Shown here in pieces: positions 1 to 33,539 of a stretch of DNA of 33,539 bases. The first letter of the stretch is position 1, and each line of letters opens with the position of its first letter. The translations under genes were made by a program, and so were the position numbers. The notes below the pieces were generated by a model, which was not told the DNA's origin, searched no databases, and saw only the letters and a list, made by a program, of their open reading frames with translations. The stretch is from assembly GCA_003022535.1 (NCBI GenBank), contig PXTT01000072.1, positions 1 to 33,539 of the forward strand. Direction: 5' to 3'. The stretch comes from Bacteroidetes bacterium QS_9_68_14 (GTDB taxonomy: Bacteria > Bacteroidota > Rhodothermia > Rhodothermales > Salinibacteraceae).

Positions 1-1
1 C

Positions 2-1099
2 ACTGGGGCCATCATGACGCCCATCTACCAGACCTCCACCTACGCGCAGGCGGCGCCCGGCGACCACAAGGGCCACGAATATTCGCGCGTCTCGAACCCG
101 ACGCGCTCGGCGCTGGAGGGAAACCTCGCCGCCCTCGAAGGGGCCGTCCACGGCATCGCCTTTTCCAGCGGCGTGGCCGGCATCGACGCCATCGTCAAGG
201 GCGGGTTGCGCCCCGGCGACCACGTCGTCTCGACCAACGACCTCTACGGCGGCACCTTCCGGCTCTTCCGGGAAGTGTTTGAACCGTACGACATCGACTT
301 CACCTTCACCGACCTGACGGACCCGGAGGCCGCCCGCGCGGCGATGCGGCCCGCGACGAAGCTGCTCTGGGTAGAGACGCCGACGAACCCGCTCCTGCGG
401 GTCTCTGACATTGCACGCCTCGCGGAGATCGCCCACGATGCCGGCGCCGACGTGGCCGTCGACAACACGTTCGCCTCGCCGGCCCTCCAGCAGCCGCTCG
501 ATCTGGGGGCGGATCTCGCCCTCCACAGCGGCACGAAGTACCTCGGCGGCCACTCCGACCTCATCCTGGGGGCCGTCTGCACCGACTCGGACGAGTGGAA
601 CGAGCGCCTGCGCTTCCAGATCAAGAGCGCCGGCGCCGCCCCTGGCCCCATGGACTGCTTCCTGGCGCTGCGTGGCACCAAGACGCTACACCTGCGCATG
701 GAGCGCCACTGCCAGAGCGCGCAGGCGGTCGCGGAGTTTCTGAGCGAGCACCCGAAGACGGGCCGCGTGCGCTACCCGGGCCTGCCGGATGACCCCTACC
801 ACGAGGTCGCCCAGAAGCAGATGAGCGGCTTTGGGGGCATGGTCTCTTTCGCGCTCGCCGATGACCGCGTGGCCGCCGCCAAGGACTTTATCGGCCGCAC
901 CGATGTCTTCGAGCTGGCCGAAAGCCTCGGCGGGGTCGAGAGCCTCATCGAGCACCCCGCCTCGATGACACACGCCTCCATCCCCGCCGAACAGCGCCGC
1001 GAGGCCGGCCTGCTCGACTCGCTGATCCGCCTCTCGGTGGGCGTGGAGGACGAAGCGGACCTGCGCGCAGACCTCGACCAGGCGCTGGCAGCGACGTGA
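2..1099 (+). CDS. Transsulfuration PLP enzyme (cystathionine gamma-synthase-like), 5' partial
   Basis: This is a PLP-dependent enzyme of the Cys/Met metabolism family, most like cystathionine gamma-synthase, which joins an activated homoserine to cysteine in methionine synthesis; gamma-lyase or sulfhydrylase activity cannot be excluded. The frame is open to the window edge, and the residues before the first ATG (14) read TGAI followed by MTPIYQTSTYAQ, which matches family members about 20-25 residues into the protein, so the true start lies upstream. Counting from the ATG, the YSRVSNPTR motif (Tyr and Arg that reach the neighbouring active site), the SSGVAG phosphate-binding turn, D148-N149 and the Schiff-base Lys175 in HSGTKYLGGHSD are all present. 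The C-terminal ESLIEHPASMTH and RLSVGVED motifs are intact, so the catalytic core is complete. Confidence 0.9.
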   Translation, partial: TGAIMTPIYQTSTYAQAAPGDHKGHEYSRVSNPTRSALEGNLAALEGAVHGIAFSSGVAGIDAIVKGGLRPGDHVVSTNDLYGGTFRLFREVFEPYDIDFTFTDLTDPEAARAAMRPATKLLWVETPTNPLLRVSDIARLAEIAHDAGADVAVDNTFASPALQQPLDLGADLALHSGTKYLGGHSDLILGAVCTDSDEWNERLRFQIKSAGAAPGPMDCFLALRGTKTLHLRMERHCQSAQAVAEFLSEHPKTGRVRYPGLPDDPYHEVAQKQMSGFGGMVSFALADDRVAAAKDFIGRTDVFELAESLGGVESLIEHPASMTHASIPAEQRREAGLLDSLIRLSVGVEDEADLRADLDQALAAT

Positions 1100-1462
1100 A
1101 AAAAAGAACGCTTGCGCCGGACTTGCGGGGGGCGCGCCGGGAGCGTACATTAACGTGCGCACCTTCTTTCTGGGAAAATCCTGCGTTGCCATTGGTCCTG
1201 GGCGTAGAAAAAAGCTACGTCAGTTGGAGGCAGGTACCGTGCGAGTGGTGACGCCATAACCCGCTACTACACTTGAACCCGGGCTGCTGCCGCCTTCGTG
1301 CGATCATCGGTAGCGCAGGTTAACTTCGTCAGTCGAGAGTGACGACGCGAGCAGATGGAAACTCCGGTGTACGCTGCAGTTCGAACGGCGCCGGTTGAGG
1401 CTAAACGTTTTTCCGCCCGGCTCGGGTGAGTTTTTTCGATATGGCGCTCCGAGGATCTCACA
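1100..1462. other. Gene-free spacer, AT-richer than surroundings
   Basis: No coding frame here shows a family motif or the strong G/C third-position bias of the neighbours. The stretch is visibly AT-richer, with A- and T-runs near 1100, 1208, 1411 and 1430. I checked for integron attC core sites (RYYYAAC and GTTRRRY) and found none that fit. The last 50 bases before the DUF2306 gene carry two T-rich blocks and GAGG about 10 bases before its ATG, which could serve as its promoter and ribosome site. Confidence 0.5.
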
Positions 1463-1948
1463 ATGATACTAACTGTCCACACGGCCTTCGGGCTTATCGC
1501 TTTAGTTGCGGGAGCCTTGAACCTCGTTTCTCAGAAAGGGACGTCTCGGCACCGCCTCATTGGGTGGATATATGCCGGATCGATGGCGGGCCTCATCGGA
1601 ACCTCCTTTGCCATTTTTGAGCTCTTCGGGGACTTTGGACCATTTCACGCCATGTCGCTTGTCAGCGGCGGAACGCTTGCCCTTGCCCTATACTTCCCTA
1701 TGCGGCGGAGCCGCTACGACAACTGGCTGGAGCACCACTACATGTGGATTACCTGGTCCTACGTCGGGCTGGTCATGGCAACGGGATCGCACCTCTTTCA
1801 ATACGGACCGCCGGGATGGCCCTCTTGGGCTCGCGCCGCACTGTACTGGGGACTGCCGTGCGCTGTCGGCGCCGCGCTCATTTTCGGACGGCGCAGTACA
1901 ATGCTGAGTCGGGTTTCCGCAGAGAAAACGGAAGAAGGTACGCTATAG
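1463..1948 (+). CDS. DUF2306-like membrane protein
   Basis: This 161-residue protein resembles the DUF2306 family of small integral membrane proteins, whose function is unknown. It has about four hydrophobic segments (roughly residues 3-23, 32-54, 60-77 and 93-112, with another near 123-142). Conserved-looking polar positions lie in the loops: H6 near the N-terminus, GTSRHRLIGW after the first segment, and WLEHHYMW before the third or fourth. These match the family pattern of His and Trp residues in membrane-facing loops. ATG 1463 is chosen because the first hydrophobic segment follows directly and GAGG lies upstream. Codon use is unlike the neighbours, with many A/T-ending codons (ATA, CTA, ACT, TTA, GTT, TCT), so recent transfer or relaxed selection is plausible. 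It stands alone between two gene-poor stretches. Confidence 0.75.
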   Translation: MILTVHTAFGLIALVAGALNLVSQKGTSRHRLIGWIYAGSMAGLIGTSFAIFELFGDFGPFHAMSLVSGGTLALALYFPMRRSRYDNWLEHHYMWITWSYVGLVMATGSHLFQYGPPGWPSWARAALYWGLPCAVGAALIFGRRSTMLSRVSAEKTEEGTL

Positions 1949-2413
1949 CCACCCACTGCTGCCGGCGAAGGGCTACGGCCGCGTGATAAACCTCGCTCCT
2001 GAAGGAAAAAGCGGGCCGCGGCCTCTAATCCAGCTCCAGCGCCTGAGCGGCGGCCGGCCGGGCGAGGGGACGTACCCCGTCGTTTCCCGCCGCCTCCCCA
2101 ACGTCGCGGTGAGCGCCACGGCTGGCGGCGTGGCCCGCCAGCCACAGGACGGCACGGCCCGAGGTGGTGTCCTTCAGCGAATAGGCCCTTACCGGGCGCA
2201 TCGACGCGCGCCTCGCGCCGTTCTTCGAGGGCAGCGAGGAGGGGGCGGCGTTGCATGTGGAGGGAGCCTTCCACGCCGTGCGCGACACGTCGCTCGATAG
2301 AGGCGGGCTGGGGTTTTCAGGGCGCCGTGCCGCGCCGCGTTCGCCTGCGCAGTCAGAGCCTACGCAGTAAACGCGCGTCGCACAGCGGTCGCCCAGTCGC
2401 CAATCGAGAATCG
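1949..2413. other. Gene-free stretch, possible decayed coding remnants
   Basis: No intact gene is seen. A plus-strand stretch at about 2165-2300 reads like former coding sequence, with G/C at nearly every third position and RIDARLAPFFEGSEEGA among its residues, but a TAG interrupts it near 2181. The sequence before it (about 2035-2160) has a similar bias in a different frame. A minus-strand reading of the same bases also gives protein-like text. I could not assign a family to either, so this is treated as a decayed locus of unknown origin. Confidence 0.4.
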
Positions 2414-2415
2414 TC

Positions 2416-2880
2416 TCACCAGCCCATCGTACCGGGGCCGCCCTTGAAGGGGCCCTCGACCTCGTCCGTGACCCAGCCGCCGTAGAAGTCGCCTTCCTGC
2501 GGCTGCGCCTCTTCTTCGCCGATGTAGCCGGCATCCACCTTCGAGAGGTAGAAGGCGAAGTGCCCGGCGAGGGCGGCGTAGCGGTCCACGGGGTCGGCGT
2601 AGGCCCAAGCGGCGTGCTCGGCCACGCGCTCCCCGGCGCGCAGCGTGTAGTAGTCCGCGCGGCCCTTGAACTCACAGAGCGAAGTGCGCGCTTCCTTTTC
2701 GAGCACGTCGGTGCGCACGTCCGCCGGCGGGAGGTAGTAGACGGGCGGATGGCTCGTTTCCAGAACGCGCTTGGCGTCCGTGGTATCGGCGACCGTTTCC
2801 CCGGCGAAGACGACGCGCACGCGCCGCTCGTCGGGCTCGAGAGCCGGGGGGCGCGGGTAGTCCCAGACGCTTTCAGGCAT
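2416..2880 (-). CDS. DUF427 domain protein
   Basis: This 154-residue protein is a member of the DUF427 family, small single-domain proteins of unknown biochemical role common in bacteria and fungi. The diagnostic motifs are visible in order: the RVRVVFAGETVADTTDAKRV strand and loop (about residues 20-39), ETSHPPVYYLPPADVR (41-56), a CEFKG segment (69-73), AEHAAWAY (87-94), and AALAGHFAFYLSKVD (102-116). The family's usual core is about 90-100 residues, so the acidic C-terminal tail of about 35 residues ending in GGPGTMGW is an extension. There is no signal peptide, so it should be cytosolic. It is isolated, with a metalloprotease remnant upstream on the same strand and a decayed stretch downstream. 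Confidence 0.85.
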   Translation of the reverse strand: MPESVWDYPRPPALEPDERRVRVVFAGETVADTTDAKRVLETSHPPVYYLPPADVRTDVLEKEARTSLCEFKGRADYYTLRAGERVAEHAAWAYADPVDRYAALAGHFAFYLSKVDAGYIGEEEAQPQEGDFYGGWVTDEVEGPFKGGPGTMGW

Positions 2881-3104
2881 GTCGGGGGTTGCAGGGTGTG
2901 CAGACGCGAAAAACGAACGGGGGCGCGGAGCAACGTGCCGGGGGAAGGCCCCGCCGGTACAGCAACGCGGCGACGCCGGCGCCCTGTTTCACCGGTCTCA
3001 CCGGCGCGCGAGCCGGGCAGCGCGTTGCCGGATGCGGCGAAAACGCGCGGGACGGGCCGCTGAGAGGGGGCTGCCTGTCCCGGTGGCGCGGTTTCGGTCT
3101 GCTG

Positions 3105-3251
3105 GCGGGCCGCCCGGAGGCGCTTCTCGGTAAGCGGATGGAAGGCGAAGAACGCTTCCAGCGCGCTGGGGCGCTTGCGACGGCGCTTCAGCAACTCTTC
3201 GGAGAAGCGCATCATGCCCTGCAGGTTGTAGCCGGCGGCCCGTCGGTAGCG
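3105..3251 (-). pseudogene. C-terminal remnant of an M48-type metalloprotease
   Basis: About 49 codons on the minus strand match the tail of M48 (HtpX/Oma1-like) zinc metalloproteases, with AAGYNLQGMMRF, then a basic ELLKRRRKRPSALEAFF, then HPLTEKRL. In intact family members this segment lies about 50-100 residues after the HExxH zinc site. Here nothing of the HExxH, transmembrane or central region is present upstream (3252-3500). Downstream the reading frame runs through without a natural stop into unrelated sequence. The gene therefore lost its 5' part and its own 3' end. The assignment rests on the HPLTE motif and its preceding helix only. Confidence 0.5.
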
Positions 3252-3375
3252 CGGGCCCGGCGCAACGAGCGTGGCGCGAGCGTTCACCCTTGTAATGCTC
3301 TGCCGAAAGAGAAGCAGAGGGGAGCCCGACCCCCAGGCAAAGGTTGAAGGAACGTGTGAAAATGAAATAGTGCCG

Positions 3376-3397
3376 ACGCGCGGAACGCCCCGCGCGT
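3376..3397. promoter_or_regulatory. Perfect 8-bp inverted repeat upstream of the tonB-like gene
   Basis: ACGCGCGG and its exact reverse complement CCGCGCGT flank a six-base loop. The element ends three bases before an AT-rich GATAATTA block (3401-3408), the best -10 candidate for the tonB-like gene at 3490, so the repeat covers the -35 position. It may be an operator. It is less likely a terminator, because no T-run follows on either strand. Confidence 0.4.
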
Positions 3398-3489
3398 GGC
3401 GATAATTACCTTTCTCCGAGGGACAAATGCGAGGGACAGATGTGTTCTGCCCGTCGTCATTTCAACTTTCTCCTCCTGCTCTTTCCGGT

Positions 3490-4290
3490 ATGAGCGAAGA
3501 AGACGCCCGTTCACCCCGCCCCGACGCCCCTTCCGAAGCGACGACGAAAGAAAGTGGGCCCGATGCCCTCGAAAAGCGCGAGCAGCGGCGCGAGAGCCGC
3601 ACCAAACACACGCTGATTTGGCGCGAACTGGCCATCATCGCTGCGCTGGGTATAGTCATTGTCGCCTTCAACCTCAGCTGGGGGAGCCCTGAGGGCAACC
3701 AAGACATGGCGGCGCAGCAACGCGAAGAGGTCCGCCTGCGTGACGTGCGCCCCACGCCGCCGGAGCCGGACCCCCCGGAGCCCGAGCCGGAACCGCAGCC
3801 CGAACCGGAGCCCCAGGTGCCCAAAAATCAGCAGCGCAAGGAAGTCCCCGACGAGCAAGTGGAGGAAAGCCCCGAGACCTCCGCAGAGCCGGTGAATATC
3901 CAGGACCTCGACACCGACACGGAAACCAGCAGCGAGCCGGCCCCACAGTCCAATCCCGATGCGAACCCGACTCCGAACCCCAGTCCGCCGGCCAACAAGG
4001 TGTTCAACGAGGGTGCGGCCGACCAAAACGCGCAAATGAAGGGTGGCCCTATGTCCCCAGAATATCCTCCCGAGGCCAAGCGCGCTGGCATTCAAGGGCA
4101 AGTCATCCTCCAGTTCGTGGTGGACGAGAGTGGGCGCCCGCAGGGCATCACGGTGTTGCGTAGCCCGCACGACGCGCTCGCGGAAGCTGCCGTCTCGGCG
4201 CTTGAAAAAAAGCGCTTCACGCCCGCCCGCCAGAACGGCGAGCCGGTGAAGATGCGCATGAGCCAGCCGGTGGCGTTCCGCCTGCAATGA
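3490..4290 (+). CDS. TonB-family energy transducer
   Basis: This 266-residue protein is a TonB-type transducer that couples the inner-membrane proton motive force to outer-membrane receptors. A charged cytosolic N-terminus (1-42) is followed by one membrane segment (about 43-62), a Pro/Glu-rich periplasmic linker with repeated PEPEPEP-like units (about 85-112), an acidic Asn/Pro/Ser linker, and a TonB C-terminal domain (about 190-266). That domain contains YPPEAKRAGIQGQVILQF, a VDESG turn, ALEKKRFTPARQNGEPV and the closing VAFRLQ. The frame opens upstream at ATG 3427, but ATG 3490 is preferred because MSEEDARSP is a normal cytosolic start and the 21 extra residues look non-coding. No ExbB/ExbD genes lie next to it. 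An inverted repeat and AT-rich -10-like block precede it, and a strong hairpin follows the stop. Confidence 0.88.
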   Translation: MSEEDARSPRPDAPSEATTKESGPDALEKREQRRESRTKHTLIWRELAIIAALGIVIVAFNLSWGSPEGNQDMAAQQREEVRLRDVRPTPPEPDPPEPEPEPQPEPEPQVPKNQQRKEVPDEQVEESPETSAEPVNIQDLDTDTETSSEPAPQSNPDANPTPNPSPPANKVFNEGAADQNAQMKGGPMSPEYPPEAKRAGIQGQVILQFVVDESGRPQGITVLRSPHDALAEAAVSALEKKRFTPARQNGEPVKMRMSQPVAFRLQ

Positions 4291-4298
4291 CGGGGCGA

Positions 4299-4331
4299 TT
4301 CAGCAGGCGGCGGCAGCCCCGCCGCGCTGAA
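4299..4331 (+). terminator. GC-rich hairpin after the tonB-like gene
   Basis: Nine bases after the stop codon, TTCAGC, a two-base bulge and GCGGCGG pair with CCGCCGC and GCTGAA around a five-base loop, giving 13 pairs. A short A-run, not a T-run, follows, so it lacks the classical U tract. The rest of the spacer up to 4466 shows nothing recognisable. Confidence 0.45.
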
Positions 4332-4466
4332 AACCGGGAACGGCCCCCCATTGCCGAAAGGAAGCCGCAGGGGCCACGGGCTCGCCGGGGGTTCCGGCCA
4401 GGCGGGAGAGATCGGGGCCTGGGAGACGCTCGAGGAAGGCGCCCCGCTGTTTTAGGATCCCCACCG

Positions 4467-6704
4467 TCAGTAGGCCAGCACTTCGCGCGCGGCCTCGAGG
4501 ATGCCGTCGGTCTGCGGCAACACCGCGCTCTCCAGCGGGTCGGCGAAGGGGATAGGCGTGAACGCGCCCGCGTGGCGGCGAATCGGCGCGTCGAGGTGCT
4601 CGAATGCCTTGTCGCCGATCTGCGCCGAGAGCTCGGCTCCAAAGCCGATGTGCTCGTGGTCTTCGTAGAGCACGAGCGCGCGGTTGGTCTTCTTGATCGA
4701 GTCCAGGACCGCCTCGGTGTCCAGCGGGGTGATCGAGCGTAGGTCAATGATCTCGACCTCCGCGCCGTCCTGCTTCGAGAGCGCCTCGGCGGCTTCATGG
4801 GCCTTGTGCACCATCATCCCGTAGGTGATGATCGACAGGTCCGTCCCCTCGCGGTGGGTGCGCGCCTCGCCGAGGGGCACGAGGTAGTCGTCGGTAGGGC
4901 GGCCCGTGCGCGCCGATGCGGCGCGATAGAGCGCCTTGTGCTCCAGAAACATCACCGGGTCCTCCGAGCGGATCGCCGTCTTGAGCATGCCCTTCGCGTC
5001 GGCGGCGGTCGAAGGCATCACCACCACCAGCCCCGGCGTGTGGCCGAAGATGCTCTCTACGTTTTGCGAGTGGCAGAGGCCGCCGTGGATGTAGCCGCCG
5101 CACGGCACGCGAATCACCATCGGGCAGCTCCACTGGTCGTTCGAGCGGTAGCGAAACGGAGCCACCTGGTTCCGAATCTGCTGCATTCCGGGCCAGATGT
5201 AGTCGGCGAACTGAATCTCAATGACCGGGCGCAGCCCCGCCGCCGCCTGCCCGACGGCCGTCCCGATGATCGACGCCTCCGCCAGCGGGGAGTTGTAGCA
5301 ACGCTCTTCGCCAAACTCTGCCGTCAAGTCGCGCGTGGCCGTGAAGACGCCCCCCTTGCTTCCGGCCACGTCCTCCCCGTAGACGACAACGCGCTCGTCG
5401 CGGCGCATCTCCTCTTTGTGCGCCTGGTTGATGCCGTCGATCATCACCATCGGGTCGCTCTCGGTTTCCTCCACCGCCCCGGCGTCGTAGTCCAGGTCCA
5501 GGTCGCCCTCGAAGTAGACGTGATCGGTGGCCGTCTCGGCGGCGGGGTCTTCTTGCTGCTTGGCCCACTCGGCCGCCTCGTCCACCTGATCGCGGACCTC
5601 CTCGCGCATCGCCTCGGCGTCGTGGTCGCCGAAAACGCCCGCGTTTTCCAGCTCGCGCTGCATCCGCCCGATGGGGTCGATCTGGCGATCTTCCTTCAGC
5701 TCGTCCTCGGTGCGGTACTTGGTGTGGTTGTCGGAGGAGGAGTGGGGGAAGAGGCGCACGAGGTCGGCGGTGAGGCAGACCGGTCCTTCCCCTGAGCGGA
5801 TGTGCTCGATGGCGGCCTTTCCAGCGGCGTGCATGTGAAAGAAGTCGGTCCCGTCTACGCGCATCCGGGCGAGGCCCTCGTAGCCACGCGCCAGCTTGTG
5901 GGCCGTGCCGCCGGCCGTCTGGTCCTCCACCGGCACACTAATGGCGTACTTGTTGTCTTGGACGAAAAAGAGCACCGGCGCGGAGATGCGCGCGGCCCAG
6001 TTGAGCGCCTCGTGAAAGTCGCCCTGGCTGGTGGCCCCGTCCCCGCACGAGGCGTAGACGAAGCCGTCTGAGCCGTCGCGCTGCATTTTCATGGCGAAGC
6101 CCAGCGCGGGCAGAAACTGCGCGCCCACCGACGAGGAGGTCGTCATCACGCCCAGGTCCGTCAGGCCGAAGTGCTCGGGCATCTGGCGCCCGCCGCTGTT
6201 GGGGTCGTCCTTCTTGGCGAGGTGCGCGAGGAGGCCCTGTCGCGGCGTCATTCCCAGCGAGAGGGCTATGCACAGGTCGCGGTAGTAGAAGCAGAAGCGG
6301 TCGGTGTCCGGCTCGGTGACGGGACCGGGCCGCGCGTGCATCCCCAGCGCCGCCTGCGCGCCCTCGTGTCCCGCACAGCCGATGTGAAAGAAGCCCTGCC
6401 CCTGCTTCAGGAGCGTCATCATCTTCTCGTCGAGCCGCCGCGAGAGCAGCATCGTGCGGAACGCGCTCCGTAGCTCATCCGGGTCGAAGTCCTGCGGCCC
6501 GCGAAAGTCGATTTTCAGATCCCCGTCGTAGCTGACAGGCCGGTCGTCGATGACGGGCTGGCCGTCCGGGCCGGTCGGGGCGGTGCCGTCGCCGGTGGAG
6601 CGGCTGTCGGGCTGCTCGGCGTCGCCGGAGAACGCTTCTTGGACGTCGTCTTTGGCCTGTTCCTGCGCTTGCGTTTCGGCTTGCGAGGCGGACGGGTCTT
6701 CCAT
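4467..6704 (-). CDS. Fused 2-oxoacid dehydrogenase E1 (alpha + beta), branched-chain type
   Basis: This 745-residue protein fuses the alpha and beta subunits of a thiamine-diphosphate E1, most like branched-chain 2-oxoacid dehydrogenase, which decarboxylates 2-oxoisovalerate-type substrates and passes the acyl group to lipoyl-E2. Residues 1-60 form an acidic, low-complexity leader. The alpha half (about 65-400) has FFHIGCAGHEGAQ, YYRDLCIALSLGM and the ThDP motif from GDG221-223 to N251 (GDGATSQGDFHEALNW, then QDNKYAIS). It also has the phosphorylation-loop-like FPHSSSDNHTKYRTEDEL. The beta half (about 415-745) has the family's GEDVAGSKGGVF, RCYNSPLAEASIIG, FADYIWPGMQQI and VPCGGYIHGGLCHSQNVE. 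ATG 6704 is chosen because the longer frame upstream has no homology and overlaps the photolyase. Neither E2 nor E3 is in the window. Pyruvate as substrate is less likely but possible. Confidence 0.92.
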   Translation of the reverse strand: MEDPSASQAETQAQEQAKDDVQEAFSGDAEQPDSRSTGDGTAPTGPDGQPVIDDRPVSYDGDLKIDFRGPQDFDPDELRSAFRTMLLSRRLDEKMMTLLKQGQGFFHIGCAGHEGAQAALGMHARPGPVTEPDTDRFCFYYRDLCIALSLGMTPRQGLLAHLAKKDDPNSGGRQMPEHFGLTDLGVMTTSSSVGAQFLPALGFAMKMQRDGSDGFVYASCGDGATSQGDFHEALNWAARISAPVLFFVQDNKYAISVPVEDQTAGGTAHKLARGYEGLARMRVDGTDFFHMHAAGKAAIEHIRSGEGPVCLTADLVRLFPHSSSDNHTKYRTEDELKEDRQIDPIGRMQRELENAGVFGDHDAEAMREEVRDQVDEAAEWAKQQEDPAAETATDHVYFEGDLDLDYDAGAVEETESDPMVMIDGINQAHKEEMRRDERVVVYGEDVAGSKGGVFTATRDLTAEFGEERCYNSPLAEASIIGTAVGQAAAGLRPVIEIQFADYIWPGMQQIRNQVAPFRYRSNDQWSCPMVIRVPCGGYIHGGLCHSQNVESIFGHTPGLVVVMPSTAADAKGMLKTAIRSEDPVMFLEHKALYRAASARTGRPTDDYLVPLGEARTHREGTDLSIITYGMMVHKAHEAAEALSKQDGAEVEIIDLRSITPLDTEAVLDSIKKTNRALVLYEDHEHIGFGAELSAQIGDKAFEHLDAPIRRHAGAFTPIPFADPLESAVLPQTDGILEAAREVLAY

Positions 6705-6835
6705 GAGGGGGCGAAACCGTTTTTTCAGAGAAAAGGACCGGCGGCAGCGGTGGACGCGCGTCACCGGTGCAACGGGGGTCCATCTGACCTCAGTGTACGA
6801 AATCGCAAGTGGAAATGGAAGGGCCGCGCGCTGCT

Positions 6836-8464
6836 TCAGAGCGCCAGCGAAAGCTGCTCGTCTGTTTCGCGCGGTTCCGCGTCGCGTTGCTTCTGGCGCT
6901 TCCGGTGTCGTCGCCGCCCGCGCCGGCTGCCGTGGCGCGCGAGGGCCGCCTCGGCCTGGCGCTGCACGTCGGCGCGGTCGAACGCCTCGCTGAAACGGGC
7001 CTTCGCCTGCCGTGCGGCCTGGTCGTGGTTCACGAGCGGTTCGGGATAGTCGCCCCCGATCTGGCATCCGGCCTCGTCCTGCGCCGCCTTCGGCATGAGC
7101 CACGGGTGGTGAATGAACGCTGCGGGCACGCCGCGCAGTTCGGGCACCCAGCGGCGGATGAACGCGCCTTCGGGGTCGTGGTCCTGCGCCTGCTTGGTCG
7201 GGTTGTAGATGCGGAGCGTGCGGCTGCCGGTCGTGCCGCTCTGCATCTGGAGCTGCGGGAAGTGGATGCCCGGCTCGTAGTCGGTCCACCGCCGCGCGAG
7301 CGTGGGGCCGAAGCGCTGCCACGGCAGCCACAGGTCGTAGGCGGCGAAGGAGGTCAGCATCGCGCGCATCCGAAAGTTGAGGTAGCCGGTCTGCCGCAGG
7401 GCGCGCTGGCAGGCGTCCACGAGCGGGAAGCCGGTGCGCCCGGCGGCCCACGCCGCGAGGTGAGCGCGGCCCTCGTCGGTGCCGAGCGTGCCCGCGCGCA
7501 GCTCATCGAGCGCGGGCGCGTAGCTCTCGAATTGGAGGCGAGGCGCGCGCTCGAGCTTCTGGATGAAGTGCCCGTGCCAGTGCAGGCGGCTCTCGAAGGA
7601 GGCGAGCGAGCGCGTCCACGCAGTGCGCCGGCCCCTGGCCTGCTCCGCGCGGCGGTCCTGCTCGGCCCACGTGCGCTGCACGAGCTGCCGCAGGCTGACG
7701 GTGCCGAAAGCCAGATGCGCGCTCAACCGCGAGCATGTGTCGAAGGCGGTCAGGGGGCTGGACATGTTGCCCCGGTAGCGCTGCCCACGCTCCTCGAAAA
7801 ACGAATCGGCCACGCGCTGCCCGGCGTTGCTGCCGCCGTCCTGCTCGTCGCCCGTTGCATCGGGGCCGCGGACGAGCCAGCCGCGCTCGCGCAGGTCCGC
7901 GACGGTCGGGATGGGGCCGGGGGCGACGCCTTCAACAGGTTGCAACGCGCCGGGCGTTGCGGCGAGGTCGCGTTCCATGAAGCGCTCCCACTGGTCGGCC
8001 CAGCCGTCGCGGCTCTTCATGGCGCGCACGACGCCGTGCTGGCGCTTTTCGACGAAAGCCACGCCGCGTCGGCGCGCCCAGCGGCGCACCGCCTCGTCGC
8101 GCGCGTAGGTGCGCGCGTCCCCCGTCTCCTGATGCGCCCAGAGCCGCACGCCGCGCGCGGCGAACCGCTTGCGAAAACCCTCCAGGACCGGCGTTACCGC
8201 GCCGACGCGCACCACCAGCGGCTGCCCGAGCGCGGCGAGCGCCTCACGCAGCTCGACGAGCGACTGCCGCACGAACGCCCAGTGCCGCGCGGAGGCGTCG
8301 GGCGATTCGAGCACGCGGGGCTCAACGACGTAGAGCGGCAGCACGGGCCCGCGCCGCGCCGCCTCGGCCAGCGGGGGGTGGTCGGCCACGCGCAAGTCGC
8401 GCTTTAGCCAGACGATCTGGACGGCGGCGCCGCGCTCGCGTGCGGCTCGTTCGGGAGAAGGCAT
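6836..8464 (-). CDS. Photolyase/cryptochrome-family FAD protein, atypical flavin site
   Basis: This protein of about 542 residues belongs to the DNA photolyase/cryptochrome family, which repairs UV lesions or senses blue light with FAD. The N-terminal antenna domain begins with VQIVWLKRDLRVADHPPL. The C-terminal FAD domain shows HWHGHFIQKL, AAGRTGFPLVDACQRAL, TGYLNFRMRAMLTSFAAYDLWLPW, then RIYNPTKQAQDHDPEGAFIRRWVPEL. Aligned without gaps to E. coli PhrB (recalled), the Trp of LPW matches W359 and an Asp matches D372. However, N378 becomes His and W382 becomes Leu within HFPQLQMQSGTTG, which replaces the usual NNGGWQW. The C-terminus is a basic tail. ATG 8464 is preferred because the conserved domain starts soon after; in-frame ATGs at 8476 and 8494 are possible. 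Whether it repairs DNA or signals cannot be read from the sequence. Confidence 0.88.
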   Translation of the reverse strand: MPSPERAARERGAAVQIVWLKRDLRVADHPPLAEAARRGPVLPLYVVEPRVLESPDASARHWAFVRQSLVELREALAALGQPLVVRVGAVTPVLEGFRKRFAARGVRLWAHQETGDARTYARDEAVRRWARRRGVAFVEKRQHGVVRAMKSRDGWADQWERFMERDLAATPGALQPVEGVAPGPIPTVADLRERGWLVRGPDATGDEQDGGSNAGQRVADSFFEERGQRYRGNMSSPLTAFDTCSRLSAHLAFGTVSLRQLVQRTWAEQDRRAEQARGRRTAWTRSLASFESRLHWHGHFIQKLERAPRLQFESYAPALDELRAGTLGTDEGRAHLAAWAAGRTGFPLVDACQRALRQTGYLNFRMRAMLTSFAAYDLWLPWQRFGPTLARRWTDYEPGIHFPQLQMQSGTTGSRTLRIYNPTKQAQDHDPEGAFIRRWVPELRGVPAAFIHHPWLMPKAAQDEAGCQIGGDYPEPLVNHDQAARQAKARFSEAFDRADVQRQAEAALARHGSRRGRRRHRKRQKQRDAEPRETDEQLSLAL

Positions 8465-8725
8465 AGCGCACAGCATTCGTGCATGGGCGGACATTGTGTG
8501 TTACGAAGCGCACCGCCGCCGGTTCTTCTCCCAGCCCGAAACGGTCTATACTCCGCGCGCGGAAGCATTTGCGACACGTTGTCGCAGGGGTGCTTTTACT
8601 TCCGAAGCCAGCGGCCGCATGGGCAAACTCGCGCGTCACCGCTCGCCGGCTTGTCCGCCGCCGTCTGGATGATCTTGGCGGTCGGCTTGCCGCCGCCGTA
8701 GCTGGCCTGAACGGGGCGCTGGCGA

Positions 8726-10486
8726 TCATTCCGCCATGCGCTCGGCCGCGCGGAGTGCCGCGTAGGCATTTGCCACGCCGCCGGTGCGCGAGAGCGTGCC
8801 GAAGCGGACCCGCTCGCCGCCGCCGCTGCCGCCGCTTGGGCGACCGGGACGCTTGACCATCTGGCCGGCGCGGCTGGTGGCGGAGGAGAGAATCGCTTCC
8901 TTGACTTGCTCGGCCGAGAGGGACGGGTAGTAGGCCATCACCAGCGCGGCTACGCCCGAGACGACCGGAGCGGCGAAGCTGGTGCCCTGCGCGCGGCCGT
9001 AGGCGTCCCCGGGCCGCGCCACCTGCATCGAAGCGCCCGGCGCGAAGAGGTCCACGCGCTCGCCGCCGTAGTTGGAGAAGGGGGCGGCCAGCAGGCTGTC
9101 GCCCTCGGCGGTAGAGGCGCCCACCTCGATCCAGTTGTCTGCCGCGCCGCTGCCGTCGGCGTAGTGGGCAGAGGGGTAGCTGTCGGTGGTGTCCACGTCG
9201 GCCCCGTCGTTGCCGGCGGCGTGGACCATCAGAACGCCCTCATCCTCGGCATGGCGCACGGCTGCGTCGACGACCTCCTTACGCGGGGAGTAGGCTTTGC
9301 CGAAGCTCATGTTGATGATGTCCGCGCCGTTGTTCGTGGCGTAGCGGATAGCGTTGGCCACGTCTTTGTCGCGCTCGTCGCCGCCGGGGACGGCGCGCAC
9401 GGGCATGATTCTCACCGCCCCGGCCACGCCGCGGATGCCGAGGTCGTTGTCCCGCTCGGCAGCGATGAGGCTGGCCACGCCCGTGCCGTGCCCAGCGTCG
9501 GGGCCTTGCACGTCGGCGTTGCCGTAGATGCGCTCGGTGGCGTCGGAGTAGTCGTCGCCGACGATGGGGCGCGGGTTGTAGTCGGGGTTGAAGTTGTACT
9601 CTGCGCGCGTGCGAAGCTGCTCTTCCGCTTTCTGCAGGTCCTCGGCCAGCGTGGCCAGGTCGGCGGTGTCGGTCCGCTCGAGGAGGCCCGACACGAGGCG
9701 GGCGGCTTGCTGCACGAGCAGCGGGCGGGCCTGCTCGACGAAGCGGGCGATCTGCTGAACCTGGTCGTAGCGTTGCTCGTACTGCTGCTTCTGCTTCTGG
9801 AAGTCGGCCTTGATGCGCTGGTAGCGGCGGTACGTCTCGCGCTCGGCGGCCGTGAGAGTGTCGGGGTTGGCGCCTTCGTAGGGGTCGCGCAGCTCGACGT
9901 AGAGGCGCGTGACCTCGAAGGTGTCGTGCTCGACGTTTTCGCCGCTGGCGTTGCCGAGGAAGTTCCAGCCATGCGTGTCGTCGACGTAGCCGTTGCCGTT
10001 GTCGTCTTCGCCGTTGCCGGGCACCTCGCCGGCGTTGGTCCAGAGCACGCCGTCGAGGTCTTCGTGGTCGGGGTCTACGCCGCCGTCGAGGACGGCCACG
10101 ACGACGGTGTCCTGCGGCGCGCGGTCGCCGAGCCAGTCGTAGGCCCGCTCGGTGGCGATGCCGGGGTAGCCGCCTGCGCCGGCGCTCAGATGCTGCCAGT
10201 CGGTCGGCACCGGGCCGGCCGCGGTGCCGTTTTCGCGCTCCGCGTCTTCGCGTTCGTTGGGAGCCGCCGGCTCAGCGGGCGGGCCGCCAGGCTCCTCGCG
10301 GGGAGCCGGGGCTTCCGTGTCGGCCGGCGGCGCTTCCTCGGTCTCGGGGGCTCCGGTCTCAGATGCCTCTGTGTCAGATGGCGGCGGGGCCGGGTTGGGC
10401 TGCGTGGCCTCGCGCGAGGTCGAGCAGCCGGCGGCGGCGACGAGGAGAAGCGCAACGAAAAGCGGCAGAAAGCGACGCGGCGTCAT
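8726..10486 (-). CDS. Secreted lipoprotein subtilase (S8 peptidase)
   Basis: This 586-residue protein is a subtilisin-like serine protease anchored as a lipoprotein. ATG 10486 begins a signal peptide (MTPRRFLPLFVALLL) with lipobox AAAGC and acylated Cys21. A low-complexity Pro/Glu/Ala linker follows (30-90). The catalytic residues are Asp134 (VAVLDGGVDPDHEDL), His333 (DAGHGTGVASL) and Ser503 (GTSFAAPVVSG), with oxyanion Asn426 (AAGND). An acidic, probably calcium-binding GEDDNGNGYVDDTHGWNF lies after the Asp. The Asp-to-His distance of about 200 residues is far longer than in subtilisin. The insert (185-310) includes a predicted coiled-coil-like Gln/Lys/Glu stretch (about 225-265), an arrangement known from Bacteroidota subtilases. 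The open frame extends upstream to 10606 but lacks a signal sequence there. It lies 129 bases downstream of the histidine kinase gene, on the same strand. Confidence 0.92.
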   Translation of the reverse strand: MTPRRFLPLFVALLLVAAAGCSTSREATQPNPAPPPSDTEASETGAPETEEAPPADTEAPAPREEPGGPPAEPAAPNEREDAERENGTAAGPVPTDWQHLSAGAGGYPGIATERAYDWLGDRAPQDTVVVAVLDGGVDPDHEDLDGVLWTNAGEVPGNGEDDNGNGYVDDTHGWNFLGNASGENVEHDTFEVTRLYVELRDPYEGANPDTLTAAERETYRRYQRIKADFQKQKQQYEQRYDQVQQIARFVEQARPLLVQQAARLVSGLLERTDTADLATLAEDLQKAEEQLRTRAEYNFNPDYNPRPIVGDDYSDATERIYGNADVQGPDAGHGTGVASLIAAERDNDLGIRGVAGAVRIMPVRAVPGGDERDKDVANAIRYATNNGADIINMSFGKAYSPRKEVVDAAVRHAEDEGVLMVHAAGNDGADVDTTDSYPSAHYADGSGAADNWIEVGASTAEGDSLLAAPFSNYGGERVDLFAPGASMQVARPGDAYGRAQGTSFAAPVVSGVAALVMAYYPSLSAEQVKEAILSSATSRAGQMVKRPGRPSGGSGGGERVRFGTLSRTGGVANAYAALRAAERMAE

Positions 10487-10615
10487 AGCGGGACGGGTAG
10501 CCAGAAGAAAGGCGACAGCGCGGGAAGCGGGCCACGCGCGTTCGCCCAACGGGAGCACCGCGCAAAAGTTATGCGCCGTCTCGCCGCCCGGCTCCGTTTC
10601 GCCCACCCGTCACGC

Positions 10616-12127
10616 TCACGCTGTCACCTCGGGCACGTCTTCCGTCGTCGCTTCCGCCGTCGCTTCCGCTGGCGTCTCGGCGTGCGGAAGCTCGAACCAG
10701 AAGCGCGTGCCGCGTCCCTTGGTGCTTTCGACGTGAATCTCCTCGCCGTGCGCCTGCAAGATCTGCTGCACGATAGAGAGGCCCAGCCCCGTGCCGCCGC
10801 TATCGCGCGAGCGGTGGCTCTCGGCGCGGTAGAAGCGGTCAAAGATGCGCTCGAGGTGCTCCTCGTCGATCCCCTGCCCGGTGTCTACGACCTCCACACG
10901 CACCTTCTCGAGGCGCCGTCGCGTGCGGCAACGCACCGTTCCCTCCGGCGTGTAGGCGATGGCGTTGTCGATCAGGTTGGTCAAAACCTGACGGATGCGC
11001 GCGCGGTCGGCGTCGACGTAGATGGGGGGGTTTTCCGTCTGGAGCGCCAGGCCCTCTTCGGTGGCCTTCGGCCGCAGCATGTCGCTGACTTCGTCGATCA
11101 GGTGTTGCAGGTCGAAGGGGTCGGCCTGGACGAGGTCCTCGCGGTACTCCAGCTGCGCGATGTCGATCAGGTCGTCGAAGAGCGTCTGCAGGCGGTGCAG
11201 GTTGCCAAGGGCCTTCTCGGCGTAGTTCTTCCGTTGCTTCTCAGGCAGCCCCGGCGAGGAGAGCGCCTCGAGGTATCCGCCGATGGCATGGATGGGGTTG
11301 CGCACCTCATGGCTGACATTGCCGATGAACTCTTTCTGCAACTGCGTGACACGCTCCAGCTCGTCGATCTTTTCGCGGAAGGCGTCAGAGGCGCGGTTGA
11401 GGCTGTTGGCCAAGTCCTGGAACTCCGCCGCGCGCGAGCTGATCTCGATCTCGCCGTCGAAGCGGCCGAGGTTCACCGCCTGCGCGGAGTTGCGAATGCG
11501 CTTCAGCGGCGTGACGATCTGGTAGGTCGCCAGCCAGCTTCCCAGAAGCGCCATCGCCAGCGCCATTCCCATGCCCACCACCAGGACGGTCTGCTGATGC
11601 TCGACGAGCTGGTAGAGCGGGGAGGCGGGTTGGCCCACGCGCACCATCAGACCGGAGCGCGGGCGGTAGAGGGTAACGTAGAAGACTTCGTCCCCGTCGG
11701 GACCCGCACGGGAGGTGTAGCGCACCGGCCCGCCCGTTTGCCCCGTTGCTTGCGAGGACGTTTGCGCTTGTCCCTCCCGCGCTTCAGCAAGGGGCGGGGC
11801 GTCCTCGCGCGACCAGCGCTCTGAGCGCGCGGTGTCGGGGTCGGCGACGGTGACGCGCAGATCGGTAAGCTGCTCGATCTGACGGATGCGACGCCGGCGC
11901 GCGGCGGGGCTGGACGTGCTGTCCATCTGCGTGGCCACGCGACGCGCCTGCGCGAGCAACATCTCCTGCGTGGCCGTGCGCGTCTGCCCGCGCAAGGCCA
12001 GGGCCGCGTAGAGCCCCACTCCACCCACGGCCACGCCCACGAAAAGCGCAAACGTGAGGAACATCCACGTCTGCGTGGAGGCGCGTGGCGGGAAGACCCA
12101 GCGCTGGATGCGTTCCAGGATACCCAT
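10616..12127 (-). CDS. Membrane sensor histidine kinase (HAMP, HisKA, HATPase)
   Basis: This 503-residue two-component sensor kinase has two membrane segments (about 21-44 and 180-202) bounding a periplasmic domain of about 135 residues, a HAMP linker (about 203-255) and a HisKA dimerisation helix with phosphoacceptor His273 in NVSHEVRNPIHAIGG. An ATPase domain with N-box NLIDNAIAYTPEG, G1 DTGQGI, FDRFYR (F box) and GGTGLGLSI completes it. The periplasmic domain has no motif I recognise, so the signal is unknown. The Ala/Glu/Thr-rich C-terminal tail is not conserved. The likely partner is the OmpR-type regulator upstream at 12492-13202 on the same strand, but 364 bases separate them, so the two may be transcribed separately. 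A promoter-like sequence lies just before the start. Confidence 0.93.
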   Translation of the reverse strand: MGILERIQRWVFPPRASTQTWMFLTFALFVGVAVGGVGLYAALALRGQTRTATQEMLLAQARRVATQMDSTSSPAARRRRIRQIEQLTDLRVTVADPDTARSERWSREDAPPLAEAREGQAQTSSQATGQTGGPVRYTSRAGPDGDEVFYVTLYRPRSGLMVRVGQPASPLYQLVEHQQTVLVVGMGMALAMALLGSWLATYQIVTPLKRIRNSAQAVNLGRFDGEIEISSRAAEFQDLANSLNRASDAFREKIDELERVTQLQKEFIGNVSHEVRNPIHAIGGYLEALSSPGLPEKQRKNYAEKALGNLHRLQTLFDDLIDIAQLEYREDLVQADPFDLQHLIDEVSDMLRPKATEEGLALQTENPPIYVDADRARIRQVLTNLIDNAIAYTPEGTVRCRTRRRLEKVRVEVVDTGQGIDEEHLERIFDRFYRAESHRSRDSGGTGLGLSIVQQILQAHGEEIHVESTKGRGTRFWFELPHAETPAEATAEATTEDVPEVTA

Positions 12128-12137
12128 GCGGCTCGGA

Positions 12138-12164
12138 AATGTAATTGCAGGGAGGTTTTGTCAA
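12138..12164 (-). promoter_or_regulatory. Promoter-like sequence immediately upstream of the histidine kinase
   Basis: On the minus strand, a perfect TTGACA (12159-12164) is followed after 15 bases by TACATT (12138-12143). The predicted transcription start would lie only a few bases before the kinase ATG at 12127, giving a nearly leaderless message. The 15-base spacer is shorter than the 17-base optimum, so the call is moderate. Confidence 0.4.
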
Positions 12165-12285
12165 GCAACGTGGTAGTGTCTTTCAGTCTTGACCCTCACA
12201 CCTCTCATCGACTGGCAAGAACAAATCTTGGGTAAAGTGATTTCAGACAGTTGGGCGAATACTTCCTGACCAATACTAAACTGCT

Positions 12286-12402
12286 ATGTGGCTACTCGCT
12301 GTAGGTGCTATCGCGCTTGCTGTCGCTCTCTGGAATTTTCACCTCACCTCGAACCTACCTTCTAAAAAGCGCGGTTTTCTCAACTCGCGCCAGCGAGATT
12401 GA
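12286..12402 (+). CDS. Possible 38-residue single-pass membrane peptide
   Basis: The frame from ATG 12286 to TGA 12402 encodes a hydrophobic N-terminus (MWLLAVGAIALAVALW) followed by a polar, basic tail (SKKRG ... RQRD), the layout of a small type I or signal-anchor membrane peptide. It lies antisense to, and between, the histidine kinase and response regulator genes. No Shine-Dalgarno sequence is visible, but most genes here lack one. Codon use is mixed (CTA, GCT, GTA, TCT), unlike the neighbours. It resembles no family I know, and a chance open frame of this length is quite possible, so the call is tentative. Confidence 0.25.
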   Translation: MWLLAVGAIALAVALWNFHLTSNLPSKKRGFLNSRQRD

Positions 12403-12491
12403 GTACCGCCGCTTGGGGGGATGGAAAGCAAGGGTTCCCGCAGCGCAAGCGTCAGCCGCGCAGAAACCTCCGCACTCCTGCACCCCCATGC

Positions 12492-13202
12492 TCACGAAGA
12501 GGCCTCGGCAGAAGATTCCTTCTCCTCTACGAAGCGGTAGCCCACGCCGCGCACGGTCTGGATGTGCTCGGCGAAGTGGTCCAGCTTCTCGCGCAGGTTC
12601 TTGATGTGGGCGTCCACGGTGCGCTCCGTCACCATCATGGCGTCTTTCCAGATCGTCTCCAGCAGCTGCTGGCGCGTGAACGCCTTGCGCGGGTGGCGCA
12701 CCAGGTAGCGCAGCAGCTCGAACTCGGTGAGCGTCAGCCCCAGGTCCTCCCCGCCGAGGGTGGCGCGGTACTCGTCCTCGAAGATCTTGAGGTCGCGCAT
12801 CTCGATGGTCTTGCTCTCCTCCACGCCGCTACGGCGGAGCACCGCCTTGACGTGCGCGACTACGATCTGCGGGCTCACCGGCTTGGTCAGGTAGTCGTCG
12901 CCGCCCATCATGAGACCCTGGACCTGGTCTTCTTCCTCGCTCTTGGCGCTGAGGAAGATGATCGGGATCTGCTCGGTCTCCACGCGCGAGCGCAGCTTTT
13001 CGCAGACCTCGTAGCCGTCGAGGCCCGGTAGCATGATGTCGAGCACGATGATGTCCACGTCGGGGTTGGCCTTCTGGAGGGCCTCTTCGCCGTCGTAGGC
13101 TTGAAGCACGCTGTAGCCTTCCTGCTGGAGGAAGTGGCTGACGACTTCGACGACGTCTTCTTCGTCGTCGACGACAAGGACGTTGATCAGTGGCGGCCGC
13201 AC
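12492..13202 (-). CDS. OmpR/PhoB-family response regulator
   Basis: This 236-residue response regulator has a receiver domain (about 6-122) with acidic pocket D12-D13, phosphoacceptor Asp55 (VLDIMLPGLDG), Ser85 and Lys107 (LTKPVS). A winged-helix DNA-binding domain follows (about 135-228) with LTLTEFELLRYLVRHP, FTRQQLLETIW, RTVDAHIKNLREKL and the terminal RGVGYRF wing. It is expected to bind direct-repeat operators as a phosphorylated dimer. The downstream histidine kinase on the same strand is its probable cognate kinase. An outer-membrane porin and alanine racemase lie just upstream on the same strand. The porin's phosphate-porin resemblance makes a phosphate-type regulon thinkable, but nothing in the sequence shows this. 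Confidence 0.93.
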   Translation of the reverse strand: MRPPLINVLVVDDEEDVVEVVSHFLQQEGYSVLQAYDGEEALQKANPDVDIIVLDIMLPGLDGYEVCEKLRSRVETEQIPIIFLSAKSEEEDQVQGLMMGGDDYLTKPVSPQIVVAHVKAVLRRSGVEESKTIEMRDLKIFEDEYRATLGGEDLGLTLTEFELLRYLVRHPRKAFTRQQLLETIWKDAMMVTERTVDAHIKNLREKLDHFAEHIQTVRGVGYRFVEEKESSAEASS

Positions 13203-13215
13203 GTTCGCCCAAGAA

Positions 13216-13244
13216 GATTGTTAAAAAATATCGTAAAGCAAAAT
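13216..13244 (-). promoter_or_regulatory. AT-rich promoter-like block upstream of the response regulator
   Basis: A 29-base block, almost entirely A and T in a GC-rich setting, lies 14 bases before the response regulator ATG. On the minus strand it reads TTTTGCTTTACG, then ATATTTTTTAACAATC. TAACAAT is the best -10 candidate; I could not fix a clear -35. Its composition alone makes it the likely promoter region. Confidence 0.35.
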
Positions 13245-13333
13245 GAGCAGGATCGCGCAACGTTCCGGGAAACCCACCGCTCCGGCAACGCCCCCTGGCC
13301 AGCGGCGACGCGCGTTGCGCTCGCGCGCTACTT

Positions 13334-14620
13334 CTACGAAAAGCGCCCGTTTTCAGTGACAGGCGCTCCGGCCGGCTGGGCTCCCGTCGTGGCCCTATTC
13401 GCCGTTCCGGGGAGAGCGGTCTTTCCCTGTTCGGAAGCCGCCTCCTCGATGTACCGGCGCGGCACGCGCGATGACACGCGCGTGGCCACCTCGTAGGGAA
13501 TCGTTTCGCTCCAGTCGGCCACATCTACGGCGGAAGGGCCGCCGGGGCCGAAGAGCACCACTGCGTCGCCCGTTGCTACGTCAGGGGCCGTCTCCGGGGG
13601 CCCAAGGTTCACCATCATCAGGTCCATACAGATGCGGCCCACCACGGGGAAGCGCCGCCCGGCCACGCCCACCTCTGCGCGGCCCGAGAGCAGGCGCGCG
13701 TATCCGTCGCCGTACCCGCAGCCCACCGTGGCGAGGCGCACGCGCTCCGGTGCCGTCCAGCCCCGCCCGTAGGAAACCGAGGCGCCCGCCTCGACGGTTT
13801 TGAGGTGTGTAATTTTTGAGGTAAAGCGCATGGCCGGGCGAAGCTGCTGCCCGCCCAGCGACGCGCTCACCGCGGGCGGAAACGGCGTGAGCCCGTAGAG
13901 CGAGAGCCCGCACCGCACGAACGTGGGGTCGAGCGCGCGAACGCTCTCCTCGAAGTGTAGCAGAGCCGGCGTGTTGGCCGCGTGGACGCGCCCGGCGATG
14001 GGGCCGGCTCCCGCGGCGGCCTCCTGCAAAATGCTGAGCTGGCGGCGCGTGAAGTCTTTCTGCCCTGGCTCGTCGGCGGCGGCGAAGTGTGTCCACAACC
14101 CGGCTACTTCCACCCCGTCGGTTTTAGCGAGATGGCGGGCGAGCTCGGCGGCCACCTCGGGCGGCTCGCCGATGCGCTCCATGCCGGTCTCCACCTTGAC
14201 GTGCGCGCGAATCGGAGCGGCCCCGGGAGCGCGCCCGCCCGCCAGCTCGACGACCGCCTCGGCGACGGCGCGCGACGAGACGGTTACGCCCAGCCGGTGG
14301 CGCGCGTAGGCCGGCAGGTGCCCCGGCAGGGGGGCCTCGAAGACCTGGATGGGCGCCTCGATGCCTGCCTCGCGTAGCTCGAGGGCCTCCGGCACGCGCG
14401 CCACGGCGAAGTGCGAGACGCCGGCCTCGCGCAGCGTGCGGGCCACGCGAACAGCGCCGTGACCGTAGGCGTCGGCCTTCACGACGGCCATGAGGTCGGC
14501 CGGGGCGGCGCGTTTGCGAATGAGGCGCGCGTTGTGGCGCACAGCGCCCAGGTCCACGGTGGCCGTGGTGGGCGTGAGGGGCGGGTCGTCGGCGGGGGCG
14601 AGCGGGTCGGTTGCAGGCAC
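13334..14620 (-). CDS. alr: Alanine racemase
   Basis: This 428-residue protein is a PLP-dependent racemase making D-alanine for peptidoglycan. The fold-type III barrel starts at TATVDLGAVRHNARLIR, with the PLP Lys48 in MAVVKADAYGHGAVRVA. The partner catalytic Tyr284 is in the C-terminal beta domain (ASVSYGRGW). HVKVETGMERIG, FVRCGLSLYG and the GRICMDLMMVNL motif are intact. GTG 14620 is chosen because homology begins about 20 residues later and the upstream part of the frame, from ATG 14770, is spacer-like with a hairpin. About 45 residues after RYIEEAA form a non-conserved Ala/Thr/Pro tail. With Ddl (23194-24330) and MurF (21666-23003) it forms the D-alanine branch of cell-wall synthesis, though the three genes are not one operon. 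Confidence 0.93.
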   Translation of the reverse strand: MPATDPLAPADDPPLTPTTATVDLGAVRHNARLIRKRAAPADLMAVVKADAYGHGAVRVARTLREAGVSHFAVARVPEALELREAGIEAPIQVFEAPLPGHLPAYARHRLGVTVSSRAVAEAVVELAGGRAPGAAPIRAHVKVETGMERIGEPPEVAAELARHLAKTDGVEVAGLWTHFAAADEPGQKDFTRRQLSILQEAAAGAGPIAGRVHAANTPALLHFEESVRALDPTFVRCGLSLYGLTPFPPAVSASLGGQQLRPAMRFTSKITHLKTVEAGASVSYGRGWTAPERVRLATVGCGYGDGYARLLSGRAEVGVAGRRFPVVGRICMDLMMVNLGPPETAPDVATGDAVVLFGPGGPSAVDVADWSETIPYEVATRVSSRVPRRYIEEAASEQGKTALPGTANRATTGAQPAGAPVTENGRFS

Positions 14621-14736
14621 AGCGTGAGGGCGGCGGGAGAAGGCTTTCGCGGGAGGGACAGGAGCAAACCACGCAAGGATGATACCTACCCTGCGGACAA
14701 GGGCAGGTTCGTGCCCGGGGGACGGCAGACTGAAGA

Positions 14737-14755
14737 CGGAGAACGGGGTTCTCCG
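14737..14755 (-). terminator. Perfect 8-bp hairpin between the porin and alr
   Basis: CGGAGAAC and GTTCTCCG flank a three-base loop. On the minus strand the hairpin lies about 50 bases after the porin stop and is followed by TCTTCAGTCTGCC, a weakly T-rich tail. This makes it a candidate terminator for the porin, or an attenuator-like element ahead of alr. Confidence 0.4.
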
Positions 14756-14806
14756 AGTTGCATCGCCCACGCTGGAGGGGCTGTCGCCTGAGGTCCACGG
14801 TCCCGT

Positions 14807-15988
14807 TCAGAAAACGATCTGTGCTTGAAGCACGACGAGGTGCGGACGACGGTTGTCGTCCAGTCGTGTGGCGTAGCCCACGCTCAGGCGCTGACGCTCG
14901 TAGGGGCGGCCCCGCAGGGCGCTGAGGCTCAGGCTCGCCCCGGCGCTGAGGTAGTCGGTCGCGTTGCCGTCGCGGCCTATGGCGGCGTCGTAGCGCTCGA
15001 TGCGCGCGAGCAGCTCGGCGCTCCGGTCGAAAAGGCCCACCGCGCCCAGCAGTGAGGCACCCAGGGCGTGCTGGGAAATCTCGCCTGCGCTCGCCGAGCG
15101 TGTCTCGTAGCGCGTGCCAATGAGGTCGGCTTTGAGGCGCACCGGCTGCGAGCCGGGCCACGCGCCCCAGTAGAGGTGACCGGCGTAGCTGGCGTAGGAG
15201 CGGGCCGTGCTGTCGAAGCGCCCGCCGCCGGGCCGTAGCGCCTCGGGCGCAACGGTGGCCGCGTTGCGCGCGGCGTTGTAGCCGGCGTAGCCGCCGACCT
15301 CGAGCCCCGGGAGCGCCGCCGGGCGCCACGCCCCGTAGGCACTCGCGGCCCCGCCGCGCGTGTCGCCGCCGCCGGTCGGGTCGCCGACGACGTCGGGGCG
15401 GACGTTGCCGAGGGCGCGGTCCCACGATCCGTTGCCGTTGTGGAGCGCAACCCGCCCGGTCAGGCGGTCTGTCTCGTAGACCGCCCCGACCCCAAAGTCG
15501 CGCCCGCTGTTCCCCAGTGTGCTGTTGCCCCAGCGCCGGGCGATGGCCGCGCGGGCCCCAAGGTCGATCTCGGTGTGGGAGGTGGGCTGGAAGGCCCGTG
15601 GCTGCGCCACCGTGAAGCGTCCCGCGCGCACCCGGAGCGCGTCGGTCACGTCAAAGAAGAGCTTCGCGTCGAGGAGCATCACCGACGCCCCCGCCGCCCC
15701 GAGTTGGAAGGAGGCGCCGGCGCGCCCGGCCAGGGTGGCCGAGGCCCGCAGCCGCGCACGCCGGATGCCGAAACCGGTGCGCTCGCGGTCCGTGCCGGGG
15801 TTGGCGAGGTCGAGGCGCCCGTGGCTGACGCGGGGCTGAAGCGTCCCGCCAATGGCCAGCTTCACGTCGGGGCGGGCGGCCTCGGCATCGGACGTGTCCT
15901 GCGCGGGGGCGAGCCACGCCCCGGCCAGAAGCAGGACGAGCGAGAAGGAAAAGGCGAGGCAAGGGCGGGACACGAAAGGGCGGGGCAC
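14807..15988 (-). CDS. Outer-membrane porin, OprP/OprO-like
   Basis: This protein of about 393 residues looks like a phosphate-selective porin-family (OprO/OprP) beta-barrel. GTG 15988 opens a clear signal peptide (PRPFVSRPCLAFSFSLVLLLAGAWLAPAQ is too long to be anything else, with cleavage after APAQ). The mature part has alternating amphipathic strands, the TGFGIRRARLRASATLAGRAG strand typical of this family's N-terminal barrel, DAKLFFDVTDALRVRAGRF and RRWGNSTLGNSGRDFGVG, and it ends in QAQIVF with the C-terminal Phe that the BAM complex recognises. The longer frame upstream (to 16294) is not supported. Substrate preference cannot be read. A hairpin follows the stop, and the DPP IV gene diverges upstream. 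Confidence 0.75.
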   Translation of the reverse strand: MPRPFVSRPCLAFSFSLVLLLAGAWLAPAQDTSDAEAARPDVKLAIGGTLQPRVSHGRLDLANPGTDRERTGFGIRRARLRASATLAGRAGASFQLGAAGASVMLLDAKLFFDVTDALRVRAGRFTVAQPRAFQPTSHTEIDLGARAAIARRWGNSTLGNSGRDFGVGAVYETDRLTGRVALHNGNGSWDRALGNVRPDVVGDPTGGGDTRGGAASAYGAWRPAALPGLEVGGYAGYNAARNAATVAPEALRPGGGRFDSTARSYASYAGHLYWGAWPGSQPVRLKADLIGTRYETRSASAGEISQHALGASLLGAVGLFDRSAELLARIERYDAAIGRDGNATDYLSAGASLSLSALRGRPYERQRLSVGYATRLDDNRRPHLVVLQAQIVF

Positions 15989-16039
15989 GAAAAAGCGGGT
16001 CAATGGCTCGGTAATACGAGCGACTCCCTCGTGAGGATA

Positions 16040-16060
16040 GCGCGCTGGGGCTGAGCGCGC
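16040..16060. repeat. Perfect 7-bp inverted repeat in a divergent promoter region
   Basis: GCGCGCT and AGCGCGC surround a seven-base loop in the 175-base region between the divergent porin and DPP IV genes. Its position suits an operator acting on either gene. No clear -10 or -35 box could be assigned around it. Confidence 0.3.
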
Positions 16061-16163
16061 AAGGAGCGCAGGAGCGCGCGAGAGCGGGTTTGGCCGGATC
16101 TTTGCCGCCGCCCGGCAGGTACGGCCCGTCCTGTCGTTTCCCCTTCCGACCCCCGTGCTCCGC

Positions 16164-18602
16164 ATGCCCTCCCTTGCTCGCGCTCGCCTGTTGCTTGCGT
16201 TCCTCTTGGCGTTTGCGCTCCTGGGGGTACCGCCCGCGCAGGCCCAGCAGCAGACCGAGGGCGATGAGGGCTCCCCCCTCACGCTGGAGGACATCCACGC
16301 CTCCGGCGCCTTTTACCCCAACGCCTTCCAGAGCGGCACGTGGGCCGACGAAGGCGCCGTCGTCACCTACATCCAGTCGCGGCAGGCGCAGGTCGGCGGC
16401 GAGGAGCAGCCCGTCACGCACCTTGTGCGCCGCAACCTTCAGACGGGCGAGCGCGAGCGGATCATCGACGGCACCACGCTTACGCCGCCGGGCGTGGACC
16501 ACCCGCTTTTGATCGAGGATTACGCCTACGGCCCCGACGAGGAGCGCCTCCTGCTCTTCACTGACGCGGAGCGCGTCTGGCGCTACAAGACGAAAGGCTA
16601 CTACTACCGCTACGACCTGTCGAGCGGCGCATTGACGCCCATTGCCGAGCGCGAAAAGGGGTTCCAGAAGTTCGCCAAGCTCAGCCCCAGCGGCGACCGC
16701 GTGGCCTTCGTGCGCGAGCGCAATCTCTTCGTGACGGATCTTTCCTCCGGCGAAGAGACGCAGCTCACCTTCGACGGGGCGGACGGCGAAATCATCAACG
16801 GCACCTTCGACTGGGTTTACGAAGAGGAGTTCAGCCTGCGCGACGGGTGGCGGTGGAGCCCCAGCGGGGACCGTATCGCGTTTTTCAAGCTCGACGAAAG
16901 CCAGACGCGCGACTTTTCGCTGACGAACTTCCAGACGCGCTACCCGACCTACAAGGAGTTTCGCTACCCGAAGGCCGGGGAAAAAAACAGCGAGATCAAG
17001 GTCGGCGTGATCGACATGAGCACGGTCGGCGAGGAGGAGCGCCCGGCCATCGAATACTTCGACACGCAGACGTGGAGCGACGACTACGCCAGCGAGGACG
17101 AACGCTACGAGTACATCGCCCGCATGGGTTGGACGCCGGAGATGCAGGGCGGCGCGAAGGTGTGGATGCTCCGCCTGAACCGCGACCAGAACCGCCTCGG
17201 GCTGCTCTACGGCGATCCGCAGAGCATGGATGTGGAGACGGTGCTCACCGAGCAGGAGGACAGCTACATCGACGTGAGCGGGGCGAAGATCAACTATCTC
17301 GCAGGGAACGATGGTGCCGGCGACCCCGGCCACTTCGTATTCGCCAGCGAGAACAGCGGCTACCGTCACCTTTACCTGCACGACGCGGCCACCGGCGAGC
17401 GCGTGCGTCCCATCACCGGGGGCGACTGGGAAGTGACCGGCTTCCACGGCCTCGACCGGGAGAACGGGCGCGCCTACGTGACCGGGACGCGCGAGCGCTC
17501 CACCGAGCGCCACCTCTACCGTGTGCCCTTCTCGATGGAGGCCGCCAGTACGGCGGGCCAGGCCACGCGCGTCACCGAGCGCCCTGGCACGCACGCCGTC
17601 GATATGGCGCCCTCGCAGGACTACTTCATCGACGACTTCAGCGCGGCGGACACCCCGCCGATCACGACGCTTCACGCCACGCCGGGCGGGGAGCGCCTGA
17701 AGGTACTGGAAGGCAACGAGGACCTGCGCGAGCGCCTTTCGGGCATGGCCCCGCTCCCGGAGCCGACGTTCACGACGGTGCCCGGCGCGGGGGACGACCG
17801 GCTCAACGCCTACCTCGTCAAGCCCACTGACTTCGACGCCTCGGAGCAGTACCCGATGCTCGTCTACGTCTACGGCGGACCCGGCGTGCAGACGGTCATG
17901 AACCGTTGGGGTGGACCGCGCGAGCTGTGGCACAAGTACCTCGCCGACGAACTGGACGTGGTCGTCGCCAGCGTGGACAACCGCGGCACCGGCGGGCGCG
18001 GCAAGGCCTTCCAGGACGTGCCCTACGGGCAACTCGGCGTCCCCGAGGCGGCCGACCAGCAGGCCGCCGCGCGCCACTTTGCCGACCGGTCGTTTGTGGA
18101 CGGCGGACGCATCGGCATCTGGGGCTGGAGCTACGGCGGCTACCTGACGCTCCTCTCGATGCTCAAAGACCAAGGGCCGCAGATCTTCGACGCGGGCATG
18201 GCCGTGGCGCCCGTCACCGACTGGCGTTTCTATGACACGATCTACACCGAGCGCTATATGTCCACGCCGCAGAAAAACCCTGAAGGCTACGACGAGGGAT
18301 CTCCGATCAACTACGCCGAAAACTTGCGCGAGGAGCAGCGCCTGCTGATGGCGCATGGGGACTTCGACGACAACGTGCACTTCCAGAACAGCCAGCAGAT
18401 GGCCGCCGCGCTCCAGGAGGCCGGCAAGCAGTTTGAGTACATGGTCTACCCCGGCAAGGATCACGGCATCACCGGCGGCGGAACGCGCCTGCACCTTTTT
18501 ACGATGCTGACGGACTTCGTGCGCTCGGAGCTGGCCACGCCCGAGGAGGCCATCGCCGCGGGTGAGGAGGATGCCGAGGCCGTGCCGACGGAAGGGCGTT
18601 GA
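16164..18602 (+). CDS. Dipeptidyl peptidase IV (S9B family), secreted
   Basis: This 812-residue serine peptidase removes X-Pro or X-Ala dipeptides from peptide N-termini. ATG 16164 begins a signal peptide (MPSLARARLLLAFLLAFALL, cleavage near AQAQ); a GTG nine bases upstream is a weaker option. An eight-bladed beta-propeller domain (about 60-540) carries the double-Glu motif DWVYEEEF (E220, E221), which grips the substrate amino terminus. The alpha/beta-hydrolase domain has nucleophile Ser656 (GWSYGGYL), Asp735 (HGDFDDNVHF) and His767 (GKDHGI). Length and motifs match bacterial periplasmic DPP IV, so it is intact. In Bacteroidota-type bacteria such enzymes finish peptide breakdown in the periplasm, which fits the secreted subtilase nearby. 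A hairpin lies right after the stop. Confidence 0.94.
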   Translation: MPSLARARLLLAFLLAFALLGVPPAQAQQQTEGDEGSPLTLEDIHASGAFYPNAFQSGTWADEGAVVTYIQSRQAQVGGEEQPVTHLVRRNLQTGERERIIDGTTLTPPGVDHPLLIEDYAYGPDEERLLLFTDAERVWRYKTKGYYYRYDLSSGALTPIAEREKGFQKFAKLSPSGDRVAFVRERNLFVTDLSSGEETQLTFDGADGEIINGTFDWVYEEEFSLRDGWRWSPSGDRIAFFKLDESQTRDFSLTNFQTRYPTYKEFRYPKAGEKNSEIKVGVIDMSTVGEEERPAIEYFDTQTWSDDYASEDERYEYIARMGWTPEMQGGAKVWMLRLNRDQNRLGLLYGDPQSMDVETVLTEQEDSYIDVSGAKINYLAGNDGAGDPGHFVFASENSGYRHLYLHDAATGERVRPITGGDWEVTGFHGLDRENGRAYVTGTRERSTERHLYRVPFSMEAASTAGQATRVTERPGTHAVDMAPSQDYFIDDFSAADTPPITTLHATPGGERLKVLEGNEDLRERLSGMAPLPEPTFTTVPGAGDDRLNAYLVKPTDFDASEQYPMLVYVYGGPGVQTVMNRWGGPRELWHKYLADELDVVVASVDNRGTGGRGKAFQDVPYGQLGVPEAADQQAAARHFADRSFVDGGRIGIWGWSYGGYLTLLSMLKDQGPQIFDAGMAVAPVTDWRFYDTIYTERYMSTPQKNPEGYDEGSPINYAENLREEQRLLMAHGDFDDNVHFQNSQQMAAALQEAGKQFEYMVYPGKDHGITGGGTRLHLFTMLTDFVRSELATPEEAIAAGEEDAEAVPTEGR

Positions 18603-18614
18603 GGAATTGGTTTT

Positions 18615-18684
18615 CTGGTTGGGTGGTTTGGTGATTCTTGCGTGGGCAACCCATCGCCAATCCAAAAACCACTGAACCAACCAG
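18615..18684 (+). terminator. Imperfect inverted repeat after DPP IV
   Basis: CTGGTTGG plus GTGGTTT (18615-18629) pair with AAACCAC and CCAACCAG (ending at 18684), separated by small bulges and a loop of about 30 bases. It begins 13 bases after the DPP IV stop and is the only structured element in the 163-base spacer. The low-complexity G/T and A/C arms are unlike coding DNA and may represent a dispersed intergenic repeat type. Confidence 0.4.
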
Positions 18685-18765
18685 CCGCCCGGCGGAACCG
18701 CGTTGCCGCGTTGCTGCTACACGCTTCTCCCGCACTCCCAATCCCCTCGCACTTCCGCAGCACGC

Positions 18766-19194
18766 ATGGCCACGCTTCCCGACGAACTTACCCACCTCGA
18801 CGCCGACGTGGCGCGCGACCTCTTTTTCGAGGCCGCCTCGCACGCCTTCAACTCCATCATGGTCACGACCGCCGAGGAGACGGGCAACGGGCCTATCGTC
18901 TTCGTCAACGACGCCTTCACCGAGATGACCGGCTATACCGAGGAGGAGGTCCTCGGCGAGACGCCCGGTCTCATGCAGGGTCCCGAGACCGACCAGGACG
19001 AGCTGGACCGCCTGGCGCAGGACCTCCAAGACGGCAAGGTCTTCCAGGGCGAGACGGTCAACTACAAAAAGGACGGCTCCGCATTCCAAATCGAGTGGAA
19101 GGTGGCCCCGGTCGAGAACGCGCAGGGCGAGGTGACGCACTACGTGGCCATCCAGCGCGACGTGACGGCCCGGCGCGAGGCTGAGGCGGCGTGA
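18766..19194 (+). CDS. Single PAS-domain protein, LOV-like without the reactive Cys
   Basis: This 142-residue protein is one PAS domain with short flanks. A helix (EAASHAFNSIMVTTA) precedes IVFVNDAFTEMTGYTEEEVLGETPGLMQGPETDQDELD, NYKKDGSAFQIEW, and VTHYVAIQRDVTARREAEAA, which begins a signalling helix. Spacing is the same as in LOV photoreceptors, including the Asn of NYKKDG and the Gln of QRDVT that contact flavin there. However, the NCRFLQ motif is TPGLMQ, so the photoactive Cys is absent, and the second flavin-contact Asn (FWN) is FQI. It is therefore probably a non-photochemical PAS sensor. No output domain is attached. Its TGA overlaps the GTG of the downstream nucleotidyltransferase by four bases, so the two are likely translated together. 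Confidence 0.85.
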   Translation: MATLPDELTHLDADVARDLFFEAASHAFNSIMVTTAEETGNGPIVFVNDAFTEMTGYTEEEVLGETPGLMQGPETDQDELDRLAQDLQDGKVFQGETVNYKKDGSAFQIEWKVAPVENAQGEVTHYVAIQRDVTARREAEAA

Positions 19195-19586
19195 GCGGCT
19201 TTTCGGCAACGCCCCCAGTCCCAATGGATTCCTCCTCCACGCAGACGCGGCCCGGCGCGCCTACCGACGACGCGTTGCCCGCCGGCGACGCCGTCGTCGA
19301 GCGCTTCGTGCGCGACATCGTGGCGGCGGTGGACCCCTTGCGCATTCTCCTGTTCGGCTCGCGGGCGCGGGGTGAAGCGGAGCCTGAAAGCGACCTCGAC
19401 CTGCTGGTCGTCGTGCCCGAGGGCACCGACCGGCGGAAGGTGGCGATGGACCTCTACGAAGACATTCCGCGCAACGGTACGGCGATGGACGTGCTCGTGG
19501 CCACGCCCTCGGTGCTGGAGCGCCACCGCGACAACCCCGGTCTGGTCTACCGCACGATTCTCGAAGAGGGCCGCGAAGTCCATTGA
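19191..19586 (+). CDS. Minimal nucleotidyltransferase (MNT-like)
   Basis: This protein of up to 131 residues is a stand-alone DNA-polymerase-beta-fold nucleotidyltransferase of the MNT type. The signature GS(x10)DxD is exact in GSRARGEAEPESDLDLLVVV, and the third carboxylate is in AMDVLVA. The C-terminal helix ERHRDNPGLVYRTILEEGREV is also typical. Known relatives are antitoxins that nucleotidylate a HEPN toxin partner. Here no HEPN/DUF86 gene is found on either side, and the upstream partner is the PAS gene, which it overlaps if GTG 19191 is the start. ATG 19224 is an alternative that removes a low-complexity N-terminus and would leave a 29-base gap. Function is unknown beyond probable transfer of a nucleotide to a protein or small molecule. 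Confidence 0.85.
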   Translation: MSGFSATPPVPMDSSSTQTRPGAPTDDALPAGDAVVERFVRDIVAAVDPLRILLFGSRARGEAEPESDLDLLVVVPEGTDRRKVAMDLYEDIPRNGTAMDVLVATPSVLERHRDNPGLVYRTILEEGREVH

Positions 19587-19623
19587 CAGCAACGCCGCTC
19601 TCACGCCCTACGCAACACACCCC

Positions 19624-20768
19624 GTGCCCGCCACGCCCGATCTGCTCATCCAGTCCGCCACGTTGCTCTGGCCCGAAAGCGGCGAGACGCGCGTGGCCGA
19701 TGTGCTCATCCAGGGCGGCGAGATCGCGCAGATCGGCACGGACCTCGCGGCAGAGGACGTAGAGCCCTTCGACGCCGAGGGGCTGACCGTCTCGCCCGGC
19801 TGGGTGGACCTGCACGTGCATCTGCGCGAGCCGGGGCAGGAGCACAAAGAAACCATCCAGACCGGCACGCGCGCGGCGGCGGCCAGCGGCTTCACCGACG
19901 TGGCCTGCATGCCCAACACCGACCCCCCGCTCGACACGCGCGAGGGCGTGGAGTTCGTGCGCGAGCAGGCCGAGGGGCAGCCGGTGGCCGTGCACCCTAT
20001 TGGGTGCGTCTCGAAGGGGCGCGACGGGCACGAGCTGGCCGAGATGGGCGCGCTGGCGGAGGGCGGAGCGGTCGCCTTCAGCGACGACGGGGCGCCCGTC
20101 TACGATGCCGCCCTGATGCGCCGCGCGCTGGAGTACAGCCGCATGGTCGGCGCGCCGGTCGTCAACCACATGGAAGCGCGCGCGCTTTCGAAAAACGGCC
20201 ACATGCACGAGGGCGAAGTCTCCGCGCGCCTCGGGCTCGGCGGCATCCCCGCCCTCGCCGACGACGTGATGATCGCCCGCGACGTGCGGCTGGCGGAGGC
20301 GACCGGCGGGCATCTGCACGTGGCGCACCTTTCCACGAAAGGCGGCGTCGAGGCGGTGCGCCGGGCGAAGGCGCGCGGTCTCAATGTCACCGCCGAGGTG
20401 TGCACGCACCACCTTGCTCTCACCGACCGCGCCGTGGAGGACACCGCGTTTTCTACGCACACGAAAATGCACCCGCCCCTGCGCGGCCCCGAGCACGTGG
20501 AGGCGCTAAAAAACGGCCTCGCCTCACGCTGGCGGAGGCGATCCAGAAGCTCACCGCCGCCCCGCGCGAGGTGCTGGGGCTCCCCGCCGCGCGCCTCGCG
20601 GAAGGAGAGCCGGCGAATCTCACGATCTTCGACCCCGAGGCGCGCTGGACCTTTTCCGAAAGCCACATCCACTCGAAGAGCCAGAACACGCCCTTCGTGG
20701 GGACGAAGCTGGTGGGCCGTCCCGTGGGGGTCTACAATCGAGGGCGATTCGTAGATAGTGGATTGTAG
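19624..20768 (+). pseudogene. pyrC: Dihydroorotase with internal deletion and frameshift
   Basis: The reading frame encodes a type I dihydroorotase, the third step of pyrimidine synthesis. A GTG at 19624 starts PATPDLLIQSATLLWP, followed by the metal motif WVDLHVHLREPGQEHKE, FTDVACMPNTDPP, AFSDDGAPV, VVNHMEARAL, LHVAHLSTKGG, VTAEVCTHHLALT and KMHPPLRGPEHVEALKNGLA. At about 20518-20524 the sequence jumps to LTLAEAIQKLTAAPREVLGLP in another frame, then EGEPANLTIFDP and FVGTKLVGRPVGV. Intact enzymes have about 35-45 residues between these points, including the catalytic TDHAPH segment (DxAxH). So a stretch of a length not divisible by three is missing. The product could not be active as written. 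The coding signal on both sides of the junction is otherwise pristine, so the loss is recent or artefactual. Confidence 0.85.
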
Positions 20769-20838
20769 ATGGCGGATGGCTGTCTCTCGGCAACGCACCG
20801 GCTGGGCCAGACCCATTCCCCGCCGACCATTCACTATC
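20732..20838. repeat. Nested inverted repeats at the convergent 3' ends of pyrC and the phosphoesterase
   Basis: CTACAATC (20732-20739) pairs exactly with GATTGTAG (20761-20768). Separately, GATAGTGGAT (20754-20763) pairs with ATTCACTATC (20829-20838) with one mismatch, and partial pairing continues inward for about 26 bases. The repeat arms contain the stop codons of both convergent frames. It may act as a bidirectional terminator and looks like a mobile or dispersed intergenic repeat that has supplied both gene ends. Confidence 0.45.
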
Positions 20839-21550
20839 GGCCGCGCAGCAGGCGCTCGGCCAGGCGTTCCGGCAGGCCCGCGCCGCGCACCTTCTCGGCC
20901 GCGCGGTCAGCATTGTAGGGCACGCGCACGTTCTCGTATCCAAACGTGTCGGTGTCGAAGATCCCGACGCTCGGGCGCGCGCTCCCGTCGCGGGGCTGGC
21001 CCACGCTCCCCGGGTTGATGAGGTAGCGGTGACCGGGGCGCACGCTCAGCACGCCCAGCTTGTCGGCCATGACGGCGGGGCGGTGCGTGTGGCCGACGAA
21101 GCAGACTGGCTCGGGGAAGGCGTCGAACTGCGCCTTCGCCGCGCGAAAGCCATTCAGGCGTGTCCAGGCGGCGGGGGCGTCGGGGCTGGCGTGGACGAAG
21201 CGCAGGGCGTGGCCGCCGTGCTCGGCAGTCAGGGTCATCGGGCGTTCCGCGAGCCACGCGAGCTGCTCGTCGGAAAGCTGCTCGCGGTTGTGGCGGGCGG
21301 CGGCCTGGCCGTCGCGGGGGAGCACGCCGGTGCCCTCCTCGCGCGCGACGGCGGCGTCATGGTTGCCCATCACGACCCCGTCGCACCGCTCGCGGACACG
21401 CTCCACGCAGGCGCTGGCGTCTGGCCCGTAGCCCACCACGTCGCCCAGGCAGTAGACGACCTCGGCCGCGCCGCGCTCCGCGAGGGCGTCGAAGACGGCC
21501 TCCAGCGCGTCGAGGTTGGAATGAACGTCGGAGAGGACGGCGATCTTCAC
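20834..21550 (-). CDS. Metallophosphoesterase (YfcE/MJ0936-type)
   Basis: This 238-residue calcineurin-like phosphoesterase has the metal motifs in order: D-V-H at KIAVLSDVHSNLDAL, GDVVGYGPD, GNHDAAV, a His in LRFVHASP, and GHTHRP near residue 170. GTG 21550 is chosen because it sits directly before KIAVLSDVH, as in family members; the longer frame to 21631 adds 27 non-conserved residues. The family includes small cytosolic phosphodiesterases with broad in vitro activity, and the natural substrate is usually unknown. It is the last gene of the ddl-murF block on this strand, 115 bases after murF. Its stop codon lies inside an inverted repeat shared with pyrC. Confidence 0.9.
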   Translation of the reverse strand: MKIAVLSDVHSNLDALEAVFDALAERGAAEVVYCLGDVVGYGPDASACVERVRERCDGVVMGNHDAAVAREEGTGVLPRDGQAAARHNREQLSDEQLAWLAERPMTLTAEHGGHALRFVHASPDAPAAWTRLNGFRAAKAQFDAFPEPVCFVGHTHRPAVMADKLGVLSVRPGHRYLINPGSVGQPRDGSARPSVGIFDTDTFGYENVRVPYNADRAAEKVRGAGLPERLAERLLRGR

Positions 21551-21665
21551 GGTCGCGTGTTTCGTATTGCGTGATGAAGCCTGGCCTCGCGGCGCGGCGT
21601 TGCTCGGGAGCGCCAGCAACGGCATGGGCAAAAGCGCCCCGTGCCCCTCGCCAAGCGCCCCGTGC

Positions 21666-23003
21666 TTACGCGATCTGCTTCCAGGCTTCGGACTGGCGGA
21701 CGAGCACGTCGGCCGGGTCCGTGCCCTCGTGCAGCAACGCTTCGGAAACGCGCTCCATGCGCGGTCCCTGGGAGCCTTTCACCAAGATGACGTCGCCCTC
21801 GCGGGGCTCGTAGACCGCGCCGGTGCGAAGCGCCTCGGCGAGCGTGGCGGAATCCTCGTGCAGCGTGACGCGCGCTCGCTCGTTTTCGGAAAGCTGGGCG
21901 GCCCCGCGCGCCATGATCTCGCCCACCGCGTGCAGCTCGTCGGTCGCGTCGAGAGCGTCGCGGAGGACCGCAGCGTGCTGCTGGTCCTCGGTCTCGCCCA
22001 GCTCGAGCATGTCGCCCAAGAAGGCCACGCGGCGGGCGGAGCCGTGCTCCTCGCGTTGCTCCGCGGCCTGGTCGTCCAGCACGTCGAAGGCAGCACGCAC
22101 CGCCGCGGGCGAGGCGTTGTAGCTGTCGTCGATGAGGACGCTTCCCGAGCGCCCCGGCAGGCGGCGCAGGCGGCCTTTTTCCGGCTCCTGCTTTTCGAGG
22201 CCGTCGTTGATCCGATCCTCGCTCATGCCGAAGGCCCGCCCCGCGCTCATTGCCGCCAGCGCCGCGTACTGCGCCGGCTCGCCGAGGCTCGGAAGCCGAG
22301 CGGTCACGCGCTCGGGGCCGATGTCGCAGCTGGCCCCCAGGCCGTAGGTGATCGCGCTCCCGGCGTTGTGCTCCTCCATCGCCACCACGCGCTCGTCATC
22401 CCCGTTGAGGCAAGCGGTGCCCCCCGGCGGCAGCGCGCGCACGAGCTCGGACTTCTCGCGCTGCACGCCCTCGATGCTGCCGAACGTCTCGATGTGGACG
22501 CGCCGCACGTTCGTAATGACCGAGACGACCGGCGGAAAGTACGAGCAGAGCCTCTTGAGGTCGCCGGGGAGGCGCGCGCCCATCTCCAGCACCAGCTTCG
22601 TCCGAGGCGTGATCTCGCGGTTGAGGACCAGGAGCGAGAGGCCCAGCGGCGTGTTCTTGTTGCCCGCCGAAACGATCACCTCGAAGTCCTGGCTAAGCAC
22701 CGCGCGGGTCGCCTCCTTGGTGGTCGTCTTGCCCATCGAGCCGGTGATGGCGAGGATGTCCGGCCCGAGGCGCTCGATCTTCTCGGTCGCCTGCTCGGTG
22801 AGGTAGCCCACCGCGTCCTCTACTCGGGTCACCTCGACGCCGGAGGGCACGTCCACGCTGTCGAGGGCCTGCTCGGTGACGATGCCGGCGGCGCCCTTCT
22901 CGATGGCCTGGGGGATGAAGTCGTGGCCGTCGTAGTGCTCCCCCTCGATGGCGACGTAGATCTCGCCGGGGACGATGGTGCGCGTGTCCTTCGAGTAAGT
23001 CAT
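21666..23003 (-). CDS. murF: UDP-MurNAc-tripeptide--D-Ala-D-Ala ligase, probably internally shortened
   Basis: This 445-residue MurF adds D-Ala-D-Ala to the UDP-MurNAc tripeptide in the cytosol. The N-terminal SKDTRTIVPGEIYVAIEGEHYDGHDFI, P-loop TGSMGKTTTKE (residues 87-97), AGNKNTPLGL, LVLEMGA, NVRRVHIETFGS, IDDSYNASPAAVRAA, LGDMLELG and VLVKGSQGPRMERV are all present. Two things are odd. First, it starts about 25-30 residues later than usual; a stop codon blocks extension, although a different upstream frame reads PLSDALDIAPHADD, which could be the lost N-terminus. Second, between CDIGPERVTA (to residue 235) and LGEPAQYAALAA (from 240) a stretch of roughly 20-30 residues normal for MurF seems missing. 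A hairpin sits exactly at that joint. Activity is therefore uncertain. Ddl lies upstream on the same strand. Confidence 0.88.
   Translation of the reverse strand: MTYSKDTRTIVPGEIYVAIEGEHYDGHDFIPQAIEKGAAGIVTEQALDSVDVPSGVEVTRVEDAVGYLTEQATEKIERLGPDILAITGSMGKTTTKEATRAVLSQDFEVIVSAGNKNTPLGLSLLVLNREITPRTKLVLEMGARLPGDLKRLCSYFPPVVSVITNVRRVHIETFGSIEGVQREKSELVRALPPGGTACLNGDDERVVAMEEHNAGSAITYGLGASCDIGPERVTARLPSLGEPAQYAALAAMSAGRAFGMSEDRINDGLEKQEPEKGRLRRLPGRSGSVLIDDSYNASPAAVRAAFDVLDDQAAEQREEHGSARRVAFLGDMLELGETEDQQHAAVLRDALDATDELHAVGEIMARGAAQLSENERARVTLHEDSATLAEALRTGAVYEPREGDVILVKGSQGPRMERVSEALLHEGTDPADVLVRQSEAWKQIA
22287..22301. repeat. Hairpin at the presumed deletion joint in murF
   Basis: GCTCGG and CCGAGC flank a three-base AAG loop inside murF, at codons 235-239. 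This is the point where the protein appears to lack a segment found in other MurF enzymes. Short hairpins of this kind can promote slippage deletions or sequencing dropouts. Confidence 0.4.
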
Positions 23004-23110
23004 CGGCGTGGGGTGCTATGTCGAGCGCGTCGCTGAGGGGAGCCGCTGTGCCGAAGGAGAGAGGCGGCGATGCTGCTTCGCTGTCGCGGGAGCGAGTCGG
23101 CGCTTCTTCC

Positions 23111-23148
23111 GGGTGAGAATGCCCCCAGCGGGTGAGGATGCCACCAGG
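23111..23148. repeat. Two-copy 19-bp tandem repeat in the ddl-murF spacer
   Basis: GGGTGAGAATGCCCCCAGC is followed directly by GGGTGAGGATGCCACCAGG, matching at 16 of 19 positions. It lies in the 190-base gap between ddl and murF. No regulatory role can be assigned from the sequence. Confidence 0.5.
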
Positions 23149-23193
23149 CGGCGGGAGCGGACGTTCCCGGGAAACCATCCGCCACCCACCCAT

Positions 23194-24330
23194 TTACGGC
23201 GTCATTTTCAGGCGTGCGTCGCGCTCGTGGCGCTCCAGGGCGAGCCGGATGAGCTCGGCGGCCAGTTCGCCGGCGGGGAGCCCCGCGTCTTCCCACATGA
23301 CGGGAAACATGCTGCGCTCGGTGAAGCCGGGAATCGTGTTGATCTCGTTGAGGAGCAGGTCGTGCCGGCCGTCTTCTTCGGTGAAAAAGAAGTCCACGCG
23401 CGCCAGGCCTTCGCAGGCGGCCAGGCGGTAGGCGCGTTCTGCCAGCGAGCGGGCGCGGTCGGGCACGCCGCCGGGCAGGTCGGCAGGAACTTCCATGTGG
23501 GCCGCATCGAGCTCCTCGTCGTACTTGGCCTCGTAGGTGTAGAACGTGTCCTCCGAGACAATTTCGCCAGGGCCGGCCACGCGGGGCGCTTCTTGGTTGC
23601 CGATGACGGCGCACTCAATCTCGCGCCCGTCGATGGCGGTCTCCAGGAGCACCTTGTTGTCAAACGCGAAGGCGCTCCGGACGGCCGGCGCGTACGCGGG
23701 CTCCGTCTCCACCTTCGCCGTACCCACCGACGAGCCGGCGTTGGCGGGCTTCACAAAAAACGGCACGCCGAGTGCGTCGGCGACCTCGTCGAACGAGAGG
23801 GGCTCCCCGCCGTAGTAGTGTAGCACGCGAAACGGTACGACCGGCAGGTCGGCGTCGCGCAAGAGGCGCTTGGCCACGTCCTTGTCCATGCAGAGCGCCG
23901 AACCGAGCACGTCGGGGCCCACGTAGGGCAAGTCCAGCGTGTGGAGAAGGCCCTGCACGCGCCCGTCTTCGCCGTTGGGGCCGTGCAAGAGGGGAAAGGC
24001 CACGTCCAGCGCCAGTGGTTCGAGCGCTGCGGTGCCGTCGGGCGAGCCGGGGAGGACCTCGGCGTCCTCCCCGGCGGGGGCCAGGAGCGCGCGCCGCGAC
24101 GCGTGGCCGGCCCCCTCGGGCGCCCCGGAGGAGTGGTCGTGCCACGCCGCGGCCTCGGGCGGCTCGACGTGCCAGCGCCCGCGGCGGTCGATACGGATAG
24201 GCGTGACGCGGTGGCGCGCGCTCTGGGTGAGCTCTTCGAACACGTTGCGCGCCGAGTCGATAGACACCTCGTGCTCGGGAGAGCGCCCCCCGTAGATGAG
24301 GCCGACGTGGATCGGTCCTTCGTCGGGCAT
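23194..24330 (-). CDS. ddl: D-alanine--D-alanine ligase
   Basis: This 378-residue ATP-grasp ligase joins two D-alanines for peptidoglycan. The N-terminal VGLIYGGRSPEHEVSIDSARNV motif, VAFPLLHGPNGEDGRVQGLL, YVGPDVLGSALCMDKDVAKRLL, the ATP-binding FFVKPANAGSSVG, the YTYEAKYDEE loop region, ARVDFFF and metal-binding LLLNEINTIPGFTERSMFP are all intact and in order. The length is normal. ATG 24330 is chosen because homology begins at residue 8. It leads a minus-strand block with murF, which uses its product, and then the metallophosphoesterase; the 190-base gap to murF holds a tandem repeat. Alanine racemase, supplying D-Ala, is 8.6 kb away. Confidence 0.96.
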   Translation of the reverse strand: MPDEGPIHVGLIYGGRSPEHEVSIDSARNVFEELTQSARHRVTPIRIDRRGRWHVEPPEAAAWHDHSSGAPEGAGHASRRALLAPAGEDAEVLPGSPDGTAALEPLALDVAFPLLHGPNGEDGRVQGLLHTLDLPYVGPDVLGSALCMDKDVAKRLLRDADLPVVPFRVLHYYGGEPLSFDEVADALGVPFFVKPANAGSSVGTAKVETEPAYAPAVRSAFAFDNKVLLETAIDGREIECAVIGNQEAPRVAGPGEIVSEDTFYTYEAKYDEELDAAHMEVPADLPGGVPDRARSLAERAYRLAACEGLARVDFFFTEEDGRHDLLLNEINTIPGFTERSMFPVMWEDAGLPAGELAAELIRLALERHERDARLKMTP

Positions 24331-24617
24331 GGAGGCGGGCAGCCGGCCTGTGCGGAGAGCGTTTCGATCATTCAGGCCCTACATTCGGCGGGGCGCGAAG
24401 TTCGGGCGGCAGATGTGATGTTCGTGGCACTCGCGGGGGCGGGCGGGGCGAGTGAGGCGAGCGAGGAATCAATAGAGCTTCTCGGTGTTTTGCTAGAGCA
24501 GTATCTTGCGTTTTCGGCCCGGCAACGCCCTCGCTCCGGCAGAGGCGAACATGGCGCCGGGCAGACCGCTCTGGAAGAAGGTTTTCGCTGTTTCCGTTTC
24601 TGAATACTCCCCGTACC

Positions 24618-26063
24618 ATGCTCAAGTCGCTCGCCCGGCGCGCCCGTCGCACGTTGCTCGCTTCCCGCGCGTCGTTCAGCAAAAATGGCGCGCGCTCCAC
24701 TGAAGAGCGCCCGCACGTGGTCGTCGTCGGGGCCGGCTTTGCGGGGCTGGAGGCGGCGAAGGCCCTCGCCGGGGAGCCGGTCCGCGTCACGCTGGTGGAC
24801 CGCAACAACTACCATAAATTTCAGCCGCTGCTGTACCAGGTGGCCACCGCGGGGCTCGAGCCCGACAGCATCGCCCACAACGTGCGCGACGTGTTCCGCA
24901 GTGCCGACAACGTGGAATTCCAGCTCGCCACCGTCAGCGGCGTGGACCCCGAGCGGCGCGAGGTGGCCACGCGCAGCGGGACGCAGATCCCGTACGACTA
25001 CCTCATTCTGGCCGCCGGGGCCACCACGAGCTACTTCGGCGTGGAGGGGGCCGAGGAGCACAGCTTCCCGCTCAAAACCCTCACCGACGCGGTGGCGCTG
25101 CGCAACCGGATCCTGCGGCAGTTCGAGCGCATGTCCCGCGCGCGCAAGCCCGACGGCGACGCCGAGGCGCGGCGCGGCGCCCTGCGCTTCGTGATCGTGG
25201 GCGGCGGCCCGACGGGCGTAGAGACCGCCGGTGCGCTCACCGAGCTCTTCAGGGTCATGCAGCGCGACTACAAGCGCTTCGACACGACCGCTGCGGAGGT
25301 GATGCTTCTGGAAATGGGAGACCAGCTTCTGGGAAGCTACCCGCGCCGGCAAGGCGAGTACACGCGCGCCGTGCTCGAAGACCGCGGCGTGCAAGTGCGC
25401 ACCGGCGCCACCGTGGAGCGGGTCGAGGAGCACGCCGTTCACCTCCAGAGCGGCGAGCGCATCGCCACCGACACGTTGCTCTGGGCGGCGGGCGTCCAGG
25501 CCAGCGCGGTCGCCGGGTTCGTCGAAGAAGCTACGCAGCAGGAGGGCAGCCGGCGCCTCGACGTTGCCTCCGACCTGCGCGTGGCCGGTCAGGAGCGGAT
25601 CTTCGCCGTCGGCGACATGGGCGCCAGCCGGGACGGGGAGGGCCAGGTCTACGCCCAGCTCGCGCCCGTCGCCATGCAGCAGGGCACCCACGCGGCCCGG
25701 CAGGCCCTGCGCCTCGCCGAGGGGCGGCCCACCGAGCCGTTTTCTTACCGAAACCTCGGCAAGATGGCCACCATCGGGCGCAACGCGGCGGTGGCGCAAC
25801 TCCCGGCCGGGGTGCAGCTGGAGGGTTTCGTAGCGTGGCTGGCGTGGGTGTTCATCCACATCGCCAAGCTCGTCGGCTTCCGCAACCGCGCGAACGTCTT
25901 CTTAGACTGGGTCATCAACTACTTCACCTACGATCGCTCCGCGCGGCTCATCCTGCCGGGTGTGGTCTCGATCTCCGAGCGCATTCCGCGCGAGGTCGAG
26001 GAGGTGGACGCAGAGGTGCAGCAGGTCCTCCGCGAAATAGAACGAGAGGCAGAAGAGGCGTGA
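24618..26063 (+). CDS. Type II NADH:quinone oxidoreductase (NDH-2)
   Basis: This 481-residue FAD enzyme passes electrons from NADH to quinone at the membrane without pumping protons. After a basic N-terminal leader of about 30 residues, the first dinucleotide motif VVVVGAGFAGLEAAKAL (FAD) is followed by NNYHKFQPLLYQVATAGLEPDSIA, the family hallmark. Next come YDYLILAAGATTSYFG, a second dinucleotide motif FVIVGGGPTGVETAGAL (NADH), LLWAAGVQAS, and the FAD-closing IFAVGDMGA with QLAPVAMQQG. The C-terminal YRNLGKMATIGRNAAVAQL and WLAWVFIHIAKLVGFRNRANVFLDW provide the membrane-binding amphipathic helices. Length and order are typical, and no domain is missing. It diverges from ddl; the 287-base region between them has no firm promoter boxes. 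Confidence 0.95.
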   Translation: MLKSLARRARRTLLASRASFSKNGARSTEERPHVVVVGAGFAGLEAAKALAGEPVRVTLVDRNNYHKFQPLLYQVATAGLEPDSIAHNVRDVFRSADNVEFQLATVSGVDPERREVATRSGTQIPYDYLILAAGATTSYFGVEGAEEHSFPLKTLTDAVALRNRILRQFERMSRARKPDGDAEARRGALRFVIVGGGPTGVETAGALTELFRVMQRDYKRFDTTAAEVMLLEMGDQLLGSYPRRQGEYTRAVLEDRGVQVRTGATVERVEEHAVHLQSGERIATDTLLWAAGVQASAVAGFVEEATQQEGSRRLDVASDLRVAGQERIFAVGDMGASRDGEGQVYAQLAPVAMQQGTHAARQALRLAEGRPTEPFSYRNLGKMATIGRNAAVAQLPAGVQLEGFVAWLAWVFIHIAKLVGFRNRANVFLDWVINYFTYDRSARLILPGVVSISERIPREVEEVDAEVQQVLREIEREAEEA

Positions 26064-26171
26064 ATAGCATCGCCCGCAGCCGCCAGCGCCTGTGCGGAAC
26101 GCCGTTTTGGGCAACGTGGCGCCATCGAGGCGGCCTCCGGCGCGGCCGCGAACCGTGATGGGGCGTGGACG

Positions 26172-26220
26172 CTTCGAGCAGGTGCGCGTCCCATGAGGCG
26201 GTTCTTTGAGCAGGCGCGTT
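26172..26220 (+). promoter_or_regulatory. Two 15-bp direct repeats upstream of a lipoprotein gene
   Basis: CTTCGAGCAGGTGCG (26172-26186) and CTTTGAGCAGGCGCG (26204-26218) match at 13 of 15 positions and start 32 bases apart, about three helical turns, so they face the same side of the DNA. The second copy touches the -35 box of the predicted promoter. This is the arrangement of an activator or repressor operator; the regulator is unknown. Confidence 0.45.
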
Positions 26221-26247
26221 GTGGCGCGGCGCGCGTTCCGCTATACT
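26219..26247 (+). promoter_or_regulatory. Sigma-70-like promoter of the lipoprotein gene
   Basis: TTGTGG (26219-26224) and TATACT (26242-26247) are separated by exactly 17 bases. Transcription should start near 26254, about 84 bases before the ATG at 26338. This is the best-formed promoter in the window. Confidence 0.6.
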
Positions 26248-26253
26248 GAAAGA

Positions 26254-26295
26254 GCGCCCTCGCCGGGGGGAGCGTTCGCTCCCCCCGGGAGGCGC
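26254..26295 (+). promoter_or_regulatory. Strong hairpin at the predicted mRNA 5' end
   Basis: CCGGGGGGAGCG (26263-26274) pairs perfectly with CGCTCCCCCCGG (26277-26288), and outer arms GCGCCCTC and GAGGCGC add about seven pairs around small bulges. The structure starts at the predicted transcription start. It is not followed by a T-run, so a 5' stabiliser or translation-control element is more likely than a terminator. Confidence 0.55.
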
Positions 26296-26337
26296 TGTTG
26301 CTCCCACGGTTTCTCCTGGCGCGCCGCTTCTGTCTCC

Positions 26338-27006
26338 ATGCCGCCCCGCTCCCCTTGCCCGGATGCTTCCGGGCGCTCGTTGCTGTTGCGAGGCGGCGTG
26401 CCGCTCGCGCTGGCGTTCCTGCTGCTGGCCGCTGCGGCGTGTGGCTCCGGCCCCGAGGAAGACGCCCCGGCGACGGGCAACGACAGCGTGACGGTGGCCG
26501 CCGCTGAGGCGGAAGAGGGGAACGGCCCTGAGTACCGCTACGAGGTCATGATGCGAGGCATGTTGCGCGACACCCTGAGCGGGAGCGCGCAGTTCGGGAT
26601 CGTCTTCGACCCGGTCACGCGGCGGCGGCAGTGGGTGCTCTCGCTGCGTTCCGGCAACGACGTAACCAGTGGCATCTACCTCGCTCGGCCCGATACGACG
26701 CGCCCCCAGGCTGGCACCCACCAGATCGTCAGCCGCCCGCCCGTGGCCCGCTACGACAGCCTGCGCCCCGACGGTAAGGAGTCGTTCACGATGGTCTACC
26801 GCGCCGGGATGCGCCGCTCCTTTCACTCGCAGTCGGGCACGGTCGAGCTCACCGTTGCCACCGACTCGCTCGTCGAGGGCACCTTCCGGGTCACGCTCGA
26901 AGGGACCGCCTCGCCGCCCGGCCAGCCGCCCCGCGAGGGCACCTTGACGCTGACCGGCGAGTTCCGCGCCGAGAAGCGCAACGTCGGCTTCATGTTCGGC
27001 GTGTGA
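26338..27006 (+). CDS. Lipoprotein of unknown function
   Basis: I do not recognise the family. The 222-residue product has a signal peptide (LLLRGGVPLALAFLLLAAAAC) with the lipobox Cys at residue 36, so it is expected to be membrane-anchored on the periplasmic or outer face. The mature part has an acidic linker rich in Glu and Ala, then a domain of about 165 residues of alternating beta-strand character (YRYEVMMRGMLRDTLSGSAQFGI, RQWVLSLRS, GIYLARPDTTRPQAGTHQI, GTVELTVATDSLVEGTFRVTLEG) with no Cys and few helices, probably an all-beta fold. ATG 26338 is chosen for the signal peptide; the frame opens earlier at 26206 in the promoter region. It has its own promoter with direct repeats and a leader hairpin, so its expression is likely controlled. 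Confidence 0.75.
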   Translation: MPPRSPCPDASGRSLLLRGGVPLALAFLLLAAAACGSGPEEDAPATGNDSVTVAAAEAEEGNGPEYRYEVMMRGMLRDTLSGSAQFGIVFDPVTRRRQWVLSLRSGNDVTSGIYLARPDTTRPQAGTHQIVSRPPVARYDSLRPDGKESFTMVYRAGMRRSFHSQSGTVELTVATDSLVEGTFRVTLEGTASPPGQPPREGTLTLTGEFRAEKRNVGFMFGV

Positions 27007-27112
27007 CCGCAGGGAGGAGCGCCCGCCCTCCAAGACGCAGCCACGCGCGAACACCTCTGCGTTGCTGTCGTAGCAACCGGCTCTGCATTTTTTTGCCCGC
27101 GCCCCGACGGTC

Positions 27113-28195
27113 ATGACCTCCGCCTCCGCCGCCGACGCGCATGCGCTTCTGGATGCGCACGACCCCATTCTACTGACCACCCACACCAGCCCCGACGGCG
27201 ACGCCATCGGCTCGGAGCTGGGGCTGGCGCGCTACCTGCGGCAGCGGGGCAAGCGCGTGACCATCCTCAACGACGACGACCTGCCCGACCACCTCGCGTT
27301 CCTGCCGGGCGCGGAGGAGGTTGAGGTCTTCGCGGAAGCGTCCGTCGAGCAAAAGAAAGCCCTCGCGGAGGCGGAGCTCGCCGTGGCGCTGGACACCAAC
27401 GCCGCCGAGCGCCTTGGGGCCCTGGCCGAGCCGATCCAGCAGGGCGGGGCCGAGGTGCTGCTGATCGACCATCACACCGAGCCGGAGGGCTGGTTCGACC
27501 ACGCCTTTCAGCGCGACACCGCCGCCGCCACCGCCGAGCTGCTCTGCGAAGTGATCGAGGCGGGCGCTCCCGAGCTGATCGACGCGGACGTGGCCACGCC
27601 GCTCTACACGGGGCTGATGACCGACACCGGCTCGTTCCGCTACTCCAGTGTGACGCCGCGGGTGCACCGTACGACGGCCACGCTCCTGCAGCGCGGCGGC
27701 ATCTCGCCTGCGCCCATCCACTCGGCGCTCTACGACAACCGCTCGCTCGCGTCGCTGCGTTTGCTGGGGCGGGCGCTGGACCGCATTCGCCTGCGCTACG
27801 ACGGGTTCGTGGGCTACACCACCGTCACGCCCGCGGTGCTGGAGGCCGCCGGCGCGGGGCCGGAGGACAAGCACGGCCTCGTCGGCCACGTCCTCAGCGT
27901 GGCCGGGGTGGGGGCGGCGTTGCTCTTTACCGAGACGCAGGGCGGCACGAAAGTCAGCTTCCGCTCCGAGGGCGATACGCACGTGGACGGCTGGGCGCGC
28001 TCCTTCGGCGGGGGCGGGCACCGGAACGCCAGTGGGGCCTACCTCGAGGAGTTTTCGCTCGCCGAGGCGCTCGATGACGTGCTCGCCGCCGCGCCACAGC
28101 ACATCGGGGTGGAGCCGGAGGAGGCGCGCGGCGCGCTCACCGGCGAAGACGCCGCCGACCTGGCCGCCGCGATGAAGGCGCAGGGAGCGGGTTGA
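27113..28195 (+). CDS. DHH/DHHA1 phosphoesterase, NrnA type
   Basis: This 360-residue protein is a DHH-family phosphoesterase of the NrnA type (bifunctional oligoribonuclease and 3'-phosphoadenosine 5'-phosphate phosphatase), which clears short RNAs or pAp; some relatives hydrolyse cyclic dinucleotide products. Motifs visible in order are THTSPDGDAIGSELGL (metal site I), ALDTNAAERLG, LLIDHHTEPEGW (the DHH signature), LMTDTGSFRYSS, and the DHHA1 domain closing with GWARSFGGGGHRNASGAYL, the GGGH substrate-binding motif. Length is typical apart from about 25 extra C-terminal residues. ATG 27113 begins about 20 residues before the first motif, as usual. It is on the same strand as the lipoprotein gene, 106 bases downstream, and ends at a hairpin. 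Confidence 0.92.
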   Translation: MTSASAADAHALLDAHDPILLTTHTSPDGDAIGSELGLARYLRQRGKRVTILNDDDLPDHLAFLPGAEEVEVFAEASVEQKKALAEAELAVALDTNAAERLGALAEPIQQGGAEVLLIDHHTEPEGWFDHAFQRDTAAATAELLCEVIEAGAPELIDADVATPLYTGLMTDTGSFRYSSVTPRVHRTTATLLQRGGISPAPIHSALYDNRSLASLRLLGRALDRIRLRYDGFVGYTTVTPAVLEAAGAGPEDKHGLVGHVLSVAGVGAALLFTETQGGTKVSFRSEGDTHVDGWARSFGGGGHRNASGAYLEEFSLAEALDDVLAAAPQHIGVEPEEARGALTGEDAADLAAAMKAQGAG

Positions 28196-28228
28196 GCGCG
28201 GGGCGCGCTGCGCATCTCTGCCCCGCGC
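28196..28228. terminator. Bidirectional hairpin between nrnA-type gene and capA-like gene
   Basis: GCGCGGGGC pairs perfectly with GCCCCGCGC around a 15-base loop, starting on the base after the nrnA-type stop codon. The convergent capA-like gene ends at 28255, so the nine-pair stem can serve both. No T-run follows on either strand. Confidence 0.5.
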
Positions 28229-28254
28229 CCCTGGGACGACTTTCCGGCGCGGGG

Positions 28255-29181
28255 TCACTCCGTCCCGGACGAGCGCGGATGAACGCGGCACTGGCGGGGG
28301 GCCGTGCGGTCCAGGCGTACCGCCTGGTAGCGCGCCTCGGCCACTACCGGCGGTGCGTCGGGCGGGTGCGCCAGCCCGATCTTTAGAAGCGCCCCTTCTC
28401 CGAGCACGGGTAGCGTCTTGGCCGTTAGGAAATTGCCGAGCGACCAGGCCACGAGCGGGCCGTCCGTCACGTCCTCCAGCGGCTGGGGCAGGTGCGAGTG
28501 GTGCCCGGCGACGAGTTCGTAGTTGAGGGGCAGGCGGTGGCGCTGGTTCGAGCGGGGGCGGCGCTCGTGCTCGTAGCCCCAGTGCGGAAGCGCCACGCGC
28601 GCCAGCGGGGCCGACGCCGCTTCGGGCGCCCCGGGGTCGCGCCGGGGAAGCAGCGTCGTCCTCCGGTTGCTCCACCACGTCCATGCCGCCAGCGCGAGGC
28701 CCGCTTCTGGCACCGTGAGCGTCGGGTGCTCGCGCGTGCCCAGCCAGCGGATGCCGTGCCGGTTGAGGCGCGCGGTCGTGGTGCGCAGCGCCGGCGGCCC
28801 AAAGTCCGCGGCATGGTTGTTGGCGAGCGACACGACCCACTGCCGGAGTGGCTTCAAGCGCGCCATCGCGTCGAAGATGGATGGCGTGTGCTTTAGCCGG
28901 AAGGGCCGGCCACGCTGCTTGGTGAAGACGCCTTCGAGATTGCCGACCAGCAACGCGCAATCGTCGAAGAACGCGTGGACGGCCTCCGCGTAGCGGGCGT
29001 CGCGCCCGTCGAGCGGGCAGAGGTCGCCTACGAACCCGATCCAGCGGTCCGGCGCCCGGTGGGGATGGCGGTCGAGGTGCCGGGCTACAGGCGCGTCACC
29101 CCAGGGCGGGACCGGCGAGAAGCGACGCCACGCCATGCCGGCGAACTCGCGCAGTGAATACGGGCTTCCGGGGAAACGCAT
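28255..29181 (-). CDS. CapA-family metallophosphatase-like protein
   Basis: This 308-residue protein is of the CapA/PgsA-type (PGA_cap) family, a calcineurin-like fold found in capsule poly-gamma-glutamate synthesis proteins and many relatives of unknown role. Visible motifs are IGFVGDLCP (metal Asp), LLVGNLEGVFT, FRLKHTPSIFDAM, VVSLANNHAADFG (the Asn-His pair of the family), ALPHWGYEHERRPR and ELVAGHHSHLPQPLE, and AWSLGNFLT. A signal peptide is not evident, unlike classical membrane-bound CapA. ATG 29181 is used; the first conserved motif is at about residue 48. Poly-gamma-glutamate synthase partners (CapB/C) are absent, so capsule synthesis should not be assumed. It lies 97 bases after the MFS gene on the same strand. 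Confidence 0.82.
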   Translation of the reverse strand: MRFPGSPYSLREFAGMAWRRFSPVPPWGDAPVARHLDRHPHRAPDRWIGFVGDLCPLDGRDARYAEAVHAFFDDCALLVGNLEGVFTKQRGRPFRLKHTPSIFDAMARLKPLRQWVVSLANNHAADFGPPALRTTTARLNRHGIRWLGTREHPTLTVPEAGLALAAWTWWSNRRTTLLPRRDPGAPEAASAPLARVALPHWGYEHERRPRSNQRHRLPLNYELVAGHHSHLPQPLEDVTDGPLVAWSLGNFLTAKTLPVLGEGALLKIGLAHPPDAPPVVAEARYQAVRLDRTAPRQCRVHPRSSGTE

Positions 29182-29249
29182 GGAAAAACGGGTCGTTCGT
29201 GCGTGCCGTCAGTCCGTCGCGCGTGGGGACCGGCGGGGCGCTTGCGCCA

Positions 29250-29281
29250 TGCGGCGCCTGCGTCGTGCGGCGCCTGCGTCA
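29250..29281. repeat. Two-copy 16-bp tandem repeat at the end of the MFS gene
   Basis: TGCGGCGCCTGCGTCG is followed directly by TGCGGCGCCTGCGTCA, differing only at the last base. The second copy contains the MFS stop codon on the minus strand. It is a small tandem duplication in the spacer before the capA-like gene. Confidence 0.6.
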
Positions 29282-30550
29282 TGCCTTGACGGCGAGCTGC
29301 GTGGCGCGTGGCCAGTACAGCAACGCCAGGACCCCGCCGCTCACGGCCACGGCGGACAGAAAAATGCCCTGGAACCCCAGCAGCGCGTCGAGCGGCACGA
29401 TGAGGCCGCTGCCCAGCACGTTGCAGAGGTTGCCCAGGGTCATGTAAGTGGTAAACTGCGTGGCGGCGACCTCTTCGCGCACCGTGTCCATGAACAGCGC
29501 CGCGAGGGTGGTCTTGAGCGTCATGTCCAGCAGCATGGCCAGGCCCACGAAGGCTACGACGACGCCGTCGGCCGGCCACCAGGGGCGCGCCAGCGTGAAG
29601 GCAACCAGCAACATCAGGAGGCCGGCGGTCGTGCCTACGAGCGTGCGCCGCCGGCCCAGGCGGTCGGCGACCCACCCGCCGAGGGCCGCCCCCACGACGC
29701 CCATCAGGAGCGCCGGCCCGCCCGTGAACTGCGAGTAGCCGAGGTCCGACCACCCGGCCGCCTGCACGGCAAAGACCGGCCCGATGGCGACCAACATGCG
29801 CGTCGGCAGGGCGGCGACGAGCGCCAGCCCGGCGGCGGCCCGGGCGGGGGCGGGGCGAAAGGCGCGCCGCAGCTTGACCAGCAGGCGGCGCCACCCGTCC
29901 TGCGTGCTCTTCCGAGCCCACGCGCTGCGCACAGCCGCAGGCGGCGCCAGCAGACGGTCGCCGGCCCGCTCGCGCACCAACAGCACGAGCACCACCGCCC
30001 CGAAGAGTCCCCCGATCTGCGCCCAGACTGCCGCGTCGAAGTGGACCCGGGCAATCAGCGTGCTCAGGCCCGCTCCGCCCACGGCAATGCCCAGCACCTT
30101 TCCGCTCCACATGAGCCCATTGGCGATTCCGCGTTCGTCCTCGTCGAGCAGGTCCACGGCCAGCCCGTCGGTAGCTACGTCTTGCAGCGCTCCGAACGTG
30201 TTGTGGAAAAACAGCAGTGCCGCCAGCGCGACGGGCCGGTGGCCTGCGCCCGGCACGGCCAGCAGCAGCGCCATCGAGCCTACCATGCCGACCTGCGAGA
30301 GCAGAATCCAGGGCCGCCGCCGCCCCATCGGGGACATGGCGTAGCGGTCCACGAGCGGCCCGTAGATCAGCTTAAACGTCCAGGGCAGATAGCTCACGGC
30401 CAGGAAGGCGGCCACGGCGCTTGCCGAAAAACCCTGGTCGGCCAGCAGGGCCGCCAGCGTGACGGTTCCGAAACCCGTCGGGATGCCCTGCGTCAGGTAT
30501 AGGACGCTCAGGACGGGGAGCCGCAGCCGGGACGCGTTCGACAGCGTCAT
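29279..30550 (-). CDS. MFS transporter
   Basis: This protein of about 423 residues is a major-facilitator transporter with roughly twelve hydrophobic segments. The N-terminal half has LSVLYLTQGIPTGFGTVTLAALL, FAVSYLPWTFKLIYGPLVDR-like text (AFLAVSYLPWTFKLIYG) and the loop signature DRYAMSPMGRRRPWIL after segment 2. The start of this half resembles AmpG/acetyl-CoA-transporter (PAT) relatives, which share the LPWTFK-YGPLVDR motif. The corresponding C-terminal loop GGWVADRLGRRR is also present. A long basic cytosolic loop joins the halves. ATG 30550 is chosen because it directly precedes the first segment; ATG 30643 would add 31 residues that include another hydrophobic stretch. A muropeptide substrate is conceivable from the AmpG resemblance but is not shown. 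Confidence 0.85.
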   Translation of the reverse strand: MTLSNASRLRLPVLSVLYLTQGIPTGFGTVTLAALLADQGFSASAVAAFLAVSYLPWTFKLIYGPLVDRYAMSPMGRRRPWILLSQVGMVGSMALLLAVPGAGHRPVALAALLFFHNTFGALQDVATDGLAVDLLDEDERGIANGLMWSGKVLGIAVGGAGLSTLIARVHFDAAVWAQIGGLFGAVVLVLLVRERAGDRLLAPPAAVRSAWARKSTQDGWRRLLVKLRRAFRPAPARAAAGLALVAALPTRMLVAIGPVFAVQAAGWSDLGYSQFTGGPALLMGVVGAALGGWVADRLGRRRTLVGTTAGLLMLLVAFTLARPWWPADGVVVAFVGLAMLLDMTLKTTLAALFMDTVREEVAATQFTTYMTLGNLCNVLGSGLIVPLDALLGFQGIFLSAVAVSGGVLALLYWPRATQLAVKA

Positions 30551-30654
30551 GCAGGCGGTGAGGGCAAACAGCAGGAACTCCGCGTGACGCGCCCAGCGAC
30601 TGCGCGGTTCGGAGCGCTCCGGCACGCTCCTCGAGAGGGCCATGCCGCTCGCTC

Positions 30655-30660
30655 TATACT
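30655..30660 (+). promoter_or_regulatory. Possible -10 box upstream of pdxA
   Basis: TATACT lies 44 bases before the pdxA ATG. The same CTATACT heptamer forms the -10 of the lipoprotein promoter (26241-26247) and occurs in the spacer at 8546-8552. No good -35 box is seen here. Confidence 0.25.
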
Positions 30661-30704
30661 ACCACCCTCGGCCAGCAATTGCAACGTTGCCAGCAGGAAA
30701 ACGC

Positions 30705-31838
30705 ATGAGCGAAGTCCATTCCGCGCGCCGTCCCGTCGTGGCCGTTCCGCTGGGGGACCCCGGCGGCATCGGGCCGGAGGTGGCCCTCAAAGCCGCCACT
30801 GACGAGCGCATCCGGCAGAAGGCGCGGCTGCTGATGGTCGGCTCGGCGGCCGTGCTGCGCAGCCACGCCGACGCGCTCGCTGAGCGCTTCTCCTCCCCGG
30901 GAGAACAGGAGCGCGCGTTGCCGGAGCTGGCCGTCGTGCCGGGCGTGCCGGACCGCTTTCCTGAGGGCGCGTTGCCCGTGCTGGACGTGGCCGAGCCGGA
31001 GGCGCCGGGTTTTTCTTTCGGCGAAGTCACCCGAGCCGGCGGACGTCTCTCGATGCGCGCCGTGGAGCGCGCCGTGGAGCTCTGCGACGCCGGCGCTGCC
31101 GACGCGATGACGACCGCGCCCATCTCGAAGGCCGCCATCGCTCGCGCTGGCTACCGCGCCCCCGGCCACACCGAGTTCATCGCCGAGAAGACCAGTGGCC
31201 CTGGGCAGCAGTTTGAGCCGCTTATGCTGATGGTCGGCGCTCCGGCCGTCGGCGATGCTTCTGCGTTGCGCGTGGGGCTGGTAAGCGTGCACGAGCCGCT
31301 GGCGCAGGCGCCCCGTTCGGTGACGCCCGGCGCGATCCGGCGCAAGCTGGAGGTCTTGACCGGGAGCCTACGGCGCGACTTTGGCGCGCAGGCGCCCCGC
31401 ATCGCGGTGCTGGGCCTCAACCCGCACGCCGGCGACGACGGCGCGCTGGGCGAGAAAGAGGAAACGATCATCGCGCCGGCGCTCCGGGCGGCCCGCCACG
31501 ACGACGGCCTGGCTGAACAAGGCGCCACGCTCGACGGCCCGTTGCCGGCCGACGGCTTCTTCGGCACGCGCGGGTGGGAGCGCTACGACGCGGTGCTGGC
31601 GATGTACCACGACCAGGGGCTGGCGCCCTTCAAGGCGCTCACCTTCGGCAAGGGGGTCAACGTGACGGCGGGCCTGCCGGTCGTGCGCACCTCGCCGGAC
31701 CACGGCACGGCTTTCGACATCGCGGGCGAGGGGTGCGCCCACCCCGGCAGTATGAAAGCGGCGCTGCGCCTCGCCACCGACATTGCGCAAAGGCGCCAGG
31801 CCGTGGACCGTCGAACCCAGCGTGAGCGGCGCAAATGA
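30705..31838 (+). CDS. pdxA: 4-hydroxythreonine-4-phosphate dehydrogenase
   Basis: This 377-residue enzyme oxidises 4-phosphohydroxy-L-threonine in the DXP-dependent vitamin B6 pathway. Conserved parts are PVVAVPLGDPGGIGPEVALKA at the start, DAMTTAPISKAAIARAGY, PGHTEFIAE (first metal His), GLVSVHEPL (second His), LGLNPHAGDDGALGEKE, DGPLPADGFF, and AMYHDQGLAPFKAL (third metal His), ending with RTSPDHGTAFDIAG. All three zinc ligands are present and length is only slightly above the usual 330, so it looks functional. ATG 30705 is chosen because homology begins ten residues later and an AGGAAA-like ribosome site lies just upstream, rare in this window. Its stop overlaps the ATG of the methyltransferase (ATGA), suggesting an operon that runs on towards ftsE. 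PLP made by this pathway serves alr and the transsulfuration enzyme. Confidence 0.95.
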   Translation: MSEVHSARRPVVAVPLGDPGGIGPEVALKAATDERIRQKARLLMVGSAAVLRSHADALAERFSSPGEQERALPELAVVPGVPDRFPEGALPVLDVAEPEAPGFSFGEVTRAGGRLSMRAVERAVELCDAGAADAMTTAPISKAAIARAGYRAPGHTEFIAEKTSGPGQQFEPLMLMVGAPAVGDASALRVGLVSVHEPLAQAPRSVTPGAIRRKLEVLTGSLRRDFGAQAPRIAVLGLNPHAGDDGALGEKEETIIAPALRAARHDDGLAEQGATLDGPLPADGFFGTRGWERYDAVLAMYHDQGLAPFKALTFGKGVNVTAGLPVVRTSPDHGTAFDIAGEGCAHPGSMKAALRLATDIAQRRQAVDRRTQRERRK

Positions 31839-32655
31839 CGAGCCAATCCGAAAACCAAAACCTCGAATCCGAAATCTACACCGCGGCCTTGGCGGAGGCG
31901 TACGAGGCGGTCATGGCGCACGTGGACTACCCGCGCTGGGCCAGCTACGCGCACGACCTCCTGCAGGCGCACGCTTCGCCGAAGCGGGGGCCGCTGGGGC
32001 CGCGTCGCCTTCTGGAGCTGGGCTGTGGCACCGGGGCGCTGGCGCGCCATCTCCAGCGGCCCGCGCCCAGTCGCTGCCCCTCCGGTTTCGGCCGGCGCGC
32101 TTCACCCGCGTGGCCGGCGACCTGGCGGAGGGGAAGGCGCCCTTCGACGTCGCGTTCTTCGACGCCGCGTTGCTGCTGTACGACGGGCTTAACTATCTGC
32201 TCGAGGAGCGCCGGGTGCGCCGCCTGCTCGCGGAGGTCACGCGCGTGCTGCGGCCTGGCGGCCTCTTTCTGTTCGACCACGCCACGCCGGCCAACTCCGC
32301 CGACGGCCCCGACCCGTTCGAGTATGAGGGCGTCTTTGAGGACGAGCGTTTCGAGGACGCGTGCGAGGGGCGCTACTGGCGCACCAGCCGATACGACCCT
32401 GGCGCGCGCTTGCACTACACGACCTTCGAGCTAAGGGGCCCGGCGGGAAGCTACACCGAGCGCCACGTGCAGCGCGTCTACGACCCCGGCGAGGTCCGCG
32501 CGTTGCTGCACCGTAGCCCGCTGGTGCCGGTGGCTGCCTACGACGGCCTCACCACCGACCCGGCCACGCCGCAGAGCCACCGCGTGCACTGGCTGGCGCG
32601 CTCGGGTACGGGAGAGAGGGGGAGTGCGGGAGAAAATCGGGCCGCCAGTGAGTAA
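31835..32655 (+). pseudogene. Class I SAM methyltransferase with internal deletion and frameshift
   Basis: The first frame from ATG 31835 encodes a class I methyltransferase start, IYTAALAEAYEAVMAHVDYPRW, and SAM motif I RLLELGCGTGALARHLQ. Near 32055-32070 this frame turns into Arg/Pro/Ser-rich nonsense. The frame one step over then continues as good protein: AQSLPLRFRPARFTRVAGDL, FDVAFFDAALLLYDGLNYLLEE, VTRVLRPGGLFLFDHATP, and a full C-terminal half ending near 32655. In intact relatives about 20-30 residues (motif II with its acidic residue, and the helix after it) lie between the two parts. So a piece whose length is not a multiple of three is missing. The substrate is unknown. It overlaps the pdxA stop and is followed by ftsE. 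Confidence 0.8.
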
Positions 32656-32716
32656 GGGCCTTCCAGGGCTCGACCCTCCAACCTCCGACGTTCAACGCGG
32701 AACCGCCGAAGGCCCC

Positions 32717-33400
32717 GTGATCGAACTCCGTGACGTAACGCTCTCCTACGACCTCCCCGGCGGTGAGCGCCGGCCCGTCGTCGAGGACCTTTCCCTCAGC
32801 ATCGACCGGGGAGAGCGCGTCTACCTCATCGGCCCTACCGGGAGCGGGAAGTCCACCATCTTGCGTCTGCTCTACATGGACCTGCTGCCCGATCACGGGC
32901 GCGCGAAGGTCGGCGACTACCGCACCGACCGTATTGAGGAGAAAGACATCCCCTACCTGCGCCGCTCGGTGGGCGTGGTCTTCCAGGACTTCCAACTTCT
33001 GCCCGACCGCACGGTCTACGACAACATCGCCTTCGCGCTCCAAGCCACGGGCAAGAGCGGTAGCGCCGTTAAGAACCGTGTGCTTCAGGTGCTCGCGCGG
33101 GTCGGCCTCACGCACAAGCGCAAGCGGTACCCGCACGAGATCAGCGGGGGAGAGCAGCAGCGCGTGGCCATCGCGCGGGCCATCGCCAACGAGCCGTGGA
33201 TCCTCCTGGCTGACGAGCCGACCGGCAACCTCGACCCGGGCGTGGGGGACGAGATCCAGAAGCTGCTGATGGGCCTGCACCGCCAGGGGATGACCCTGCT
33301 GACGGCCACGCACGACTACCGCCTCGTGCGCGAGTACCCGGCCCGCACGCTCGCGCTGATGAACGGCCAGCTCGTGGAGGTGGACCCGGAGACGATCTGA
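32717..33400 (+). CDS. ftsE: Cell-division ATP-binding protein FtsE
   Basis: This 227-residue ABC ATPase is FtsE, which with membrane partner FtsX controls peptidoglycan hydrolases at the division septum. The order is [13 protein letters not shown], Walker [23 protein letters not shown], the [28 protein letters not shown]-loop region that marks FtsE, signature [14 protein letters not shown], Walker [13 protein letters not shown] and H-loop ATHD. GTG 32717 gives the normal FtsE N-terminus. A GTG at 32624 would add 31 residues read from low-complexity spacer. No ftsX follows within the 139 bases left; it may be elsewhere, as happens in Bacteroidota. The LolD/MacB transporter type is less likely because of the [21 protein letters not shown] text. 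Confidence 0.92.
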
Positions 33401-33539
33401 CGGGGATTACGGAGGGGGAAAAGAGAGAGCGAGGCCCTTTTCTACTCAGCCACCGAACGTGAGGGAGGCGGGAAGAGCGCCGGCGCGCGACACCTCGGCG
33501 TGGCTGCTGGACGCGCGGCGTCAGGAGGCGCTCCCTACC
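33401..33539. other. Window end, no gene recognised
   Basis: The last 139 bases follow the ftsE stop. No start of ftsX is seen. A minus-strand open frame ending at a stop near 33447 could be the tail of a gene outside the window, but the visible residues are low-complexity Pro/Ala/Arg and support nothing specific. Confidence 0.3.

Follow-up and report, generated by a model that had tools for sequence, protein, structure and literature searches.

The dihydroorotase gene pyrC, as read in the window (the whole stretch of 33,539 nucleotides analysed here), is split into two pieces in different frames and lacks the segment that bears the motif TDHAPH. Judged by sequence comparison, this loss is probably an assembly artefact, in which a segment like that of the sister genome was dropped for technical reasons. 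The assembly of QS_9_68_14 would then have joined contig ends without the intervening 148 bases inside pyrC. Under this explanation, the losses seen in this genome would originate in assembly or scaffolding, and the living cell would carry an intact pyrC. The main references are the sister G001 (PXTS01000034, MAG QS_8_68_28), which is the closest genome compared, and the next relative G002 (MAG SW_4_67_19). The gene is laid out as follows.

19624 to 20523, forward strand: 5' part of pyrC (type-I dihydroorotase), matching positions 5-282 of the TIGR00857 profile, with 97% protein identity to sister G001 and 79% to G002
20522 to 20525, forward strand: pyrC joint, where 148 bp of sister G001 (about 49 codons, with TDHAPH) are missing and 1 nt is shared
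20523 to 20768, forward strand: 3' part of pyrC in another frame, running to the stop codon, matching profile positions 329-408 of TIGR00857, with NCBIfam matches

The window pyrC is an ordinary single-copy bacterial type-I gene of a Salinibacter-like Bacteroidetes MAG. Profile searches in two frames placed the two TIGR00857 matches at 19693-20523 and 20514-20753, with 262.5 and 66.3 bits, respectively. Only these two pieces were recovered, and no single open pyrC frame above the family cut-off of 279 bits was found in the window. Translation likely starts at the GTG at 19624, because this codon aligns with the ATG of G002 (MPSAPDLLIQ in G002, VPATPDLLIQ in the window). The N-terminal HxH metal motif is present as HVHLREP, and both flanks, including this motif and the C-terminal region, align with type-I bacterial PyrC (TIGR00857; solved structures 1XRF, 3D6N, and 3MPG). 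Unlike these enzymes, the window gene is divided between two frames and lacks about 49 residues, and the DxAxH segment (TDHAPH) was not found at the joint. In this amidohydrolase family the Asp of TDHAPH is catalytic, and the enzyme as read in the window would be inactive because this residue is lost. A shortened product or a frameshifted read-through could in principle still be a functional enzyme, as the upstream frame remains open for 76 further codons past the joint. However, the sequence after the joint in that frame is unrelated to dihydroorotase, there is no sign of frame recoding, and the missing TDHAPH segment belongs to a conserved block that can be aligned with solved dihydroorotases, the Aquifex aeolicus enzyme among them. 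A working short enzyme therefore merits next to no credence.

Comparison with the sister defines the joint precisely. The window pyrC is short of exactly 148 bp relative to G001, and because 148 leaves a remainder of 1 when divided by 3, the frame breaks. At the missing segment, the sister DNA codes for about 49 residues, TDHAPH among them. The 144 bases directly left of the joint (20380-20523) are identical to the sister, and to the right the match resumes 148 sister bases later, with 1 nt (C) common to both breakpoints. The correspondence of the two aligned pyrC sequences, and hence the joint, is far above chance because identity is 97% up to the joint and these left-hand bases are identical. 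TDHAPH is kept in all 29 relatives whose loci were read (order level or closer), including G001 and G002. An earlier note on this DNA had described a pyrC without its DxAxH segment and with an internally broken frame, and this description is borne out by the joint at 20523, the two-frame TIGR00857 match, and the sister comparison. Its estimate of 35-45 residues or 100-140 bp was correct in that a segment is lost, and slightly low in size. The proposed recombination between short CGCC repeats did not hold, as the breakpoints share a single C and the right one carries no CGCC. Deletion between direct repeats more generally was rejected, since no direct repeat occurs at both breakpoints. Nor is strong folding of the missing piece supported as a cause, since it is less structured than the majority of tiles cut from this gene (rank 35 of 42).

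Substitution patterns indicate that the gene was under purifying selection. Between window and sister, dN/dS (omega) is 0.16 for the 5' part of pyrC and 0.24 for the 3' part, and the neighbouring genes are intact with similar values. In these alignments, pyrC appears constrained through most of the divergence between window and sister, which is still compatible with a very recent loss; omega between two MAGs provides no date for that loss.

At one locus, a recent real deletion and an assembly loss look alike. An assembly fault is the most likely explanation because similar short losses recur in other QS_9_68_14 genes and not in the nearest relative. Stretches amounting to 383 kb of QS_9_68_14 and 672 kb of the sister were sampled, which yielded 128 kb of aligned sequence. 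In this sample, clean losses of 60-150 bp numbered 11 in QS_9_68_14, at loci unrelated to each other and not mirrored in the sister, versus 2 in G001. Some of these 11 events may lie between genes or stem from the alignment. The clean losses that resemble that of pyrC span 64-148 bp, with almost no sequence common to the two sides of the joint. Reading frames were assessed from the codon phase of mismatches on either side of each loss, and in five cases, including the 148 bp of pyrC, the frame is continuous in the sister and broken in QS_9_68_14. One of the 11, the 74-bp event at 9727, was dropped as a frame break, as the frame is open in both genomes. Within the window itself, a methyltransferase gene shows a frame-breaking loss of 67 bp at 32057/32058 relative to the sister.

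31835 to 32057, forward strand: 5' part of the methyltransferase gene; the sister has one uninterrupted ORF of 281 aa, and the window frame is broken after the 67-bp loss
32058 to 32655, forward strand: 3' part of this methyltransferase gene, read in a different frame, as compared with the sister

In the sister, the 67-bp piece is flanked by inverted GGCCCGCGC-type repeats. By codon phase, a 967-aa ORF is broken by a 140-bp loss and a glycosyltransferase-like gene by a 92-bp loss, and both are open in the sister. The same applies to folC (contig C55, L088, near 13880), where a 104-bp loss breaks a frame that is open in the sister. Profile searches matched folC positions 1-84 and 133-396 in QS_9_68_14 and the whole gene in G001 and G002; the two pieces flank about 48 missing residues, in the same pattern as pyrC.

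A technical cause is also simpler, because the sampled rate of loss, if it held for a real genome, would leave many conserved genes broken. The earlier note had offered lost bases in the assembly as one of two readings, and this is the better supported one, although the loss amounts to 148 bp. The closest parallel is with gene-breaking assembly errors and false pseudogenes in draft genomes (compare PMC11017572). The likeness lies in a single draft genome with several short, clean losses from conserved genes that its relatives keep whole; the difference is that in QS_9_68_14 the error is deduced from the pattern and not from reads. The way the relatives' records are named may point to the Atacama salt-crust study, which used IDBA_UD scaffolds (PMC5532433). 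A separate contig bearing the missing pyrC piece was not found in the bin by profile search.

The main alternative is a real 148-bp deletion; the sampled population would then have an inactive pyrC and need pyrimidine salvage or cross-feeding. The deletion is present in the sequence as given, the single shared nucleotide fits end-joining, and a profile search of the bin turned up no further pyrC of bacterial type. Against this stand the comparable losses seen in a number of unrelated genes, folC among them, albeit in a small sample, together with the intact pyrC of relatives and the apparent constraint on both pyrC flanks. Aspartate carbamoyltransferase (pyrB) and PyrE are also kept, both scoring above cut-off in the bin. 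A true carB was not found in the bin and is only partial in the sister, although with the bin 56% complete the absence of other genes weighs little. On balance, a real deletion is unlikely, and the version in the earlier note, in which CGCC repeats mediated it in a strain needing another pyrC, lacks support for its mechanism. If the deletion were true, it would imply pyrimidine dependence within a hypersaline community. Considerably more doubtful is a hypersaline Bacteroidetes population truly without PyrC activity that keeps the other steps and is fed pyrimidines or intermediates by neighbouring haloarchaea.

The second pyrC that the earlier note advised looking for does exist as a full-length gene on contig C34; it is of archaeal type, however, and lies at a chimeric or contaminating contig end. 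Its product is a complete dihydroorotase with the TDHAPH motif (671 bits to NF002668, cut-off 452), and the contig also bears bacterial rpsI, rpsB, tsf, pyrH, and frr, named from their translations, with pyrH confirmed as bacterial type by profile. The cell might thus use this PyrC, gained by gene transfer, leaving its own pyrC free to decay. Yet about the first 6.5 kb of the contig (L066, 1-6900) looks haloarchaeal, with the archaeal pyrC, DUF5806, and DUF7529. The neighbouring DUF5806 occurs in 0 of 20 relatives and, among 14 controls, in Haloferax volcanii only, and a gene at the NF002668 level was found in no relative. Close to the border, at about 6.3-6.6 kb, the start of pyrC is repeated in inverted orientation, as in a chimeric join. 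A tblastn search of the C34 PyrC against plasmids gave no hit above 60% identity and hence no pointer to its origin. The C34 pyrC was rejected as a backup, being of archaeal type and next to a haloarchaeal marker; its use by the cell is highly improbable, and the stretch is best read as a chimera or as contamination from a haloarchaeon. This joining of haloarchaeal DNA to bacterial ribosomal genes on one contig demonstrates that the bin is error-prone, which favours an assembly fault in pyrC as well. Because short pieces of coding sequence are lost repeatedly and one contig mixes two domains, claims of gene absence or auxotrophy from QS_9_68_14 need read support.

The comparison with the sister gave some further observations. 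About 2.5 kb of the window (28195-30720), with CapA-like and MFS transporter genes, is missing at the same place on the sister contig. Near pyrC, sister contig C36 (L009) carries a run of 127 N within the pyrC N-terminus, and in the sister's nucleotidyltransferase gene upstream of pyrC, 39 bp between GGCGATGGAC repeats are deleted in frame. The pyrC joint falls inside a tract (17750-20760) where window and sister differ little at synonymous sites, with dS of 0.04-0.2 in genes at 18.7-20.8 kb versus about 0.3-0.5 for most neighbours. This tract suggests recent exchange, or close populations mixed in the assembly.

Follow-up and report, generated by a model that had tools for sequence, protein, structure and literature searches.

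Local assembly errors in short-read metagenomes, in the passages of PMC7111523 that deal with them, consist of wrong sequence within scaffolds, occur beside N-filled joins and duplicated flanks, and give rise to incorrect genes; these passages also suspect such errors to be prominent in IDBA-UD assemblies. The same features are apparently encountered in the genome described here. The errors in PMC7111523 are defined by read support, whereas the present case was judged from sequence comparison alone. A second described situation is that of bacterial pseudogenes called from frameshifts, the subject of PMC11017572, where an apparent pseudogene is perhaps a technical artefact, as may be so in this case. 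According to PMC5532433, the Atacama salt-crust metagenomes reported there were assembled with IDBA_UD. The QS series, with the genome studied here as a member, presumably corresponds to these metagenomes, and its genomes would then be IDBA-UD assemblies.

The window is the whole stretch of DNA analysed, 33,539 nt long, and represents bases 1–33539 of contig C72 of Bacteroidetes bacterium QS_9_68_14 (G000), a draft genome of 1.76 Mb (1763 kb) in 76 contigs that is 56.16% complete and has a GC content of 68%. It was compared with Bacteroidetes bacterium QS_8_68_28 (G001), a MAG of the same genus from the QS_8 series, which serves as a yardstick with lesions of its own. A methyltransferase gene is situated on the forward strand of the window between pdxA upstream (30702–31838, +; Pfam PF04166, E 4.6e-95) and a gene for an ABC transporter ATPase downstream (32624–33400, +; Pfam PF00005, E 5.7e-35), each of which is a single open frame with an uncertain start codon.

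The methyltransferase gene is present in two parts that occupy different forward frames. The N-terminal part (31835–32056, +) contains the sequence LLELGCGTGA, which we take to be motif I of class I SAM-dependent methyltransferases, ends in ..RRLLELGCGTGALARHLQ and is 80% identical over 65 aa to the intact protein of G001. The C-terminal part (32062–32655, +) starts with RAQSLPLRFRPARFT.., carries the sequence from the presumed motif IV onward, ends at a stop codon and is 71% identical over 180 aa to the same protein. The G001 homologue encodes its 281 aa in one open frame without interruption, and both parts align to it in order. Nucleotide alignment against G001, with its list of gaps, placed the junction at 32057–32061 (+) and revealed one clean gap of 67 nt after position 32057, flanked by 60-nt segments that are 88% and 85% identical to G001. 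Since 67 is not divisible by three, the frame changes at this point. The segment absent from the window corresponds to about 22 residues of the G001 protein, namely PRGPYRYLATDASEAMLAVARR and one or two more, and an alignment with nine homologous proteins located it just after motif I, where motif II is presumably situated in methyltransferases of class I. Thus, the preliminary description, which had reported two parts in different frames with the motif II segment gone between them and had proposed comparison with full-length relatives for sizing the loss, was right in both the place and the kind of the lesion.

Both parts are open, and no stop codon was found inside either of them, as had also been described. 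Relative to G001, the N-terminal part has 15 synonymous and 12 nonsynonymous changed codons among 64, and the C-terminal part 48 of each among 179. When scanned alone, the N-terminal part had no Pfam match at E 0.001, and the C-terminal part scored 22.5 bits with Methyltransf_11 (cut-off 21.2) and 22.5 bits with Methyltransf_25, below the cut-off of 27. The intact G001 homologue exceeds the curated cut-off for Methyltransf_25 (63.8 bits versus 27). By its sequence, the gene is therefore that of an ordinary class I methyltransferase of the Methyltransf_25/Methyltransf_11 type, the pieces in the window aligning in order to the intact enzyme and differing from it in lacking the segment between motifs I and IV. 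Among the NCBIfam models, the G001 homologue matched only daptide_MTase (NF041820), for methyltransferases of daptide-type RiPPs, at E 1e-10; its score of 50.7 bits is far below the cut-off of 175 and hence no specific substrate class was assigned.

Homologues of the gene were sought in 59 genomes besides G000, of which 42 gave a match and 17 gave none at E 0.001; the latter include G002 from the same genus, and several of them are incomplete. Of the 42 matching genomes, 29 provided 29 loci, a second search gave 27, and since nine loci were in both sets, the 56 comprised 47 distinct loci, among them G001 itself and five distant ones (L082–L086, 22–28% identity), which by their genus and family names belong to Bacillota. 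With the intact G001 protein as the query, motifs I and IV fell within one tblastn match, and hence in one frame, in 46 of the 47 loci; the exception, L008, is uninformative because its N-terminal part is given as N. A further QS_8 MAG, QS_8_64_10 (G008), has the methyltransferase gene interrupted in its N-terminal part by a run of 47 N (L011:1252–1298; G008:C5), across which the frame changes and which is present in both collections that include the contig. When G000, which is 56% complete, was searched with the DNA of the window and with the C-terminal part, no second copy of the methyltransferase gene came to light; the sole other match to the DNA of the gene was one of 36 bases on contig C63.

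In order to place the 67-nt gap among other differences between the two genomes, 944 kb of the 1763 kb of G000, from 62 of its 76 contigs, were aligned with 893 kb of the roughly 1.8 Mb of G001, from 61 of its 90 contigs, many contigs being represented by their first 20 kb only, which gave about 296 kb in 60 chains for this one pair of genomes, of which G001 is itself a MAG. Gaps were retained by a strict filter if both flanks were conserved, the codon phase was the same on either side and the gap-free genome had an open frame. Only 32 of 519 gaps of 10–600 nt passed, the others being rejected for flank identity, flank gaps, codon-phase signal or open frame. None of the 19 coding gaps of 10–33 nt breaks the frame, as compared with 9 of the 13 longer ones (Fisher p = 2.5e-5, with the 33-nt cut chosen after the lengths were known). 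The picture did not change with cuts between 20 and 50 nt: frame-breaking gaps made up 0/13 of the shorter and 9/19 of the longer gaps at 20 nt, 0/17 and 9/15 at 25 nt, 1/20 and 8/12 at 40 nt, and 1/21 and 8/11 at 50 nt. The proportion of 9 in 13 is near two thirds, as would result from errors that are blind to the reading frame, and such frame-blind lesions across the sampled assembly are what is expected of local assembly errors. Seven of the nine gaps are in G000 and two in G001.

A looser comparison (30–1000 nt, good flanks, no coding filter) yielded 41 gaps, 20 that break the frame (14 in G000, 6 in G001) and 21 that keep it (13 in G000, 8 in G001). One of the six frame-breaking gaps on the G001 side is better read as an exact 41-nt duplication in gyrB of G000. 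The gaps that keep the frame, 21 of these 41 and 4 of the 13 longer coding gaps in the strict set, may be ordinary indels. The frame-breaking gaps are 34–148 nt long in 18 of 20 cases. At their edges the gap-free genome has 3 nt or less of matching sequence in 18 of 20, as compared with 15 of 21 for the in-frame gaps, and repeat-mediated recombination is therefore not indicated. Five of the 20 have no frame that passes the codon-phase mark, namely those in dihydroorotase and gyrB and those at C6:9460, C20:12738 and C56:5049, and for the last three no gene is claimed.

The dihydroorotase gene also lies in the window. Its first part (19645–20523, +) matches NCBIfam dihydroorotase models up to profile position 295 or so, and its last part, in another frame (20523–20768, +), matches from about position 332–362. 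Relative to G001, 148 nt are absent at 20523 between flanks of 100% and 97% identity. The next best dihydroorotase match in G000 is 32% identical and is followed by four short ones. The lesion in the methyltransferase had been called the second such deletion; the 148-nt gap fits as the first, the pairing of the two being a guess. In gyrB, the frame is broken by an exact tandem duplication of 41 nt (L104:1198–1279; G000:C18) of a stretch that occurs once in G001, and elsewhere in G000 only a 57%-identical gyrB paralogue was found. Both this duplication and the dihydroorotase gap come from the looser comparison and are outside the strict set. Of mreC and of the gene for class I fructose-bisphosphate aldolase, the G000 draft contains only the two pieces of the broken gene.

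The names of the genes broken in G000 were taken from scans of the intact G001 homologues, with scores above the curated cut-offs for mreC, class I fructose-bisphosphate aldolase, recQ, thiO and a peptide transporter. Names based on scores below the cut-off are those of a DprA-like fragment, YfmF-like and PvdQ-like proteins, and the gyrB and dihydroorotase pieces. On contig C40 of G000, the frame-breaking gaps in thiO and in the class I aldolase gene are 1.8 kb apart (L146:2477 and L146:4277). Lesions in genes expected to be essential, with no intact copy of their type found in G000, thus affect gyrB, mreC and the class I aldolase gene, a further copy being possible in a genome that is 56% complete.

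Runs of N occur in the same set of contigs. A run of 238 N starts at C72:33540, the base directly after the window, and is probably a scaffold join. In the sampled 944 kb of G000 there are 13 runs, 4–302 nt in length, and one of them, of 141 N, stands opposite 131 bases between the matching flanks in G001, which fits a scaffold gap of estimated size. Some of the runs could be something other than scaffold gaps.

A programmed frameshift, or another form of recoding that makes a working protein out of the two frames, would be in keeping with the openness and the conservation of both halves relative to G001, and a conserved frameshift in relatives had been named in the preliminary description as the finding that would overturn its reading. 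No such frameshift is seen in the relatives, as the 46 readable loci have the two halves in one frame; moreover, a change of frame would not restore the protein, which would still lack about 22 residues around motif II, and no slippery heptamer of the X-XXY-YYZ type starts at 32020–32109. Recoding was rejected on these three grounds and is considered extremely improbable. Just as improbable is a split enzyme composed of two separate cooperating proteins: the C-terminal part does have an open frame of its own, but both halves lack the motif II segment, and no such split was seen among the 46 readable loci. The occurrence of 46 loci in one frame thus indicates neither.

A real and recent deletion of 67 nt, which would have made the gene a young pseudogene in the strain or in a part of the population, is the main rival explanation. 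The frame is broken relative to intact relatives (G001 and the 46 loci), as is usual for pseudogenes, the junction is clean, both parts are free of stop codons, and synonymous changes are present on either side. A recent deletion would equally give clean flanks and disregard the frame, the window copy is the only clear one found in G000, and the gene may be dispensable, judging from the 17 genomes with no match. Against such a deletion stands the recurrence of the same type of lesion across the sampled genome in gyrB, mreC, aldolase and dihydroorotase, genes that a cell needs. Their joint loss is not expected and is implausible in a living cell, which argues against real deletions, and this explanation is accordingly regarded as unlikely. 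Deletion mediated by repeats was tried and rejected, since the gap edges share 0 nt in G001 and the direct repeats of 31835–32300 have no copies at the junction; a short repeat in the ancestral G000 sequence is possible as the origin of the 67-nt loss. It is very doubtful that the lineage is in a burst of real short deletions (mostly 34–148 nt) that disregard the frame, involve almost no microhomology and affect housekeeping genes too, leaving many fresh pseudogenes.

The loss of 67 nt is thus very probably a local assembly error, and the organism itself most likely has an intact methyltransferase gene. The assembler or a scaffolding step would have butt-joined two contig ends over a short unresolved stretch and dropped about 67 nt; in some cases such stretches would have received a run of N, and in others their ends would have been joined directly. 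The sizes of the frame-breaking gaps (34–148 nt in most cases) resemble the lengths of the N runs, which suggests a shared origin with one or the other outcome. The join in silico, the nature of the N runs as scaffold joins and IDBA-UD as the assembler are the parts of this scheme that we infer. Of the earlier claim that the methyltransferase is broken, the frame-breaking loss in the sequence relative to full-length relatives stands, whereas a break in the organism is not supported, because frame-blind gaps recur in the sampled part of the draft, in housekeeping genes as well. The N-filled joins and the probable assembler speak for a local assembly error.

If the loss is an artefact, it would be wrong to annotate the gene as a pseudogene, and frame breaks elsewhere in the draft are equally doubtful; if the deletion is real, one accessory methyltransferase has been lost. 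The finding itself is of low interest, and its use is as a warning on frame breaks in this draft. Where a genome of the same genus is available, short gaps that keep the frame together with longer gaps that are blind to it provide a simple flag for errors that requires no reads.

Two other segments of the window differ from G001 in position or presence. Most of 28183–30525 has no counterpart at the syntenic position of G001; the segment holds most of a frame of 454 aa (29279–30643, −), whose product by eye resembles an MFS-type transporter. The segment 1193–1982 is not found at the syntenic place in G001 (contig C36), and its bases 1255–1849 match another contig of G001 (C70:27069–27666) with 90% identity, which points to a rearrangement or a wrong join at this place in one or the other draft.
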